A stretch of DNA of 64,000 nucleotides from Plebeiibacterium marinum (GTDB taxonomy: Bacteria > Bacteroidota > Bacteroidia > Bacteroidales > Marinilabiliaceae): contig NZ_JAPDPI010000005.1 in the NCBI RefSeq assembly GCF_026013615.1, positions 62,001-126,000 on the forward strand, written 5' to 3'. Shown in pieces: positions 1 through 64,000 of this stretch (positions within the stretch are counted from its first letter, which is position 1; every line of letters begins with the position of its first letter). A program made the position numbers and the translations under genes. The notes beneath the pieces were generated by a model that had not been told where the DNA came from, did not search any database, and saw nothing but the letters and a program-made list of their open reading frames with translations.

Positions 1-1101
1 AGAGCAAACAAATTTGCAGCTGCTGCATATCTGGCTAAATTGAGACTATATCAGGCATATGAGCAGGATGATAATAACCAGGTTGTAAATATCAATGCAA
101 CTCGTTTACAGGAAGTTGTTGACTTAACACAGATGGTAATTAACTCAGGTAAATATTCTTTACAGCCAGATTTTGCAGAGAACTTTCTTGATGGATATGA
201 TAATGGCCCGGAATCTGTTTTTGCCATTCAATTTTCTATAAGTGATGGTACTACTGCCGGACGTTTGAATTTCGAAAATGGATTAAATTATCCTCATGGA
301 GCTCCTCAGTATGGTTGTTGTGGATTTCACCAGGCAAGTCAGAATATGGTAAATGCTTTTGCTACTGATGAAAGTGGATTGCCAAAATTTGACACTTTTA
401 ATGATGTGGAATTAAGTGCTGAAGATATTACACCTACAGGAGTAACTGTTGATCCCCGAATTGATCATACAGTAGGTATGAACGGACACCCTTATAAATA
501 TAGGAACGAGGAAACTTATATTTTTGATAATAGTTGGATTAGAGAGCCTGGAGTATATGGTTACTTTCAAAGTATGAAAGAACAACAGGCTGCTGATTGT
601 TCTTGCTATAAGAAGCAAGGTCCGTTTATGGGTGTTTCTAAAAATATTGATATTATTCGATATGCTGATGTGCTTTTAATGCAGGCAGAAGCTTATATTG
701 AACTTGGTGAACAAGCCAATGCAATGCAGTTAATCAATCAAATTCGCAAAAGAGCCTCTGAAAGTACAGGACGAACTAAGTTGGCAGATGGCACAAATCC
801 TTCTAATTATCTGATTAGTGAGTATGATGGAGCAAACCTTTCATGGACACAGGAAAATGCAAGAATAGCTTTACAATGGGAAAGAAGATTAGAATTTGCA
901 ATGGAAAGTCCTCGTTTCTTTGACCTGGTACGTTGGGGTATTGCAGAACCTACATTGAATGCCTATTTGGAAAAGGAAAAAACCAGGAAAGATTTCTTGA
1001 ATAAAGCTCAGTTTACAGCAGGAAGAGATGAATATTATCCTATTCCACAACGAGAGATAGATTTTACAAAAAAATTGTATGAACAAAATGTTGGATACTA
1101 G
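1..1101 (+). CDS. SusD/RagB-family glycan-binding lipoprotein, C-terminal part
   Basis: The reading frame is open from the first base, so the gene starts upstream and the lipoprotein signal is not in the window. About 366 residues are visible. The segment around nt 655-760 (RYADVLLMQAEAYIELG, then a helix ending in QIRKRA) is the typical SusD tetratricopeptide-like helix pair, and the end (YYPIPQREID, followed by a short tail finishing QNVGY) is the usual SusD C-terminus. SusD proteins sit on the cell surface and cap the SusC TonB-dependent transporter, capturing oligosaccharides for import. A susC gene is expected just upstream, outside the window. The following genes encode GH32 and GH36 enzymes, so the ligand is probably a fructosyl and/or galactosyl oligosaccharide (inference). 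Family call is firm; ligand is not. Confidence 0.92.
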   Translation, partial: RANKFAAAAYLAKLRLYQAYEQDDNNQVVNINATRLQEVVDLTQMVINSGKYSLQPDFAENFLDGYDNGPESVFAIQFSISDGTTAGRLNFENGLNYPHGAPQYGCCGFHQASQNMVNAFATDESGLPKFDTFNDVELSAEDITPTGVTVDPRIDHTVGMNGHPYKYRNEETYIFDNSWIREPGVYGYFQSMKEQQAADCSCYKKQGPFMGVSKNIDIIRYADVLLMQAEAYIELGEQANAMQLINQIRKRASESTGRTKLADGTNPSNYLISEYDGANLSWTQENARIALQWERRLEFAMESPRFFDLVRWGIAEPTLNAYLEKEKTRKDFLNKAQFTAGRDEYYPIPQREIDFTKKLYEQNVGY

Positions 1102-1131
1102 ATCCTGCTACTATTATTAAGGAATTAATTC

Positions 1132-1161
1132 CCGGAGTGAACTTTTAAATATTCACTCCGG
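1132..1161 (+). terminator. Hairpin between susD and the enzyme genes
   Basis: A perfect 10-bp inverted repeat (CCGGAGTGAA / TTCACTCCGG) with a 10-nt loop lies 30 bp after the susD stop codon. The downstream tract is only weakly T-rich, so this may be an attenuator or an mRNA-stabilising 3' end rather than a full terminator. Such an element would let susCD be expressed more strongly than the downstream enzymes. Confidence 0.55.
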
Positions 1162-1215
1162 TTTCAACCTCCTTTTGTCCTAATAGAAATAGAAGTACAA
1201 CTTAATTTATTTACG

Positions 1216-2718
1216 ATGAAGGCATTTTTTGTTATACCTTTTATATTAATACTGTTATCGTTACATGGTTGCAAGATGGATTCTAAGATTAAATCACATG
1301 GAATTCACTTTGTATCACAAGAGATGCAGTTGGGAGCTCCAAAGGAACTATTCTTGCATAATGGAGAATATCACCTATTCTATCAGGCAAAAGAAAATGA
1401 CCAATTAATTCATTGTAAGCATGCAATTAGTAAGGATTTAGAAAACTGGCATCAAGCAACAAAAACCAATGAACTGGATTCTCTTGGATCAATTGGGGTT
1501 TGGAGTGTTGTGGTCGACCAAAATAATCAGAGTGGTCTGGCATCTGATAATCCTACTTTTATTGGATTTTACACTAATACCAGTAGTAAGGCGGAATCAA
1601 AAAACCGTAATTTTAAGTCTATCAATTTAGCAATTAGCACTGATGACGGTAATAGTTGGTTAAAGAAACCAGAATACGATATTCAACTTTATAACACCAA
1701 CTCAGACATTAGAGATGCAAAAGTGATTTGGCATGAAGAAATGCAGAGATGGGTAATGTTGGTATTATCAGGTTATCATGTTCAGTTTTATTTCTCTGAC
1801 GATCTGTTAAACTGGGAGTACTTTTATGAATTTGGAAATAAAGTTGACGAGAAAAAAGGAGAATGGACAGACCTTGAGTTTTTTCAAATAGGAGTTGATA
1901 ACTCAAACAATAAATATTGGGTTCTTTTTGTAAGCACAACAGAAGGTGCTCCTAATAATGGAAGTGGAACTCAGTATTTTGTAGGAGAGTTTAATGGTTT
2001 TGAATTTAATCCAATCACACATAAGCCTAAATGGGTGGATAATGGAAGTGATAATTTTGCCGGGGTAGGTGTAACAAACTATTATGAACCGGAAGAGCCC
2101 GGTTATTACCTTGGATGGATAAACAATAGTAAATATGGAAATTCTATTAATAATAATGGGATGCCTGAATTGTATACTTTACCACGAAAACTGACTTTAA
2201 TAAACAAATTCAATGATTATTACCTAAAATCTGTGCCAGTAGAGTATAATGAAACACAGAATAATACAAAGTTACCTTTTCAACCACAGAATATTAAAGA
2301 TCAATTCGCTCTTGGTAAAAATTTGGAGTTACCAATAGCATTAAACCTGACTTTTGATGTAAACAACCGGACTTATTTGGATTTAGCCGAAGTTTTTGGG
2401 ATTGAAATAATAAATCATCAAAATGAAAAGACCATTATTGGTTATAATAGTGTAAGACGTTATTTCTTTGTTAGAAAAGAAGATAAGAATAAAGTCACAG
2501 AAAAATACACCGACATTGATTACGCTTTTTATGCTATTGATAAATCTACACTCGATCTTAAAATAATCATCGATCAAGCATCAGTGGAGATATTTGCCAT
2601 TGACGGATTTATTTCAATGACTAAAAAATGTGCATTACCAGAAGGAATAAAGCACCTGAATCTTTTTGCAGAAAACGGTCATGTGAAATTATTAAATGGA
2701 AATCAGACTGGATTATAA
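1216..2718 (+). CDS. GH32-like lipoprotein lacking catalytic residues (possible surface glycan-binding protein)
   Basis: 500 residues with a lipoprotein signal (LLSLHGC, Cys19). The fold is GH32: the stretch ending GEYHLFYQ aligns without gaps with the same region of the active paralogue at 5003-6574, as do the RDA/RDP and W-T-D/W-E-C regions. However, the nucleophile Asp of WMNDPNG is Ala41 here and the whole motif is degraded, RDP has become RDA (Asp167 kept, 166-168), and the acid/base Glu of the EC motif is Thr218 (WTD, 217-219). Two of three catalytic carboxylates are thus gone, so hydrolysis is unlikely. It occupies the slot after susD where surface glycan-binding proteins usually lie, 19 bp before the GH36 gene. 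A binding role is inference; an unusual enzyme is less likely. Confidence 0.8.
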   Translation: MKAFFVIPFILILLSLHGCKMDSKIKSHGIHFVSQEMQLGAPKELFLHNGEYHLFYQAKENDQLIHCKHAISKDLENWHQATKTNELDSLGSIGVWSVVVDQNNQSGLASDNPTFIGFYTNTSSKAESKNRNFKSINLAISTDDGNSWLKKPEYDIQLYNTNSDIRDAKVIWHEEMQRWVMLVLSGYHVQFYFSDDLLNWEYFYEFGNKVDEKKGEWTDLEFFQIGVDNSNNKYWVLFVSTTEGAPNNGSGTQYFVGEFNGFEFNPITHKPKWVDNGSDNFAGVGVTNYYEPEEPGYYLGWINNSKYGNSINNNGMPELYTLPRKLTLINKFNDYYLKSVPVEYNETQNNTKLPFQPQNIKDQFALGKNLELPIALNLTFDVNNRTYLDLAEVFGIEIINHQNEKTIIGYNSVRRYFFVRKEDKNKVTEKYTDIDYAFYAIDKSTLDLKIIIDQASVEIFAIDGFISMTKKCALPEGIKHLNLFAENGHVKLLNGNQTGL

Positions 2719-2737
2719 GAGTCTTAAATAAATAGTT

Positions 2738-4975
2738 ATGGAGACAATAAAAAATAAATATATAAAGAGAATATGGATGAGCAATGTGATGTTGGTTTTG
2801 CTGATATTTAGCAGTGCTGTATTCAGTCAAAATAAAGCTGTTATTCCCATTCATACAAAAGAAACATCTTTAGTTTATTCGGTTGATAAGAATAATAGAT
2901 TGGTATTTCAATATTATGGTAAAAGAATTGAAGATGTACAACCTTTTCACCATCAACAATCTTATCGTAAACTTGATACTGACAGAGACTTAAGTTATGA
3001 GGCTTATCCTACTATGGGATTAGGAAATATAAATGAACCGGCATTTGCAGCTATCCAATCAGATGGAAGCCTGAATACAGAACTGGCTTATGTGGGACAT
3101 GATATGGATAAATCTGAAGAAGGTGTTTCTCATTCAATCATCAAATTAAAAGATAAAGTTTACGCCTTAGAGGTAGAGTTGCATACAAAAGCCTATGTTT
3201 CAGAAGATGTTATTACTCAATGGGTAAAAATTATTAATCACCAACCCAAAGCAATAACGCTTAAAAGATTTTATTCTTCCTTCTTGAAAGTGAATTCAGA
3301 AAGTTATTATCTGACTCATTTTTATGGTCCGTGGGCCGGAGAAATGCAAAAGGTGGAAGAGAAAATAGAAAATGGAATTAAAGTTATTGAATCAAAGAAA
3401 GGAGTACGTACAACCCAAGGTGAGAATGCATCGTTTATATTAAGCCTTGATCATCCGGCACTTGAAAATGAAGGTGAATGTTATGGCGGAGCTTTGGCCT
3501 GGTCTGGTAATTATCGTCTGTCTTTTCAAATTGATGAGTGGAAAAACCTGAATGTACTTTCTGGCATCAATCCCTTTCTAGCTGAATGGAACCTAAAACC
3601 GGAAGAGACTTTTACTACACCTGAAATGATTTATACATTCAGTAATGAAGGTCAGGGGAAAGTATCACGTAACTTACACCGTTGGGGAAGAAAGTATGGT
3701 ATGACAGGTGGATATGAATCCCACGATATAGTATTGAACAGTTGGGAAGGAGCTTATTTTTCATTTGATGAGAAAACGCTTACTGGTATGATGGATGAGG
3801 CTGCGAAAATAGGAGTGGAGATGTTTGTACTTGACGATGGATGGTTTGGTAATAAGTATCCTCGTAATGATGATAATGCAGGATTGGGAGACTGGCAAAC
3901 TAATACCAAAAAATTACCTCGTGGACTAGACTATTTGATTAAACATGCAAATTCTAAAGGAATAAAATTTGGTTTGTGGATTGAACCGGAAATGGTAAAC
4001 CCAGCAAGCGAATTAGCAGAAAAGCATCCGGAATGGATAGTTCAAAGTCCGGGAAGGGATAAAATTACATGGAGACATCAACTTTTACTCGATCTATCTA
4101 ATCCAAAGGTTCAGGATTTTATTTACAATATGGTTGACAGTCTTTTAACTACTCATCCTAAAATAGAATACATTAAATGGGATGCCAACCGCCATGTAGA
4201 ACAAGTTGGTTCAACCTATTTGCCGGATTCAGAGCAAACTCACTTTTGGGTATCATATACTAAGGGGCTTTATTCTGTTTATGAGCGTATCCGTGCAAAA
4301 TATCCAAATTTTGTGATTCAGGATTGTGCTTCAGGAGGTGGACGTCTTGATTATGGTGCATTAAAATATCACAATGAATTCTGGGCTTCCGATAATACAG
4401 ATCCTTTATCAAGAATATTTATTCAGTATGGTACTAACCTGATTTATCCGCCCGTAGCATCAGCTTCTCATGTGTCTACCAGTCCTAATCACCAGACAGG
4501 AAGAGTCACTCCTCTTAAATTCAGATTTGATGTAGCCATGACTGGTCGTTTGGGAATGGAACTTCAGCCAAAAGATATAAAGGGAGAAGAGCGGATTTTT
4601 GCTATAGATGCAATCAATAATTACAAACAACATATACGTCCACTGGTAACAGAAGGAGATCTTTATCGCTTAATATCACCCTATGATGAAGGAGGTTGGG
4701 CATCGCAATTATTTGTTTCAAAGAACAAAAAGACAGCTGCATTATTTGCCTTTAGCATAGAGCCTCATTCAAGAGGATTATTTCCTACTATTAAGTTAAA
4801 CGGACTTGATCCATTAAAAGATTATACAATTAAAGAGATCAATGAAAATGGTAAAAATCGTTTTTGGGGAAATGGCCTGACTTTTAAAGGCGAGTATTTG
4901 ATGAATGTTGGTGTTGAGCTACAAATATCCGATCAGTTTGATAGTGGTGTATTTCTTCTAACAGAAGATAAGTAG
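2738..4975 (+). CDS. GH36 alpha-galactosidase, secreted
   Basis: 745 residues, the usual length for bacterial GH36. An N-terminal signal peptide ends near FSSAVFSQ, so it is probably periplasmic. Family landmarks in order: DDGWFGNKYPRNDDN in the (beta/alpha)8 barrel, KFGLWIEPEMVNP, KWDANRHVE with the presumed nucleophile Asp482, and ASDNTDPLSR with the presumed acid/base Asp552; the 70-residue spacing between the two Asp fits GH36. It removes terminal alpha-1,6-galactose, as in melibiose, raffinose and stachyose. It sits between two GH32-type genes with gaps of 19 and 27 bp, so the three are almost certainly co-transcribed. With a beta-fructosidase it could fully degrade raffinose-family sugars (inference). 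Confidence 0.93.
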   Translation: METIKNKYIKRIWMSNVMLVLLIFSSAVFSQNKAVIPIHTKETSLVYSVDKNNRLVFQYYGKRIEDVQPFHHQQSYRKLDTDRDLSYEAYPTMGLGNINEPAFAAIQSDGSLNTELAYVGHDMDKSEEGVSHSIIKLKDKVYALEVELHTKAYVSEDVITQWVKIINHQPKAITLKRFYSSFLKVNSESYYLTHFYGPWAGEMQKVEEKIENGIKVIESKKGVRTTQGENASFILSLDHPALENEGECYGGALAWSGNYRLSFQIDEWKNLNVLSGINPFLAEWNLKPEETFTTPEMIYTFSNEGQGKVSRNLHRWGRKYGMTGGYESHDIVLNSWEGAYFSFDEKTLTGMMDEAAKIGVEMFVLDDGWFGNKYPRNDDNAGLGDWQTNTKKLPRGLDYLIKHANSKGIKFGLWIEPEMVNPASELAEKHPEWIVQSPGRDKITWRHQLLLDLSNPKVQDFIYNMVDSLLTTHPKIEYIKWDANRHVEQVGSTYLPDSEQTHFWVSYTKGLYSVYERIRAKYPNFVIQDCASGGGRLDYGALKYHNEFWASDNTDPLSRIFIQYGTNLIYPPVASASHVSTSPNHQTGRVTPLKFRFDVAMTGRLGMELQPKDIKGEERIFAIDAINNYKQHIRPLVTEGDLYRLISPYDEGGWASQLFVSKNKKTAALFAFSIEPHSRGLFPTIKLNGLDPLKDYTIKEINENGKNRFWGNGLTFKGEYLMNVGVELQISDQFDSGVFLLTEDK

Positions 4976-5002
4976 GGTTTATGGGATAAATAAATTAAAG
5001 GT

Positions 5003-6574
5003 ATGAGAGCATTTATTATAATATTTCTGATAATTCTGGCATTTGGATGCCAATCAAAAACTAATAAGCAGGATTCGACAGTGGAAAGAGTAACACGCTA
5101 TTCTGAAAGGTACAGACCACAAGTTCATTTTACTCCGGATAGTATGTGGATGAATGACCCGAATGGTATGTTTTATTATGAAGGAGAATATCACTTATTT
5201 TACCAGTATTACCCGGATAGTAATGTTTGGGGACCCATGCATTGGGGTCATGCAGTTAGTAATGATCTTGTTCACTGGGAGCATTTGCCTATAGCATTAT
5301 ACCCGGATAGTTTGGGATATATTTATTCTGGTAGTGCAGTAGTAGATTGGAATAATACTTCTGGTTTTGGTAAAGATGGAGTTCCCCCATTGATAACTAT
5401 ATATACCTATAACGATAGGGTTAAGGAGATGGAAGGTGCAAATGATTATCAAACTCAGGGTATTGCATATAGCAATGATAAGGGCAGAACCTGGACTAAA
5501 TATGAAAACAATCCTGTATTAACAAATCCGGGCATTAAAGATTTTCGTGATCCTAAAGTACGTTGGTATCAACCACAGCAAAAGTGGATCATGAGTCTTG
5601 CGGTTAAAGACCGTATTAGCTTTTATTCTTCAAAAGATTTAAAAAACTGGGAACACGAAAGTGATTTTCAACCAGAGCTGGGAGCTTATGGAGGAGTGTG
5701 GGAATGTCCCGATTTATTTCCAATAATGGATGAAGTTTCAGGAGAGGAAAAATGGGTGCTTTTTGTTAGTATCAATCCGGGAGCTCCTAATGGCGGTTCC
5801 GGTACGCAATACTTTGTGGGAAGCTTTGATGGTCATGAATTTATAAATGAAAATAAGAACCTTTATTGGCTGGATTATGGAAAGGATAACTATGCGGGCG
5901 TTACCTGGTCAGATATACCGGAGGAAGATGGAAGAACCTTATTTATTGGCTGGATGAGTAACTGGCAGTATGCTACTAAAGTTCCAACCGAAAGATGGCG
6001 TTCAGCAATGACTGTTACCAGAGAATTAAAATTTAAAAGTGAAGGTGAGGATTTAATTGTAACATCTATACCGGTAAACGAATTTGAAACACTCAGAAAA
6101 GAAATGAAAACTAAGGAGCAACTTATGATCTTGGGATCTGAAAAAGTATTTCAAGAAATAAAGTTACCATGTGAATTTATACTTGAATTTGAAACGATTA
6201 ATCATTCAGAACTTAATAGTGTTTCAGAATATGGATTCTCTTTACAAAATGAGGATGGTGAGGAATTTATTGTTTCCTATAACTCAACTAAACAGGAATT
6301 GATCATTAACAGAGATAATTCTGGTGTCTCAGATTTCTCTGAGGATTTTAACGGACTACAATATGCGCCATATCAAGCAAAAAGTACATTGAATTTTAGA
6401 GTTATTGTAGATTGGTCGTCTATAGAAATATTTGTGAACAATGGCGAAAAGGTAATGACAAGCCTTGTTTTTCCTAAAGAAGATTACCGTACCATTAATG
6501 CATTTGCAAAGAATGGTGGAATAGCAATCAATAAAGCTGCTTTGTATGAATTAAAATCTATTTGGGATAATTAG
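5003..6574 (+). CDS. GH32 fructan/sucrose beta-fructosidase lipoprotein
   Basis: 523 residues with a lipoprotein signal (IILAFGC, Cys16). All three GH32 catalytic motifs are intact: WMNDPNG with nucleophile Asp52, FRDPKV with transition-state stabiliser Asp183, and WECPDLF with acid/base Glu234. After the five-bladed propeller (about 35-350) comes the C-terminal beta-sandwich typical of GH32. Substrates in the family include levan, inulin, sucrose and raffinose; the sequence does not discriminate. It is the last gene of the locus, followed by a terminator and convergent with the hybrid sensor. It is the catalytically competent partner of the degenerate GH32 at 1216-2718. Confidence 0.95.
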   Translation: MRAFIIIFLIILAFGCQSKTNKQDSTVERVTRYSERYRPQVHFTPDSMWMNDPNGMFYYEGEYHLFYQYYPDSNVWGPMHWGHAVSNDLVHWEHLPIALYPDSLGYIYSGSAVVDWNNTSGFGKDGVPPLITIYTYNDRVKEMEGANDYQTQGIAYSNDKGRTWTKYENNPVLTNPGIKDFRDPKVRWYQPQQKWIMSLAVKDRISFYSSKDLKNWEHESDFQPELGAYGGVWECPDLFPIMDEVSGEEKWVLFVSINPGAPNGGSGTQYFVGSFDGHEFINENKNLYWLDYGKDNYAGVTWSDIPEEDGRTLFIGWMSNWQYATKVPTERWRSAMTVTRELKFKSEGEDLIVTSIPVNEFETLRKEMKTKEQLMILGSEKVFQEIKLPCEFILEFETINHSELNSVSEYGFSLQNEDGEEFIVSYNSTKQELIINRDNSGVSDFSEDFNGLQYAPYQAKSTLNFRVIVDWSSIEIFVNNGEKVMTSLVFPKEDYRTINAFAKNGGIAINKAALYELKSIWDN

Positions 6575-6615
6575 GAAGATTTTATCATAATGATCGTATA
6601 GCAAATTGGGCAAGT

Positions 6616-6660
6616 AAAAGAGGGTGTTTTTTTCCGAGGAGAGGACATCCTCTTTTTTTA
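6616..6660 (+). terminator. Terminator between GH32 gene and hybrid sensor
   Basis: An inverted repeat (AAGAGGGTGT / ACATCCTCTT, one mismatch) is followed by a run of seven T. It ends the glycosidase operon. A and T runs on both sides could serve the convergent regulator gene as well. Confidence 0.75.
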
Positions 6661-6670
6661 TACAAAAAAA

Positions 6671-9442
6671 TTACTTTTGATTTATCTCATTTAAATACTC
6701 CCTTGGTGTCTGTTTATAAATATCCTTAAAGCATTTAGAAAAGTAGGAAGGCGTACTAAAACCCGTTTTAAAAGAAGCTTCAGAAATGGTAAGGTTCTCC
6801 TCTGTCATTAATTTAATTGCTTTTTTTAGTCGTATAGATTTTATATAATCATTAGGGGATAGTTCTGTCATTTGTTTAATTTTTCGGTATAGTTGTACCC
6901 GCGACATGCCAATTTTTTCACCTAAGAACTCAACTCCGAATTGCTCGTTATTCAAATTTTCTAAAATTAAACTGTCAATATTTTTGATAAAACGATTGTC
7001 TAGTTTAGAGAGTCCTTTCCTCGGCATGTTAGCCCCTAGTTCTTTAAAGTATTTTCTTATATTGTTTTTGTTTTCAATGAGTTGGTGGATTTTAGCATAA
7101 AGATAATTTGCGCTAAATGGTTTTGTTATATAATCATCAGCTCCTTGTTCGATACCTTCAATAACTTGTTCTTCAGATGATTTTGCTGTAAGCATGATTA
7201 CCGGGATATGACAGGTTTCAATTTTTGATTTTATAATTTGGGTAAACTCAAGTCCATCCATTTCAGGCATCATAACATCGGTAATAATTAAATCTAACTC
7301 GTTTTCATCAATTAAATCTAGCGCATCTTTACCATTCCCGGCTTCTACAATAATATAATTCTGAATCAAACTTTGTTTAATATAATTTCTTAATTCTTCA
7401 TTATCTTCAACAAGCAATAAAACCGGTTTATTAATGTTCTCGTTAACAACCTTTTTTTCAGAATAGGAACCATTTATAGCAAGATCAGTTTCTGTTTTTA
7501 TAAGATCATCCATCAAGCCTTTTTCTGTTTGCGACTGGTTTATTTCATCTGGTTCAAAATGCTCATTCCCCAATTGAAGGAATATACTAAATCGTGTACC
7601 TTTACCTTTTTCACTCCATACTTCAATTGCTCCTTTATGAATTTCAATTAATCCCTTGGTTAATGAAAGGCCAATTCCTGTACCTTCTAAACGGTTTTCA
7701 CTTTGTTCTATTTGATAAAAACGATCAAAAATCCTATTCAAGTGTTCCTTTGATATTCCTCGGCCATTATCTTCAACAATAATTTTGGCGCACTCTTTTT
7801 CTTTATCACCAAATGTATATGTAACCTGGCTTAAGTGTATTTTTATAGTTCCTTCCTGATCCGTAAATTTCAGAGCATTCGATAACAGGTTAAAAAATAC
7901 TTTATCCATGTGACCTTTATCAAACCAAACCGGTATATTCTCAACATTAGTATTAAAGCTAAGGTTAATATTTTTGTTTGATGCCAGGCTGATAAAGTCA
8001 TTTTTAATAGATTGAAGAAATTCTACAAGATCATATTCACTAGCTAATAATCCCATTTTTTCCATCTCTATTTTCCTGAAATCCATCAACTGGTTTATTA
8101 GCTTTAACAGCCTTTTTGCATTTTTATGAATTAAATTTAGTCTCCACTTATTCTTCTCATTAAGGTCTGCATCATTTTCCATATCAAATACAGGACCTAA
8201 CAGAAGGGTTAAAGGAGTTCTGAACTCATGCGAAATATTCGTAAAAAATTTAAGTTTAGCCTTAGTCGCTTCATCTAATTGTTCGGATACTCGTTTTAGT
8301 TCAATATTCTGTTTTGAAATAGCCTCTTTTTGTCTCTCAAGGTTAAGGTTTGCAATATTCTTATGTCTGAAAGCTCTAAAAACTAATGCAGTAAGAAGGA
8401 TAACGATTAAAAGTAATGATACAGCAATTAACAACAATGTTTTTTGTGATTGATACTGTTCTTCCAATTTTTCAAGCATATTCTTTGACCTGTCAATATC
8501 TTGTTGGAGTGTCTCGATGTGATTATATTGAAGCCGGGTTGTTTTTACATTTGTTTTATCGATAACAACAGTAGGCAGAAGATTATTTTTATTAAAAGGT
8601 TTATTATGAAGTATCTTAGATGCGATTTGTATGGCTTCTTTTCCTCCTGTTGGGTAAATTATTGTTGCTGTTATAGTTCCGTTTTCAACCATTGAAATTC
8701 CTCCTTTGGGTGTTGCCAAACCATCAACACCCACTACAACTAAATCAGAATAATTTGTGTGTTTTTTGAGGACATCAACTGCGTCAGACGCAAGATCATC
8801 ATTGAAAGCAAATATTGCTTTGATATCCGGGTGTTGATTGAAACCTGAAGGCAAACTGTCAGCAAGAATATTTTCATTCCAAAAAGAGTGTATTTTGTAA
8901 ACATTTTTTAGTTTTGAGTAGTTGGCCAAGGCGTCATTGAAACCATTGCTTCTTTCTACGGCTGCAGACATTGTCATGGCTCCTTGTATTTCCAATACGT
9001 TACCTTTATAATCTAGTTTTCCACCTATATATTCAGCAGCGAATCTTCCTATTTCATAATTATCTCCACCAATATATGCAGTATAGTAATCGGAATCAAT
9101 TCTACGATCAATCAGAATAACAGGTATTCCTTTTTTATAAACTTTTTCAATTGCTTTTTGTACAGGATTTATTTCATTTGGAGAAACTATTAAAAGGTCA
9201 ATGTCTTGATTCAAAAGCTCATCAATTTGTTCTAATTGCGTTTTACTATCATCTAAAGCTTGTTTAATAATTATAGATAGATCGGGATGATATAGCAATT
9301 CTCTTTCCATCTCTGCTTCCATTTTTAGTCGCCAGTTATCTCTTTGTCCACATTGAGAAAAACCAATAGTGTATTTTTTACTTGCAAAGGAAAATGTGGA
9401 GATTAGTAAAATGAAAAATGAAAGCCAAAATCTGAATAACAT
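6671..9442 (-). CDS. Hybrid two-component sensor/regulator with periplasmic sugar-binding domain
   Basis: 923 residues in one chain: signal peptide 1-20; a type I periplasmic sugar-binding domain about 22-305 (DLLIVSPNEINP, PVILIDRRI, VVVGVDG, as in ribose/LacI-type binders); membrane segment about 335-358; histidine-kinase domain with phospho-His405 (FTNISHEFRTP) and an ATPase with EDNGRGIS and GTGIGLSL; receiver domain about 672-790 with phospho-Asp722 (ITDVMMPEMDG); C-terminal AraC-type DNA-binding domain about 820-920. This architecture, rather than the beta-propeller sensor of most such hybrids, matches the Bacteroides thetaiotaomicron fructan regulator BT1754, known to bind fructose. 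Next to GH32 genes it probably senses released fructose and activates the locus; ligand identity is inference. Confidence 0.93.
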   Translation of the reverse strand: MLFRFWLSFFILLISTFSFASKKYTIGFSQCGQRDNWRLKMEAEMERELLYHPDLSIIIKQALDDSKTQLEQIDELLNQDIDLLIVSPNEINPVQKAIEKVYKKGIPVILIDRRIDSDYYTAYIGGDNYEIGRFAAEYIGGKLDYKGNVLEIQGAMTMSAAVERSNGFNDALANYSKLKNVYKIHSFWNENILADSLPSGFNQHPDIKAIFAFNDDLASDAVDVLKKHTNYSDLVVVGVDGLATPKGGISMVENGTITATIIYPTGGKEAIQIASKILHNKPFNKNNLLPTVVIDKTNVKTTRLQYNHIETLQQDIDRSKNMLEKLEEQYQSQKTLLLIAVSLLLIVILLTALVFRAFRHKNIANLNLERQKEAISKQNIELKRVSEQLDEATKAKLKFFTNISHEFRTPLTLLLGPVFDMENDADLNEKNKWRLNLIHKNAKRLLKLINQLMDFRKIEMEKMGLLASEYDLVEFLQSIKNDFISLASNKNINLSFNTNVENIPVWFDKGHMDKVFFNLLSNALKFTDQEGTIKIHLSQVTYTFGDKEKECAKIIVEDNGRGISKEHLNRIFDRFYQIEQSENRLEGTGIGLSLTKGLIEIHKGAIEVWSEKGKGTRFSIFLQLGNEHFEPDEINQSQTEKGLMDDLIKTETDLAINGSYSEKKVVNENINKPVLLLVEDNEELRNYIKQSLIQNYIIVEAGNGKDALDLIDENELDLIITDVMMPEMDGLEFTQIIKSKIETCHIPVIMLTAKSSEEQVIEGIEQGADDYITKPFSANYLYAKIHQLIENKNNIRKYFKELGANMPRKGLSKLDNRFIKNIDSLILENLNNEQFGVEFLGEKIGMSRVQLYRKIKQMTELSPNDYIKSIRLKKAIKLMTEENLTISEASFKTGFSTPSYFSKCFKDIYKQTPREYLNEINQK

Positions 9443-9889
9443 GGAAAAAACTTTAAATAATATAGTTTATAAATATATAAAAACATTGTAAGTTTTTCCT
9501 TTATCAGTTTGATGATGTTTTAATAATTGGATTATACTTAATTAGTAATGTGGTTTTAGTTTTTGAACAAGGCAGCCTCTTGCATTCCGTTTGTGTTTCT
9601 GTAGGATCATTTAACGTTGCAGATATTATTGTATCGTCTACTTTTAATGTAATAGGAGTTGGCATTATATTCTTTTGGATTTTAACCTTGTTGAGTAATG
9701 TGAAACAAGCCATTATAGGTCTGTATTTAAACACGAGAATGATTATTGGCGGGTTCCATATGGCAATTAAAAGCAAATTTAAACAGATGAAAAGAGTTGT
9801 TGTTTGAGATTTAAAATATCAGAAACAACAACTCAAAAATAGGTAGATCATACCTATTCATTACGGGGGATTTTTATAAGGTGGATTTA
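9443..9889. other. Intergenic region without a supported gene
   Basis: The 447-bp gap between the hybrid sensor and the alcohol dehydrogenase has overlapping 85- and 90-codon open frames on opposite strands. Neither has a recognisable domain or convincing start context. It may be decayed coding sequence; I see no repeats or RNA gene in it. Confidence 0.4.
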
Positions 9890-11059
9890 TTAAGCGGTGT
9901 AAGCAACTTTTAATATTTCAAGAATATCATCAGAAGTTAATTTTTTATATGCACCTAAGATAACTGTAGATTCAGCAATGGCAGGTAACATTTCTTCAGT
10001 AGCTCCAAGCTCTTTTAAATTGATAACTATACCACATTCTTTTACAAACGTTTCTAATGCATCAATTCCGGCAAGAGCAATTTCTTCTTTTGTTTTTCCT
10101 TCTTCTTCAATACCCCAAACCTGAGTTGCAAAACGAACAAACTTATCTAATCCGTTTTTGTAAATAAAACGGTAATAAGGAAGTGATACTGCTGCCAATC
10201 CCATACCATGAGCACAGTCTGTATATGCACCAATCTGATGTTCAATCATATGCACTTGCCAATCCTGTGGTTTACTTAATCCCATTAATGGATTCATAGC
10301 AAGTGTCGCACTCCACATTAAGTTACTTCTCGACTCGTAATCTTCAGGATTTTTAATAGCAATTTTAGCACTATGAATAATAGAACGAAGTACACCTTCA
10401 ACAATATAATCTGAGGTTGTGTCATCTTCACCCGAAAAATATGCTTCCATAAGGTGCGACATCATATCAAAAATACCACTTACCATCTGATATTTAGGTA
10501 ATGAGAAAGTATATTCCGGATTTAAGATAGAGAACTTAGGATAAACATTTGGAGGGAATACACGTCCCATTTTAAGTTTCATGTCATCGTTTGTAATAAC
10601 CGAACCTCCATTCATTTCAGATCCTGTTCCTGCTAAAGTCAGGATAGATGCAACGGGTACAATTTTATTATCAACAGGTTTAAACTGTAACCAGTATTTA
10701 GTCCAAGCGTCTTCTTCACTGTATGCTGAAACCGAAATTGCTTTTGCGCAATCAATAACAGAACCTCCACCAACAGCAAGAATAAGGTCTACATTATTAT
10801 CTTTAACAATTTTGGCTCCTTCCTTTACTTTTTCCCATGTAGGATTAGCCATAATACCTGTTACTTCAACAATGTTTTTTCCACATTCTTTTAAAATAGA
10901 AACAACCTGTTCATAAAGTCCTATTTTTTTTATAGAACCTTTTCCATAAGCCAACATTACAGTATCGCCATAATTCGCTAACTCGGCTTTTAAATTGCTT
11001 AATGCTTCTTTTCCAAAATGGATAATTGTTGGGTTGTGATAAGTAAAATCTAAATTCAT
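9890..11059 (-). CDS. Iron-containing alcohol dehydrogenase (YqhD/butanol dehydrogenase type)
   Basis: 389 residues, full family length. The N-terminal nucleotide-binding half carries LAVGGGSVIDCAKAI (around residue 95-110), the GGGS loop of the family. The C-terminal metal domain has GIFDMMSHLMEAYF, MIEHQIGAYTDCAHGMGLA and downstream helices that supply the Asp/His ligands of the catalytic metal. It reduces aldehydes to alcohols with NAD(P)H, or the reverse; the NADPH-dependent YqhD branch is the closest in overall look. It stands alone on the minus strand, next to small redox- and detoxification-type genes on the other strand. Specific substrate unknown. Confidence 0.9.
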   Translation of the reverse strand: MNLDFTYHNPTIIHFGKEALSNLKAELANYGDTVMLAYGKGSIKKIGLYEQVVSILKECGKNIVEVTGIMANPTWEKVKEGAKIVKDNNVDLILAVGGGSVIDCAKAISVSAYSEEDAWTKYWLQFKPVDNKIVPVASILTLAGTGSEMNGGSVITNDDMKLKMGRVFPPNVYPKFSILNPEYTFSLPKYQMVSGIFDMMSHLMEAYFSGEDDTTSDYIVEGVLRSIIHSAKIAIKNPEDYESRSNLMWSATLAMNPLMGLSKPQDWQVHMIEHQIGAYTDCAHGMGLAAVSLPYYRFIYKNGLDKFVRFATQVWGIEEEGKTKEEIALAGIDALETFVKECGIVINLKELGATEEMLPAIAESTVILGAYKKLTSDDILEILKVAYTA

Positions 11060-11687
11060 ATTGGTTCTTTATTATTACTTGATAATAAGCACGTTTATTT
11101 TTATTAAATGTTTTTGTTGATTGGGTACTTGCTTAATTCTGGTGCAAATATAAAGAGCTATTCTTTTAAGTGTTTCTCTCGAGGTTTACATTCCGGAATA
11201 TGGGTAAGTATATCCGTAATTGAGGTATGTTGATGATTTTATCGGGAGATGAAACATTAATGTTTAATGCGAATCAAGAGTTGAAATAAAAAATAAACAC
11301 AGAGACAAAAAGGCACAGAGTTTTTTTATATACTTGGTTGGTATAAACGGCACTTTCATGAATAATGACAATGATAAAGTATCTTTATTAATAGAAAGAA
11401 AATAGTGCACAGAAGTAAATCCTAACGGATTTTGAAAAAAAATATTAAACTCTGTGTCTTGGCGACTCTGTGTTCGTTTTTTAACCCTTGATTGGTATGT
11501 TTAATATATAATTTTATTCCTGTCAGATAAAAGAATCTATTTCTTTAGTACGTTCTATATAGGCATCAGCCAGTATATAAAACCAGATTCCGTAAAAATG
11601 GTAAATACTACCGTAATTATGGTCAGTTTGTTTATAGGCACTTCTTCATCTTTGTATCCTGTAAAATTTAACAAAACACAGATTCAA
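11060..11687. other. Intergenic region between divergent adh and DUF3737 genes
   Basis: The 628-bp spacer has no supported gene. It contains a pair of inverted, 8-bp-periodic repeats (listed separately) with about 130 bp of AT-rich sequence between them. Promoters for the divergent flanking genes must lie here, but I could not fix a clear -33/-7 pair. Confidence 0.5.
11297..11473. repeat. Inverted pair of 24-bp repeats with 8-bp period
   Basis: The left arm 11297-11320 reads ACACAGAG, ACAAAAAG, GCACAGAG. The right arm 11450-11473 is the inverted form CTCTGTGT, CTTGGCGA, CTCTGTGT. Transcribed, the arms could pair around a loop of about 130 nt. It resembles a small dispersed intergenic element rather than a gene. 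Confidence 0.6.
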
Positions 11688-12545
11688 ATGAATATAATAG
11701 AAAACAAGTCTTTTCAGGGAGAGAGACCATTATTTGCATCAAATAATGTACAACTTGAAAATGTAAAGATTTATACCGGAGAGTCGGCATTAAAAGAATC
11801 GAATAATGTAAATGCAATCAATTGTGTATTTATGGGTAAATATCCATTTTGGCACAATTCACACACTGTTATAGATGATTCATTGTTTACAGAAGGGGGA
11901 AGAGCTGCAATTTGGTATTGTGATGATTTACGTATGGTGAACACTCGTGTTGAAGCACCAAAAATGTTTCGGGAAATTGATGGATTGTACATTCAAAATG
12001 TAAAATTGACCGATGCTCAAGAATGTACCTGGTGGTGTAAGAATGTTGAGTTTAAAGATGTTGAAGTCAATAATGGAGATTACATTTTTAAAAATTGCGA
12101 AAATATTAAAATAGATAATCTTACACTTCAAGGAAACTACAGTTTTCAATACACTAAAAATGTTGAAATCCGTAATTCATATTTAAAAACCAAAGATGCA
12201 TTTTGGAATACAGAAAATGTGACCGTTTACGATTCTGTTATCGAGGGTGAATATTTAGGTTGGCACTCAAAAAACTTACGTCTGGTAAATTGCATCATAG
12301 CAGGTACACAACCATTGTGTTATGCTCAAAATCTTATAATGGAAAACTGTGAAATGAAAGAAGATGCTGATTTGGCTTTTGAATACAGTTCTTTAATAGC
12401 TGAAATTAAAGGTTCAATAGCAAGTATAAAAAATCCAAGAAGTGGGGAGATTTTAGCGGATAATATTGGTGAAATTATTATTGACGAAAACTGTAAAAAG
12501 CCTGGAGATTGCTTGATTAAAGTAAAAGATGAGGTTAATGTGTAG
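11688..12545 (+). CDS. DUF3737 family protein (predicted beta-helix)
   Basis: I chose the ATG at 11688 (MNIIENKSFQGERPLF) because the family begins there and the product, 285 residues, has the usual length; the open frame extends 30 codons upstream without family similarity. The protein is made of short repeated strands with the pattern x-N-V-x-V-x-x-S (for example SNNVNAINCVFMG, ENVTVYDSVIEG), indicating a right-handed parallel beta-helix. No catalytic residues are known to me for the family. It is often found beside oxidoreductases, cupins and PatB-like enzymes, as here. Function unknown; probably cytoplasmic, since no signal peptide is present with this start. Confidence 0.82.
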   Translation: MNIIENKSFQGERPLFASNNVQLENVKIYTGESALKESNNVNAINCVFMGKYPFWHNSHTVIDDSLFTEGGRAAIWYCDDLRMVNTRVEAPKMFREIDGLYIQNVKLTDAQECTWWCKNVEFKDVEVNNGDYIFKNCENIKIDNLTLQGNYSFQYTKNVEIRNSYLKTKDAFWNTENVTVYDSVIEGEYLGWHSKNLRLVNCIIAGTQPLCYAQNLIMENCEMKEDADLAFEYSSLIAEIKGSIASIKNPRSGEILADNIGEIIIDENCKKPGDCLIKVKDEVNV

Positions 12546-12547
12546 AT

Positions 12548-12582
12548 GGGTAACAAGGTAAAAGGTAGAAGGGTTAAGGGTA
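12548..12582 (+). repeat. Imperfect heptad tandem repeat
   Basis: Five 7-bp units (GGGTAAC, AAGGTAA, AAGGTAG, AAGGGTT, AAGGGTA) directly follow the DUF3737 stop codon. One of several unrelated 7-bp-periodic tracts in spacers of this window. Confidence 0.6.
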
Positions 12583-12880
12583 ACAAGGTTATGGCTATGA
12601 GCATAGAGCAAAGGGCGTAGTGTGAAGTAAATAATATGGAGAAAGGGAGTAGGGAACAAGAAGAAGGGAATTTGCAGCTTGTATAAGTACTTAAAAGACT
12701 GAAACCACGGACTAGTTCGTGATATAATAGAATAGGGTAAAACCCTGTTGTGTTCAGAAAGATCTTGATATTCTCATTAACAGTAATTATCAACAAATAA
12801 ATTATTAAGAGATAGGGTCACAAGATATAACCTTGCATAGAAGTAGAGGTATTTATTGAAATACACCTTTTTACTTTATA

Positions 12881-12915
12881 AACTTTCAACTAGGTACTTT
12901 CAACTTATAACTTTT
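12881..12915 (+). repeat. Heptad tandem repeat abutting the patB start
   Basis: Five 7-bp units (AACTTTC, AACTAGG, TACTTTC, AACTTAT, AACTTTT) end four bases before the ATG at 12919. They would form the 5' leader of the patB mRNA. Confidence 0.65.
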
Positions 12916-12918
12916 AAT

Positions 12919-14100
12919 ATGAAATATAATTTCGACGAAATAATAAATCGTAAAGGAAGTAACTCCTACAAATGGGATACGAATTCAAATAACGAGGTAT
13001 TACCTATGTGGGTGGCTGATATGGATTTTAAAACAGCACCTCCAATTATAGATGCACTGGCTAAAAGAGTGCAACATGGTGTTTTTGGCTATGCCAATGT
13101 GCCGGATGCTTATTATAATGCAGTAATCGATTGGTTTAGCAGGAGACACTGCTTCAAAATTGAAAGGGACTGGATGATATACACCATTGGAGTGGTTCCT
13201 GCTGTGTCTGCAATTATTTTAGCCATGACTCAGCCTGGAGATAAAGTAATTGTTCAGGAACCGGTATATAATTGTTTCTTTTCTTCCATTCGCAATAACC
13301 AGTGCGAAAGCGTTTCGAACGATTTAATATATGCTGATGGTACATATTCTATTGATTTTGATGATTTAGAAATGAAAGTAGCCGATCCAAAAGCTAAGGT
13401 TATGTTATTGTGTAATCCTCATAATCCTGCAGGAAGAGCGTGGACAAAAGAAGAATTAGAAAGGATAGGCCATATATGTTTTAGAAATAATGTTTTTGTT
13501 ATATCCGACGAAATTCACTGCGATTTGGTACACAATGGACATACTCATATTCCTTTTGGTTCTATGGGTCCTGAATTTTTGGAGAATTCCGCAATTTGTA
13601 TTGCACCAAGCAAAACATTTAACTTAGCTGGTTTACAGGTTGCTAATATCATAGCATATAATCCACAAATCAAACAAAAAATTGATAAAGCAATTAATAT
13701 TAACGAAGTATGTGATATTAGTCCGTTTGCCATTGAAGCATTAATAGCTGCATATACACATCCTGATTCAGAAAAATGGCTGGAAGATTTAAAGAATTAT
13801 TTATGGGGTAATTACCAAATGGTTAAGGGATTCTTTGTGGAGAAACTTCCTGAATTTCCTGTTTTACCACTCCAAGCCACTTACTTGATGTGGATTGATT
13901 GTTCTGTATTAAATATGACATCAAAAGAATTGTTGGATAAAATGATTGAAGCTGAAAATATACGACTAAACGAAGGTGTTATATATGGAAAAGCAGGAGA
14001 GGGATTTATGCGATTAAATATTGCTTGCCCTAAAGATACTTTGCTAGAAGGATTGATAAGAACAGAGAAGGCTTTTAAAAGCATTTTTGCAGAAAAGTAG
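12919..14100 (+). CDS. patB: PatB/MalY-type PLP-dependent C-S lyase (cystathionine beta-lyase-like)
   Basis: The start at 12919 (MKYNFDEIINRKGSNSYKWD) gives 393 residues, the family length; the longer frame upstream is encoded by a repeat tract. Diagnostic MalY/PatB features: LPMWVADMDFKTAPPI near the N-terminus, NPHNPAGRAWT, ISDEIHCDLVHNGHTHIPF with the PLP-contacting Asp, and SKTFNLAGLQ with the Schiff-base lysine. The family cleaves C-S bonds of cystathionine, cysteine or cysteine conjugates, and some members act as aminotransferases. It belongs to a loose group with DUF3737, cupin, alpha/beta hydrolase and alcohol dehydrogenase genes that suggests detoxification or redox stress, not a defined pathway. 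Confidence 0.88.
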   Translation: MKYNFDEIINRKGSNSYKWDTNSNNEVLPMWVADMDFKTAPPIIDALAKRVQHGVFGYANVPDAYYNAVIDWFSRRHCFKIERDWMIYTIGVVPAVSAIILAMTQPGDKVIVQEPVYNCFFSSIRNNQCESVSNDLIYADGTYSIDFDDLEMKVADPKAKVMLLCNPHNPAGRAWTKEELERIGHICFRNNVFVISDEIHCDLVHNGHTHIPFGSMGPEFLENSAICIAPSKTFNLAGLQVANIIAYNPQIKQKIDKAININEVCDISPFAIEALIAAYTHPDSEKWLEDLKNYLWGNYQMVKGFFVEKLPEFPVLPLQATYLMWIDCSVLNMTSKELLDKMIEAENIRLNEGVIYGKAGEGFMRLNIACPKDTLLEGLIRTEKAFKSIFAEK

Positions 14101-14282
14101 TATAAGTAAAAACTCCTTTTTTCGTCATGTTTATAACGTGATATATTCCGTAATTAAGGTAATTATTACTGTAATTAAGGTATGTTATTCGTGTTGTTTC
14201 CTTCCATATTTGTAATCGGTTTATTACCGTCAAAGAGTAGTTTTTGTAAAGATCATAAAGAATAAAAAATGAAGAATATAAT

Positions 14283-14384
14283 ATGCGTATTAGGAGTTTT
14301 GGTAAAATAGATAATATTAATGCTTCGGAATTAAAAGAAGTATTAGGGGATGGTGATGTAACTATTACATTATCATTGCCGTGA
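14283..14384 (+). pseudogene. 3' remnant of a cyclophilin-like-fold gene
   Basis: A 33-codon frame encodes a segment with SFGKIDNINASELKEVLG and DVTITLSLP. This closely resembles the last strands of small bacterial cyclophilin-like-fold proteins, whose usual end is a GKI-(x)n-ELxxxLG-(x)n-VTxxLSL pattern. About three quarters of the gene (the N-terminal part) is missing, and no matching sequence is readable upstream in any nearby frame. Such genes are commonly neighbours of cupin and flavodoxin genes, and a cupin gene follows 34 bp later. I read it as a deletion remnant. Confidence 0.55.
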
Positions 14385-14418
14385 AACCTTTTTTTTGTAT
14401 AAAATATGAGTAAATAAA

Positions 14419-14817
14419 ATGAGTGATTTTAAGCAAATATTTCCATTAGGACAGAAAAATGATGCTTACGCAGAATACTTTGTTGGACAGAGTTATTTGG
14501 CATTATTAACATTAGAAGGAGTACCTACATTTAATGTGACCTTTGAGCCAGGATGTCGCAACAACTGGCATATTCATCAGGGAGGTGGTCAGATCTTATT
14601 ATGTACTGCCGGAACAGGTTGGTATCAGGAAGAAGGAAAACCTGCACAAATATTAAATCCTGGCGATGTTGTAAATATTCCGGCAGGAGTTAACCATTGG
14701 CATGGAGCAACAAAAGACAGTTGGTTTGCTCATGTAGCCATGTCGGTCCCTGTAGAAGGATCTACAACGGAATGGGGCGGACCTTTAACAGATGAAGAAT
14801 ACAATATGTTAGGGTGA
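14419..14817 (+). CDS. Single-domain cupin protein
   Basis: 132 residues forming one cupin barrel. Motif 1 is around NNWHIHQGGGQILLCTAG, with two His and a Gln in place of the usual Glu; motif 2 is PGDVVNIPAGVNHWHGA, with the last metal-binding His. The family is related to the C-terminal cupin of carboxymuconolactone-decarboxylase-type proteins, and small members of this type usually bind a metal and are annotated in quinone or aldehyde detoxification clusters. The natural reaction is unknown. The preceding cyclophilin-like remnant and the following hydrolase suggest a once larger operon. Confidence 0.85.
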   Translation: MSDFKQIFPLGQKNDAYAEYFVGQSYLALLTLEGVPTFNVTFEPGCRNNWHIHQGGGQILLCTAGTGWYQEEGKPAQILNPGDVVNIPAGVNHWHGATKDSWFAHVAMSVPVEGSTTEWGGPLTDEEYNMLG

Positions 14818-14825
14818 TAGATTAA

Positions 14826-14857
14826 TAGGTCATTAGGTCAGTAAATCATTAGGTTGT
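14826..14857 (+). repeat. 8-bp tandem repeat
   Basis: Four imperfect 8-bp units (TAGGTCAT, TAGGTCAG, TAAATCAT, TAGGTTGT) follow the cupin gene. It is similar in style to the heptad tracts elsewhere but has an 8-bp period. Confidence 0.5.
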
Positions 14858-14965
14858 TAAGAGTTTGGCTATAGGGATTTACAGCATGGTGATATAAATA
14901 AACTTTGGCTCAAATAGCAAAAGATATCTTAATTAAAATATTGTTATGCAAATAACAAAATAGAA

Positions 14966-16024
14966 ATGAGAAAAATATTAATGGTGGGAGTAATGTCAAT
15001 ATTATTATTGACACAAGCATGTACAGAAATAAAAAATAAAGAAAACAAGATGAAAAATACAGAAACAGAAGAGCATTATACATTTAAATTAAGCGATAAG
15101 GTAACTCGTCAAAAAGTATCTTTTAAAAACCGTTATGGTATTGAGTTAGTAGGTGATTTGTATTTACCTAATGACAGAGGAACTGAGCCTCTTCCTGCAA
15201 TTGCTGTTAGTGGACCTTACGGAGCTGTAAAAGAACAAGCTTCAGGTTTATATGCCAATGAATTAGCTCAGAGAGGTTTTGCTGTGGTAGCATTTGATCC
15301 TTCATATACAGGTGAAAGTGGTGGTGAACCACGAAATGTAGCATCTCCAGATATTAACACTGAAGACTTTAGTGCTGCAATTGATTTTCTTGGAACTCAA
15401 TCATTTATTGACAGAGAAAAAGCAGGTATTATGGGTATTTGCGGTTTTGGAGGTATGGGTTTAAATGCCACGGCTGCTGATAAACGAGTTAAAGCTATTG
15501 CTGTAGCAAGTATGTACGATATGTCGCGCGTTACTGCTAAAGGTTATTTCGATAGCATGACAGCTGAACAACGTTCACAAACATTAGAGCAATTGGGGCA
15601 ACAAAGATGGAAAGATGCAGAGGCCGGTACCCCTGCTTATGGAACTGCAGGATTGCCAAAACCAGAGCAACTAACAGGACAAGAACCTGAATTCGTAAAA
15701 GGGTATGTTAATTATTATAAAACGGAAAGAGGTTTCCACTCTCGTTCTATCAACTCTAATGGTTCATATACTGCAACCAATGCATTATCATTCATGAATA
15801 TGCCTTTGATGACTTACATCAATGAAATTTCTCCACGTCCTATTTTAATTATTGCAGGAGAAAATGCACACTCACGTTACTTTAGTGAAGATGCTTATAA
15901 AGCAGCAAACGAACCTAAGGAATTAATGATTATTCCAGGTGCGGTTCATACTGATTTATATGATAAAACAGATATCATTCCTTTTGATAAATTAGAGTCT
16001 TTCTTTAATGAAAATTTAAAATAA
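14966..16024 (+). CDS. Alpha/beta hydrolase lipoprotein (dienelactone-hydrolase-like)
   Basis: 352 residues with a lipoprotein signal (LLLTQAC, Cys19). The core has VSGPYGAVKEQ, FDPSYTGESGGEPR and the nucleophile elbow GICGFGG, where Cys replaces the usual Ser, as in dienelactone hydrolases. The catalytic His is likely in IPGAVHTDLYD near the C-terminus, and an acidic residue in the IIAGENAHSRYFSEDA region may complete the triad. It would act in the periplasm or on a membrane surface. The substrate is not evident; such genes often neighbour cupins and aldo-keto or alcohol dehydrogenases. Confidence 0.85.
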   Translation: MRKILMVGVMSILLLTQACTEIKNKENKMKNTETEEHYTFKLSDKVTRQKVSFKNRYGIELVGDLYLPNDRGTEPLPAIAVSGPYGAVKEQASGLYANELAQRGFAVVAFDPSYTGESGGEPRNVASPDINTEDFSAAIDFLGTQSFIDREKAGIMGICGFGGMGLNATAADKRVKAIAVASMYDMSRVTAKGYFDSMTAEQRSQTLEQLGQQRWKDAEAGTPAYGTAGLPKPEQLTGQEPEFVKGYVNYYKTERGFHSRSINSNGSYTATNALSFMNMPLMTYINEISPRPILIIAGENAHSRYFSEDAYKAANEPKELMIIPGAVHTDLYDKTDIIPFDKLESFFNENLK

Positions 16025-16060
16025 CGGGTTGAGTAATATTCTGATATGATATTTAGTACT

Positions 16061-16228
16061 TGCAAGAAAACTCGATTTTTTCCCAACCCGCACCCTCCAA
16101 CTTTCCCGAATACAAGTTCGGAACAGACATTAAAGGGAGAGTCTCAACCCACAGTGCGCGAGAGGCTTCCCCTTCAGGGGACGAGGGGTGAGCGATGGGG
16201 TTAACTATAAAACCGGAGTTTTCTTGCA
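16061..16228. mobile_element. 168-bp MITE-like element with 13-bp terminal inverted repeats
   Basis: The ends TGCAAGAAAACTC (16061-16073) and GAGTTTTCTTGCA (16216-16228) are perfect inverted repeats. The first about 55 bp inside the left end recur almost unchanged at 41298-41355. No coding sequence is present. The structure fits a non-autonomous transposable element; no transposase is seen in the window and I could not define a target-site duplication. Confidence 0.55.
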
Positions 16229-16427
16229 GAGACTATTTACATTTAAAAATATATTAGGGCTTTGTTTTTTAACTCAACAATTCTTAATCAGAGGGTATTT
16301 TAGTGGATAATAAGGTAAAGAGGCGGACTATAATGTAAAAATGCTAATGGACGCTAAAGGGCACTAACATATTTAAATCATAAAATGTAACTTTACTTTT
16401 CCTAGTTTATTGTAATATAAATCTATT
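16229..16427. other. Spacer upstream of the GH2 gene
   Basis: The rest of the 403-bp gap between the hydrolase and GH2 genes is AT-rich and holds no recognisable gene. The GH2 promoter should lie here, but no clear TAnnTTTG box is visible. Confidence 0.4.
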
Positions 16428-18242
16428 ATGACTACACAAAAACTCATGCTACTGTTTATTCTGGCAATATGCTTCTCATTAAGCTATTCCCAGGCTCAAA
16501 AAATCTTTATTTCAAATACTTTTAACCGCACCTGTACCAGTTTAAATGGTAAGTGGCAATATGTAGTAGATGCTTATGAAACTGGAGGAATGGGAGGGAT
16601 GCCTATATTCAGAAACTACGAGCCAAAGGATAAATCAGACAGGGTAGAGTATGGATTTACTTCAGGAAGAACGTTGTGGGTGCCCGGGAGTTGGAATATT
16701 CAAAAGCCAGAATTAAACTATTATGAAGGTTCTGTTTGGTATCGCAAAACATTTAACAAGGAGAATATCTCGAAAGATAAACGATATTTTATTTATATAG
16801 GTGCATCCAATTATAAAACTACCGTTTCCCTCAATGGTAAAATATTAGGTAAACATGAAGGTGGTTTCACGCCTTTTTCATACGAAGTAACAGACCTGTT
16901 GAAAGAAAAGGATAATTATGTTATTATAGGAGTAAATAATTCACGGGAAGCAGACTATATACCCGCAAAGGTTACGGATTGGTTTAATCATGGAGGGATA
17001 ACCCGCGATGTAAAAATCATTGAAGTGCCTAAAACTTTCATTAACAACTATTTTATTGCTCTTGATAAATCAGCTCTTAATTTTAAAACAAAAAAAATTA
17101 AGGGTAAGATTCAATTTGCCGGATCTGAATTACCCAAGAAAGCAAACGTAATCATCCCGGAACTGAAAATAGACAAAGAAATTTCAGTTAATGAAGAAGG
17201 AGATACAGAATTTACACTTGAAGTAAAACATTTAGAACTTTGGTCGCCTGAAAACCCTAAATTGTATACAGTTACTATAACTGCAGGTAGCGATAAAATA
17301 AGTGATGAAATAGGGTTTAGAACGATAGAAACAAAAGGAAAACAGATTCTGTTAAATGGAAAGCCCGTCTTTTTAAAAGGGATTTGTTTGCACGATGAAA
17401 ATCCATTACGTAAAGATCGTACAAATAATATAGAGGATGCAAAACTAATGCTTGGTTGGGCCCGGGAATTAGGATGTAATTTTTTACGTTTAGCCCATTA
17501 TCCGCATCAGGAAAAAATTGTGCGATTAGCCGATAAAATGGGAATGCTGCTTTGGGAAGAGCTACCTCTGTATTGGGGAATTCAATGGGGAAACCCTGAA
17601 GTGCTAAAAAAAGCAAAAGCTCAGTATACCGAGATGATCAATCGTGATTATAACCGGGCTAGTTCAATCATTTGGTCAGTTGCTAATGAAACAGCCCCAA
17701 CTGAAGACAGAACAAAGTTTTTATCGGATTTAGCAGATTATATCAGATCAATAGACGATACACGGCTAATATCCGCCGCTTGCAAAAAGGACCAGGAAGC
17801 AGATGGGCATCCAGACAGCGTTTATACTTATAATGATCCATTAATGGAAAAACTGGATATTATTAGTTTTAACGAATACCTTGGCTGGTATGGAGGTTTT
17901 CCCGAAGAATGCAGAACTAAGTCTTTTAAAGCGGGTCTTGAAAAACCAATTGTCGTAACTGAATTTGGAGGTGGCGCTTTACAAGGATTTCATGGCGATA
18001 GTTTAACCCGATGGAGCGAGGAGTTTCAGGAATACCTTTATAAAGAAAGTATTGCTATGTTTGATAAAATTGATGGCCTCGCTGGTATGACGCCCTGGAT
18101 CCTGGTAGACTTTCAATCCCCATTACGCCAGTTACCGGAAATACAGGATGGTTGGAATCGTAAAGGTTTAATATCAGAAAAAGGATACAAGAAAAAAGCC
18201 TTTTTTGTTTTGAAAGAGTATTATGAATCAAAAGGCCGTTAA
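16428..18242 (+). CDS. GH2 family glycosidase, secreted (beta-glucuronidase-like)
   Basis: 604 residues with a signal peptide (cleavage near SYSQAQ). Domain order is that of short GH2 enzymes: sugar-binding jelly roll (LPGSWN-like VPGSWNIQ at about 85-95, then YRKTF), immunoglobulin-like domain, and the catalytic barrel. The acid/base is Glu421 (WSVANETAP) and the nucleophile Glu512 (VTEFGGG). Length and the FLKGICLHDENP segment resemble beta-glucuronidase (UidA) more than long beta-galactosidases, but the actual sugar cannot be assigned. It is a single gene, flanked by a MITE-like element and a strong terminator. Confidence 0.88.
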   Translation: MTTQKLMLLFILAICFSLSYSQAQKIFISNTFNRTCTSLNGKWQYVVDAYETGGMGGMPIFRNYEPKDKSDRVEYGFTSGRTLWVPGSWNIQKPELNYYEGSVWYRKTFNKENISKDKRYFIYIGASNYKTTVSLNGKILGKHEGGFTPFSYEVTDLLKEKDNYVIIGVNNSREADYIPAKVTDWFNHGGITRDVKIIEVPKTFINNYFIALDKSALNFKTKKIKGKIQFAGSELPKKANVIIPELKIDKEISVNEEGDTEFTLEVKHLELWSPENPKLYTVTITAGSDKISDEIGFRTIETKGKQILLNGKPVFLKGICLHDENPLRKDRTNNIEDAKLMLGWARELGCNFLRLAHYPHQEKIVRLADKMGMLLWEELPLYWGIQWGNPEVLKKAKAQYTEMINRDYNRASSIIWSVANETAPTEDRTKFLSDLADYIRSIDDTRLISAACKKDQEADGHPDSVYTYNDPLMEKLDIISFNEYLGWYGGFPEECRTKSFKAGLEKPIVVTEFGGGALQGFHGDSLTRWSEEFQEYLYKESIAMFDKIDGLAGMTPWILVDFQSPLRQLPEIQDGWNRKGLISEKGYKKKAFFVLKEYYESKGR

Positions 18243-18300
18243 AATATTGTCACAGGGTAAGAGTTGTGATTAATAGTCATCTTAAGAAATACTGGATAAA

Positions 18301-18335
18301 AAAAGCGATTAGATGTTTTTCTAATCGCTTTTTTA
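18301..18335 (+). terminator. Rho-independent terminator after GH2 gene
   Basis: Perfect 10-bp stem (AGCGATTAGA / TCTAATCGCT), 6-nt loop, then a T run; an A run precedes the stem, so it could also end transcription of the convergent tRNA gene. Confidence 0.88.
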
Positions 18336-18345
18336 ATGTTTTGTA

Positions 18346-18424
<79 letters not shown>

Positions 18425-18600
18425 AAATCGGATTGCAAATATATAAAAAAAGTTGTATTAAAATTGTTCGAAAAGTAAATTTAATTACTGCGAAGCAGAC
18501 AACCTGTAATAATAATTCTTGTCTATCTAAAAAATATCATGTTTTATCCTTAGGATTGTTCACTTGATAAGAAAAAAACTGCAGAAGAATAAAAAATATA

Positions 18601-18608
18601 TAGTTTTG
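18601..18608 (+). promoter_or_regulatory. -7 promoter box of the ECF sigma operon
   Basis: TAGTTTTG matches the Bacteroidota TAnnTTTG consensus and lies 18 bp before the ATG at 18627. No clear -33 element was found. Confidence 0.5.
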
Positions 18609-18626
18609 TAGGGAATTTTGGAATTT

Positions 18627-19214
18627 ATGACAGAAAAGGAATTATTAACAAGACTCTCACGTGGGGATGAATCTGCCTTTGAACAGATTTTTGTTGCCTA
18701 TTACCAGCCACTGGTTGTTTTTGCTAACAAACTGGTTTTTGATATTGATATGGCAAGAGATCTTGTGCAAGGAGTTATAGTTCACTTCTATGAAAAAAGA
18801 GAAGAAATTCAGATACACACCTCGTTAAAAGCACATCTATATCAATCTGTTCGTAATAAATGCCTGAACCATTTAAAAAGGGAACAGACTCTTAGAACTC
18901 ATCATTCTGTACTTTTTCAGGAATCCAAAGAAGCGGAAGGGGCATTTCATGATATCATGGAGGAAACAGAACTTGAAAATAAAATATTTCAAGTGATAAA
19001 TACGCTTCCGGGACAATGTCGTAAAATCTTTGAAATGAGTCGTTTTCAGGGGAAAACAAATCAGGAAATTGCAGATGAGCTTTCAATATCAAAACGTACT
19101 GTGGAGACACAAATTAGTAATGCACTAAAAAAAATGCGTCAAAAGCTTTCACAATACATGGGAATATTGGTTTCTGTAGCCATTGGGATTTTTATAGTGC
19201 TATTGGGGATATAA
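18627..19214 (+). CDS. ECF-type RNA polymerase sigma factor
   Basis: 195 residues starting at the ATG 18627 (MTEKELLTRLSRGDESAF); a TTG three codons upstream is less likely. Sigma region 2 covers about 20-90 (FVAYYQPLVVFANKLV, DIDMARDLVQGV), and region 4 about 120-175 (INTLPGQCRKIFEMSRFQGK, NQEIADELSISKRTVETQI). An unusual hydrophobic tail (GILVSVAIGIFIVLLGI) suggests a C-terminal membrane anchor. The order sigma, anti-sigma, TonB receptor with signalling domain is the Bacteroidota version of FecI-FecR-FecA cell-surface signalling. It likely activates the downstream receptor genes. Confidence 0.92.
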   Translation: MTEKELLTRLSRGDESAFEQIFVAYYQPLVVFANKLVFDIDMARDLVQGVIVHFYEKREEIQIHTSLKAHLYQSVRNKCLNHLKREQTLRTHHSVLFQESKEAEGAFHDIMEETELENKIFQVINTLPGQCRKIFEMSRFQGKTNQEIADELSISKRTVETQISNALKKMRQKLSQYMGILVSVAIGIFIVLLGI

Positions 19215-19313
19215 TTAAGAATAATTCTAAATGAATTATTTTAAAAATATAATATACGTGTAGTAATAAAAGTAATTGTCATACATTCACAATAACTCGT
19301 AAAAAGTACAACT

Positions 19314-19460
19314 ATGGAATTCTTATTACAAATGATTGCAGAATTACTAAGTAATCCTGAAGAAATACAGCAACAACAAATTAACAATGTAGTTGATGAA
19401 GTTGAGGTTGAAGAAGTTGTGGCAGAGGAAGAATTCTTTAGTCTGATGCATTTTCATTAA
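19314..19460 (+). CDS. 48-residue acidic protein between sigma and anti-sigma genes
   Basis: ATG at 19314, TAA at 19458; 48 residues. The N-terminus (MEFLLQMIAELLSNPEEIQQ) could form an amphipathic helix, followed by a very acidic Val/Glu-rich stretch (VVDEVEVEEVVAEEE) and FFSLMHFH. It has no recognisable domain. It lies 99 bp after the sigma gene and 66 bp before fecR on the same strand, so it should be co-transcribed. Its placement suggests a modulator of the sigma/anti-sigma pair or a short secreted peptide, but this is speculation; it could be non-coding. Confidence 0.5.
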   Translation: MEFLLQMIAELLSNPEEIQQQQINNVVDEVEVEEVVAEEEFFSLMHFH

Positions 19461-19526
19461 ACATTAATTTCGGGTTGTAGGATTGTTGAATTTACAGTAC
19501 AGAAAGTGAGGAATAACGAGGAAAAT

Positions 19527-20486
19527 ATGGAAAGGATTATTGTTGGATATTTAACCAATGATATTTCAGAGGAAGAAATGCTTATTTTAAATAAGTGGAG
19601 GGGGGAGTCTGCACAAAATGAAGACGAGTTCGCTAAATTTGAATATGTGTGGAACAAAAGCCAACATTTAAAAGTGTTTGAGTCAATCGATGTGCAGGGA
19701 GATTTTGAGATAGTTAAAAATGTATTGCAACAAAATGGTACAAAAGGAGTTTCCCGAAAATTAAATGTGGTATTCGGTTTAAGAAAAATGGCAGCTGTTC
19801 TGTTGCCTGCTTTATTTTTGTCAACAGCTTTATTCCTTTATTTAAAAGTACCAGGATTCGGTCGGTTAACAGCCTATAAATCCGGAGATAAAATTGAAAG
19901 GATTGTTCTTCCTGATAATTCAGTAGTTGTATTAAATAAAAACAGTAAGTTAGTATATAATAAAGCTATCAATACCCAGGCATCCAGGGAAGTGTATTTG
20001 AATGGAGAAGCTTTTTTTGACGTAACTCATAATGATACCCCCTTTGTCGTAAATGTGGATGATGCCACAGTAGAAGTGTTAGGTACAGAATTTAATGTAA
20101 ATGAACTTAATCAACAGCTATCGGTATTGGTTGTTTCCGGAAAAGTTGGGGTGCAGGCATATGAACAGAGAGTGGAACTGACTAAGGGAGAAAGGGCTAT
20201 AGTAAAAGATGGTGTGGTAACTGAAGAAAACATCCTCTCTTATAATGATTTATACTGGAAATCTAGTGCATTAAAGTTTGAGCAAGCTTCACTAAAACAA
20301 ATATGTGCCGATTTACAAAAAGCTTTTGACGAAATAGAGGAAGTTAAATATTTGTGTAAAGATGTTGATATTAAGGTTACTACTACCTTTGAAAATCAGG
20401 ATTTAAAAGACATTCTGGAAGAATTACAGATTCACTTCAATAAAAAAATAAAATTAAATGGTTCTGTTTTAACAATCTCTGATTAA
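19527..20486 (+). CDS. FecR-type anti-sigma factor
   Basis: Start at 19527 (MERIIVGYLTNDISEEEM), giving 319 residues; a GTG seven codons upstream is less likely. Cytoplasmic N-terminal sigma-binding part about 1-85; single membrane segment about 90-110 (AVLLPALFLSTALFLYL); periplasmic FecR domain about 120-215 (RIVLPDNSVVVLNKNSKLVY, GEAFFDVTH, PFVVNVDDATVEVLGTEFNV); C-terminal DUF4974-type domain from about 245 (LKFEQASLKQICADLQKAFD). It holds the ECF sigma factor inactive until the cognate TonB receptor is occupied. Partner genes lie immediately on both sides. Confidence 0.93.
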   Translation: MERIIVGYLTNDISEEEMLILNKWRGESAQNEDEFAKFEYVWNKSQHLKVFESIDVQGDFEIVKNVLQQNGTKGVSRKLNVVFGLRKMAAVLLPALFLSTALFLYLKVPGFGRLTAYKSGDKIERIVLPDNSVVVLNKNSKLVYNKAINTQASREVYLNGEAFFDVTHNDTPFVVNVDDATVEVLGTEFNVNELNQQLSVLVVSGKVGVQAYEQRVELTKGERAIVKDGVVTEENILSYNDLYWKSSALKFEQASLKQICADLQKAFDEIEEVKYLCKDVDIKVTTTFENQDLKDILEELQIHFNKKIKLNGSVLTISD

Positions 20487-20530
20487 ATTCGCAAGAGTTT
20501 AATTAGAAATGTTATTGTGGTACTGTTTAA

Positions 20531-23188
20531 ATGAACCTAAGCAGAGTTTTAAAATATATTTGTACACTTACTGTTCTGTATTCTAGTTGTTTGTTTTCTT
20601 ATGGACAATCAATCCTGCAAAAGGAAATTGATATTCCTAAAGTCTCAGGCTCAACGCTTGAATTATTACAAATATTGGAGAATGAAGTAGGGATTCCTTT
20701 TAGTTATAGCAATCGGTTGTGCCTGGATAACAACGTGATTCTTTCTTCTTCGCGAAATACCATAGAAGGTTTTATTAACGAACTATTCCATGACTGCCCT
20801 GTAGTTATATCAGAAAGAAAGAATAAGATAATCTTACTTCCTGATAATAGCCACTCACACAATAAAGAGATTTGTATCAGCGGTTTTGTCAGGAGTAAAA
20901 AGGATGGTGAAATCCTGATTGGAGCTTCAGTATATGAATCACATCTTTGGGAGGGGATTAACTCAAATAATTTTGGATATTATAACCTGATACTTCAGGA
21001 GGGCGAGGTGGTAATAAATTGCTCTTATGTGGGGTATGAAAGTGTTCAGCATCGTTTTTATCTGAAAAATGATACAGTACTTAATTTTTCTCTTCAGGAA
21101 AATGCTTCCATAAGTGAAATCCCTATAGTAAGTTTTATTACGCCTGAAGGAATCAACTCTACAAGAAACAGTACTATCAGCCTGCCTGTTGCTCAAATAA
21201 AAAAAGTTCCCGCATTCATGGGCGAAATAGATGTTGCAAGGACTTTGCAGCTTTTGCCTGGTATTAATGGGGGGAGTGAAGGTGTAAGCGGATTGTTTGT
21301 CAGGGGTGGAAGTGCTGATCAAAATTTGTTTTTGCTTGATGATGTACCTGTTTATAATATTTCACACCTTTTTGGTTTTTTCTCAGTGTTTAATGAAGAT
21401 GCCATCAATAATGTAACTGTAACCAAAGGTGGTTTTCCTGCACGTTATGGCGGGCGCCTGTCTTCGGTGGTTGATATCAGATTAAAGGATGGAAATGATA
21501 AAAAAATAAAGGGGACAGCCAGTTTAGGTATGATGTCCTCCAAGCTGGCACTGGATGGGCCATTGTATAAAGAAAAAACTACTTTTAGCCTTTCGTTCCG
21601 AAGGTCTTATTACGATCTGGTTTCTATGCTGATCCAATCAGCCAACAATTCCAGAACTTCGTTTTATTTTTATGATACCAATGCAAAAATTACGCATAAG
21701 GTTAATGATAAGAATAGATTGTATTTAAGCTTTTATGGGGGGCGTGACCGTGTTTATACAAAGTACAATTTTTCTGAAGTACGGAACCCCAGTCAACCTA
21801 TTGATGGAACAGAAACCATTGATGTAAACGACGAAAATTATTCAGGTTGGGGAAATACAGTATCATCATTTAGGTGGAATAAGATATATAGTGATAAATT
21901 ATTTTCAAACATATCCCTGGCATATAGTAATTATACATATTTTGTTGGCCACGAAGAGCATTTAATTGATTATGATACCTGGGATTATTATGAGCAAAAG
22001 GCTTATAGTGGGATAACAGATTATCTGGCAAAGGTGGATTTTGATTATTTTTTAACCCCAAGTCACCATGTTCGGTTTGGGGGGAATTATATTTTTCATG
22101 CCTTTAATCCGGGATCTGATATAATTAGGGAGTCCAGAAACACAGCTACAGTATTGGATTCAACCATTGGAGGTAAAAATGTACATGGTAATGAGCTATA
22201 TCTGTATTTAGAAGATGATTTTGATTTGACCCACAACATTAAAGTAAATGCGGGTATGCATGGTTCGTTATATTTTACAAAGGGGAAGTGGTATAGGTCT
22301 TGGCAACCCCGTTTGTCAATGCGTTATCTTGTAACACCAAAGCTGGCATTAAAAGCTTCGTATTCCAGAATGACTCAGTATATGCATTTACTTTCTACAT
22401 CAGCAGTCTCTTTGCCAACTGATTATTGGATTCCGGTATCCGATAATGTTAAACCACAACATGCCACTCAGGTTTCAATAGGTGGAAAGTTTGAGATAAA
22501 TAAAGGTTTTGATATCTCTGTTATGGGATATTATAAAGATTATCATAACCTTATTGCGCAAGGGGAAGATAATGTCTCTGATGTTTATACCAACTCATGG
22601 GAAGAAGGGTTGGTAAGGGGCGTTGGGAATGCAAAAGGATTGGAGTTTCTAATTCATAAAAAAACCGGTAAATTCACTGGTTGGGTTGGTTATACTTTGG
22701 CTAAGGCCATTCAAAAATATGCAGAATTAAACGGGGGAGAAAGCTTTCCAACAACGAACGACAGGAGACATGATTTAGGTATTTTTGGGAGTTATGAGGT
22801 GAGTCCCAAAATTGATATTTCAGCCACATGGCTGTTTGGCTCCGGTAATACGGTTACTTTACCCTCTCAAAAATATTATAACCCCAGGTTGCCCGGTAGC
22901 GATAATAGCCTTCAAAGTGGATATTCAGAGTATATATCTACATATAATGGTTATAAAATGCCCGTTTTTCACAGGATGGATGTTGGGATAAATTTGAAGA
23001 AGGAGACCAAAAGGGGAGAACGTGTATGGACCATGGGTGTTTATAACTTATACGGGAGGCAAAATGCATTTTCCCTATATTTCTCAAATGAAATTGATGA
23101 GTCTACAGGTAATATGAAAAGGGAGTTGAAACAACTTAGTATTTTCCCGTTCCCAATACCTTATATTCGTTATACATTAAAATTTTAA
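20531..23188 (+). CDS. TonB-dependent outer-membrane receptor with signalling (STN) domain
   Basis: 885 residues. Signal peptide (to about SYGQ), then an STN/secretin-like domain about 35-115 that contacts FecR-type proteins, a carboxypeptidase-D-like beta-sandwich about 118-200 (ISGFVRSKKDGEILIGASVY), a plug about 215-330 (VARTLQLLPGINGGSEGVSG, LFVRGGSADQNLFLLDDVPVY), and the 22-strand barrel ending in PYIRYTLKF with a terminal Phe. The STN domain and the sigma/FecR genes upstream make it a regulated transducer. The DUF4249 gene downstream is its usual partner in Bacteroidota. The imported compound is unknown; no siderophore or glycan gene is adjacent. Confidence 0.94.
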   Translation: MNLSRVLKYICTLTVLYSSCLFSYGQSILQKEIDIPKVSGSTLELLQILENEVGIPFSYSNRLCLDNNVILSSSRNTIEGFINELFHDCPVVISERKNKIILLPDNSHSHNKEICISGFVRSKKDGEILIGASVYESHLWEGINSNNFGYYNLILQEGEVVINCSYVGYESVQHRFYLKNDTVLNFSLQENASISEIPIVSFITPEGINSTRNSTISLPVAQIKKVPAFMGEIDVARTLQLLPGINGGSEGVSGLFVRGGSADQNLFLLDDVPVYNISHLFGFFSVFNEDAINNVTVTKGGFPARYGGRLSSVVDIRLKDGNDKKIKGTASLGMMSSKLALDGPLYKEKTTFSLSFRRSYYDLVSMLIQSANNSRTSFYFYDTNAKITHKVNDKNRLYLSFYGGRDRVYTKYNFSEVRNPSQPIDGTETIDVNDENYSGWGNTVSSFRWNKIYSDKLFSNISLAYSNYTYFVGHEEHLIDYDTWDYYEQKAYSGITDYLAKVDFDYFLTPSHHVRFGGNYIFHAFNPGSDIIRESRNTATVLDSTIGGKNVHGNELYLYLEDDFDLTHNIKVNAGMHGSLYFTKGKWYRSWQPRLSMRYLVTPKLALKASYSRMTQYMHLLSTSAVSLPTDYWIPVSDNVKPQHATQVSIGGKFEINKGFDISVMGYYKDYHNLIAQGEDNVSDVYTNSWEEGLVRGVGNAKGLEFLIHKKTGKFTGWVGYTLAKAIQKYAELNGGESFPTTNDRRHDLGIFGSYEVSPKIDISATWLFGSGNTVTLPSQKYYNPRLPGSDNSLQSGYSEYISTYNGYKMPVFHRMDVGINLKKETKRGERVWTMGVYNLYGRQNAFSLYFSNEIDESTGNMKRELKQLSIFPFPIPYIRYTLKF

Positions 23189-23192
23189 TGCC

Positions 23193-24137
23193 ATGATGAT
23201 AAAAGAAAAAGGTGCCATATGGTTTTTCCTGTTATTGCTGGGATTTGTTTTTTCGTCATGTGAGAAGAGTTTGGATTATCAGATCCAAAACCAGAAATCC
23301 AGATTGGTGATGTATTCTTTTCCTATGGCTGATAGTGCTATGAACTTGCATGTTAGTTATACAACAGATATATTATCCTTGCAAAACTATAATAAGGTGA
23401 CAGGGGCTCATGCTACAATACGTATCAATAACCAGATTGTATCAGAATCCGTTTACTCAACTGAGGAGGATATGATGATGCTGGAAGATGTAGTTGTTAA
23501 AAGGCACGATACGGTTAATGTAGTGGTTAGTGTAAATGATAGCACTGTTATAAGTGCAGAGACCATTGTTCCTGTTGCTGCACAAATTATTTCCGTTGAT
23601 ACAGCTCGTGTGATGGAGTTTAATGACGAGAATACTGAGGAGGAGATGTTGAAGTGTGAATTAGGAATTTATGATGCCGCTTCTATCAGGAATTACTATC
23701 AGGTAAAGGTTGAAGCATATACTTATACAGAGGTAGAAGGACAAAATAGCTGCCAGGTAGAAACTGTGGATATTATTGAACAGGATAAAGTTTTTCTTGC
23801 AAGTGATTATGAGGCTGTGTTGATTGCAGATATTGACTATCAGAGTACCTTCGAAGATTATTTGTTTAACGGACAGTATTATACGGTGTCGTTCCTGATT
23901 CCTAATCAGTATTTATCTCCTTCCGATGGTGTTAAAAGAAAAACGCTTCATTTTTATCTTTATTCATTATCTCCGGAATACTATAAATATGTAAGATCTG
24001 TTGCTGAACAGGAGGCCTTTAGGGAAGATCCTTTTTATGAGCAGAGTAATGTGTATTCCAATGTTTCTAATGGATTGGGATTGGTTGGGGGACTGGCTTT
24101 TGATGTTGATTCGGTTTCAGTATTTGATCTGCAGTAA
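23193..24137 (+). CDS. DUF4249 domain lipoprotein
   Basis: 314 residues, lipoprotein signal (GFVFSSC, Cys24). The rest is mostly beta-strand, consistent with the DUF4249 family: about residues 32-130 form a sandwich-like part (RLVMYSFPMADSAMNLHVS) and a second part ends with FDVDSVSVFDL. It begins four bases after the TonB-receptor stop codon. Members nearly always follow such receptors and are presumed to be accessory surface lipoproteins. Exact role unknown. Confidence 0.85.
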   Translation: MMIKEKGAIWFFLLLLGFVFSSCEKSLDYQIQNQKSRLVMYSFPMADSAMNLHVSYTTDILSLQNYNKVTGAHATIRINNQIVSESVYSTEEDMMMLEDVVVKRHDTVNVVVSVNDSTVISAETIVPVAAQIISVDTARVMEFNDENTEEEMLKCELGIYDAASIRNYYQVKVEAYTYTEVEGQNSCQVETVDIIEQDKVFLASDYEAVLIADIDYQSTFEDYLFNGQYYTVSFLIPNQYLSPSDGVKRKTLHFYLYSLSPEYYKYVRSVAEQEAFREDPFYEQSNVYSNVSNGLGLVGGLAFDVDSVSVFDLQ

Positions 24138-24245
24138 TGGTGAACCTTTTTTATGGTTCCGTGTTCTTTTTATCTGAAATAGTAAATCATAATTCCAGCC
24201 ATAATTAAATGGTGTTAAAAGAAATAAAGATTAGTTTTGTCATCG

Positions 24246-24272
24246 TTTGCTTGAAATATAATCTTTACTTTG
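24246..24272 (+). promoter_or_regulatory. Candidate trxB promoter
   Basis: TTTG at 24246-24249 and TACTTTG at 24266-24272, 16 bp apart, resemble the Bacteroidota -33/-7 elements, with one base fewer than consensus in the -7 box. It is 48 bp before the trxB start. Confidence 0.45.
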
Positions 24273-24320
24273 CAAACGTTTTTCGGGAGTTATTGTAAAT
24301 AAATAAAATAAGATATACTT

Positions 24321-25316
24321 ATGGCATTGTTTGAAAAAATGAATTTAGGTGCTAATGAAAATGAAAAGCAAGGTGCATCTGAAGTAGAAAAAACAAAAGT
24401 GTTAATTATTGGATCAGGCCCGGCTGGGTATACTGCTGCAATTTATGCAGCAAGAGCTAACCTGAGCCCGGTTCTTTATGAAGGTATGCAGCCTGGAGGA
24501 CAGCTTACAACAACAACCGAAGTTGAAAATTTCCCTGGATACCCCGAAGGTATTACCGGACCTGCAATGATGGAGGATCTTAAAAACCAGGCAGCACGTT
24601 TTGGTACTGACATCCGCTTTGGATATGCATCGGCAGCTGATTTGTCTGAACGCCCGTTTAAAATAACTGTGGATGGCAATAAAGTGGTTGAAACAGAAAC
24701 ACTGATAATTGCCACTGGTGCTACGGCCAAATATCTGGGATTGGTAGATGAGCAAAAATATGCAGGAGGTGGAGTTTCTGCTTGTGCAACATGCGATGGA
24801 TTTTTCTACAGAGGAAAAGATGTAGCCGTTGTTGGAGGCGGGGATACTGCATGCGAAGAGGCTATGTACCTTGCTGGATTGGCTAAAAAGGTTTACCTTA
24901 TTGTTCGCCGTGATGTTCTTAGGGCTTCAAAAGTGATGCAGGACCGATTGCTTGCTACCGAAAATATTGAAGTGTTGTGGAAACATCAAACCAAAGGTTT
25001 AACAGGAGACGGTGTTGTAGAAGGTGCTATTCTTTGGAAAAATAAGGGTGAGGAAAACGAAGAAGAGGTTAAGATTGATATTGATGGATTCTTCCTGGCT
25101 ATTGGCCACTCTCCAAATTCCGATATTTTTAAAGAGTATATTGATACCGATGAAGTTGGTTATATCAAAACCATTGGAGGTAGTTCAAAAACAAATGTGC
25201 CCGGAGTATTTGCCTGTGGTGATGTGATGGATAACCAATATCGTCAGGCTGTTACAGCTGCCGGTTCTGGATGTAAAGCTGCTATTGATGCAGAACGTTT
25301 CCTTAGCGAAAATTAA
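24321..25316 (+). CDS. trxB: Thioredoxin reductase
   Basis: 331 residues, close to the family norm, with a short extra N-terminal tail (about 20 residues) before the FAD-binding VLIIGSGPAGYTAAIYAARA. The redox-active disulfide is in CATCDGFF, the NADPH-binding segment is VAVVGGGDTACEEAMYLA, and the C-terminal FAD motif is VPGVFACGDVMD. It keeps thioredoxin reduced with NADPH in the cytoplasm. It is a single gene ending in a hairpin that overlaps the next gene's promoter region. Confidence 0.97.
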   Translation: MALFEKMNLGANENEKQGASEVEKTKVLIIGSGPAGYTAAIYAARANLSPVLYEGMQPGGQLTTTTEVENFPGYPEGITGPAMMEDLKNQAARFGTDIRFGYASAADLSERPFKITVDGNKVVETETLIIATGATAKYLGLVDEQKYAGGGVSACATCDGFFYRGKDVAVVGGGDTACEEAMYLAGLAKKVYLIVRRDVLRASKVMQDRLLATENIEVLWKHQTKGLTGDGVVEGAILWKNKGEENEEEVKIDIDGFFLAIGHSPNSDIFKEYIDTDEVGYIKTIGGSSKTNVPGVFACGDVMDNQYRQAVTAAGSGCKAAIDAERFLSEN

Positions 25317-25338
25317 AAGAAATTTATATTTTTATAAT

Positions 25339-25376
25339 AATGGAAGGCTTATCTTTGTGTAGGTCTTCCATTTTTT
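25339..25376 (+). terminator. trxB terminator carrying a promoter box in its loop
   Basis: Stem AATGGAAG / CTTCCATT, extended by four further pairs including two G-T, with a 10-nt loop and a T run ending directly at the next start codon. The upper stem and loop contain TATCTTTG (25350-25357), a match to the -7 consensus. So the same bases may terminate trxB and start the downstream mRNA. Confidence 0.65.
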
Positions 25377-26291
25377 ATGCATAAGAGTTTTCTTGATACT
25401 GCCGGTTTCTTAAATTATTCTTTAATCGATGATTATAAGATATTAGAATTAAACACCCAGAGTGTTGTGGTATTCCTTTTGGCCAGGGAATCGGTGGTGA
25501 ATAGACTGGTAAACAGTATATCCACAAGAGATTGCCTTTTATGTTCCCTTAGGGGTTCACTTAAGGCCGGGCCTGGTCTGTTGCAAGGAAAATATCACAT
25601 AACCACATACTCAGATTCGATATTACCCGGGCACAACCTGATCTTTGACTCCTTGCATCACAGAAGAAAGTATATTGAAAGAGTAAGAGATATGCTTTTG
25701 CTTGCAGATGAGTACCGCGATAGCTTTGTTATGTGTGATGGTATCAATTATCCAGATAAAGAGAAGAGGCATTTTTATTGTCATCTTTTAGATAAGGAGT
25801 ATATCCCACTCTTTGATTTTTTATCTGAAGGTGAGTGTTTCTCAACCTTACTGGCTGGTTCAGCAGGTGATATTTTTCTTAAAAAACAGAATCTCAAATC
25901 CTCTATTGTTTTAAGAAGTAAAGATAAGAATTGGCTTTTTGATGTTTATCTGGAAATAGAAAAGGTTTTAGGGAGGAGCTATTCGTTGTCAAAATATCCT
26001 CATGTAAATTTTATTGTGCAAAAGGAGGCGGACTTCTATTTTCTTGTTATCTATCCCCGGGTGGTATACAAGCCGCTGGAGTTTTATGATAACTCTGAAA
26101 ACAGGATAAATATTGTACCAGGCGTGTTCGAAATGGCCGGGGTATTTATAACCAATTCTGAATCTTCATATAATAATTGCAATATTGATTCAATTAATAG
26201 TATTTATGAGCAAATTTCTTATAGCTTTACTAATCTGAAAAAGTTGTTGATGCCATTGATTAGTGATATTAGCAACCCAAAAATATTTTAA
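25377..26291 (+). CDS. DUF4922 domain protein
   Basis: 304 residues, no signal peptide. The sequence has the character of the Bacteroidota DUF4922 family: RDCLLCSLRGSL with a CxxC pair near residue 52, DSILPGHNLIFDSLHHR about 85-100, and a C-terminal helix. DUF4922 proteins may be distant relatives of the HIT/GalT nucleotide-binding fold, but I see no complete HxHxH motif and so make no claim of activity. It is followed 25 bp later by a SpoIID-like gene; this pair recurs in Bacteroidota. The start is just three bases after the trxB terminator arm. Confidence 0.65.
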   Translation: MHKSFLDTAGFLNYSLIDDYKILELNTQSVVVFLLARESVVNRLVNSISTRDCLLCSLRGSLKAGPGLLQGKYHITTYSDSILPGHNLIFDSLHHRRKYIERVRDMLLLADEYRDSFVMCDGINYPDKEKRHFYCHLLDKEYIPLFDFLSEGECFSTLLAGSAGDIFLKKQNLKSSIVLRSKDKNWLFDVYLEIEKVLGRSYSLSKYPHVNFIVQKEADFYFLVIYPRVVYKPLEFYDNSENRINIVPGVFEMAGVFITNSESSYNNCNIDSINSIYEQISYSFTNLKKLLMPLISDISNPKIF

Positions 26292-26316
26292 TTTAAAAAT
26301 GCTATAGAATATCTTC

Positions 26317-27597
26317 ATGAATAATCCGACACTAAAACTTGATATATTATACAGTAAAAGCGTAATGGTATCCTTGGAAGGCTTCTATTTTATAGGAGAT
26401 TCACAGCGTTGCCTTTCCGGGGATTGGTTGGTGCGGGCCGATCAAAAAAATATTGTTATTGAAAATGACGATGAAATTATTGTTGTTGACAATAATGTGC
26501 TTTTTGCTCCATTGGATTGGGAAGAAAGTTTCTTTATTATGAAAGAAGAAGGGGGTGAGCATGCTGCCAAAAACTATTACAAAGGGGCTATCCATGTGTC
26601 ACTGAAAGAGGGAAAAGTGAAAGTGGAAAATGAGGTTGATATCGATTTTTTTATTAGTAGTGTATTGGATAGAAGGTATGCAGATAACAACCAATTGGAG
26701 TTTTTAAAAGTACAAGTTGTCCTGTTGCGGAGTTATTTATTAAAATTTAATAAAGAAATAAATGCAGTAGGCTTGCTTGAACCAAAAGCAGATAATGATG
26801 TACTATTACACAATAAAAACTACATAGAACCAACGCCGGAGCAATTGCATTTTGTATATACAGGATGTTCGTTAAATAGTAATAAATTGGTTCAGAGTGC
26901 TGTGGAGCAAACAAAAGGGATGGCTGTATTTCATAATAGCAAGGTAGTTGTTCTGCCAATTTCATTGTGTTGCGGGGGTGTAACGGGTGTTGAGTATTAT
27001 TTAGGTGAAGATAAGATAGGTGACTATCTAAAAAACAGAAGAGATACAGCTGAAGATAAAAGTCTGGATTTGCAAAATGACGATGATTTTTATAATTGGT
27101 TGTATAGTACGGATAATTGTTTCTGCAACGAAAAGCGGAGTGATGTGTTGTCGAAATTAGTGAGTGTTGATATCGGAAATAGAGATGAATTATATCGGTG
27201 GAATAAGGTTGTTTCTAAAAAAGATATTGGTGCGGCAATTGCTAGAATTGATGAAGGAAGATGGGAGAGTATAGACAGCATTTCAATTAAAGAGCGAAGT
27301 GTTGACGGTAATATTAAGCAGCTCGAAATTTTTGGAGAGGATAAAAGTACTGTTCTTCAGAAAAAAGAATTGATGTTGTTTTCAGCCTTACTTGATTTGC
27401 CAACTACTGCCTTCGTTGTAAAATCACTTGAAAACAATGAGAGTGTGGGAGATGGATTTACTTTTAACGGGATAGGTAAAGGTCATAGGGCTGGTTTGTG
27501 TTTGCTTGGCACTATGGTGATGTCCGAAAAAGGATACAGGATGGAAGAAATCATAGCGCATTATTTTAAAGATGTCTATATATCAAAACAATATTAA
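26317..27597 (+). CDS. SpoIID/LytB-domain protein, possibly non-catalytic
   Basis: 426 residues. The order of SpoIID landmarks is present: a beta-rich start (LKLDILYSKSVMVSL), the helix LEFLKVQVVLLRSYLL (normally LKAQAVAARTYAL), CCGGVTGVEYY, a Cys-containing segment NCFCN, and GIGKGHRAGLCLLGTMVMSEKGY followed by EEIIAHYFKD at the end. SpoIID enzymes are lytic transglycosylases that act on denuded peptidoglycan. Here the catalytic Glu in the usual G-E-M segment aligns with Arg in SSVLDRRYAD, and no signal peptide is seen, so activity and location are doubtful. Co-directional with DUF4922. Confidence 0.75.
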   Translation: MNNPTLKLDILYSKSVMVSLEGFYFIGDSQRCLSGDWLVRADQKNIVIENDDEIIVVDNNVLFAPLDWEESFFIMKEEGGEHAAKNYYKGAIHVSLKEGKVKVENEVDIDFFISSVLDRRYADNNQLEFLKVQVVLLRSYLLKFNKEINAVGLLEPKADNDVLLHNKNYIEPTPEQLHFVYTGCSLNSNKLVQSAVEQTKGMAVFHNSKVVVLPISLCCGGVTGVEYYLGEDKIGDYLKNRRDTAEDKSLDLQNDDDFYNWLYSTDNCFCNEKRSDVLSKLVSVDIGNRDELYRWNKVVSKKDIGAAIARIDEGRWESIDSISIKERSVDGNIKQLEIFGEDKSTVLQKKELMLFSALLDLPTTAFVVKSLENNESVGDGFTFNGIGKGHRAGLCLLGTMVMSEKGYRMEEIIAHYFKDVYISKQY

Positions 27598-27600
27598 TAA

Positions 27601-27635
27601 AAAAAGGAGGCTTTGTTAAAGGCCTCCTTTTTTTT
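27601..27635. terminator. Bidirectional terminator
   Basis: AAAGGAGGC / GCCTCCTTT stem with an A run before and a T run after, between convergent genes (SpoIID-like on plus, oxoamine synthase on minus). It can serve both. Confidence 0.85.
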
Positions 27636-27651
27636 ATTGGGTATATTTCAA

Positions 27652-28905
27652 TTATAAAATATTCGCAATTTTATCGCTTTGATATGCTCCTGCAGCAAGC
27701 TTTTCTTTAACTTCACCAAATGCTTTAATAGTATATTCAACATCTTCTAATGTGTGAACTGCAGTTGGGATAATTCTTAGCATTAACTGATCCTTAGGAA
27801 TTACTGGATAAACAACAATTGAACAGAAAATATTATAGTTTTCTCTCAAATCCATTGTTAACTGAGTAGCTTCAGGTACAGAACCATTTAAGAATACAGG
27901 AGTAACAGGAGATTCTGTTTTTCCTAAATCAAACCCTTGTTCTTTTAGTCCTTTTTGTAAGGCGTTTACTACTGTCCAAAGGTTTTCTTTTAACTGAGGC
28001 TCGGTCTTTAATAATTCCAAACGTTTCAGTGCACCAATTACTATTGGCATTGGTAACGACTTGGCAAAAATCTGCGAACGTAAGTTGTATCTTAAATAGC
28101 TAACAACTTCTTCGTTGGCAGCAACAAAAGCACCAATGGCAGCCATCGACTTGGCAAATGTGTTGAAAAGTATATCTACCTTATCAGTAACGCCAAAGTG
28201 TTCTGGTGTTCCTGCACCGGTTTTTCCCATTGTACCAAAACCGTGAGCGTCATCCACTAACAAACGGAACTCAAATTTGTCTTTTAATGCTACAATTTTA
28301 TCAAGGGCACCTAAATCGCCTGCCATACCAAAAACACCTTCAGTAACAACAAGGATTCCTCCACCTGTTTCTTTTGCTCTTTTTGTAGCAAATTCAAGCA
28401 TCTTTTCACATCTGGCTATATCATTGTGTGGGAAAACAAAACTTTTTCCACCCTTTGCCTTATGTAAGAAGATACCATCCATGATACAGGCATGAGACTC
28501 AGAATCGTAAACGATAACATCGTTTCTTGAGGCAAGAGTGTCAATGATTGATACCATTCCCTGATAGCCAAAATTTAAAAGATATGAGTCTTCCTTGCCA
28601 ACGAATTCGGCCAAAGCAGCCTCAAGTTCCTCGTGCTTGCTTGTTTGACCAGACATCATTCTGGCACCCATAGGATAACCTAATCCATATTCAGCAGCAG
28701 CTTCAGCATCAGCTTTTCTTACCTCCGGGTGATTAGCTAAACCTAAATAGTTATTTAAACTCCAGGTTAAAACCTCTTTTCCCCTGAATTTCATCTTAGG
28801 GCTAATCTCTCCTTCTAACTTTGGGAACATAAAATATCCATGGGCATCCTTGCCATATTGACCAAGTGGTCCCATGGTTTTCTTTATCTTATCAAAAATA
28901 TCCAC
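27652..28905 (-). CDS. Alpha-oxoamine synthase (SPT/cysteate acyltransferase/KBL-like)
   Basis: 417 residues, class II PLP enzyme of the alpha-oxoamine synthase family. Seen: a 20-25-residue N-terminal extension (MGPLGQYGKDAHGYFMFP), SLNNYLGLANHPEV, GSGC-equivalent GARMMSGQTSKHEELE, VTEGVFGMAGD, VDDAHGFGTMG, and the PLP lysine in FNTFAKSMAAIG. The family joins an amino acid with an acyl-thioester: glycine (KBL), serine (sphingolipids) or cysteate (sulfonolipids). The 417-residue form with this N-terminus differs from the shorter Bacteroides serine palmitoyltransferase, and I consider a lipid role (sphingo- or sulfonolipid) more likely than KBL. Substrate unresolved. Confidence 0.8.
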   Translation of the reverse strand: MDIFDKIKKTMGPLGQYGKDAHGYFMFPKLEGEISPKMKFRGKEVLTWSLNNYLGLANHPEVRKADAEAAAEYGLGYPMGARMMSGQTSKHEELEAALAEFVGKEDSYLLNFGYQGMVSIIDTLASRNDVIVYDSESHACIMDGIFLHKAKGGKSFVFPHNDIARCEKMLEFATKRAKETGGGILVVTEGVFGMAGDLGALDKIVALKDKFEFRLLVDDAHGFGTMGKTGAGTPEHFGVTDKVDILFNTFAKSMAAIGAFVAANEEVVSYLRYNLRSQIFAKSLPMPIVIGALKRLELLKTEPQLKENLWTVVNALQKGLKEQGFDLGKTESPVTPVFLNGSVPEATQLTMDLRENYNIFCSIVVYPVIPKDQLMLRIIPTAVHTLEDVEYTIKAFGEVKEKLAAGAYQSDKIANIL

Positions 28906-28933
28906 TTTGTATATCTTTTATAAATTATTGGCG

Positions 28934-28959
28934 CAAAGGTAATATTTTTTAATAACCAA
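28934..28959 (-). promoter_or_regulatory. Promoter of the oxoamine synthase gene
   Basis: On the minus strand TACCTTTG (28941-28934) matches the -7 consensus TAnnTTTG, with TTG at 28959-28957 as a candidate -33 element. It lies 28 bp before the start codon. Confidence 0.6.
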
Positions 28960-29099
28960 TGTGAAATACATTAGTTTAAATTTTATTTAATAAAGGTTGA
29001 ACGTAATTATAGTTGTACCTGCGTGGCTGTTTTACTTCATAAATGCCATGCATAGGCTGTCAGTCAATAAATTTTTATGGTTGTTTCATATTAATATTT

Positions 29100-29107
29100 T
29101 ATCTTTG
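29100..29107 (+). promoter_or_regulatory. -7 box of the bamD operon promoter
   Basis: TATCTTTG is a perfect TAnnTTTG match, 94 bp before bamD. A TTG at 29081-29083 is a possible -33 element. Confidence 0.6.
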
Positions 29108-29201
29108 CACGTTGTTTATTAGATAAAAAGGATAACTTAGACCCCTGGTATTTAATTATTGTATTGAATAATAGGTGTTTATATAAAAATATTAGAAGTT
29201 G

Positions 29202-30014
29202 ATGAAAAAACTGTTAATTCTACTTGTGGTCATTCCAATGTTTATTGGTTGCAGTCAGTATCAAAAAATTTTAAAAAGTACTGATTATGAGTTAAAGTAC
29301 TCAAAAGCTATGGAATATTATGGTTCTGAGGATTTTATGAGGGCTGCGACTTTGCTTAATGAACTTCAGGGGATATACAGGGGGACTGAAAAAGCTGAGG
29401 TAATAAATTTTACTTATGCAAAATGTCTGTATGGTTTAAGTGATTATATAATGGCGGGGCATTATTTTCGTCAGTTTGTTAAAACTTTCCCATCAAGTGA
29501 TATGGTGGAAGAATGCCAGTTTATGAGTGGTTATTGTTATTATATGACATCGCCCAAACCACGGCTCGATCAAACAGATTCATACGAAGCTATAAGCGAA
29601 TTTCAATTGTTTGTTAATCTGTATCCTCAGAGTCCAAGGGTTGAGGAGGCCAACAGGTTAATTGATGAGCTAAGGGATAAATTGGTGTATAAATCATATT
29701 TGTCGGCAAAGCTGTATTTTAACTTGGGCAATTATATGGGTAATAACTACCTCTCTTCTATAATTGCTGCCCAAAATAGTCTAAAAGAATTCCCTGATAC
29801 CAAGTATAGGGAAGAGCTGTCGTTTTTGATCCTGGAAGCAAAATATATTCAGGCTGAGAACAGTATATTGGATAAAAAGGAAGACCGTATGAGGGAAGCC
29901 ATTGATGAATATTATTCATTCATTAATGAATTTCCGGAAAGTGGTTATATGGATAAGGCCGTAAAAATATTTGAAAGTGCCTCCAAAGAAGTGAAATTTG
30001 AAGATGTAAATTAG
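29202..30014 (+). CDS. bamD: Outer-membrane assembly lipoprotein BamD
   Basis: Start at ATG 29202 (a TTG directly before it is not needed); 270 residues. Lipoprotein signal MFIGC, Cys17, then TPR repeats through the rest: LKYSKAMEYYGSEDFMRAA, AGHYFRQFVKTFPSSDMVEE, YEAISEFQLFVNLYPQSPRV, SIIAAQNSLKEFPDTKYREE, AIDEYYSFINEFPESGYMDK. BamD works with BamA to insert beta-barrel proteins in the outer membrane. First gene of the bamD-rpoZ-coaBC-DUF4835-recN run conserved in Bacteroidota. Confidence 0.94.
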   Translation: MKKLLILLVVIPMFIGCSQYQKILKSTDYELKYSKAMEYYGSEDFMRAATLLNELQGIYRGTEKAEVINFTYAKCLYGLSDYIMAGHYFRQFVKTFPSSDMVEECQFMSGYCYYMTSPKPRLDQTDSYEAISEFQLFVNLYPQSPRVEEANRLIDELRDKLVYKSYLSAKLYFNLGNYMGNNYLSSIIAAQNSLKEFPDTKYREELSFLILEAKYIQAENSILDKKEDRMREAIDEYYSFINEFPESGYMDKAVKIFESASKEVKFEDVN

Positions 30015-30031
30015 AATAATTAATATATACC

Positions 30032-30358
30032 ATGGATTATAAGAAATCAAACGCTCCAGGCAGCACAATTACCTGGAATACACAAGAGTTGTCGAAAGAT
30101 ACAGGTAATATTTATGAGGCTGTTAATGTAATTGCCAAAAGAGCCAACCAGATTAGTGTGGAAATGAAAGAGGAGTTGAACAAAAAACTTCAGGAATTTG
30201 CTTCTTACACAGATAATTTGGAAGAGGTTTTTGAAAATCGTGAGCAAATTGAGATCTCAAGGTTTTATGAAAGATTGCCAAAGCCTTCAGCAATTGCAAC
30301 TCAGGAATTTGTAGAAGACAAAGTGTATTATCGTAACGCAGGTGCCGAAAGCAAGTAA
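30032..30358 (+). CDS. rpoZ: RNA polymerase omega subunit
   Basis: 108 residues, Bacteroidota-type RpoZ. Key segment: GNIYEAVNVIAKRANQI, the omega helix (normally N-x-Y-E-A-V-x-x-x-A-x-R-A), followed by a charged helix and a tail (LPKPSAIATQEFVEDKVYY) typical of this phylum. The subunit helps fold and hold the beta' chain. It sits 17 bp after bamD and about 90 bp before coaBC, the conserved context that supports the call for such a short protein. Confidence 0.9.
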   Translation: MDYKKSNAPGSTITWNTQELSKDTGNIYEAVNVIAKRANQISVEMKEELNKKLQEFASYTDNLEEVFENREQIEISRFYERLPKPSAIATQEFVEDKVYYRNAGAESK

Positions 30359-30450
30359 TTACGGTATATATTTCTTTTAAGAAATTTTAAAAAAAGGTAA
30401 AGGAGGTTTATGATATTTCTTTTATCTTTTTTTGTTTATAAGCTTAGGGT

Positions 30451-31659
30451 ATGTTAAAAGGTAAAAATATTATTTTAGGCGTTTCTGCCGGGATTGCTGC
30501 ATACAAGTCAGCATTGTTGACCAGGCTTTTGGTAAAGAATGGGGCAGAGGTAAAGGTTGTGATGACTGAAAAGGCCAAAGAGTTTATTACTCCCCTAACC
30601 ATGGCAACATTGTCTAAAAATCCAATTATGGTTGATTTTTACAATCCCGAAAATGGTGATTGGAATAGCCATGTTGATTTAGGGTTGTGGGCTGATGCTA
30701 TGGTTGTAGCTCCGGCCACAGCTAATACCATGGGTAAAATGGCAAATGCGATTGCTGATAACCTTTTAGTAACTACATATTTGTCGGCCAGATGCCCGGT
30801 TTTTGTTGCCCCAACAATGGATCTTGATATGTATCTCCACCCGGCAAATCAACGAAATATGAAACAGCTCGAAGAGGATGGTGTTCATATAATAGAAGCT
30901 GGCTCTGGAGAGTTGGCTAGTGGGTTGAGTGGCAAGGGGCGCATGGCTGAACCGGAAACTATTGTTGATGATCTGATCACTTTCTTTCAGAAACAGACGA
31001 GTGCTAAAAATGACCAGCTGAAAGGGAGAACGTTTTTGGTAAACGCCGGGCCTACTTATGAAAAAATTGACCCGGTACGCTATATCGGAAATTTTTCCAG
31101 TGGCAAAATGGGGTATTCAATAGCAGAAGAGTTGGCACAGCGGGGGGCTGAAGTGGTATTGGTATCCGGACCGGTAAACCAAAAGGTTAAGTCGGAGCGT
31201 ATCAAATTAATCCATGTTACATCAGCCCAGGAGATGTACCAGGCTTGTGCTGAATACTTCCCCAATTGTGATGGAGCTGTGTTGTCGGCTGCGGTGGCAG
31301 ATTATACTCCAGTAATATGTGCCGATCAAAAAGTAAAAAGTGATGATGACCAGATGGTGGTTTCATTAAAGTCTACTGTAGATATTGCCAGTAAACTTGG
31401 CCAAATGAAAAAGGAAGGGCAGGTTTTGGTTGGATTTGCGCTGGAAACAGAAAATGCAGTGAAGAATGCCTTAAAGAAGTTGGAAAAAAAGAATCTGGAC
31501 TTTATCGTGTTAAACTCACTGGAAAACACAGGTGCTGGTTTTGGGCATGATACAAACCAGATCACAATAATTGATCGAAATAATAATAAGGAGGAGTTTT
31601 CGTTAAAAAGTAAAAAGGAAGTTGCAATTGATATTGTTGATAAAATAATTTCCTTATAA
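30451..31659 (+). CDS. coaBC: Bifunctional phosphopantothenoylcysteine decarboxylase/phosphopantothenate-cysteine ligase
   Basis: 402 residues. N-terminal flavoprotein CoaC domain about 1-175: GVSAGIAAYKSALLTRLLVK, SHVDLGLWADAMVVAPATANTMGK with catalytic His of the S-H-V segment, and TMDLDMYLHPA (PAMN-like). C-terminal CoaB domain from about 190: FLVNAGPTYEKIDPVRYIGN with SSGKMG, and SAAVADYTP. The protein makes 4'-phosphopantetheine for coenzyme A from phosphopantothenate, cysteine and CTP. Part of the conserved bamD-recN run. Confidence 0.96.
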   Translation: MLKGKNIILGVSAGIAAYKSALLTRLLVKNGAEVKVVMTEKAKEFITPLTMATLSKNPIMVDFYNPENGDWNSHVDLGLWADAMVVAPATANTMGKMANAIADNLLVTTYLSARCPVFVAPTMDLDMYLHPANQRNMKQLEEDGVHIIEAGSGELASGLSGKGRMAEPETIVDDLITFFQKQTSAKNDQLKGRTFLVNAGPTYEKIDPVRYIGNFSSGKMGYSIAEELAQRGAEVVLVSGPVNQKVKSERIKLIHVTSAQEMYQACAEYFPNCDGAVLSAAVADYTPVICADQKVKSDDDQMVVSLKSTVDIASKLGQMKKEGQVLVGFALETENAVKNALKKLEKKNLDFIVLNSLENTGAGFGHDTNQITIIDRNNNKEEFSLKSKKEVAIDIVDKIISL

Positions 31660-31682
31660 ACGTTTTTAAATATAAGTGTACT

Positions 31683-32585
31683 GTGAAAAGTCTTTTGTTT
31701 TCTATTTTTCTTCTGTTTATTGGAGTGGGTGTTTATGCCCAGGAACTTCAATGTAGTGTTTCAGTTGTGTCGCCAGGTGTACAAGGTACCAATAAGCAAG
31801 TTTACCAAACAATGCAAACGGCCATTATGGAGTTTGTGAATGGCCAAAAATGGACAGACAATGTTTTTAGTCCTGAAGAAAGGATTGAATGCAGCATTCT
31901 TATTAATATTAAGGAAGTTGTTTCTGCAGGCGAATATTCCGGTACAATTCAGATTCAGTCGCGCCGTCCGGTGTTTAATTCTTCTTATCGCAGTATGCTT
32001 TTTAATTATCTGGATCAGGACTTTAAATTTAAATATGAAGAGTTTGAACCACTGATATATAATCCAAACTCTATTGAATCAGATTTGGTGGGTATATTGT
32101 CTTATTATGCCTATGTGATCCTGGGCCTTGATTATGATTCTTATTCAAAAAACGGCGGTACAAAATATATTGAACAGGCTGAAAAAATAGTAAGTATGTC
32201 CCAGAATTCCAGATATTCAGGATGGAGATCTTACGAAAGTAAAAGGAATAGGTACTGGCTGGTAGAAAACTATTTGAACCAGCAGCATAAACCGATGCGC
32301 GATTGTATGTATCAATATCATAGGCAAGGGCTGGATAAAATGAGTGAAAAACCTGAAGATGGCCGAAAGGAAATATTGCTGGCTGTTGAAAAACTACAAA
32401 AAGTTCACCGCCAACGTCCCGGGACATTTGCTATGCAATTGTTTTTTGATGCCAAATCAGATGAGTTGATTAACGTTTTCTCGGATTCTTTTTCTTTAGA
32501 AAAAAGCAGGGCAGTTGAAATATTAGCAGAGATAGATCCTGCTAATTCATCAAAATACAACGAAAAGTTGATCCAAAACAAATAA
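31683..32585 (+). CDS. DUF4835 family protein, secreted
   Basis: 300 residues starting with GTG 31683; 23 bp after coaBC. Signal peptide (MKSLLFSIFLLFIGVGVYAQ) then a mature region with EFVNGQKWTDNVFSPEERIE, SRRPVFNSSYRSMLFNYLD and SYYAYVILGLDYDSYS, which are hallmarks of DUF4835. The family is restricted to Bacteroidota, nearly always between coaBC and recN, and is presumed periplasmic or outer-membrane-associated. No function is established. Confidence 0.9.
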   Translation: MKSLLFSIFLLFIGVGVYAQELQCSVSVVSPGVQGTNKQVYQTMQTAIMEFVNGQKWTDNVFSPEERIECSILINIKEVVSAGEYSGTIQIQSRRPVFNSSYRSMLFNYLDQDFKFKYEEFEPLIYNPNSIESDLVGILSYYAYVILGLDYDSYSKNGGTKYIEQAEKIVSMSQNSRYSGWRSYESKRNRYWLVENYLNQQHKPMRDCMYQYHRQGLDKMSEKPEDGRKEILLAVEKLQKVHRQRPGTFAMQLFFDAKSDELINVFSDSFSLEKSRAVEILAEIDPANSSKYNEKLIQNK

Positions 32586-32600
32586 CTGTAGATAGTTTTT

Positions 32601-34262
32601 ATGCTTAAATCTTTATTTATTTCCAATTACGCTTTAATTGATCAGGTAGAAATTGAGTTTAAAGATGGGTTTTCGGTAATTACCGGTGAAACAGGAGCCG
32701 GTAAATCCATCATGTTAGGTGCCTTGGCCATGGTGTTGGGGCAGCGTAGTGATGTGTCTGTGTTAAAGGATAATGAAAAAAAAAGTGTAATAGAGGCTGA
32801 ATTTTATGTGAAGGATTATGGCTTCAACAAGCTTTTTGAGGAAGAGGATATTGACTATGACGATAATACGCTTATTCGTAGAGAAATACTGGTAAATGGT
32901 AAATCCAGGGCCTTTATAAATGATACTCCTGTTAATCTTGGTTTTCTGAAAAAAATAGCGCATCAATTGATTGATATTCATTCACAGCATCAAAACTTGT
33001 TGCTAGGGGATACGGCTTTTCAGTTGAATGTGGTTGATACAGTAGCCAAAAACAGTGGTATTTTAAAAGATTATAGAGATAAATTTAAGGTTTATCGCAA
33101 CTTGTTACAGCAAAGGAAAGAGCTGGAAGAGCAAAATTTAAAGTTAAGTGCCGATGTGGATTATATGCAGTTTCAATATAATCAACTCGAAGAACTGAAG
33201 CTGGTGCCAGAGGAGCAGGGAGAGCTGGAAAAGGAACAGGAATTGTTGACCCATGCCGAAGAGGTCAAAGGCGGGCTTTTTTCGGTTAGCCAGTTGTTAA
33301 GTGGCGACAATGCACCTGTGCTGAATGCCTTAAAGGAATCATTGAAAAACCTTGAAAAGATAGCTTCGTTTTTGCCTGATGTGGAAGGGTGGGTTCAGAG
33401 AATAGACTCTGCTTTTCTTGATCTGGATGATTTAAATAGTGAAATAGAAGATAAAATGGAAGGGATTGAATATGATCCCGAGCGACTTTTGTTTATCAGT
33501 TCCCGTTTAGATCAGATATTTTCATTGCAGCAAAAGCATAAAGTTGATGATGTTGATGCTTTGATTAAGATTAAAGACGACCTGGGGGATCAACTTCAAA
33601 AAATAACTTCTTTTGATGACGATTTAAAAGAAAAACAGAAACAGATTGATCTTGCCCTTGAAGAATTGAAGGTTGTAGGTAGTAAGCTTTCGGGGTCGCG
33701 AAAAAAGGTTTTAAAGAATATTGAGAGTACCATTGTAGGGCAATTGTTAGAGCTGGGGATGCCAAATGCTACTTTACGGGTGGTTTGTGAACCTTTGAAA
33801 GACTATGCCGAAAATGGGATTGATGATGTTAATTTCTTGTTCTCAGCCAATAAAAATGGTGCGCTTGCTGCCATACCTAAAGTGGCATCAGGTGGTGAAA
33901 TGTCACGTGTAATGTTGTGTATTAAAAGCTTGCTTTCCATATCAAAAGGATTGCCAACTATAATATTTGACGAAATTGATACCGGTGTTTCTGGTGAAGT
34001 TGCAGATAAGATGGGTAAAATTATGCAGGATATTTCTAAGAATATTCAGGTTGTCAGTATTACGCATTTGCCTCAAATTGCAGGTAAAGGTAAGCAGCAC
34101 TACAAGGTGTTTAAAAAGGACAATCATCATAGTACCCAAACCAGTATTGAGGAATTATCAACAGATAACAGAATAACAGAAATAGCTAAAATGCTTAGTG
34201 GTAGTGATCTTACCAGTGCAGCGTTAAGCAATGCAAAACACTTGTTAGGTGTAGAGGATTGA
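32601..34262 (+). CDS. recN: DNA repair ATPase RecN
   Basis: 553 residues, full length. SMC-like layout: N-terminal Walker A in ITGETGAGKSIMLGAL (about 27-42), long coiled coil about 150-370 rich in Glu/Lys/Leu, and C-terminal signature VASGGEMSRVMLCIK with Walker B PTIIFDEIDTGVSGEVA. RecN joins broken DNA ends before RecA-dependent repair. Last gene of the conserved operon; 16 bp after DUF4835. Confidence 0.97.
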   Translation: MLKSLFISNYALIDQVEIEFKDGFSVITGETGAGKSIMLGALAMVLGQRSDVSVLKDNEKKSVIEAEFYVKDYGFNKLFEEEDIDYDDNTLIRREILVNGKSRAFINDTPVNLGFLKKIAHQLIDIHSQHQNLLLGDTAFQLNVVDTVAKNSGILKDYRDKFKVYRNLLQQRKELEEQNLKLSADVDYMQFQYNQLEELKLVPEEQGELEKEQELLTHAEEVKGGLFSVSQLLSGDNAPVLNALKESLKNLEKIASFLPDVEGWVQRIDSAFLDLDDLNSEIEDKMEGIEYDPERLLFISSRLDQIFSLQQKHKVDDVDALIKIKDDLGDQLQKITSFDDDLKEKQKQIDLALEELKVVGSKLSGSRKKVLKNIESTIVGQLLELGMPNATLRVVCEPLKDYAENGIDDVNFLFSANKNGALAAIPKVASGGEMSRVMLCIKSLLSISKGLPTIIFDEIDTGVSGEVADKMGKIMQDISKNIQVVSITHLPQIAGKGKQHYKVFKKDNHHSTQTSIEELSTDNRITEIAKMLSGSDLTSAALSNAKHLLGVED

Positions 34263-34440
34263 ATTTTAACGATTTGTGTTCTAAAATTTAATTCTGTCAT
34301 AGGGTGTGGTGAAGTTGTTGTGTTTGTAAGTTGTTGTAATTGAATGTTTAGTGTGTTAAAATGGGCGTGTTTTTTTATTTAAATTACGTTAAAGTATTAA
34401 ATATTTAAACCTTACTGTTTTTCAAAGTGCATTAATCATA

Positions 34441-34448
34441 TATATTTG
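34441..34448 (+). promoter_or_regulatory. -7 box of fabI promoter
   Basis: TATATTTG, a full TAnnTTTG match, lies 23 bp before the fabI ATG. The upstream region is AT-rich without a clear -33 element. Confidence 0.6.
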
Positions 34449-34471
34449 TACGCTCAAAAATAAATATTAAA

Positions 34472-35317
34472 ATGGGATATAATTTATTAAAAGGAAAAAG
34501 GGGAATTATATTTGGTGCTCTAAATGACATGTCTATTGCATGGAAGGTTGCAGAATTAGCACATGCCGAAGGTGCAACTTTTACATTGACCAATACCCCT
34601 GTAGCTTGTAGAATGGGTACACTTAATGAATTGTCGGAAAAGTGTAATGCGGAGGTTATACCTGCTGATGCTACAAGTGTAGAGGACTTAGAAAATGTAT
34701 TCTCAAAATCGATGGAGATATTGGGTGGTAAAATTGATTTCGTATTACACTCAATTGGTATGTCTCTAAACGTACGTAAAAAAAGAGTATATCACGACTT
34801 AAATTATAGTTACTTAAACAAAACACTTGATATTTCAGCAATATCTTTCCATAAGATGCTTCAGGTTGGCTTTAAAATGGATGCCATCAGTGAATGGGGA
34901 TCAGTGTTAGGTTTATCGTATGTTGCTGCTCAGCGTACTTTCTATGGATATAACGATATGTCGGATGCCAAGGCTCTGCTTGAGTCAATTGCACGTAGTT
35001 TTGGATATATTTATGGTCGTGAGAAAAAAGTGAGAATAAATACAATTTCTCAGTCGCCAACAATTACAACTGCAGGAAGTGGTGTTAAAGGTTTTGATGG
35101 CCTGATGGATTTCTCAGAAAGAATGTCGCCGCTAGGAAATGCTTCTGCAGAAGAGTGTGCTAATTATTGTATAGCCATGTTCTCAGATCTTACCAAGAAA
35201 GTAACCATGCAGAACCTTTTCCATGATGGAGGTTTTTCTAATGTGGGTATGAGTTTGCGGGCTATGACTCAGTATAATAAGAGTTTTGATATCGACGATA
35301 TCGAAAACCTTGATTAA
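34472..35317 (+). CDS. fabI: Enoyl-ACP reductase FabI
   Basis: 281 residues. Short-chain dehydrogenase fold with the FabI-specific N-terminus GKRGIIFGALNDMSIAWKVA (nucleotide loop G-x5-S-I-A). The catalytic pair is likely in the segment VAAQRTFYGYNDMSDAKALL (Tyr-x6-Lys spaced as in FabI), and SPTITTAGSGVKGF follows. The last step of the fatty-acid elongation cycle is reduced with NADH. A terminator follows; gene is monocistronic. Confidence 0.96.
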   Translation: MGYNLLKGKRGIIFGALNDMSIAWKVAELAHAEGATFTLTNTPVACRMGTLNELSEKCNAEVIPADATSVEDLENVFSKSMEILGGKIDFVLHSIGMSLNVRKKRVYHDLNYSYLNKTLDISAISFHKMLQVGFKMDAISEWGSVLGLSYVAAQRTFYGYNDMSDAKALLESIARSFGYIYGREKKVRINTISQSPTITTAGSGVKGFDGLMDFSERMSPLGNASAEECANYCIAMFSDLTKKVTMQNLFHDGGFSNVGMSLRAMTQYNKSFDIDDIENLD

Positions 35318-35348
35318 AATATTTGGGGCATTGTTAGCGTGCCTTTAT

Positions 35349-35385
35349 AATATCCCGCTTTTTAGTGGGATATTTTTTTTTTTAT
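35349..35385 (+). terminator. fabI terminator
   Basis: AATATCCCGC / GTGGGATATT stem (one G-T pair) followed by a long T run. Confidence 0.88.
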
Positions 35386-35410
35386 AATAGGCTTTAAGTT
35401 AAAAATCATT

Positions 35411-35418
35411 TAACTTTG
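35411..35418 (+). promoter_or_regulatory. -7 box of cysDN promoter
   Basis: TAACTTTG matches TAnnTTTG, 43 bp before cysD. Confidence 0.55.
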
Positions 35419-35461
35419 GCGTCGTTTTAAAATACTAAAAGGTAAACATCAAGATAAAACT

Positions 35462-36367
35462 ATGGATAGATACCGAATTAATCACCTTAGAGAACTTGAA
35501 GCAGAGTCGATCTTTGTTATCAGGGAAGTTGCTGCCCAGTTCGAAAGACCGGTGATGCTTTTTTCCGGAGGAAAAGATTCAATTGTAATGTTTCACTTGG
35601 CGCGTAAAGCGTTTTATCCTGCAAAAGTCCCTTTTGCACTATTGCATATTGATACGGGGCATAACTTTCAGGAAACACTTGACTACAGAGATGATTTAAT
35701 GGAGAAAACCGGGGCCAAATGCCTGGTGCGTTATGTTCAGGACTCAATTGATCAGGGTAAAGTAGTGGAAGAGAAAGGGATAAATGCTTCTCGTAATAAA
35801 TTGCAAACAGTTACCTTGCTGGATGCTTTGGACGAATTGAAATGTGACGCTGCAATGGGTGGCGGACGTAGAGATGAAGAAAAAGCACGTGCAAAAGAAA
35901 GGTTCTTTTCTCATAGGGATGAATTTGGTCAGTGGGATCCTAAAAACCAGCGTCCGGAGCTTTGGAATATTTTCAACGGCAGAAAAAATATGGGTGAGCA
36001 CTTTAGGGTTTTCCCAATTAGTAACTGGACAGAGATGGATGTTTGGCAGTATATCTACATGGAAAACATTGAATTGCCGAGCTTGTATTTTACGCATAAA
36101 AGAGAAGTGTTTAACCGCGATGGCGTTTGGATGTTTAAAGCTCCTTTTATGCAGCTTAAACCAGGTGAGGAGTTGATAGAGAAGGATGTTAGATGTAGAA
36201 CAATTGGAGATATTACTTGTACCGGATTAACACTTTCAAAGGCTGATAACATTGAAGATATCATTCAGGAAGTAGCAGCTACCCGTACTACAGAAAGAGG
36301 TGGCCGTGCAGATGACAAGAGATCGGAATCAGCAATGGAAGATCGTAAAAAAGAAGGGTATTTCTAA
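35462..36367 (+). CDS. cysD: Sulfate adenylyltransferase small subunit CysD
   Basis: 301 residues. ATP-pyrophosphatase loop MLFSGGKDSIVMFHLARKAF, LLHIDTGHNFQET, MGGGRRDEEKARAKERFFS, and VFPISNWTEMDVWQYIY as in the CysD family. With CysN it makes adenosine 5'-phosphosulfate from sulfate and ATP. cysN follows after 26 bp. cysC, cysH and sulfite-reductase genes are not nearby in this window, so the fate of the product cannot be judged here. Confidence 0.96.
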   Translation: MDRYRINHLRELEAESIFVIREVAAQFERPVMLFSGGKDSIVMFHLARKAFYPAKVPFALLHIDTGHNFQETLDYRDDLMEKTGAKCLVRYVQDSIDQGKVVEEKGINASRNKLQTVTLLDALDELKCDAAMGGGRRDEEKARAKERFFSHRDEFGQWDPKNQRPELWNIFNGRKNMGEHFRVFPISNWTEMDVWQYIYMENIELPSLYFTHKREVFNRDGVWMFKAPFMQLKPGEELIEKDVRCRTIGDITCTGLTLSKADNIEDIIQEVAATRTTERGGRADDKRSESAMEDRKKEGYF

Positions 36368-36393
36368 CCAATAAAGCTAAGCATCAAATTATT

Positions 36394-37665
36394 ATGAGCG
36401 ATAAAAATTCAGGATATTTAGATATGGAGCTTTTACGCTTCACCACCGCAGGTAGTGTTGATGATGGTAAAAGTACTTTAATAGGTAGGTTGCTTTATGA
36501 TAGTAAAGCCATTTTTGAAGATCAAATGGAAGCTATCGAAAGGGCAAGTGAAAGAATAGGTAATGAAGAAGTAAACCTGGCTTTATTAACTGATGGTTTA
36601 AAAGCTGAAAGGGAGCAGGGGATTACTATTGATGTGGCCTATCGTTATTTTGCAACTCCAAAACGTAAGTTTATTATTGCAGATACCCCGGGGCATATAC
36701 AATATACCCGAAATATGGTAACAGGGGCAAGTACTGCTAATGTGGCCATTATTTTGGTAGATGCCCGACATGGTGTGTTGGAACAAACGTTGCGCCATTC
36801 ATATATTGCGTCATTGTTGCAAATTCCACATATTATCTTTTGTGTAAACAAAATGGATTTGGTGGATTACAGTGAAGAAACTTTTGAGAAGATTAAGAAT
36901 GATATTGACGGGATTTCGTCAAAATTAGACGTTAAGGATATTCGTTTTGTGCCAATAAGTGCATTAAATGGGGATAATGTGGTAGAGCGTTCTGAAAAAA
37001 TGGAATGGTATGACGGACCAACATTATTGCACCTTTTGGAAAATATACATATCAGTAGTGATATTAACCATCAGGATTTCCGCTTCCCGGTACAGTATGT
37101 TGTTCGTCCTCAAACTGCAGAATTCCCTGATTACAGGGGCTATGGTGGTAGAATAGCCAGTGGTGCTGTTAAGGTTGGAGATCCTATTACGGTGTTGCCT
37201 TCTGGTTTTACCTCTAAAGTAAAAACAATAGATTTCTTTGAGGATACCCTTGAGGAAGCTTTTGCCCCACAATCGGTTACTGTCACCCTGGAAGATGAGA
37301 TTGACATCAGCAGGGGAGATATGTTGGTTAAATCAGATAACTTGCCTCAAACAACACAGGATATTGATTTGATGGTATGCTGGTTTAATGAGCGTAAAGT
37401 TATACCTAGAGGAAAATATGTTATTCGCCACACTTCAGCCGAAGCAAGATGTATGGTAACAAATATTCATTATAAAATGAATATCAATACGCTTGAAAAA
37501 AATGAAGAGGATAAAGAAGTTGGTATGAATGATATTGCAAAGTTAACTTTAAGGGTTACAAAACCATTGCATATTGATACCTATAACCAAAATAGAATTA
37601 CAGGTAGTGTAATTTTAGTGGATGAAGGCACTAATGAAACGGTAGCTGCAGGTATGATTCGTTAA
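36394..37665 (+). CDS. cysN: Sulfate adenylyltransferase large subunit CysN (GTPase)
   Basis: 423 residues. Elongation-factor-type GTPase with G1 AGSVDDGKSTLIGRLLYD, G3 ADTPGHIQYTRNM, G4 VNKMDLVDYS, then two beta-barrel domains; there is no fused CysC kinase domain, which would lie C-terminal. GTP hydrolysis drives the energetically unfavourable sulfate adenylation by CysD. In operon with cysD; a bidirectional terminator follows. Confidence 0.96.
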   Translation: MSDKNSGYLDMELLRFTTAGSVDDGKSTLIGRLLYDSKAIFEDQMEAIERASERIGNEEVNLALLTDGLKAEREQGITIDVAYRYFATPKRKFIIADTPGHIQYTRNMVTGASTANVAIILVDARHGVLEQTLRHSYIASLLQIPHIIFCVNKMDLVDYSEETFEKIKNDIDGISSKLDVKDIRFVPISALNGDNVVERSEKMEWYDGPTLLHLLENIHISSDINHQDFRFPVQYVVRPQTAEFPDYRGYGGRIASGAVKVGDPITVLPSGFTSKVKTIDFFEDTLEEAFAPQSVTVTLEDEIDISRGDMLVKSDNLPQTTQDIDLMVCWFNERKVIPRGKYVIRHTSAEARCMVTNIHYKMNINTLEKNEEDKEVGMNDIAKLTLRVTKPLHIDTYNQNRITGSVILVDEGTNETVAAGMIR

Positions 37666-37684
37666 TACAACAATATGATAATAT

Positions 37685-37722
37685 CAAAAATCCCCGGTAG
37701 AATTTCTATCGGGGATTTTTTG
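37685..37722. terminator. Bidirectional terminator between cysN and porin-like gene
   Basis: AAAATCCCCG / CGGGGATTTT stem, partly extended inward, with flanking A and T runs; the two genes converge on it. Confidence 0.82.
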
Positions 37723-37743
37723 TTATGCGTAATTATATAGTCT

Positions 37744-37774
37744 TATGTCTTTTATCTATTGTCTAATGTCTATT
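37744..37774. repeat. Heptad tandem repeat after the porin-like gene
   Basis: Units TATGTCT, TTTATCT, ATTGTCT, AATGTCT lie directly against the stop codon of the minus-strand gene. Confidence 0.6.
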
Positions 37775-37775
37775 T

Positions 37776-39323
37776 TCAAAACTTCATACCAAAAGTAAGA
37801 ACCATTGAGTGGTCTTCAGTGCTTGTTTTGGTAATAGGTGGTGGACCTACAGCAGTATCATGTTCGGGACTCCAATTGTAGTTGTAATAATTGATATCGA
37901 ATGATGATAACTTATACGCAAAATCAATAAAGTAGCTTTTGAAACGGTATCCAAAGCCTGCAGCATAACTTGTTATTTCATTATCCTTAGGATCGTTTTT
38001 ATAAGGAGAACCCTGCAGGGCATAACCGCATCTCAAACTAAGTTGATTGTTTACTCTGAATTCAGCCCCAGCCCTAAAATTATTTGAATTGGTAAATATG
38101 TTTTTTATTTCGTCGTTTTGATAGTTGATGGTAGTAACATCTTTCCAGCTATCAACTGTTGATTTAAACTTGGCGTTGGCATAGTTTATTCTTTCGTAAT
38201 CAAAACTTAAGATGGCTACCTTTCCAATAATATACGAAGCACTGGCAATCAATTTGTCAGGAGTTCGGAAGTTGTAATCGTATTCGCCATCGTAATAATC
38301 GTAAATATTACTGGAGCCTTCTTCCGGAATTTCATTGTAAAAATAGGAGTCTATTCTGCTACCGTAGTTTTCTTCAATGTTGTACCAGGTGGGAGAGTGG
38401 TAAGCCAAACCTAGTCTCAACCCTTTTGCCGGAGTTACAATAACACCTAGTTTTAAGTTAATACCAGTACCTGAAGCCTCTAAATAATCAGATACGGTAA
38501 AGCGCCTGAATGAATCATCATAAATTACATTGTCTTCTTCACTAAACTCTTCAAAATAAGATGATTCTTCATCGTAGTTAAGCATGGAAAAGTTAATGCT
38601 GGTACCTATTAGCAACAGATTGCTGATGTTGGCACCAAATGTAAAGTTAACTTCACCGGTGTATCCGTCTTTTTCAATAATCCTGGTTTGGTGAACCTTG
38701 TCGCCAATATCCAACAGACTGGTATAAATATAGTCGGTGGTATTTGGGTCAAGCTCGTTAATTAAATAGGTATTATATCCAAGCAAAGATAAGTTTTCCA
38801 GTTCAGAAGGGTGTAAACCATCTGCATCAAAAAGAAACATATCAGTCATTGAGTTGGAAACGTTTCTGGCTTGCGACATGGAGCGGTAGTTAAAGTTGTT
38901 GTTCCTGTTATAGCCAACTCCAAAGTGGGTACTGACAATACCTTTTTTAACCTCTCGCATGGGTTTGTATGTGCCCACGTAGCCTATCTGGTTAAATGCA
39001 AATGTGGTTTTGTTGTCTTCTGAATTTATGGTGTTAAGCGTTGTGCCGCTTGGCGCATGAAACATGCTCTCTGTTGAATTGAGTATAACCGATGGCGTAA
39101 CAGAAAACTCGGAAGACCTGTAGGCCGCAATGCCTGCCGGGTTGATGCCAATAGCACTAAAATCCCCACCTAATGAACCAAAAGCACCACCCATAGCTGT
39201 TGATCTGGCAGTTCCGCTGTATTGGGGTTGGGAGTATCTGAGGACGTCAAGATAGCTTTGAGCAAGCATGTTAGTGCTCAGGCAAATTAAAAATAAGCTA
39301 TATATTATTTTAGATTTAATCAT
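37776..39323 (-). CDS. OMPP1/FadL-type outer-membrane transport protein
   Basis: 515 residues, signal peptide ending in LAQ, followed by a conserved start (YSGTARSTAMGGAFGSLGGDFSAIGINPAGIA) matching the OMPP1/FadL/TodX family found across Bacteroidota. The rest is a beta-barrel pattern of alternating strands, ending in a Phe (LTFGMKF), as for outer-membrane proteins. FadL-type proteins let hydrophobic compounds cross the outer membrane; the Bacteroidota members are uncharacterised and some are annotated as hemin receptors without proof. Single gene. Confidence 0.87.
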   Translation of the reverse strand: MIKSKIIYSLFLICLSTNMLAQSYLDVLRYSQPQYSGTARSTAMGGAFGSLGGDFSAIGINPAGIAAYRSSEFSVTPSVILNSTESMFHAPSGTTLNTINSEDNKTTFAFNQIGYVGTYKPMREVKKGIVSTHFGVGYNRNNNFNYRSMSQARNVSNSMTDMFLFDADGLHPSELENLSLLGYNTYLINELDPNTTDYIYTSLLDIGDKVHQTRIIEKDGYTGEVNFTFGANISNLLLIGTSINFSMLNYDEESSYFEEFSEEDNVIYDDSFRRFTVSDYLEASGTGINLKLGVIVTPAKGLRLGLAYHSPTWYNIEENYGSRIDSYFYNEIPEEGSSNIYDYYDGEYDYNFRTPDKLIASASYIIGKVAILSFDYERINYANAKFKSTVDSWKDVTTINYQNDEIKNIFTNSNNFRAGAEFRVNNQLSLRCGYALQGSPYKNDPKDNEITSYAAGFGYRFKSYFIDFAYKLSSFDINYYNYNWSPEHDTAVGPPPITKTSTEDHSMVLTFGMKF

Positions 39324-39412
39324 AGTATTTAAATTAAGATTGTATTGTTATTGTATCACTGTGTTTTTATTCAGTAATGTTTTTTAAATCTATTTGTAAG
39401 TCAATCCCTCAG

Positions 39413-39447
39413 CTCATCTCTCATCTCTTATCTCTTATCTCTTATCT
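39413..39447. repeat. Heptad tandem repeat (CTTATCT type)
   Basis: Five units, CTCATCT twice then CTTATCT three times, just past the stop codon of the minus-strand lipoprotein. The same motif in inverted orientation lies on the other side of that gene (41049-41083). Confidence 0.75.
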
Positions 39448-39452
39448 AGTAT

Positions 39453-40853
39453 TTACCTCCCCCTGCTGGAACGTGAACTTCCGCTACTTGATCTGCTACT
39501 GCTTCCCGAACTTCTTGTACCGCTGCTGCTACTGCTGCTTGATCTGCTTCCGCTTGAATAAGAAGATGAAGAAGATCTGGTGCTGCTGTTGTATGATGGT
39601 GAGTAAGTTCTTGTTGGCGTACTGCTTCTGGTATTGTTATAACTAGAACTTCTGCTTCTTGAACTCCCGGTATTGTAAGTTCTGTTTGAAGAACTACGGC
39701 TATTGGAGTAAGAGCTTTTGTTACTTGAAGAGTTTGAATATGTTCTGGTAGGAGCAGTGTTGTTTGTTCTGCTTGAATTTGTATTGTAAGTGCTCCTTGT
39801 ATTTGATCTTCCTGATGTTCTGGTGTATGTAGGAGTAGAAGTGCTCCTTGTGTTGCCTGAAACCTGTGAAGATTTTGTGGTTGCAGAAGCAGCTCTGTTA
39901 TACGAAGCCCTTGTTGTTCTGCTGGAGTATGTTTTAGTGGCCGCAGGGTTGCTTGTTGTTTGTGCTACACGGCTTGTTCTTCCAATGTTACCGGTTCCTG
40001 AAGATTGTGTAGCTGCTTTGTTTGTGGAAATTTGCCTGCTGCTGCGTACCCTGTCTGAGTATACCTCTCTTGGTGCACGTTCACGATAAAAGTTGTTTTT
40101 TGCATAATGACCGTGGTATGGGTAATGTCCTCCATAGTATCCTCCATAATGATATGGATATCCCCATCCCCAGTATGGGTAACTGTAGTCATAGTAACCA
40201 AATCCGATTCCCCATCCCCAGTTGCTATACCAGGGACTGTTCCATCCGTAATATCCGTAAAAGCCATAGTTTGAATAGGGTCGGCTGTAACGCCAGTCCC
40301 AGTAATATCTGCTGTGCCATTCAGGTACAACAAAAGCATAGTCTCCGTCAATATATACGTTGTAATCAAAGCCGCTGTTAAAAATGACTTCGTCATATAA
40401 AGGCGACCAATATGGAATCCCCCTCATAGGTCCATGGAAGCGGGCAATGCGCTCTGCATAGTCTTTATCCATTTGTGAACCTTCAAATTCATTTACCCAA
40501 TAACCTGTTTGTTCGTTGTAATATAATAAGGTATCTACATCCTGAACAGAGTCATTAGTTAACAAGGAGGTATATTCTTGCTGTATGCCCGAAAAATCCC
40601 TTAAATCTTCATTTACTTTTGCCTGAGGTGTTTGCTGGTATGAGCTTTTCAGGTGAGAATAGGTTTTATTATCTTCCTTTTGAACCTGCTTATCAGGAGA
40701 TGGCAAAGAAGAATACCCCTCTGCTATTGAAATGGGTTTATCGGAAGGTGAATAATATAAATCATCTTCGTATACACTTGCACTGTTTTGGTATGTTGCA
40801 CAACTTGTTAAAGCAAACAAGGCAACGGCTGATATTTGAATAATCTTTTTCAT
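39453..40853 (-). CDS. Low-complexity lipoprotein, Tyr/Gly/Trp-rich core and Ser/Arg/Thr-rich tail
   Basis: 466 residues. Lipoprotein signal FALTSCATY (Cys18); a polar region to about 130; a more conserved part about 130-190 (RIARFHGPMRGIPYWSPLYD, YVVPEWHSRYYWDWR-like); a stretch about 190-255 almost wholly Tyr, Gly, Trp and Pro; then about 200 residues mostly Ser, Thr, Asn and Arg ending SSRSSRGR. Low complexity and the strongly basic tail suggest an unfolded, surface-exposed or cell-wall-contacting domain. Open frames on other strands over this region are by-products of the biased composition. Related proteins occur in other Bacteroidota; function unknown. Confidence 0.8.
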   Translation of the reverse strand: MKKIIQISAVALFALTSCATYQNSASVYEDDLYYSPSDKPISIAEGYSSLPSPDKQVQKEDNKTYSHLKSSYQQTPQAKVNEDLRDFSGIQQEYTSLLTNDSVQDVDTLLYYNEQTGYWVNEFEGSQMDKDYAERIARFHGPMRGIPYWSPLYDEVIFNSGFDYNVYIDGDYAFVVPEWHSRYYWDWRYSRPYSNYGFYGYYGWNSPWYSNWGWGIGFGYYDYSYPYWGWGYPYHYGGYYGGHYPYHGHYAKNNFYRERAPREVYSDRVRSSRQISTNKAATQSSGTGNIGRTSRVAQTTSNPAATKTYSSRTTRASYNRAASATTKSSQVSGNTRSTSTPTYTRTSGRSNTRSTYNTNSSRTNNTAPTRTYSNSSSNKSSYSNSRSSSNRTYNTGSSRSRSSSYNNTRSSTPTRTYSPSYNSSTRSSSSSYSSGSRSSSSSSSGTRSSGSSSRSSSGSSRSSRGR

Positions 40854-41048
40854 GGCACTAGTGTTACAAGGGTTTCACACAAATCTTTTTTCGTAAAAAA
40901 AGTAATTATTACTGTAAAAATCGCATTTAAAGCTGCAAAAAATGAGCTTAAAATGAAAATTGGTTTCGTTTTATATCTATCAATAACCATGCCGATATAA
41001 TAAATCGTGATATATGATTTAATAGTTTTTTTCTAATCTAACAGATCG

Positions 41049-41083
41049 TTAGATTTTAGATAAGAGATAAGAGATAAGAGACT
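41049..41083. repeat. Heptad tandem repeat (AGAGATA type)
   Basis: Units TTAGATT, TTAGATA, AGAGATA, AGAGATA, AGAGACT. Inverted relative to the tract at 39413-39447. Confidence 0.72.
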
Positions 41084-41297
41084 CATTTACAAGATGCTTA
41101 AAATGAGATTTTTACCCAATCTAAGTTGATTTTATTAAATATCTCATAATCTTACACTTATAAAAAACTAACGAACTATTGTAATCAATGCGTTTGGTTT
41201 AAAAATATCCTGTATAAGCCGGTTGTTGGATTGTTTTGGATATACCCGCTGTGTCTTCATGTAAAAGTCAGACTCTGAGTTCTATTCAAATTGTGCT

Positions 41298-41355
41298 TGC
41301 CTGAAAACTCGATTTTATCCCAACCCGCACCCTCCAACTCTCCCGAATACAAGTT
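41298..41355. repeat. Second copy of the left part of the 16.1-kb element
   Basis: From GAAAACTCGATTTT through CCCAACCCGCACCCTCCAAC to GAATACAAGT the sequence matches 16061-16118 with only a few differences. A right-end-like sequence (GGTTTTCTTACAGAGGCTAAA, shortened here) lies at about 41978, so the copy may be interrupted by other insertions. Confidence 0.65.
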
Positions 41356-41814
41356 TGGGGCAGGCTCTAAACAGGGTGTGTGAAAATAGATAAATATCTT
41401 TGAGAAACTTTTAATTTTAAATCACAACTCCTTCTTGTACAACCCTATATCGCCATAAGGGGACTTTACCCCTTCCCGTAACCAAGACTTCTGCAGCACA
41501 TGATAACAAGCTGTAAATCAGAAGCCCCTTTAGGGGTTTGGGGTTATACAAGCTGTAAATAAATCTCCATAAGGGTAGCCTCCACTTCAGAGCCTGTCCC
41601 GATCAAACGGGAGGAGGTATGGGAGTAAAACGAGAGAGTGCTTGTAAGTAACCACTTTTCGTTAAAAGAGTTTTTATACACCCTCTAAAGGGAGCCACAA
41701 CCCCCACAGCGAGAGAGACTTCCCCTTTAGGGAATAGCCGTCAGGCCAAGGTTCTATTTTACTGGAATAATGTTATATATTTTAGGCTGAAGATCTTTTG
41801 TAAAGGCATTTTGT

Positions 41815-41934
41815 AAATCGTGCTGAAAGCACAGCTTATCCTGGCCCCATGTAGCGCATGGGGTTATGTAAGGGGTAATCAACGTCCTGTAGGGACAGCT
41901 CATTCATTTTTGAACTGTGCTTTCAGCACGATTT
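41815..41934. repeat. 120-bp element with perfect 20-bp inverted ends and inner hairpins
   Basis: The arms 41815-41834 (AAATCGTGCTGAAAGCACAG) and 41915-41934 are perfect inverted repeats. Inside are a 7-bp hairpin CCCCATG-TAGCG-CATGGGG (41845-41863) and a smaller one GTCC-TGTAG-GGAC (41884-41896). As single-stranded DNA or RNA it would form a branched structure. It resembles a REP/REPIN-like element or a structured RNA; no REP-associated transposase is in the window. Confidence 0.65.
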
Positions 41935-42141
41935 GATTCCAGTCTGTTCTGCTACTATCATAACAAAAATTTCAGCGGTTTTCTTACAGAGGCTAAATAA
42001 GTCCCTGATCTTTTGTCTAAAAATCTACTGATCCACACTTCCTAATGTGCTGTATTTTTTGTTATTTTGCGAATCCTTTTTAGTAATGGTACTGAAAAAG
42101 TGAGAAAAAGAAATTATAGAAAGATTTAGATAAAGAACAAA

Positions 42142-43617
42142 ATGGCAAAAGGATTAACTAAAAGGAGTAAAGATTACTCTCAGTGGTATAATGAATTGGT
42201 AATAAAAGCCGATTTGGCTGAAAATTCTGCAGTTAGAGGCTGTATGGTGATTAAACCCTACGGCTATGCCATCTGGGAAAAAATGCAACAGCAACTCGAT
42301 AAGATGTTCAAGGAGACAGGGCATGTGAACGCTTATTTCCCGTTATTTATTCCTAAATCTTTTTTTAGTAAGGAAGCTGATCACGTTGAAGGATTTGCAA
42401 AAGAATGTGCAGTGGTAACACACTACCGTTTAATGAATGATCCTGATGGCAACGGAGTTGTGGTTGACCCTAGTGCAAAATTGGAGGAAGAGCTGATTGT
42501 TCGTCCAACTTCTGAAACAATAATCTGGAACACCTATAAAAACTGGATCCAATCATACCGCGATCTTCCGATTAAATGTAACCAATGGGCCAATGTGGTT
42601 CGTTGGGAAATGAGAACCCGTTTGTTTTTGCGTACAGCTGAATTTTTATGGCAGGAAGGTCATACGGCCCATGCTACTAAAGAAGAAGCATTGGAAGAAA
42701 CGGAAACAATGATTAAGGTTTATGCAGAGTTTGCTGAAAAGTATCTTGCAGTTCCTGTTATTCAAGGTTTAAAAACAGAAAACGAGCGTTTTGCAGGTGC
42801 ATTGGAAACTTATACCATCGAGGCTTTAATGCAGGATGGAAAAGCATTGCAATCGGGAACATCGCACTTTTTAGGACAAAACTTTGCCAAAGCATTTGAT
42901 GTTAAATTTGCCAGCAAGGAAGGAACTGAAGATTATGTATGGGCTACTTCATGGGGTGTTTCAACCCGTTTGATGGGGGCTTTGATTATGGCGCACTCTG
43001 ATGATTTTGGTTTGGTGTTGCCTCCAAAACTGGCTCCAATACAGGTAGCTATCGTTCCTATTTATAAGAGTGAAGAGGATTTGGCTAAAATTACTGAGAA
43101 AGTTGATGTGATTGTGGCTGAACTTAAAAAACGTGGAATCTCAGTTAAGTTTGATGATTCAGATAACCGTAAGCCGGGTTGGAAATTTGCTCAATATGAG
43201 TTACAGGGGGTGCCGGTGCGTTTGGCTGTTGGTCCTCGTGATATTGAAAACAATACCGTGGAGGTAGCTCGTCGTGATACTTTGACAAAAGAAGTGGTGT
43301 CAATTGATGGGATAGAGGATTACGTAACTGATTTGTTGGATCAGATCCAGGATAATATATTCCAAAAAGCCCTTGATTTCAGAGCTGAAAAGACTACAGT
43401 GGTGGAATCTTATGATGAATTTAAGAAGGTGTTGGAAGAAAAAGGTGGATTTATCATGGCTCACTGGGATGGAACATCCGAAACCGAACAAAAAATTAAG
43501 GATGAAACTAAAGCAACAATCCGTTGTATTCCTTTGGATGGCGATAAAACACCGGGAAATTGTATTGTTACCGGAAACCCATCTGCACAGCGCGTAATAT
43601 TCGCTAAAGCGTATTGA
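42142..43617 (+). CDS. proS: Prolyl-tRNA synthetase (archaeal/eukaryotic-type, no editing domain)
   Basis: 491 residues; this is the short ProRS type without the INS editing domain found in E. coli. Class II motifs: [18 protein letters not shown] region motif 1, [20 protein letters not shown] and [20 protein letters not shown] (motif 2), and [19 protein letters not shown] (motif 3); C-terminal anticodon-binding domain from about 290 ([14 protein letters not shown]), and a final Zn-type domain ending VIFAKAY. It charges proline onto tRNA-Pro, one of which is encoded at 18351-18424. Confidence 0.97.
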
Positions 43618-43630
43618 TAGTTAGTCATTA

Positions 43631-43756
43631 TTAGTCATTGGTTATTAGTTATTGGTTATTGTTCATTGCTCATTGTTCATTGTTCATTGTTCATTGTTCA
43701 TTGCTCATTGTTCATTGTTCATTGCTCATTGCTCATTGTTCATTGTTCATTGCTCA
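43631..43756 (+). repeat. Eighteen-unit heptad tandem repeat (TTGTTCA/TTGCTCA)
   Basis: 126 bp in exactly 18 units of 7 bp: the first four are TTAGTCA, TTGGTTA, TTAGTTA, TTGGTTA, then TTGTTCA and TTGCTCA variants. It lies 14 bp past the proS stop. It is the longest tract of this kind in the window. Confidence 0.92.
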
Positions 43757-44013
43757 TTGATAACCGTATCAGATGATATTTGTCAGGGAGGCTATTTTTA
43801 TAGTCTCCCTTTTTTGTTTTTGGGATATTTACTTCTACATTTAGTTTCCTAAAAAAATTAGGTAGTTCGAATTCATTCTACTCATAAAAAATATTGCGGG
43901 TGCTGGTTGTAATGCACGTGCCTTTTTTTGGAGCAATGCTTTGTTTTTTCTTGGGTAGAAATACGGGAATTTGACTTAGAGCATGAAGATTCATCAATTA
44001 ATTATTAGTTAAA
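43757..44013. other. Spacer between repeat array and pepT
   Basis: The 257-bp stretch contains a modest inverted repeat (around 43781-43812, GGGAGGCTA / TAGTCTCCC) followed by T, probably the proS terminator. Otherwise I see nothing in it. Confidence 0.4.
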
Positions 44014-45240
44014 ATGATAAATATAAAAGAGCGGTTTTTAAAATATGTTGGGATAGATACCCAATCGGATACCGATACCGGATTAACCCCTTCAACACCC
44101 GGGCAAATGTTGTTCTCGCAACAATTGGCAGAAGAGCTAAATTCAATAGGACTGGAAGATGTGGAGCTGGATGAAAATGGTTACTTAATGGCCACTATTC
44201 CTTCAAATGTTGAGGCCGAAGTACCTGTAATTGGATTTATTGCCCATGTGGATACCAGCCCTGATTTTAGTGGTAAGCATGTGAATCCGCAAATTATAGA
44301 AAATTACGACGGATCAGCCATAACCTTAAATCAGGAGGAAAATATTGTTCTTGCTCCCGATGAGTTCCCGGAATTGAGTAAATACGTAGGACAAACATTG
44401 ATAACTACCGATGGAACTACGCTTTTGGGTGCTGATGATAAGGCCGGGGTAGCCGAAATTGTTACTGCAGCAGAATATTTAATAAACCATCCGGAAATAA
44501 AACATGGTAAAATAAGAATTGGTTTTACACCTGATGAAGAGATTGGTGCGGGAGCAGATCATTTTGATGTTGAGAAGTTTGGGGCTGAATATGCCTATAC
44601 CATGGATGGGGGTGAGATTGGAGAGCTTGAATATGAAAATTTTAATGCGGCTATTGCAAAAATAACCGTTAATGGGAGGAATGTGCATCCTGGTTATGCA
44701 AAAAACAAAATGCGTAATTCAATTCGTATAGCCAACCAGGTTGTTACTATGTTGCCCCGTGTTGAAACACCTGAACATACCGAAGGGTACGAAGGTTTTT
44801 TCCATTTAATGTCGTTTGTTGGCGAGGTGGAAAAGAGTGAGTTGACCTATATAATCAGGGATTTCAGAAGAGACCGGTTTGAAGACCGGAAGAAGGAAAT
44901 TAAGCATATTGTTAGTAAAGTGAATAAAGAATATGGTTCCGGAACGGTTGAAATTGAGGTTAAAGACCAGTATTACAATATGCGCGAAAAGGTAGAACCT
45001 GTAAAATATATTGTAGATAATGCTGAAAAAGCAATGGAGTTGGTTGGGGTAAAACCAAATGTTCGTCCTATTAGAGGGGGAACTGATGGTTCGCGCCTTT
45101 CTTTTATGGGTTTGCCTACTCCTAATATTTTTGCCGGAGGTCATAATTTTCACGGACGTTTTGAATTTGTTCCACTTGAAAGCATGCAAAAAGCTGTTGA
45201 AGTCATTCTTAAAATCGTAGAGCTGGCGGCAGTAAAATAG
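44014..45240 (+). CDS. pepT: Peptidase T (tripeptide aminopeptidase)
   Basis: 408 residues, normal length. M20 family metallopeptidase: [15 protein letters not shown] (first Zn His and catalytic Asp), [16 protein letters not shown] (bridging Asp), [16 protein letters not shown] (catalytic Glu and Zn Glu), [17 protein letters not shown] (Zn Asp), [17 protein letters not shown] and [11 protein letters not shown] (last Zn His). It removes the N-terminal residue from tripeptides in the cytoplasm. It is single, flanked by heptad repeats on both sides. Confidence 0.96.
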
Positions 45241-45657
45241 TATCAGCTATTGATGAAAAATGTTCGCGTTATGTCCGGGGCAATAATAGATCTGCGCTGA
45301 CAAAAGCCTACAGGTACATATGATTTTATCACAAACTATATGCAGGTTGTTCACAAAACCCATGGTGTATAACCTGCATATTTGTCGAAAAACATAGCCT
45401 TATCCATTTTTGTTAACGATGAGTAACTGTATATTCTCGGTACTGTTTTAATATAATTATCTCCTTTAACAGTATAAAATACTTTGCATTCTGCTTTACC
45501 AGAAACAGGGTCATGGATTCCTTTTTCTGCTTCCCTGTCCGTTTGGATAGACGGGGTTTTTGTGTCAAGACATCGGGACTGATTCCTATTGTGGTGCAGT
45601 AAACTTTGTATTTAAGATGCCATTAAGATGGTATTTGTACCCATTTCATTCCATTTT

Positions 45658-45712
45658 AACCGAACAAGAACCGAACGAGAACCGAACGAGAACCGAAGGA
45701 GAACCGAACAAG
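45658..45712 (+). repeat. 11-bp tandem repeat, five copies
   Basis: AACCGAACAAG, AACCGAACGAG twice, AACCGAAGGAG, AACCGAACAAG: five contiguous units with at most two changes. Unlike the other tracts it has an 11-bp period, one helical turn. Confidence 0.88.
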
Positions 45713-45786
45713 CACAGACAACAATAGGACGCCAATCAGGAGACTTCCCTTATTGAATAGTTATGAACAATGAACAATGACATGAA

Positions 45787-45842
45787 TTGATCATTGATGA
45801 TTGATCATTGATGATTGATGATTGTTCATTGATCATTGTTTA
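45787..45842 (+). repeat. Eight-unit heptad tandem repeat (TTGATCA/TTGATGA)
   Basis: Units TTGATCA, TTGATGA, TTGATCA, TTGATGA, TTGATGA, TTGTTCA, TTGATCA, TTGTTTA; ATGAACA twice at 45763-45776 is the inverted form of the array at 43631. The two tracts bracket pepT. Confidence 0.85.
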
Positions 45843-46446
45843 TTGAAATTGTGTACCAAATAATTGTGATGTATGTTTGAAAGTATATGCTAATTAGTTG
45901 TTTATTAATGTATTCGACAATATTGGAGACTTTATAGTTTAAAGCAATATTATTTAAAATCATTTATTACCTTTGTTGGGCCTAAATACATGTAATGACG
46001 TTTTGACTATTACGATGTTCAATAACACCAAAAATAAAGAGCAACTATGGAGCTGATTGTATTAAAAAAACAAGCATACCTTTTTAACTGAAATTTTAAT
46101 AACCAAATATATACAAAACATATATATGTTCGTTAAATCAGTTAGTTGCAAGGGTGGTTGTCCTTGTATATAATATATATAAAGCTAATGGGTTTAGGGA
46201 AATGTTGTATGCAAGGCAAGAATAACAGCTTGGTTAGAAAAAATACTTTAAAATTGAGAACCAGTTATATAGCTTGTTGATTGAGCTTCAGAGCAAGAAA
46301 AAATTAGTTTTGCCACCGCGCTTCTGCCCTTCGGGACAGTTAAGAAAGCCAACGCACATTGCACACATTTGCAAACCCCACAAGCTAACGCACAAACCAA
46401 AATTTGCAAAAGAGTGCAATTATTTCCAACCCACGCTTGCTTTATG

Positions 46447-46454
46447 TATATTTG
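46447..46454 (+). promoter_or_regulatory. -7 promoter box of the dnd-like operon
   Basis: TATATTTG matches TAnnTTTG exactly, 32 bp before the first ATG (46487). No clear -33 element was found at the expected distance. Confidence 0.6.
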
Positions 46455-46486
46455 TGCAATTTTAAAATAATGTGGTATTTAATTGA

Positions 46487-47722
46487 ATGAAAAATAAAAG
46501 AGTAGAACATATTATAAATGAGATTGTAGACCAATATTGCTATGCTGATTCAACAGAAAAGCCTTGGATTATTGGTTTTAGTGGAGGAAAAGATTCTACT
46601 GTATTACTTACTTTAGTTTGGGAAGCACTTTTAAAAGTGCGTGAAATGCCAACACCATTTCAACTTAGAAGACCTGTTTATGTCGTTTGTAATGACACCC
46701 TTGTTGAAAATCCAATAGTCGTTGAGTACGTTGAGCGTGTACTTAATAAAATTAGCGTCGCAGCAAGAGAGCAGGATTTGCCAATTTTTGTAAAAAAAAC
46801 GATACCTAGATTGGAAGATTCATTTTGGGTAAACATTATTGGAAAAGGTTATCCCGTGCCTAACAATGCATTTCGTTGGTGCACAGACAAATTAAAAATA
46901 AAACCTACTTCACGATTCATAAAAGAGCAAGTAGCTGAAAACAATGAAGCAATTATTTTAATTGGAACTAGGTCTGCAGAAAGTGCAACTCGTGCAAAAT
47001 CAATAAAAAAGCACGAAATCAAAGGGAAAAGATTAACTAAACATCCAAATGAATCAAATACTTTTGTTTATGCACCTATAAAACATTTATTGACAGAGGA
47101 AGTTTGGGGGCTTATTAATAATCACCCATCTCCATGGAAAGCTGATAATTCAGAGCTTTTTAATATTTATGTAAATGCAAGTGCTGATGATTACGAGTGT
47201 CCAACAATGGTAACTAGTAAAGAACACTCTTCTTGTGGTCAGAGTCGATTTGGGTGTTGGACTTGTACGGTTGTGAAAGTTGATAAGTCAATGACAGCAT
47301 TAATTGGAAATGGATTTGAATGGTTAAAGCCGTTATTAACACTTAGGGATAAACTGGATAAAGAGAGAAATGATTTGAAAAATAGAATGCCTACAAGGCG
47401 AGATGGTTCTCCTGCTATTAATGACATGGGTACTTATTGGCCGCATTATAGGGCTTCTATACTAAAAAGAGTTCTTGAAACGCAAAAAGCTTTACAAGAA
47501 ACTAAACCTCACTTAGAACTTATTACTAATCAGGAGTTAATTGCAATTCAAGTAATATGGAACAGGGATTTGTATTTTGATAAAAAAGTTTCTCTAATTT
47601 ATAACGAAGTATTTAACATTAAGCTCGATATGAAAGATAAAGCAGAAAGACAAGAAAAAGAAAACAAACTTTTACTTGAAGCTTGTAAAAATGATGTATC
47701 ACTTATAAATTTTGCTGCATAA
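46487..47722 (+). CDS. dndC: DndC-like DNA sulfurtransferase (PP-loop ATPase with Fe-S cysteines)
   Basis: 411 residues. PP-loop ATP-pyrophosphatase FSGGKDSTVLL (31-41), PAPS-reductase-like GTRSAESATRA (160-170), and the DndC cysteine set: Cys132 (FRWCTDKLKIKP), Cys238, then Cys250, Cys257 and Cys260 in SSCGQSRFGCWTC. DndC activates the DNA backbone and passes sulfur to make phosphorothioate linkages; its cysteines hold a 4Fe-4S cluster. The protein is somewhat shorter than classical DndC. It leads a tight operon. No dndA, dndB or dndD is present; the desulfurase is often a general IscS elsewhere. Confident on family, less on activity. Confidence 0.88.
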   Translation: MKNKRVEHIINEIVDQYCYADSTEKPWIIGFSGGKDSTVLLTLVWEALLKVREMPTPFQLRRPVYVVCNDTLVENPIVVEYVERVLNKISVAAREQDLPIFVKKTIPRLEDSFWVNIIGKGYPVPNNAFRWCTDKLKIKPTSRFIKEQVAENNEAIILIGTRSAESATRAKSIKKHEIKGKRLTKHPNESNTFVYAPIKHLLTEEVWGLINNHPSPWKADNSELFNIYVNASADDYECPTMVTSKEHSSCGQSRFGCWTCTVVKVDKSMTALIGNGFEWLKPLLTLRDKLDKERNDLKNRMPTRRDGSPAINDMGTYWPHYRASILKRVLETQKALQETKPHLELITNQELIAIQVIWNRDLYFDKKVSLIYNEVFNIKLDMKDKAERQEKENKLLLEACKNDVSLINFAA

Positions 47723-47725
47723 GTT

Positions 47726-48691
47726 TTGGCAAAGAAAGAACTACCATATTATTTAAATGTTTTTGGGAAGCTTCGTAGAGACCATAAAAATGGAGGGGCT
47801 CCTCATAAACCTATTTTATTGATAAGTTTATGTGAAGCTATAGCTAATGGACTTATAAATAAAAAACAAATCTATATTTCACCTGAAATAGTAGGATTGT
47901 TTAAATCAAATTGGAATAGTTTAGTAGTTACAAATCACCAATGTTTATTTGCACTTCCATTTTACCATATGAATTCCGAACCATTTTGGAGATTAACTCC
48001 AAATAAAGGTTGTGAGTTATGGGTCAAATCAAAAAGTTCAATGCGAAGTTTGCAGAATTTGACTATCGCAATTAATTATGCAGAGATTGACCTTGACTTA
48101 TTTGAAATTCTTCAACAAAAAGAGAATAATGAAATAGTAAAGCAATTTATTTTGGATAAGTATTTTCCCGATACTAAAGGCAATTATGGAAAAAGTTCTT
48201 ATCTGACAGATATTGAAAGCCAAATTGTTAATGAGGATTCCGAAACTTATTCAACCAGAATTACCGAATTACAAAAGCAGTTAGAAGAAAATTCATATCA
48301 AGAAGAAATCTTTGTAAGGAGTAATGTTTTTAAAAGAGAAATTCCTAAAATTTATAATCAAACATGTTGCATTTCTGGTTTAAGGATTGATAGTATTATA
48401 AATATTTCAATGATAGATGCTTGTCATATAATTCCTTTTTCTGAAAGTAATAATGATACAATAACTAATGGTTTAGCATTATGTCCTAATTTGCATAGAG
48501 CTTTTGATAGAGGATTAATTTCAATAGATGAGAATTACCGAGTACTAATCTCAACAAAGTTTAGTGAAAATAAAACAGACTATTCACTAACTCAATTTCG
48601 TAGCAAACAAATTCAATTGCCGATAGAACAGCGGTTTTATCCTTCGTTAGAAAACATTCGTTGGCACAATATTAATACTTTTAAAGGATGA
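47726..48691 (+). CDS. HNH endonuclease with N-terminal phosphorothioate-DNA-binding (SBD-like) domain
   Basis: 321 residues from a TTG start three bases after dndC; no ATG lies before the conserved region. Residues 10-150 look like the sulfur-binding domain of ScoMcrA-type restriction enzymes: FGKLRRDHKNGGAPHKPILL, WNSLVVTNHQCLFALPFYHM, and FWRLTPNKG. A coiled linker about 165-195 follows. The C-terminal HNH domain has DACHIIPFSE (His234), TNGLALCPNLHRAFDRGLIS (Asn248, His257). Such enzymes cleave phosphorothioated DNA; here it is encoded with the modification genes. It overlaps the next gene by 4 bp (ATGA), so the two are translationally coupled. Confidence 0.78.
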   Translation: MAKKELPYYLNVFGKLRRDHKNGGAPHKPILLISLCEAIANGLINKKQIYISPEIVGLFKSNWNSLVVTNHQCLFALPFYHMNSEPFWRLTPNKGCELWVKSKSSMRSLQNLTIAINYAEIDLDLFEILQQKENNEIVKQFILDKYFPDTKGNYGKSSYLTDIESQIVNEDSETYSTRITELQKQLEENSYQEEIFVRSNVFKREIPKIYNQTCCISGLRIDSIINISMIDACHIIPFSESNNDTITNGLALCPNLHRAFDRGLISIDENYRVLISTKFSENKTDYSLTQFRSKQIQLPIEQRFYPSLENIRWHNINTFKG

Positions 48692-50229
48692 TATTAGGCA
48701 ATCAACATATCAACAAAAATGGTTTAGATTTAACAAAAAAGCTAAATTTAGGCTCAGAAAATCATATTTCAAGAATTGCATTAGCGTATTCTTTAAAAAC
48801 AAAGATTCGATTATCAATTACAAAAGACCTTAAAGACTCTAGGGGTAAGGCTTATAAAGACGATACTTTTTTTGGAAAGTATAAAAATTACTACATAGCC
48901 TTGATGTGCCAACACTACAACTTGCACAAGTCCAATACGGATATAGGAAAATATGTTAAGATGCATGTTGACCATGGTTTAGGCATGATTAATAAACTGT
49001 TTGAGGATAATGTTAACTATTCTGGTTTTGACTTTCTTATTGATAATATTGAAAGTGGAATTTCAGAGCTGGAAAGTTCAAACGTAAGTTTAGAGCATAT
49101 AAATAATTATAATCAGAATATTCAAAAAACACACTCATGTAATCCTTGGAAACTGCTTGTTGGTATAGATGATGAAGGCAAAGAAATCTATTTTACACCA
49201 AATGATACAGTTTTATATAGCAATGCACATATAGCAGTTGCTGGTCAATCGGGTTCTGGTAAAACGTATTTTGCACAAAGAATATTGGAACGAATTGTAG
49301 ATGCAAGTGACTATCAAACAAACTTCTTGTTCCTAGATTTTAAAGGAATTAGTGATTCTGAGAAAGATAGTGATGAGTTTAAAGGTTTCTTCAAATCAAC
49401 ACAGGCAGAGTTAATTGATACTCCAAACAAACCTTTTCCTGTTAATCCTTTATCGTTTATTGATAGTATCAATGAAAACAATAAAATATTAGGTATAAAT
49501 AAATTTGTTGATATTATAACTGATTATGCAGGTCTTGGAAAAGTTCAAGTTCAGCAACTCAAAGAAGCAACAAAGAGGGCTTTTGATAATCATCATGGTG
49601 GAAAATATCCTACGATTCAGGAAATCTTGAGTAATGTTTATGATATTGCAGGAGAAAAGCCATCAACATTGACGGAAATTCTTATTGGATTAAGTGAAAT
49701 TAATCTTTTCGATACAAATAATGATGGGGCATTTTTAAATAAAAATTACTACTTAAGTCTTTCTGGTGATTTGAGTAGAAATGTAAGGTTTACAGCAGCT
49801 TTTTTAATTATCAATTATATCTATAATACCTTTATGAATATGGAAAATTCAGAGGTGAAGAATGAAATTAAAGGAATGCGATATGTTTTGTTAATTGATG
49901 AAGCTCATAATGTTTTTAAAGATAAAAAGTCAAAAGAAATTTTAGAAAAAATACTTAGAGAGATTCGCTCCAAAGGTGTTTCAGTTGTTTTATTATCACA
50001 AGGTATTGAGGAGTTTAATCAACCTTCGTTTGATTTTTCAAGTATGTGTGAAACAGCCTTTCTTATGAATATAAAATCTAAAAATGACTTGAAAATTATT
50101 AATAAATTCCTTGGATTTAGTGATAAAGAAAGCTCAAAAGTAGCTCGTTCTATGGAGCAAATTCAAAACAGACAAGCCATTTCAAATATTAAAGAGTTTG
50201 AAAGAGCGAGAATATTTAATGTTTGCTAA
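48688..50229 (+). CDS. DndE domain fused to HerA/FtsK-type ATPase
   Basis: 513 residues in two parts. Residues about 10-105 match DndE: LTKKLNLGSENHISRIALAY, KDSRGKAYKDDTFFGKYKNY, YIALMCQHYNLH and DIGKYVKMHVDHGL. From about 155 is a P-loop ATPase: Walker A AGQSGSGKTYFAQ (186-193 core), a FLDFKGISDSEK segment, Walker B VLLIDEAHNVF (Asp404-Glu405), and SVVLLSQGIEEF resembling sensor motifs of HerA/VirB4-type motors. DndE is normally a separate small DNA-binding protein and the ATPase role belongs to the SMC-like DndD. A DNA motor in the same chain may replace DndD (inference). Confidence 0.82.
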   Translation: MILGNQHINKNGLDLTKKLNLGSENHISRIALAYSLKTKIRLSITKDLKDSRGKAYKDDTFFGKYKNYYIALMCQHYNLHKSNTDIGKYVKMHVDHGLGMINKLFEDNVNYSGFDFLIDNIESGISELESSNVSLEHINNYNQNIQKTHSCNPWKLLVGIDDEGKEIYFTPNDTVLYSNAHIAVAGQSGSGKTYFAQRILERIVDASDYQTNFLFLDFKGISDSEKDSDEFKGFFKSTQAELIDTPNKPFPVNPLSFIDSINENNKILGINKFVDIITDYAGLGKVQVQQLKEATKRAFDNHHGGKYPTIQEILSNVYDIAGEKPSTLTEILIGLSEINLFDTNNDGAFLNKNYYLSLSGDLSRNVRFTAAFLIINYIYNTFMNMENSEVKNEIKGMRYVLLIDEAHNVFKDKKSKEILEKILREIRSKGVSVVLLSQGIEEFNQPSFDFSSMCETAFLMNIKSKNDLKIINKFLGFSDKESSKVARSMEQIQNRQAISNIKEFERARIFNVC

Positions 50230-50231
50230 TA

Positions 50232-51554
50232 ATGGCAGAAAGTCAAAATATAGAATGGAAAGAAAGCTGGCGCGACGAATACCTAAAATGGATTTGTGGT
50301 TTTGCTAATGCTCAGGGGGGTAAGATATTCATCGGTAAAAATGACAAAGGCGAAATTGTTGGGATTGACAACGCAGAAAAGCTACTAGAAGACATTCCTA
50401 ATAAGGTGAGAGATATTCTTGGGATTTTAGTAGATGTTAATTTGGCAGAGTCTGAGGGTGGCAATTATCTTGAAATTATCGTTGAAGCACAACCCTTCCC
50501 AGTTAACTATAAAGGACAATATCATTATAGAAGTGGAAGTACAAAACAAGAGCTAAAAGGTGCTGCTTTAGATAAATTCATGCTTGAAAAAAAAGGCAAG
50601 AAATGGGATGGTGTGCCAGTGCCAAATGTGTCAGTCGATGATTTAAAAAGTGAAACGTTTGAGTTTTTCAAGAAAAGGGCAATAGTTAGCAAGAGAATTG
50701 ATGAAAGTATATTAACCGAGGATAATTTTAGCATCCTTGAAAATTTGAGATTAACTGAAAAACCATATCTAAAACGTGCATCCCTATTGCTTTTTCACCC
50801 TGACCCTGAAAAATATTTTACTGGAGCATTTATAAAAATCGGTTTTTTTCAGACTGATACGGAATTAATATTTCAAGACGAAGTAAAAGGAAATTTATTT
50901 GAACAAGTAGAAAAGACAATTGAAATACTCTTTACAAAATACATAAAAGCAATAATTTCTTACGAAGGAATTCATAGAGTTGAAACCTACGAATATCCAA
51001 GAGATGCAGTGCGTGAAGCAATATTAAATGCCCTTGCCCATAAAGACTACTCAATGGGTGTTCCAATTCAAATTAGTGTTTATGAAGATAAACTTATGAT
51101 TTGGAATTATGGACAATTACCTGAAGATTGGACAGTTGAAAATTTAATGCAAAAACATTCATCAATTCCATATAATCCTGATATTGCAAATGCTTTTTTT
51201 AGAGCTGGTCATGTAGAATCTTGGGGAAGGGGAACAATCAAAATCATTGAGCAATGTGCTGAACATGGTTTGCAAAAACCAGAATTTGAAAACAATGGCA
51301 AAGATTTTTGGGTTGTTTTCAGAAAGGATATTTATAACGAAAAGACTTTAAAACAACTTGGTATAAATGAACGCCAAATTAATGCTGTTTTGTATGCAAA
51401 AGAACATGGTGCAGTAACTAATTCCATTTATCAGGAAATAAATACTATAGGTAAAACTGTTGCTACATCAGAATTAAACAAGATTGTTGAAAAAGGATTA
51501 TTGAAGCAAGCAGGAAGTAAAGGTAGAGGTTCAAAATATGTAATTGACCGATAA
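50232..51554 (+). CDS. AlbA_2/HATPase/winged-helix protein
   Basis: Start at ATG 50232, two bases after the previous stop; 440 residues. N-terminal AlbA_2 (Schlafen-like) domain about 5-115: QNIEWKESWRDEYLKWICGF, FANAQGGKIFIGKND, YYRSGSTKQE-like YHYRSGSTKQELKG. The middle has the RecG-like HATPase_c_4 region: YPRDAVREAILNALAHKDYS, MIWNYGQLPEDWT, ESWGRGTIKIIEQCAEHG. The C-terminal about 70 residues form a winged helix (NAVLYAKEHGAVTNSIYQEI). These proteins occur widely in defence islands and as regulators. Its role in the operon is unknown: regulator, effector or passenger. Confidence 0.85.
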   Translation: MAESQNIEWKESWRDEYLKWICGFANAQGGKIFIGKNDKGEIVGIDNAEKLLEDIPNKVRDILGILVDVNLAESEGGNYLEIIVEAQPFPVNYKGQYHYRSGSTKQELKGAALDKFMLEKKGKKWDGVPVPNVSVDDLKSETFEFFKKRAIVSKRIDESILTEDNFSILENLRLTEKPYLKRASLLLFHPDPEKYFTGAFIKIGFFQTDTELIFQDEVKGNLFEQVEKTIEILFTKYIKAIISYEGIHRVETYEYPRDAVREAILNALAHKDYSMGVPIQISVYEDKLMIWNYGQLPEDWTVENLMQKHSSIPYNPDIANAFFRAGHVESWGRGTIKIIEQCAEHGLQKPEFENNGKDFWVVFRKDIYNEKTLKQLGINERQINAVLYAKEHGAVTNSIYQEINTIGKTVATSELNKIVEKGLLKQAGSKGRGSKYVIDR

Positions 51555-52017
51555 TTGGCCGAATTGGCCGTTTGGATTTAAAATGGTTTGAATCCCAGAG
51601 AATTACAGGAGTGGCCTACCTCACAGCCAAGCACATTTGTAATTCGCACGAGCCATCACGCGTCCAAAAATTATAAAAGAGCTTGTCTGTCTGCTAACGC
51701 TTTTTGTCCTACCCTAAAAACTAATTTTTTCGGGAACAGCCGTGCTTTGATTGAGTGGATTAGTGTTTGAGAAATATTGATAATTAACTGATAATGAATA
51801 AAGCCCAGCATACAACACGCCATCATAATACATTGCGCGTTAGGAAATTTTGGTTGGTGAAAATTCGGAATTTAAGTAAGGATAATTAACTATATCGCAG
51901 TTACGGAAAAGCGCAACGCATCATATGGCCAATCCGTTGTAGAACATTGGGGCAGTGCAAATTGACAGTCCAATCAATAAAAATATCCCAAATTGGGAAA
52001 ATAACAATTAATTTTCA
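51555..52017. other. Spacer between dnd-like operon and higBA
   Basis: About 460 bp with no supported gene. A short direct repeat (AATTGGCCG twice) follows the last gene. The segment around 51805-51850, from CCCAGCATACAACACGCC to GCGCGTTAGG, resembles 3' cassette remnants often found after toxin-antitoxin and defence genes in this phylum. No integrase is seen. Confidence 0.35.
51986..51998. promoter_or_regulatory. Palindromic operator candidate of higBA
   Basis: TCCCAAATTGGGA is two 6-bp arms around a single base. It lies 20 bp upstream of the -7 box, where it would cover the -33 region, so binding would block transcription. A likely site for HigA autorepression. Confidence 0.55.
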
Positions 52018-52025
52018 TAAATTTG
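52018..52025 (+). promoter_or_regulatory. -7 box of higBA, four bases before the ATG
   Basis: TAAATTTG, a full TAnnTTTG match; the ATG of higB starts at 52030. Transcription from this box would start at or next to the start codon. Confidence 0.65.
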
Positions 52026-52029
52026 CATT

Positions 52030-52329
52030 ATGAGAATTATTGCTTTTAGAACTATAAGAGAGTTTTTCGAGAAACCTGAATACTCAGATTCTGAGGTTTC
52101 ATTACGAGCTTGGTATCATGATACTAAAACAGCTGATTGGAAGAATTCAAATGAATTGAAAGGACAATATAAAAACGCAAGTATTGTCGGAGACGGAAGA
52201 GTAGTTTTTAATATTAAAGGCAATGATTATAGATTAGTAGTTGCTATTGATTATGAATTTCAGGTGATTTTTGTAAGGTTTATCGGAACTCATAAACAGT
52301 ATGATAAAATTGATGCTAAAACGATTTGA
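52030..52329 (+). CDS. higB: HigB-family toxin (mRNA interferase)
   Basis: 99 residues of the HigB_toxin family: MRIIAFRTIREFFEKPEYSD, LRAWYHDTKTADWKN, NASIVGDGRVVFNIKGNDYR, VIFVRFIGTHKQYDKIDA. The final RFIGTHxxYDxID block is highly typical. These proteins belong to the RelE-like fold and cleave mRNA on ribosomes. The gene precedes its antitoxin, the usual HigBA order, with two bases between the genes. Confidence 0.93.
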   Translation: MRIIAFRTIREFFEKPEYSDSEVSLRAWYHDTKTADWKNSNELKGQYKNASIVGDGRVVFNIKGNDYRLVVAIDYEFQVIFVRFIGTHKQYDKIDAKTI

Positions 52330-52331
52330 TT

Positions 52332-52682
52332 ATGGAAATAAGACCAATTAAAACAGAACAAGATTATAATTCTGCTATAAACAGGATTGAAGATTTGTGG
52401 GGAGCAAAAAAAGATACTCCAGATGGTGACGAGCTTGATTTATTGGTGACCTTAGTTGAGTCATACGAGATGAAACATTATCCCATTGCACCACCAGATC
52501 CGATTGATGCTATTAAATTTCGAATGGAGCAGATGGGTATGACTAAAGCTGACATGGTAAAATATCTTGGTAGTCAGAGTAGAGTCAGCGAGATTCTTAA
52601 TAGAAAAAGAAGTTTGACTTTGGGTATGATTAAATCATTATACAAAGGATTAAAAATTCCAGCAGAGATTTTATTAGCTTGA
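52332..52682 (+). CDS. higA: HigA-family antitoxin
   Basis: 116 residues starting at ATG 52332. An N-terminal helical part (IKTEQDYNSAINRIEDLW, DELDLLVTLVESYE) and a C-terminal XRE-type helix-turn-helix (MGMTKADMVKYLGSQSRVSE, ILNRKRSLTLGMIKSLYKGL). It binds and neutralises HigB and probably represses the operon at the palindrome 51986-51998. A hairpin follows the gene. Confidence 0.93.
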   Translation: MEIRPIKTEQDYNSAINRIEDLWGAKKDTPDGDELDLLVTLVESYEMKHYPIAPPDPIDAIKFRMEQMGMTKADMVKYLGSQSRVSEILNRKRSLTLGMIKSLYKGLKIPAEILLA

Positions 52683-52713
52683 TTGATTGAAATATCAACG
52701 TGCTAATAACTAA

Positions 52714-52748
52714 GCGTCCTGCCTGTTTGTACAACAGCGGCAGGATGC
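52714..52748. other. Hairpin after higA (terminator or attC-like)
   Basis: GCGTCCTGCC / GGCAGGATGC stem (one G-T) extended by TGTT/AACA around a 5-nt loop, with a 2-nt bulge. There is no T run, so it is a poor terminator. GTTGAAT follows three bases later, fitting the GTTRRRY core of integron attC sites, but the opposite core is weak. Confidence 0.4.
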
Positions 52749-52760
52749 TGTGTTGAATAA

Positions 52761-52823
52761 CTTAGCCTCTAATGTAGGGTTGCTTGCATGCCCTACACAT
52801 TGTAGGGTTTGTTGAACTAAACA
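52761..52823 (+). repeat. 63-bp direct repeat, copy 1
   Basis: Begins CTTAGCCTCT and ends GTTGAACTAAACA; four differences from copy 2 at 54040-54102. Contains a 7-bp stem TGTAGGG/CCCTACA. With copy 2 it brackets the Fic gene. Confidence 0.85.
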
Positions 52824-53226
52824 TTATTCCAGCAACATTTACCAAACTTCAGTTCCAATACTTGAGCTCTGGAAAGCTTAATGGTTTTAACCGGTACATT
52901 TAGATTTTTACATAGAAGTTCAGGACTGTTGGTTTTGTTCTTAAACCATAAACCGCATATATCAAATTGCAATTTACGCACCAGATAATAAAACATATTG
53001 ATTGAGGAGCCGGATACGGGAATTCTGTATGTCCGGATCTGCGGTGGGGGTAGGTGGAGCAATCCATCATTCTATCCCGATTTGGTTTCATGCAATCGTT
53101 CCAGACCAAAAACAGACTTTTAATAGAAACAGATAAAATATTTACAACTACGGAAATTGACACTTTTTCTTTTTTTTGAATGTGTTGGAATCCCACATGA
53201 AACAAGGTGTTGACTCAGAAATTACC
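52824..53226. other. Spacer before the fic gene
   Basis: About 400 bp without a supported gene; two minus-strand open frames of 81 and 101 codons have no recognisable domains and unlikely composition. I see no further structure except the fic promoter at the end. Confidence 0.4.
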
Positions 53227-53234
53227 TATATTTG
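53227..53234 (+). promoter_or_regulatory. -7 box of the fic gene
   Basis: TATATTTG matches the consensus; it sits inside a small inverted repeat ACCTA/TAGGT that could be an operator. 19 bp before the ATG. Confidence 0.55.
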
Positions 53235-53253
53235 TAGGTAAACTATTTTTGAG

Positions 53254-54015
53254 ATGAGAGTAACAGAAAGGAAATATTTAAACGCATATTTACAGTCAAC
53301 AGGTAAAGAAATTTCAACTTTAATTGAAGAATTTGATTTTTCAGAAGATAAAGGAGGATTTGAATATTTAACCAAATCATCAGCTGTTTATTCGTCTAAT
53401 ATTGAGGGAAATAGTATTGACTTGAATTCATATATGAATTATGAGTTGAATAAAGATAAATTCAAAGTTGGCAAGGAGATAGTGGAAATTGAAGATTTGA
53501 TTGAAGCTTATGAATTTGCACAAAATAATAGTTTAACAGAATCTAATTTACTTCAATGTCACAAGATATTTTCAGAGACCTTATTAATAAAAAGTAAAAG
53601 AGGTAAATACCGTATTGAGCAAGTCGGTGTTTTCGGAAAGACAGGATTAGCATATATGGCTGTAGAACCAGATTTTGTTGAGAAAGAGATGAAGGTGTTT
53701 TTTGCAGGTATTGAAGAATTAATATCACAAGAACTATCAAAAGAAGAGGTTTTTTATTTTGCATCATTAATTCATTTGAGATTTGCACATATTCATCCAT
53801 TTCGTGATGGTAATGGTCGTGCAGCGAGATTATTGGAGAAGTGGTTCATTACAGAAAAATTAGGGCGTGATTTCTGGAAGATTCCATCTGAGGAGAATTA
53901 TAAAGTAAATCAGGCAAAGTATTACGAGACAATAAATTTAGGGGTGAATTTTTATGAATTAAACTATGATAGGTGTTTAGGATTTTTGGAGATGTTGCCG
54001 ATGTGTCTCAAATAG
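53254..54015 (+). CDS. Fic-domain AMP-transferase
   Basis: 253 residues. The Fic motif is complete: HPFRDGNGRAAR with catalytic His181. The N-terminal inhibitory motif SSNIEG (Ser47 to Gly52, Glu51) is the S/T-x3-E-G/N pattern of class II Fic proteins, so the enzyme should be self-inhibited until released. Such proteins AMPylate target proteins such as GyrB/ParE or unknown partners. It is a single gene flanked by 63-bp direct repeats in an island with HigBA and defence genes, with no antitoxin of the class I type nearby. Confidence 0.93.
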   Translation: MRVTERKYLNAYLQSTGKEISTLIEEFDFSEDKGGFEYLTKSSAVYSSNIEGNSIDLNSYMNYELNKDKFKVGKEIVEIEDLIEAYEFAQNNSLTESNLLQCHKIFSETLLIKSKRGKYRIEQVGVFGKTGLAYMAVEPDFVEKEMKVFFAGIEELISQELSKEEVFYFASLIHLRFAHIHPFRDGNGRAARLLEKWFITEKLGRDFWKIPSEENYKVNQAKYYETINLGVNFYELNYDRCLGFLEMLPMCLK

Positions 54016-54039
54016 AAAAAAAAGCACGAAAAACTAACG

Positions 54040-54102
54040 CTTAGCCTCTAAAGTAGGGTTGCTTGCATACCTTACACATTGGAGGGTTTGTTGAACTAAA
54101 CA
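54040..54102 (+). repeat. 63-bp direct repeat, copy 2
   Basis: CTTAGCCTCT to GTTGAACTAAACA, same orientation as copy 1 at 52761-52823; 25 bp after the fic stop codon. Confidence 0.85.
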
Positions 54103-54239
54103 CAAAACATAAAAGATACCTGCAAAATACATAAATACGAAAAGTTAAAACAACAAATTAAGCGTTTAAAATCATTACTACGCTGGTGGTATCAATACTA
54201 TGGCATACGAGGAAACTTTATGAGCATAAAACGCATTAC

Positions 54240-55184
54240 ATGGTAAAAGCATTATTGATTATAAGATTAAAACAAATTTATCGAGAATTAATTGGAATTG
54301 GTCTTATAAGACTGGTTTTTTTGATTGCTCTAATCGGTTTTTTGGGATTATTCCTTTATACAAATACCTCGGATAAAACAACTTCTCAATTAGTGAGTAT
54401 TGGACTTTTATTTCTGATTTCTATACTCCATTCTCGACGAGGTGATAAATTGTTTCTTAAAAGCCATTTCTCAAATTATAAATTGTTTTTATTTTCAGAG
54501 TATGCAGTTATTTCTTCTCCAATTCTCTTACTACTAGTTGTTCATAGACAATGGGGTTCACTAATTTATTTTTTAAGCTTGATACTAATTGTGCATCTTG
54601 ATTTAAAACCTAAATATTCAAGTTTAAATACAAAGCTACAGTCGTTAATCCCTTCTGATTCGTTCGAATGGAAAGCAGGAGTAAGAAAGCAATTTTTTAT
54701 AATCGTGCCTGTTTGGATTATTTCTGCAGTTACTTCATTTTTTATAGGAAGTGTTCCGATAGCAATTTTTATACTTGGAATTTCAATATTCAGTTTTTAT
54801 GAAAAAGGAGAGACGTATCAAATGATATTATCTTATGAATTAAAGGCAAAAAAATTCTTATTCTTAAAAGTAAAACGTCAGTTTCAACTCTTTTCAATTA
54901 TAACAATTCCTTTGATTGGACTTTTTTTGATATTTAATTTCGACAGATGGTATATTCCACTATCCGAATTTTTAATTTTTTGCTTTATTCATATTTATGT
55001 GATTATGACTAAATATGCTTTTTTTGAACCAAATAAAAAATCGGCAGCAGCACAGACGATGGGTGGCATAGGTGTATTTGGAGGCATTATTCCTGTATTT
55101 CTACCAGTAGTTTGGATTTTAACTGTTTGGTTTTATATAAAATCAATTAACAACTTGAATTTTTACTTAAATGATTACAATTAG
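54240..55184 (+). CDS. ABC-2-type transporter membrane protein
   Basis: The start at 54240 (MVKALLIIRLKQIYREL) gives 314 residues; an 18-codon upstream extension is possible but unlikely. About eight or nine hydrophobic segments are visible: LIRLVFLIALIGFLGLFLY, LVSIGLLFLISIL, YAVISSPILLLLVV, IIVPVWIISAVTSFF, SIFSFY, FSIITIPLIGLFLIF, FLIFCFIHIYVIM and the last IPVFLPVVWILTVWFY. It overlaps the ATPase gene by 14 bp, so they form one exporter. Family is uncharacterised; cargo unknown. Confidence 0.78.
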   Translation: MVKALLIIRLKQIYRELIGIGLIRLVFLIALIGFLGLFLYTNTSDKTTSQLVSIGLLFLISILHSRRGDKLFLKSHFSNYKLFLFSEYAVISSPILLLLVVHRQWGSLIYFLSLILIVHLDLKPKYSSLNTKLQSLIPSDSFEWKAGVRKQFFIIVPVWIISAVTSFFIGSVPIAIFILGISIFSFYEKGETYQMILSYELKAKKFLFLKVKRQFQLFSIITIPLIGLFLIFNFDRWYIPLSEFLIFCFIHIYVIMTKYAFFEPNKKSAAAQTMGGIGVFGGIIPVFLPVVWILTVWFYIKSINNLNFYLNDYN

Positions 55185-55866
55185 TAACCTAACAATATCA
55201 TATAAAAAAGACCAGGATGTTATTAATTCACTGAACCTTTCATTGGATACATCATTAATACATGGCATAGTAGGATTAAATGGTGCAGGCAAAACAACAT
55301 TACTAAATTCATTGTACGGATTAAAGAAACCAAATGAAGGAATTATACAAGTTGATAACAAAAAAATTAATAAAAAGGAAGTCTCTTATTTGGTAACAGA
55401 AAATTTTTTTTATTCAAACATTACAGGTAGAGAATATTTGAGCCTTTTTAAAAATAAAGCATTCGAAACAGAAAAATGGAATAAGCTATTCTCTTTGCCT
55501 TTGGATTCTGTGGTCGATGGATATTCAACAGGCATGAAAAAGAAATTAGCATTGTTGGGTATTTTAAAACAAGACAAACCTTTAATGATACTGGATGAAC
55601 CATTTAATGGATTGGATATTGAGACTTGTAGGATTATTAGAATGGTTTTGCTGCGATTAAAAGAAAAGAACAAAACAATAATTATCACTTCTCATATAAT
55701 TGAAACCCTAACCAACCTATGTGATTATATTCATTATCTGGATAAAGGAAAAATAAAATACAGCAAAGACAAAGAAGGATTCTCGGAATTTGAAAGAGAG
55801 GTATTTGAAAAAATTGAACACGAAAATATTGAACTCATTAATGAACTAATAGAATATAGCACATAA
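55171..55866 (+). CDS. ABC transporter ATP-binding protein
   Basis: 231 residues. Walker A GLNGAGKTTLLNSLYGL, signature region YSTGMKKKLALLG (a variant of LSGGQ), Walker B PLMILDEPFNGLD, and switch His in IIITSHIIETL. It is the ATPase of the exporter formed with the upstream membrane protein, with which it overlaps. Such pairs export small peptides, antibiotics or lipids. Nothing nearby gives the substrate. Confidence 0.93.
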   Translation: MITISNLTISYKKDQDVINSLNLSLDTSLIHGIVGLNGAGKTTLLNSLYGLKKPNEGIIQVDNKKINKKEVSYLVTENFFYSNITGREYLSLFKNKAFETEKWNKLFSLPLDSVVDGYSTGMKKKLALLGILKQDKPLMILDEPFNGLDIETCRIIRMVLLRLKEKNKTIIITSHIIETLTNLCDYIHYLDKGKIKYSKDKEGFSEFEREVFEKIEHENIELINELIEYST

Positions 55867-55956
55867 AACACGGCATAAAGCCATGGTAGCCACTCGGTTT
55901 GATAGATTGTGATATTTTTAGAATTTTCTGCTGTTTTGACTCTGGTCGTATTCAGA

Positions 55957-56450
55957 TTAATGATTACCCATGCCCAGCTCTTTCATAACATTGTCTTTTC
56001 TCATTCGTGAAATAGGTACAGAAGCATTGTCTCTCAATAGGAGGTAGCCTCCATCGCGCTTTTCGAAAGAGCAAACCATCTTTTTATTTACCAGATGGGA
56101 TTGGTGCACCCTGATAAAACCTTCTTCTGAAAGCAATTCCTCAAAATCTTTTAAGGTTCGGGAAATAAGTGCTGTTTGTCCATTTTGAAGGTAAACGTTG
56201 GTGTAATTGTTCTCGCCCTTGCATCTGATTATATCGCAAGTCTTTACAAACAAAATTCTTTCAAGGGATGGCAGGGCGATCGTTTTGTATTCAGTCTTTT
56301 TATTATTTTCCAGAGTTTCCCATTGTTGTTTCAAATCGTTTTTCTTGTTTTTGATTTTATCCAATATTCTTCCTGCTGATTGTTGTAACTCAAGTATGTC
56401 TACTGGTTTAAGTAGGTAATCGAAGGCACAAAAGCGAATGGCTATACGTA
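55957..56450 (-). pseudogene. 5'-truncated LytTR response regulator
   Basis: An open frame of 199 codons (to 56556) is present, but only about residue 38 onward is homologous: the receiver's last piece (AIRFCAFDYLLKPVD), a helical linker, and a complete LytTR DNA-binding domain (IRCKGENNYTNVYLQNGQTA, SEEGFIRVHQSHLVNKKMV, VPISRMRKD). The phospho-acceptor Asp and the first two thirds of the receiver are missing, and the first 37 codons read through non-homologous sequence. So the gene has lost its 5' end near 56450. No histidine kinase is next to it. A translated DNA-binding fragment is possible. Confidence 0.75.
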
Positions 56451-56628
56451 TAGTGAAAAATATTTTATTCTGAACTGTTTTGAATGTGTTGTAAATGAGG
56501 TTTGTGGGTGTTTTTTTGTGACAATGATTGTATTTTTTAATTTTTTCAGAAAACAATTTTACACTTTGTTTTGTTTGGTTGATGTATTTAGTAAATTAAC
56601 AAGATCATAAATAAACAAATCAAAAATT

Positions 56629-57264
56629 ATGGCAGTTTTAGTAGGAAAAAAAGCACCGGTATTTAGCGCAGAAGCAGTTGTAAACGGTGGTGAAATAGTA
56701 AATAATTATTCGTTAGACCAATTTATTGGCAAAAAGTATGTAGTGTTATTCTTTTATCCTGCAGACTTTACGTTTGTTTGTCCAACCGAGATCATAGCAT
56801 TTCAGGATAAGATTGCAGAGTTTGAAAAGAGAAATGTGGAAGTGGTTGGTGTATCGGTTGATTCAGCCTTTTCGCACTGGAAATGGTTACAAACAGAAAA
56901 GAAAGACGGTGGAATCAAGGGAGTGAAATTCCCGTTGGTTGCTGATAATTCAATGACAATTTCAGAGAATTTTGATGTGTTGGCCGGAGAGTACGATTAC
57001 AATGATGAAGGACAGTTGGTATTTGAAGGTACTCCTATGGCATACCGTGGCCTTTTCTTAATTGATAAAGAAGGAAATGTACGTCACCAGGTGGTTAATG
57101 ATATGCCTTTGGGACGGAGTGTGGAAGAAGCATTACGTATTGTAGATGCCCTTCAGTTTTTTGAAGAAAATGGAGAGGTTTGTCCGGCAGACTGGCACAA
57201 AGGGGATGAAGGGTTAACAGCTTCACAGGAAGGAATATCAGAATACTTAGGAAAGAGAGACTAG
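56629..57264 (+). CDS. 2-Cys peroxiredoxin (AhpC/Prx1)
   Basis: 211 residues. Peroxidatic Cys in FYPADFTFVCPTEIIAFQ, with Thr and Arg-type neighbours; resolving Cys in GEVCPADWHKGDEGL near the C-terminus, so it is a typical 2-Cys enzyme. It reduces H2O2 and organic peroxides, recycled by a thioredoxin- or AhpF-type reductase (trxB is at 24321-25316). Single gene with a terminator. Confidence 0.95.
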   Translation: MAVLVGKKAPVFSAEAVVNGGEIVNNYSLDQFIGKKYVVLFFYPADFTFVCPTEIIAFQDKIAEFEKRNVEVVGVSVDSAFSHWKWLQTEKKDGGIKGVKFPLVADNSMTISENFDVLAGEYDYNDEGQLVFEGTPMAYRGLFLIDKEGNVRHQVVNDMPLGRSVEEALRIVDALQFFEENGEVCPADWHKGDEGLTASQEGISEYLGKRD

Positions 57265-57290
57265 ATTTTTTATTTCGTTTTAGATGTCAA

Positions 57291-57321
57291 TGGCACCTGC
57301 AAGATTGTAGGTGCTTTTTTT
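57291..57321 (+). terminator. Peroxiredoxin terminator
   Basis: GCACCT / AGGTGC stem with a 10-nt loop and a run of seven T. Confidence 0.8.
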
Positions 57322-57355
57322 GTTTCCAGGCGTGTTTTCCTAGTAAATTTTGAAC

Positions 57356-57363
57356 TAAATTTG
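57356..57363 (+). promoter_or_regulatory. -7 box of pabB, four bases before the ATG
   Basis: TAAATTTG, a full consensus match; the ATG begins at 57368. If used, the mRNA would begin at the start codon. Confidence 0.55.
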
Positions 57364-57367
57364 CCGA

Positions 57368-58684
57368 ATGCGTAGGAAATTGGTTTTTGAAGTTGATAAT
57401 AGCAAGTTGTTTAAAGCGCAACTGTTGGAATATACAAGGGGGGTGCAATTTTGTGCCATTTATGATAGTTGTGATCATTATTTAAACTCATCTTCCCCAG
57501 TGCATTATCACTCATATGATTATTTGGCAGGTATTGGGAGTATTGGTGTTGGAGAAGGAACTTATGCCACAGTAAGCAACTATTTAGGTTCGCCTGCCGA
57601 CTGGCAATTTGGCTACTTTAGTTATGATTTAAAAAATGAATTTGAGAATCTGTATTCGGTAAATCATGATGGATTGCATTTCCCGTCTTCATTATTTTTT
57701 CAACCCAGGTATGTAGTTTATAATAAAGAAAGCAAATGGATTATTGAATACCAGGAAAAATATGACACTGAGGATTCAGTTGTTGGTTTGGTTGATGCCA
57801 TTAGTCTGTTGCAGGCTGATGTTAAACTACCAAAGTCAGTTTTATTCGAACCCAGAATTACCAAGGAAAAATATATTCAATCTGTAAATTCGGTATTGGA
57901 TCATATTCATAAAGGAGACATTTATGAGCTTAATTATTGTCAGGAGTTCTTTGCCTCTGATGTAAGCATTGATGCGTATATTGCCTTTGAAAGGTTGAAA
58001 AACATCTCACCAACTCCTTTTGCCTGTTTTTTAAAGCTTAATGATAAATATGTGATTTCAGCATCGCCAGAGCGTTATCTTAAAAAAGAGGGAAATAAAC
58101 TCATTAGTCAGCCCATTAAAGGAACGGCTCCAAGAGGAGGTAGCTGGGTTGAGGATGAGGCGTATTCAAGTAGTTTACAGCAATGCGAAAAGGAGCGATC
58201 TGAGAATATCATGATTGCCGACTTGGTTCGTAATGATCTCTCCAGGGTAGCAGCACGAGGGAGTGTTCATGTTGAAGAATTGTGTGGTATTTATAAGTTT
58301 CCACAGGTTTTTCAGATGATAACCACGGTGACAGCGGAATTGGAAGAGGGAAGGCCTGTGCTTGATGCTATTGTCAATTCATTTCCCATGGGTTCTATGA
58401 CGGGAGCGCCGAAAGTTCGTGCCATGAAGCTTATTGAAAAATATGAGGAGACAAAAAGGGGTGTGTATTCAGGGGCAGTTGGTTATTTTGCTCCCAATGG
58501 AGATTTTGATTTTAATGTGATTATCAGGAGTTTGTTATATAATTCAGCTGCCAAATACCTGTCTTTTATGGTAGGTAGCGCCATAACCGAAAAAAGCATC
58601 CCCGAAAAGGAGTATGAAGAATGTTTGGTTAAGGCAAGTGCCATTTTTAAGTTGTTTAAACAAGAAGATAGAAAGTTATCCTGA
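57368..58684 (+). CDS. pabB: Aminodeoxychorismate synthase component I
   Basis: 438 residues, chorismate-binding fold. PIKGTAPRGG has the lysine that in PabB attacks chorismate and forms a covalent intermediate; ERSENIMIADLVRNDLSRVA and MGSMTGAPKVRAMKLIE are the conserved chorismate and Mg sites. The N-terminal part is shorter than in TrpE. With a glutamine amidotransferase (PabA, not here) it makes 4-amino-4-deoxychorismate for folate. It could alternatively be an anthranilate synthase, but the KGT motif argues for PabB. tilS follows after 41 bp. Confidence 0.9.
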   Translation: MRRKLVFEVDNSKLFKAQLLEYTRGVQFCAIYDSCDHYLNSSSPVHYHSYDYLAGIGSIGVGEGTYATVSNYLGSPADWQFGYFSYDLKNEFENLYSVNHDGLHFPSSLFFQPRYVVYNKESKWIIEYQEKYDTEDSVVGLVDAISLLQADVKLPKSVLFEPRITKEKYIQSVNSVLDHIHKGDIYELNYCQEFFASDVSIDAYIAFERLKNISPTPFACFLKLNDKYVISASPERYLKKEGNKLISQPIKGTAPRGGSWVEDEAYSSSLQQCEKERSENIMIADLVRNDLSRVAARGSVHVEELCGIYKFPQVFQMITTVTAELEEGRPVLDAIVNSFPMGSMTGAPKVRAMKLIEKYEETKRGVYSGAVGYFAPNGDFDFNVIIRSLLYNSAAKYLSFMVGSAITEKSIPEKEYEECLVKASAIFKLFKQEDRKLS

Positions 58685-58725
58685 ATTAAATATTTTAAGA
58701 TAAAAAAGAATTGGATAAGTTTGTG

Positions 58726-60072
58726 ATGGAAGACCAGTTTGTAAAATATCTGAATAGCCACTGTGGTTTTAAACGTGGAGAAAAAGTGTTGGTAGCATTA
58801 AGTGGTGGGGCTGATTCAATAGCTCTATTGCATCTTTTTAAAGTAAATGGTATTGAGATTTTTGCTGCGCACTGTAATTTTAATTTAAGGGGGGATGAGT
58901 CGGATGGTGATGAGGATTATGTAAGGGATTTTTGCAAGAGTTGGGATATTGAGCTCTTTGTGAAATCTTTTGATACGGTAGGATACAGTAGCGAAAAAGG
59001 GATATCGATTGAAATGGCAGCCCGCGATTTAAGATATGCCTGGTTTGATGATTTACTGGAACAACACGAAATTGATTGGGTTGCTACCGGACACCATAAA
59101 GATGATAGCATTGAAACATTCTTTTTGAATTTGTTACGAGGTACAGGAGTTCGGGGATTGTCGGGTATTAAGCCTTTAACAGGAAAGGTGATCCGGCCTT
59201 TACTTGGATTTAGCAGAGATATGATTGAGGATTATTGTCAGTTGAATCATCTTAATTACCGAACCGACTCTTCTAATTTAGAATCGGTTTACACGCGCAA
59301 TAAAATCAGGAATGAAATTATCCCCTTGTTTGAGCAGATAAATCCTTCATTTAAAGAAACCATGTTAATGAATATGGCTCATGTCGGTCAGGTTAATGAG
59401 TTTCTTTCAAATACAGTTGAAGATATTAAGCAGAATCTGGTTGTGGAACAGGATGATAGTTTGTTGATTTCTCTGCGTCATGTTAATGAGTTTAAGGATA
59501 AGAAATTGGTGTTGTTTGAAATTTTACATCCTTATGGTTTTAACAGTAGTACCGTTTCTGAAGTTGTAGAAGCTGTAGAGCAGGATGTTTCGGGAAAGCA
59601 GTTTTTTGCAAACGAATACAGGTTAATTAAAGACCGGCATAACCTGATATTATTACCAGTAAAGGATGAGGAAGAGGAAAAATGCTTTTATATATCAAGG
59701 GAAGAAGCAGAAGTTACTGCCCCGGTAGCATTAGTTATTGAGAAAAATTTAGAAAAGGATAATTATGTCATAGAGAAATCGAGGTTTGTAGGGCAGTTTG
59801 ACGAAGAATTGATAGAATATCCGTTAACCATTCGAAAATGGGAGCAGGGTGATACTTTCAGGCCTTTGGGTATGAAAAACTTTAAAAAACTAAGTGATTT
59901 TTTTATTGACCAGAAGTTTTCATTAAAGGACAAGGAAGATGTGTGGTTATTGCTTTCCGGTAATGATATTATTTGGATTATGGGTCATAGAACGGATGAC
60001 AGGTATAAGATAACGGAAAAAACAAAACGGGTTATTAAGTTTACATTACGCTCAAAGGCAGTACCCTGGTAA
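58726..60072 (+). CDS. tilS: tRNA(Ile)-lysidine synthetase
   Basis: Start ATG 58726 (MEDQFVKYLN), giving 448 residues. PP-loop VALSGGADSIALLHLF, FAAHCNFNLRGDES, TGHHKDDSIETFFLNLLRGTG, the TilS signatures; C-terminal tRNA-binding domain with WEQGDTFRPLGMKNFKKLSD and ending in a beta-rich part. It changes the wobble base of tRNA-Ile(CAU) to lysidine so that AUA is read as Ile. Converges with mnmA, only 17 bp between stop codons. Confidence 0.96.
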   Translation: MEDQFVKYLNSHCGFKRGEKVLVALSGGADSIALLHLFKVNGIEIFAAHCNFNLRGDESDGDEDYVRDFCKSWDIELFVKSFDTVGYSSEKGISIEMAARDLRYAWFDDLLEQHEIDWVATGHHKDDSIETFFLNLLRGTGVRGLSGIKPLTGKVIRPLLGFSRDMIEDYCQLNHLNYRTDSSNLESVYTRNKIRNEIIPLFEQINPSFKETMLMNMAHVGQVNEFLSNTVEDIKQNLVVEQDDSLLISLRHVNEFKDKKLVLFEILHPYGFNSSTVSEVVEAVEQDVSGKQFFANEYRLIKDRHNLILLPVKDEEEEKCFYISREEAEVTAPVALVIEKNLEKDNYVIEKSRFVGQFDEELIEYPLTIRKWEQGDTFRPLGMKNFKKLSDFFIDQKFSLKDKEDVWLLLSGNDIIWIMGHRTDDRYKITEKTKRVIKFTLRSKAVPW

Positions 60073-60089
60073 ACGTAAATTATTGATTA

Positions 60090-61178
60090 TTACACGGTGG
60101 TATCAAACACCATATCATCCACAATGGCGCCTCCAACCACCATATCATCCTGGTAAAATACAATAGATTGGCCAGGAGTAAGTGCCCAAACCGGTTTGTT
60201 AAAATTAATATGCAATTTATCTGCTATGAGTTCAATTGAACCGGGGGTGGGTGTTGTATAATCCAGTCCCCTGATTCTGATATTTACATTTTGTACTTGC
60301 TGTAAAAAATTAGGGTTACAGCTAAGGAATTCTGAAACCTTTAAATGGGTTGAAAAGAGTGTGTTTTTAGGAGCTGTTATTAAAATATTGTTTTCAGCAT
60401 CAATCTTAGCTACACATTCGCCATGGTTTTTCTTTAAGGCTAAACCTCTTTTTTGTCCAATGGTGTAATAAGGAAACCCTTCATGTGAACCAATGATTTC
60501 GCCTTCCTGATTTATAATATTCCCATTGGCAAGCTTTGATTTTATCCCGGGTTTTATTTCATTGATAAAATCACGGTAGTCGCTACCATGTAAAAAGCAT
60601 ACTCCCATGCTTTCTTTCTTTTCTGTTATGGATTTAAAACCTAGTTCGTCTGCCTGTATTTTTATTTTCGATTTTAATAATTCACCCAAGGGGAAAATGC
60701 ATTTGTTTAAAATTCGCTGGGGAAGGTTCCATAAAAAATAAGATTGATCTTTTAAAGGGTCAACACCTTTTTGGATATATGCAATGCCATCCTTTTTTAT
60801 AAGCCTGACATAGTGACCCGTTGCAATATAATCACATTGCAGTTTTTGAGCCTCTTCATAAAGCAGTTTCCATTTTATGGTTTCATTGCATCGGATACAA
60901 GGGTTTGGAGTTCTTCCTTTTAAATATTCAGCAACAAAATAGTCGATTACTTCTTTTTTGAAATCATCATATACATCCATAACATGATGATCAAATTGTA
61001 GTTTGCAGGCAAGATTTTTTGCTTCCGATATAAAGTGTGAGGATTCAGGGGAGGAGAGAGGCGATACTGTGTTGAAGGTAATCCCAACAACTTCATAACC
61101 CTTTTGTAATAAATACCATGCCGACATGGAGCTGTCGATACCTCCGCTCATCCCAAGTAAAACTCTTTTTTTTGCCAT
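60090..61178 (-). CDS. mnmA: tRNA 2-thiouridylase MnmA
   Basis: 362 residues. PP-loop GMSGGIDSSMSAWYLLQK, TPNPCIRCNETIKW with catalytic Cys, YIATGHYVR, QSYFLWNLPQ, and the second Cys in MGVCFLHGSDYRDF. The C-terminal barrel and GQSIVFYQDDMVVGGA close the protein. It adds sulfur to U34 of Lys, Glu and Gln tRNAs. Start ATG follows a consensus -7 box by four bases, which suggests a leaderless mRNA. Confidence 0.95.
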   Translation of the reverse strand: MAKKRVLLGMSGGIDSSMSAWYLLQKGYEVVGITFNTVSPLSSPESSHFISEAKNLACKLQFDHHVMDVYDDFKKEVIDYFVAEYLKGRTPNPCIRCNETIKWKLLYEEAQKLQCDYIATGHYVRLIKKDGIAYIQKGVDPLKDQSYFLWNLPQRILNKCIFPLGELLKSKIKIQADELGFKSITEKKESMGVCFLHGSDYRDFINEIKPGIKSKLANGNIINQEGEIIGSHEGFPYYTIGQKRGLALKKNHGECVAKIDAENNILITAPKNTLFSTHLKVSEFLSCNPNFLQQVQNVNIRIRGLDYTTPTPGSIELIADKLHINFNKPVWALTPGQSIVFYQDDMVVGGAIVDDMVFDTTV

Positions 61179-61182
61179 GGTG

Positions 61183-61190
61183 CAAAAATA
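61183..61190 (-). promoter_or_regulatory. -7 box of mnmA, four bases before the ATG
   Basis: On the minus strand TATTTTTG matches TAnnTTTG, and the ATG begins four bases later at 61178. Confidence 0.55.
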
Positions 61191-61222
61191 AAAAAAGAGT
61201 AAGCAAAATGCCTACTCTTTTA
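61190..61222 (-). terminator. Terminator of the tyrA-like gene
   Basis: Minus-strand stem AAAAGAGTA / TACTCTTTT with an 11-nt loop and T run. One arm includes the tyrA stop codon, and the T run overlaps the mnmA -7 box. Confidence 0.72.
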
Positions 61223-61988
61223 TATTATCTCTAACCTCTTCTAAAAATACTTTCATTTTATCAGTATCTTTAGTTTCAATAATGGCTAGTAATTCTTTCA
61301 GCTTGAGTCTGATTTTCTCAACCTGGCTTGAAGTGAAAGGGTTGAATAAAATCTCGGACAACAGATAATCGTCTTCACTCAATAGTCCCTTTGCAATATC
61401 AAAGTGCTTTTTAAACGTGGTTCCCGGAGCCTCCTGCTTTTTCATTACCGAGGCAAAAACAAGGGTTGATGAGAAAGGGATTGAAAGTGAATAGGCAATG
61501 GTTTCATCATGCTCTATAAAGGTATATTCATGAATATTCAATCCCAAAGTGCCAAAGAAATCCTTAAAGAAAGCCTTGCCCAAATGGTCGCCCTCAGAAA
61601 TAATGATGGCATGGTGTTCACGTAGTGCCTTTAAGTTACCAAATGTAGGGCCAAACATGGGGTGTGTAGATACGTAACGCATCCCAACTTTTTTGTAAAA
61701 TTCCTGAAATCCTGTTTTTACCGAAGAAATATCGGAAATGATACAGGTTTTTGGAAGGTATGGAATAACCTCTTTAAAGGCCTCAATAGTATATTTTAAT
61801 GTTACTGCATTAATAAGCAGCTCAGGCTCAAATGCAGTAATTTCCTCTAGCTTTGTTAAACGTTGGGTGTTAAATATATATTTGAGTTTCTCAAGATTGG
61901 GGTCGTAAATGGCCACTTCATGATCCAAACATAATGCGTCGGTTAACCATGTTCCCATTTTTCCGGCGCCCAAAATACAGATTTTCAT
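61212..61988 (-). CDS. tyrA: Prephenate dehydrogenase-type protein
   Basis: 258 residues. NAD-binding ILGAGKMGTWLTDAL, then VKTGFQEFYKKVGMRYVSTHPMFGPT with the His of THPMFGP, conserved in TyrA proteins, and IEHDETIAYSLSIPF. Prephenate dehydrogenase makes 4-hydroxyphenylpyruvate for tyrosine. The gene order (aminotransferase, DAHP synthase/chorismate mutase, tyrA) is a Bacteroidota aromatic amino-acid cluster and supports the call. The protein is short for a TyrA and has no chorismate mutase part; that activity is in the next gene upstream. Confidence 0.88.
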   Translation of the reverse strand: MKICILGAGKMGTWLTDALCLDHEVAIYDPNLEKLKYIFNTQRLTKLEEITAFEPELLINAVTLKYTIEAFKEVIPYLPKTCIISDISSVKTGFQEFYKKVGMRYVSTHPMFGPTFGNLKALREHHAIIISEGDHLGKAFFKDFFGTLGLNIHEYTFIEHDETIAYSLSIPFSSTLVFASVMKKQEAPGTTFKKHFDIAKGLLSEDDYLLSEILFNPFTSSQVEKIRLKLKELLAIIETKDTDKMKVFLEEVRDNIKE

Positions 61989-61994
61989 TTTTTA

Positions 61995-62096
61995 TTAGAT
62001 AAGAGATAATAGACATTAGATAATAGAGATTAGTATTTTGAGGTAAGAGAAAGAGTGTAAATCATCTCTTATCTCTTATCTCAATTCTCATGTCTT
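61995..62096. repeat. Inverted pair of heptad tracts between aroG and tyrA
   Basis: 61995-62036 has AGAGATA-type units (TTAGATA, AGAGATA, ATAGACA, TTAGATA, ATAGAGA); 62062-62096 has TTATCTC-type units, the inverted form. Transcribed, the two tracts could form a long imperfect hairpin in the operon mRNA. Confidence 0.7.
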
Positions 62097-62097
62097 A

Positions 62098-63177
62098 TTA
62101 TTGGTTCATAATCTTATTCTGGCGAGTAACAGACTCTTCGTGTATGCTTTCGAAAAGTTTTGTTAAGAATTCATCAGATAACCCCATTTCAGCACCTTTA
62201 GCTTTACGGTTGTTCATGATCTCATCGTAACGACGTGTCTGTAAAATGGTAATGTTGTTATCTTTTTTGTATTTACCAATGGCTTCAGAAATTTTCATCC
62301 TTTCTTTTAGTGTTTCCAAAACAGTGGTATCCAGTTTGTCAATTTGCTGACGTAATTCATCTAAAGTAACCCTTGGCTTTTCACCAATTTTAGGTTCGCG
62401 AAGAACAATTTTGTCAGTAATTTCTTTAAGGTTTTCAGGGGTAACCTGCTGGCTGGCATCACTCCATGCTTTTTCAGGACAACGGTGAGCTTCAACCAAT
62501 AAACCATCAAAGCCTAAGTCCATGGCTTCCTGCGAAATTTCGTAAATCAACTCACTCTTACCACTGATGTGAGAAGGATCACAGATAATTGGAATCTCCG
62601 GACATCTTCTTTTTAGCTCAATTGGAATTTGCCATTGAGGGTGATTACGGTATTTTGTTTTATCGTATGTTGAGAACCCCCTGTGAATAGCAGCTAATTT
62701 TTTAATTCCTGCCTGGTTGATTCTTTCCAAAGCTCCAATCCAAAGTTCCAAATCGGGATTAACAGGGTTTTTTACCAATACAGGAATATTCGTCCCTTTA
62801 AGGGCGTCAGCTATTTCTTGTACAGCAAATGGGTTTGCAGTAGTACGTGCACCTACCCAAAGGATATCGATACCGTGTTTGATGGCTTCAAAAACATGGT
62901 TTGCATTGGCAACTTCTGTACCAACAAACATCCCGGTTTCTTTTTTTACCCTCTGTAACCAAGGTAAACCTAATGTACCAACACCTTCAAATGCACCCGG
63001 ACGGGTCCTTGGTTTCCATATTCCGGCACGGAAAATTTTGAATCCTTCAGCAGCTAATTTTTTTGCTGTTTCTAATACTTGTTCTTCTGTTTCCGCACTA
63101 CATGGTCCGGCAATAACCCAAGGACGTTCTAAATCTAATCCAGGAAGGCTAATCTTTTCTAGGTCTAAATTTACCAT
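62098..63177 (-). CDS. Bifunctional DAHP synthase/chorismate mutase
   Basis: 359 residues. N-terminal AroG-like DAHP synthase (about 1-265) of the type without a regulatory domain: WVIAGPCSAETEEQVLE, FRAGIWKPRTRPGAFEG, TEVANANHVFEAI, VLVKNPVNPDLELWIGA and ICDPSHISGKSELI. C-terminal AroQ-type chorismate mutase about 270-355 (LRQQIDKLDTTVLETLKERM, ISEAIGKYKKDN). The mutase domain may make the first step sensitive to prephenate or tyrosine. It is the committed step of the shikimate pathway fused to the branch point toward Phe and Tyr. Confidence 0.95.
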   Translation of the reverse strand: MVNLDLEKISLPGLDLERPWVIAGPCSAETEEQVLETAKKLAAEGFKIFRAGIWKPRTRPGAFEGVGTLGLPWLQRVKKETGMFVGTEVANANHVFEAIKHGIDILWVGARTTANPFAVQEIADALKGTNIPVLVKNPVNPDLELWIGALERINQAGIKKLAAIHRGFSTYDKTKYRNHPQWQIPIELKRRCPEIPIICDPSHISGKSELIYEISQEAMDLGFDGLLVEAHRCPEKAWSDASQQVTPENLKEITDKIVLREPKIGEKPRVTLDELRQQIDKLDTTVLETLKERMKISEAIGKYKKDNNITILQTRRYDEIMNNRKAKGAEMGLSDEFLTKLFESIHEESVTRQNKIMNQ

Positions 63178-63190
63178 TGTAATATATTGT

Positions 63191-64000
63191 TTATGCGTTA
63201 TTTATTCTATTAATTGATTCTTTTAAAACTTCTTGTTTTGAGCAAAGAGATATTCTGATATATCTGTCGCCTTGTTTACCAAATATGGTTCCCGGCGTAA
63301 TAAAAACATGTGCCTTATTCAGGATCTTATCTGATAAATCAATAGCAGAGTCAATGGAGTCAGGAATTTTTGCCCAGATAAACATACCGCTTTGGTTTTT
63401 ATCATATTTACACTTTAGTGTATCCATTATTTCCCATACCAGTTCCCTTCTTTCCAGGTACTCTTTGTTTACTTCTTCGTACCAGTCTTTTTCAAGGGCG
63501 AGTGCTTTAACAGCTGCCAGTTGAAGGGGTTTGAACATGCCGCTGTCCATGTTGCTCTTTACCCTTAAAATATATTGGGTAAAAGTAGGGTTTGCACCTA
63601 CCATTCCAACACGCCAACCTGCCATATTATGCGACTTGCTTAAAGAGTTTAACTCAATGGCTATATCTTTTGCTCCGTCAACCCTAAAAATACTTAATGG
63701 ATTATCATTTAATATAAAACTATATGGGTTGTCGTTACAAATTAATATTTCATGTTTTTTACCAAAGGCTACCAGCTTTTCAAATAACTCCAGTGTTGCA
63801 TTGGCACCGGTAGGCATATTGGGGTAGTTTACCCACATTAATTTTACCTTTGATAAATCCAGTTTTTCTAGTTCTTCAAAATCCGGTTGCCAGTTTAGAT
63901 CCTCCTTTAAATCATATGTAACCATATCGGCTTCAACAAGATTTGAAACAGAAGCATAGGTTGGGTAGCCCGGATTGGGGACTAAAACCTGATCGCCTTT
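63191..64000 (-). CDS. Class I/II aminotransferase, N-terminal part cut by window edge
   Basis: The reading frame continues to the last base (GDQVLVPNPGYPTYASVSNL just before the internal ATG at 63925), so the real start is outside the window. 270 residues are visible: MWVNYPNMPTGANATLEL, ILICNDNPYSFIL, and LNSLSKSHNMAGWRVGMVGAN with the PLP lysine in SLSKSHNMAG. Position upstream of DAHP synthase and tyrA suggests an aromatic amino-acid aminotransferase; the sequence also resembles LL-diaminopimelate-type aminotransferases, so specificity is open. Confidence 0.88.
   Translation of the reverse strand, partial: KGDQVLVPNPGYPTYASVSNLVEADMVTYDLKEDLNWQPDFEELEKLDLSKVKLMWVNYPNMPTGANATLELFEKLVAFGKKHEILICNDNPYSFILNDNPLSIFRVDGAKDIAIELNSLSKSHNMAGWRVGMVGANPTFTQYILRVKSNMDSGMFKPLQLAAVKALALEKDWYEEVNKEYLERRELVWEIMDTLKCKYDKNQSGMFIWAKIPDSIDSAIDLSDKILNKAHVFITPGTIFGKQGDRYIRISLCSKQEVLKESINRINNA

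What the first reader, a model, noticed from the sequence alone, without database searches (positions are those of the whole stretch)
46487..51554. Compact dnd-like phosphorothioation module: DndC, SBD-HNH, DndE-HerA and AlbA_2 in one operon
Four genes separated by 3, -4 and 2 bp. Seen: DndC motifs (PP-loop at 31-41, five cysteines), an HNH nuclease with an SBD-like N-terminus, a DndE region fused to a P-loop motor, and an AlbA_2/HATPase protein. Known: classical Dnd systems need DndB-C-D-E with A, and restrict with DndFGH; Ssp systems use SspBCD with SspE or SspFGH. Here there is no dndB, dndD or dndFGH, and the nuclease is a different type. The inferred system modifies DNA with DndC and a DndE-motor and restricts through the SBD-HNH protein. 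I know of no described system with this exact composition.
Basis: partly seen in the sequence, partly recalled or inferred. Interest (0 to 1): 0.88.

Follow-up and report, generated by a model that had tools for sequence, protein, structure and literature searches.

The report
DNA-sulfur writer replaced by sulfur cutter
This bacterial gene cluster looks like a system that once wrote sulfur marks into DNA, in which one writing gene has been swapped for an enzyme that probably cuts DNA carrying such marks; the same swap is seen in several other bacteria.

Summary
The four genes are real and correctly placed, but they are probably not a compact new phosphorothioate (PT) restriction-modification system. 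The 80 best relatives of the DndE-HerA fusion were fetched. Their usual order is dndC-dndD-dndE:herA. Of the 72 loci not cut by a contig end, 65 have full-length dndD (60 as one ORF, 5 split by a stop or frameshift). In the other 7 its ATPase head is gone, and all 7 have an SBD-HNH gene related to the window's between dndC and dndE:herA. With the window this makes 8 loci, needing 8 separate changes on the DndE-HerA tree. Against its nearest relative (L029) the window shows clean breaks: 1,030 bp carrying HNH replace 2,273 bp carrying dndD. No full DndD was found in any of the 8 genomes, but one was in 7 of 7 sister genomes. The HNH protein is predicted to be an SBD-HNH, the PT-dependent type IV kind. 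DndD is essential for PT (PMC2653506), and an SBD nuclease cannot coexist with dnd (PMC3009677). Best reading: recurrent conversion of a PT-writing locus into a PT-cutting one, like dpnII/dpnI and dam/drg. PT loss and cleavage are inferred, not shown.

The parts
46487..47722 (+). dndC, sulfurtransferase of the PT-writing operon, C-terminus truncated by about 35 aa with a new 3' end; probably a leftover
   Evidence: PADLOC/NCBIfam; PP-loop SGGKDST at 31-37; truncation against L029
47697..48726 (+). replaced segment: no DNA homology to L029, where 2,273 bp with dndD lie between the same flanks
   Evidence: blastn of window against L029: homology 46347-47696 and 48727-51244, nothing between
47726..48691 (+). 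SBD-HNH nuclease gene in the place of dndD; predicted PT-dependent type IV restriction enzyme
   Evidence: SBD by sequence and by predicted fold; HNH_2; H27, K28, P78 and HNH-domain residues kept in 8 of 8 slot proteins
48688..50229 (+). dndE:herA fusion; native to the operon, first ~13 codons changed by the swap
   Evidence: Pfam DndE + HerA-type matches; 91% identical to L029 from residue 14 on; solved relatives DptH 7es4 and HerA 8xau
50232..51554 (+). AlbA_2/HATPase_c_4 protein; operon tail gene, also behind intact dndCDE in L029 (58% identical), so not part of the swap; perhaps a regulator in the place often held by a DndB-like gene (inference)

Best explanation
The locus is a dnd (PT-writing) operon of the DndE:HerA type in which dndD has been replaced by an SBD-HNH nuclease gene. 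Shown: the HNH gene stands in the place of dndD; the same replacement happened separately in several dnd loci; no full DndD was found in the genomes that carry it. Inferred from published work: without DndD no PT is written. Inferred from fold and pocket residues: the nuclease recognises the sulfur of incoming PT-DNA (phages or plasmids from PT-writing donors) and cuts nearby with its HNH domain, which is safe only because the host no longer writes PT. The locus has thus gone from writing PT to restricting PT, the backbone-sulfur counterpart of dpnII to dpnI or dam to drg. DndC, DndE:HerA and AlbA_2 are most likely leftovers of the writer that still read as intact because the swap is recent.
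For: Slot and exclusion: 7 of 7 loci without the DndD head have HNH in the slot, 0 of 65 with full-length DndD do (Fisher p 5e-9 on the stricter table that counts a distant HNH 7 kb away in L062 as an exception). Recurrence: 8 changes on the tree, all forced by supported branches; clean breaks against sisters, different in most loci. No full DndD in 7 of 7 HNH-locus genomes against 7 of 7 sister genomes with one over the cut-off, none over it in the window's genome. SBD-HNH identity. HNH works as a solo gene elsewhere, in 5 of 32 cases directly behind a 26-63 codon dndC stub with no dndD or dndE:herA detected at the locus beyond weak chance-level hits. Literature: dndD essential (PMC2653506); SBD nuclease and dnd cannot coexist (PMC3009677); EcoWI blocks PT plasmids and co-occurrence with dnd was predicted to be avoided (PMC7461809); precedents dpnI/dpnII and drg/dam.
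Against: PT and cleavage were not measured. dndC, dndE:herA and the dndD remnants of the HNH loci are mostly open and show no clear relaxed selection, apart from L105; recent swaps explain this, but so would continued use. The nuclease scores 100.5 bits against a cut-off of 180 for NCBI's PT-DNA restriction family. In G150 an HNH relative (38% identical) with an open frame coexists with canonical dndCDE-FGH, so exclusion is not absolute in the wider family, and SBD-containing HNH genes are reported in Dnd loci of 698 taxa (PMC10853773). The L105 HNH is itself cut by a stop.
Confidence: 0.74

Rival explanations
1. One reading: a compact R-M system. DndC with the DndE-HerA motor writes PT without DndD, and the SBD-HNH restricts DNA that lacks or wrongly carries the mark.
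For: dndC and dndE:herA are open and show no clear relaxed selection in the window; operon is tightly packed.
Against: DndD goes with this DndE-HerA type in 65 of 72 loci and is essential in S. lividans (PMC2653506); dndC is truncated in the window, L057 and L105 and broken in L106; solo HNHs live without dnd genes.
Confidence: 0.06
2. HNH and DndE:HerA form a new working pair: the motor loads or moves the nuclease on DNA, while dndC is a relic.
For: DndE:HerA is kept open in all 8 HNH-slot loci although dndC or dndD decay; HNH abuts dndE:herA by a 4-bp overlap in the window.
Against: Solo HNHs of the sister clade have no DndE:HerA; in 6 of 8 loci a dndD remnant lies between HNH and dndE:herA; recency alone explains intactness.
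Confidence: 0.13
3. The dndC-dndD junction is merely an insertion hotspot for defence genes; HNH is one cargo among others and PT loss is a by-product.
For: In L057 Hachiman-like genes (HamA, and a DEAD-box helicase taken as HamB) sit in the same slot beside HNH; a Flavo-1 RNA-like element ends the insert in L049, L051 and L103 (the two that Rfam scored, L049 and L103, are below the gathering score).
Against: 7 of 7 replacements among 72 loci carry this one nuclease family, in operon direction; five slot HNHs form a supported clade while their loci are scattered; published incompatibility of SBD nucleases with dnd predicts exactly this gene.
Confidence: 0.07

Closest known systems
dpnI/dpnII complementary restriction cassettes, Streptococcus pneumoniae (PMC2751782, passages)
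   Same: One locus, alternative contents: modification with its restriction, or a nuclease that cuts the modified DNA; mutually exclusive
   Different: There GATC methylation and whole cassettes; here backbone sulfur, one writer gene (dndD) replaced and the other writer genes left behind. Both alleles within one species not shown here
drg (dam replacing gene), Neisseria (PMC4269198, passages)
   Same: A modification-dependent nuclease gene inserted in the modification gene's place, with loss of the modification
   Different: Methyl-adenine and DpnI-like fold there; SBD-HNH and PT here; here recurrent across a phylum with 8 changes on a tree
SBD-HNH PT-dependent type IV enzymes: EcoWI, SprMcrA, SBD-Hga (PMC7461809 and PMC6224610, passages; 8h0l)
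   Same: Domain order, predicted SBD fold, sulfur-pocket H/K/P
   Different: Those are mostly apart from dnd (<3.6% near dnd according to PMC7461809); here inside a dnd operon in place of dndD. Activity untested
DndE:HerA fusions in Dnd systems (Rakesh et al. 2024, PMC10853773; outline, passages and sections 14, 16, 22 read)
   Same: Same DndE:HerA architecture in PT-modification loci
   Different: DndD-related ATPase adjacent there, absent here; the parts read do not mention replacement of dndD by an HNH gene
Tdp-type compact PT systems (recalled, not found: none of the 5 papers listed holds the term TdpABC)
   Same: As recalled: few genes, a DndC-like enzyme and a HerA-like motor without DndD
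   Different: Not compared here by sequence

Membership tests
Dnd PT-modification system (DndCDE with DndA/IscS) | DndC sulfurtransferase | tested here: met
   TIGR03183 393.4 bits against 290.4; C-terminus truncated
Dnd PT-modification system (DndCDE with DndA/IscS) | DndD ATPase | tested here: not met
   None at the locus, none over the cut-off in the genome, which is 98% complete
Dnd PT-modification system (DndCDE with DndA/IscS) | DndE | tested here: met
   PF08870 62.5 bits against 25, fused to HerA; TIGR03184 36.5 bits is below its cut-off of 71.85
Dnd PT-modification system (DndCDE with DndA/IscS) | cysteine desulfurase DndA/IscS | not tested
   not searched
Dnd PT-modification system (DndCDE with DndA/IscS) | PT in host DNA | not testable with these tools
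   needs LC-MS
SBD-HNH PT-dependent restriction enzyme | sulfur-binding domain fold | tested here: met
   8h0l E 1e-10 by sequence, Foldseek E 1e-9, TM 0.89 over the target
SBD-HNH PT-dependent restriction enzyme | sulfur-pocket residues (His, Arg/Lys, Pro) | tested here: met
   H27, K28, P78 in 8 of 8 slot proteins; roles from PMC6224610; the residue mapping is by motif and alignment to 8h0l, not by superposition
SBD-HNH PT-dependent restriction enzyme | HNH nuclease domain | tested here: met
   HNH_2 49 bits against 21; H234, N248, H257 in 8 of 8 slot proteins
SBD-HNH PT-dependent restriction enzyme | NCBIfam NF045808 cut-off | tested here: not met
   100.5 bits against 180
SBD-HNH PT-dependent restriction enzyme | PT-dependent cleavage | not testable with these tools
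   needs a restriction or cleavage assay
Complementary restriction alleles (dpnI/dpnII, drg/dam type) | nuclease gene stands in place of a modification gene at the same site | tested here: met
Complementary restriction alleles (dpnI/dpnII, drg/dam type) | mutual exclusion of the two at the site | tested here: met
   7 of 7 against 0 of 65; an HNH relative elsewhere in G150 coexists with dnd
Complementary restriction alleles (dpnI/dpnII, drg/dam type) | exchange by recombination through shared flanks | tested here: inconclusive
   L051 is mosaic: dndC closer to L049 (dS 0.76) than to L050 (1.14), dndD remnant closer to L050 (0.34) than to L049 (1.29); break points differ in other loci
Complementary restriction alleles (dpnI/dpnII, drg/dam type) | both alleles within one species | not tested
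   the collections used hold one genome per species

The most novel reading that the evidence does not exclude
dnd operons are switchable loci: populations carry both a PT-writing allele (dndD) and a PT-cutting allele (SBD-HNH) that replace each other again and again by recombination in the flanking dnd genes, with DndE:HerA kept as a shared DNA-handling platform that works with either partner.
Probability: 0.2. Interest if true: 0.88.

Novelty: new variant of a known kind. Interest (0 to 1): 0.74.

Why it matters
It offers an answer to why some PT-dependent nucleases sit next to dnd genes although the two should be incompatible: PMC7461809 left its associated cases (<3.6%) unresolved and listed a mutated dnd cluster as one possibility. 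Here the nuclease stands where a writer gene was, in eight separate cases. It extends the idea of complementary restriction alleles from base methylation to DNA-backbone sulfur and makes it testable with close pairs of strains. It also warns that a dndC hit, or dndC with dndE, does not by itself mean that PT is made.

Tried and rejected
Rejected or set aside: (1) HerA as a substitute for DndD: both occur together in the usual form. (2) Decay of the L103 dndD remnant, suggested (36 against 5 changes in residues 300-539): the DNA alignment with L087 over 9000-9560 shows no indel, so the low identity was a register artefact of the protein query; dropped. (3) dN/dS as proof of loss of function: no clear relaxation in most HNH loci; told as evidence against. 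(4) Genome-wide exclusion of HNH and DndE: 1 of 21 and 0 of 18 HNH genomes have DndE (the tool warns that nothing rang anywhere, though the same family rang), but matches to the DndE:HerA query are rare anyway (9 of 395 genomes), so this is uninformative. (5) Carriage by phage or plasmid: no relative of the fusion in viral contigs, one HNH relative there; phage records: 3 with a match to the fusion and 8 to HNH, none covering 80% of the query; plasmid records: 0 of 8 for the fusion, 17 of 137 for HNH, all under 60% identical. (6) Weak dndD-like hits behind solo HNHs (L167, L170, L171; E 0.001-0.013) treated as chance.

Limits: one search kept the best 80 of 259 relatives, so frequencies apply to the close clade. 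One row (L043) gave no usable ORF for the tree. For the HNH tree solo rows were extracted by requiring the letters HKP, and 5 of 40 solo rows fell out, so the conservation of H27/K28/P29 in solo rows is by construction; the 8 slot rows were not so selected, and P78 was not selected for. The L170 dndC stub is weak (E 0.007). Completeness is not given for the genomes. L017, L205 and L208 of the dndC sample are the same places as L061, L040 and L066 of the first set, judged by equal contig lengths.
Full report
What is there. Four packed genes on the + strand: dndC (46487-47722), a 321-aa SBD-HNH nuclease (47726-48691), a 513-aa DndE:HerA fusion (48688-50229) and an AlbA_2/HATPase_c_4 protein (50232-51554). 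The window lies inside a 161-kb contig of a 5.6-Mb genome, 98% complete. That genome has no DndD over the family cut-off and one match to the DndE:HerA query.

Relatives decide the matter. A scan of species-representative genomes with an alignment of five DndE:HerA proteins gave 259 relatives, of which the best 80 were kept; most are from Bacteroidota. The usual order is dndC-dndD-dndE:herA followed by a variable tail, often a protein of 150-200 aa and a DndB-like protein. The four nearest relatives (80-91% identical in DndE:HerA; L029-L032) have dndD; in L030 it is split into two ORFs. The fusion beside a DndD-related ATPase is itself known (Rakesh et al. 2024, PMC10853773, section 22).

dndD and HNH are alternatives. 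Eight of the 80 loci are cut by contig ends. Of the other 72, 65 have full-length dndD (60 as one ORF; 3 frameshifted and 2 split by a stop) and none of these has the HNH in the slot; one of them, L062, has a distant HNH (29-36% identical) on the other strand about 7 kb away. The remaining seven (L049, L051, L057, L079, L103, L105, L106) all have a relative of the window's HNH (42-59% identical) between dndC and dndE:herA, and in all seven the N-terminal ATPase head of dndD is gone. What remains of dndD starts at residue 537, 535, none, 608, 372, 289 and 595 respectively. As a sample not selected on DndE:HerA, DndC was sought in 395 genomes of the class: 18 have it, at 19 places. The window has HNH; 15 places have a DndD-like gene next to dndC (two only 22-25% identical, one locus frameshifted throughout) and none of the 15 has HNH in the slot; 3 are remote DndC-like genes with neither. 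At least three of the 15 recur from the first set.

Many separate events. On a tree of 80 DndE:HerA proteins (window + 79 loci), the 8 HNH rows need 8 changes, and supported branches force all 8. Nearest relatives with dndD include L029 (window), L046 (L049), L050/L048 (L051), L077 (L079), L087 (L103) and L108 (L106; its own dndD has a stop). DNA comparison gives clean breaks: homology on both sides and a replaced middle. L049 and L051 share their break points; L051 is mosaic, so one of these two swaps may have spread by recombination through the flanks. On the HNH tree the slot proteins need 3-4 changes: five form one clade, two group with a solo HNH, and the window's groups, with modest support (83/81), with solo HNHs.

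The nuclease. The N-terminal half matches the sulfur-binding domain of Hga solved with PT-DNA (8h0l; E 1e-10 by sequence, 2e-15 by profile). The AlphaFold2 model (mean pLDDT 94.2) is closest in the PDB to that domain (TM 0.89 over the target), then to modification-dependent HNH enzymes and the ScoMcrA and SprMcrA structures. H27, K28 and P78 correspond to ScoMcrA H116, R117 (lysine in most homologues) and P165; the roles are from PMC6224610 (passages), the mapping is mine, from motif and alignment. At the ScoMcrA Y164 position the window has Leu; that paper says the position varies among SBDs.

HNH without a writer. 22 of 395 genomes of the phylum sample (E <= 1e-30) and 26 of 395 of the class sample (E <= 1e-60), the window's own included in both, carry an HNH relative. 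DndE was found in 1 of 21 and 0 of 18 of the others tested; the one, G150, has a canonical dndCDE-FGH elsewhere and so contradicts strict exclusion. Of 32 HNH neighbourhoods outside DndE:HerA operons, 5 show a dndC start of 26-63 codons directly upstream and no dndE:herA within 4 kb (one stub weak, E 0.007). The nuclease can therefore take over the start of a dnd operon and outlive the rest. In L017/L061 something like the reverse is seen: a 64-residue SBD fragment just upstream of intact dndC-dndD-dndE:herA.

No writer left. A search for DndD in the genomes behind the loci found remnants (4) or nothing at E <= 1e-15 (3) in the 7 HNH-locus genomes, and a match over the cut-off in 7 of 7 sister genomes, one with a stop inside.

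How it most likely works. Published: dndA, C, D and E are each essential for PT (PMC2653506, passages); an SBD nuclease and dnd cannot coexist, and the S. lividans survivors examined had lost the 93-kb island with dnd (PMC3009677, passages); EcoWI blocks PT plasmids, and its authors predicted that such genes should not accompany dnd of the same specificity (PMC7461809, passages). Put together: when an SBD-HNH gene enters a PT-writing cell, only cells with a broken writer survive, and insertion into dndC-dndD breaks the writer and gives the nuclease an expressed position at once. The dndC stop and the HNH start lie within 5 bp of each other in the window, L049, L051, L079, L103 and L105 although dndC ends at different codons. 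The outcome is a type IV-like restriction locus against PT-DNA. Steps shown: replacement, recurrence, no DndD found. Steps inferred: absence of PT, PT-dependent cutting, the selective cause.

What speaks against. dndC (where present), dndE:herA and the dndD remnants show no clear relaxation except in L105. This fits recent events, as does the scatter of HNH rows on tips, but would also fit continued use. The L105 HNH has a stop. Rakesh et al. report SBD-containing HNH genes in Dnd loci of 698 taxa, so other SBD-HNH types may tolerate PT. L057 also carries Hachiman-like genes in the slot, and L049, L051 and L103 carry a Flavo-1-like element at the right end, so the slot may partly be a hotspot.

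Compared with what is known. It works like dpnI/dpnII (PMC2751782) and drg/dam (PMC4269198), with backbone sulfur in place of GATC methylation. As it stands it is not a member of the Dnd PT-modification systems, since DndD was tested and not found. No paper found, seen as listings plus the passages named, describes dndD replaced by an SBD-HNH; most subscription papers and all bioRxiv preprints are missing from that library.

Noticed in passing
window 52030-52682: A HigB-like toxin with its HTH partner, matching PADLOC PD-Lambda-2_A (133.9 bits) and the first 118 of 402 positions of PD-Lambda-2_B, just downstream of the operon, followed by a Fic protein (53254-54015).
   Followed up: no
L057:1022-4098: HamA (PF08878) and a 701-aa DEAD-box helicase, together Hachiman-like, inserted between truncated dndC and the HNH gene.
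   Followed up: partly
L049:9373-9449, L051 (same place), L103:8909-8985: A Flavo-1 RNA-like element (RF01705, below gathering score in L049 and L103) forms the right end of the inserted segment, flush with the dndD remnant at two different dndD positions.
   Followed up: partly
L017:3662-3853 (= L061:6236-6427): A 64-residue SBD fragment, 58% identical to the G150 HNH protein, just upstream of an intact dndC-dndD-dndE:herA operon.
   Followed up: partly
L030, L076: Contigs filed as Woesearchaeota and Alcanivoracaceae MAGs carry dnd loci nested among Bacteroidota ones; misbinning or recent transfer.
   Followed up: no
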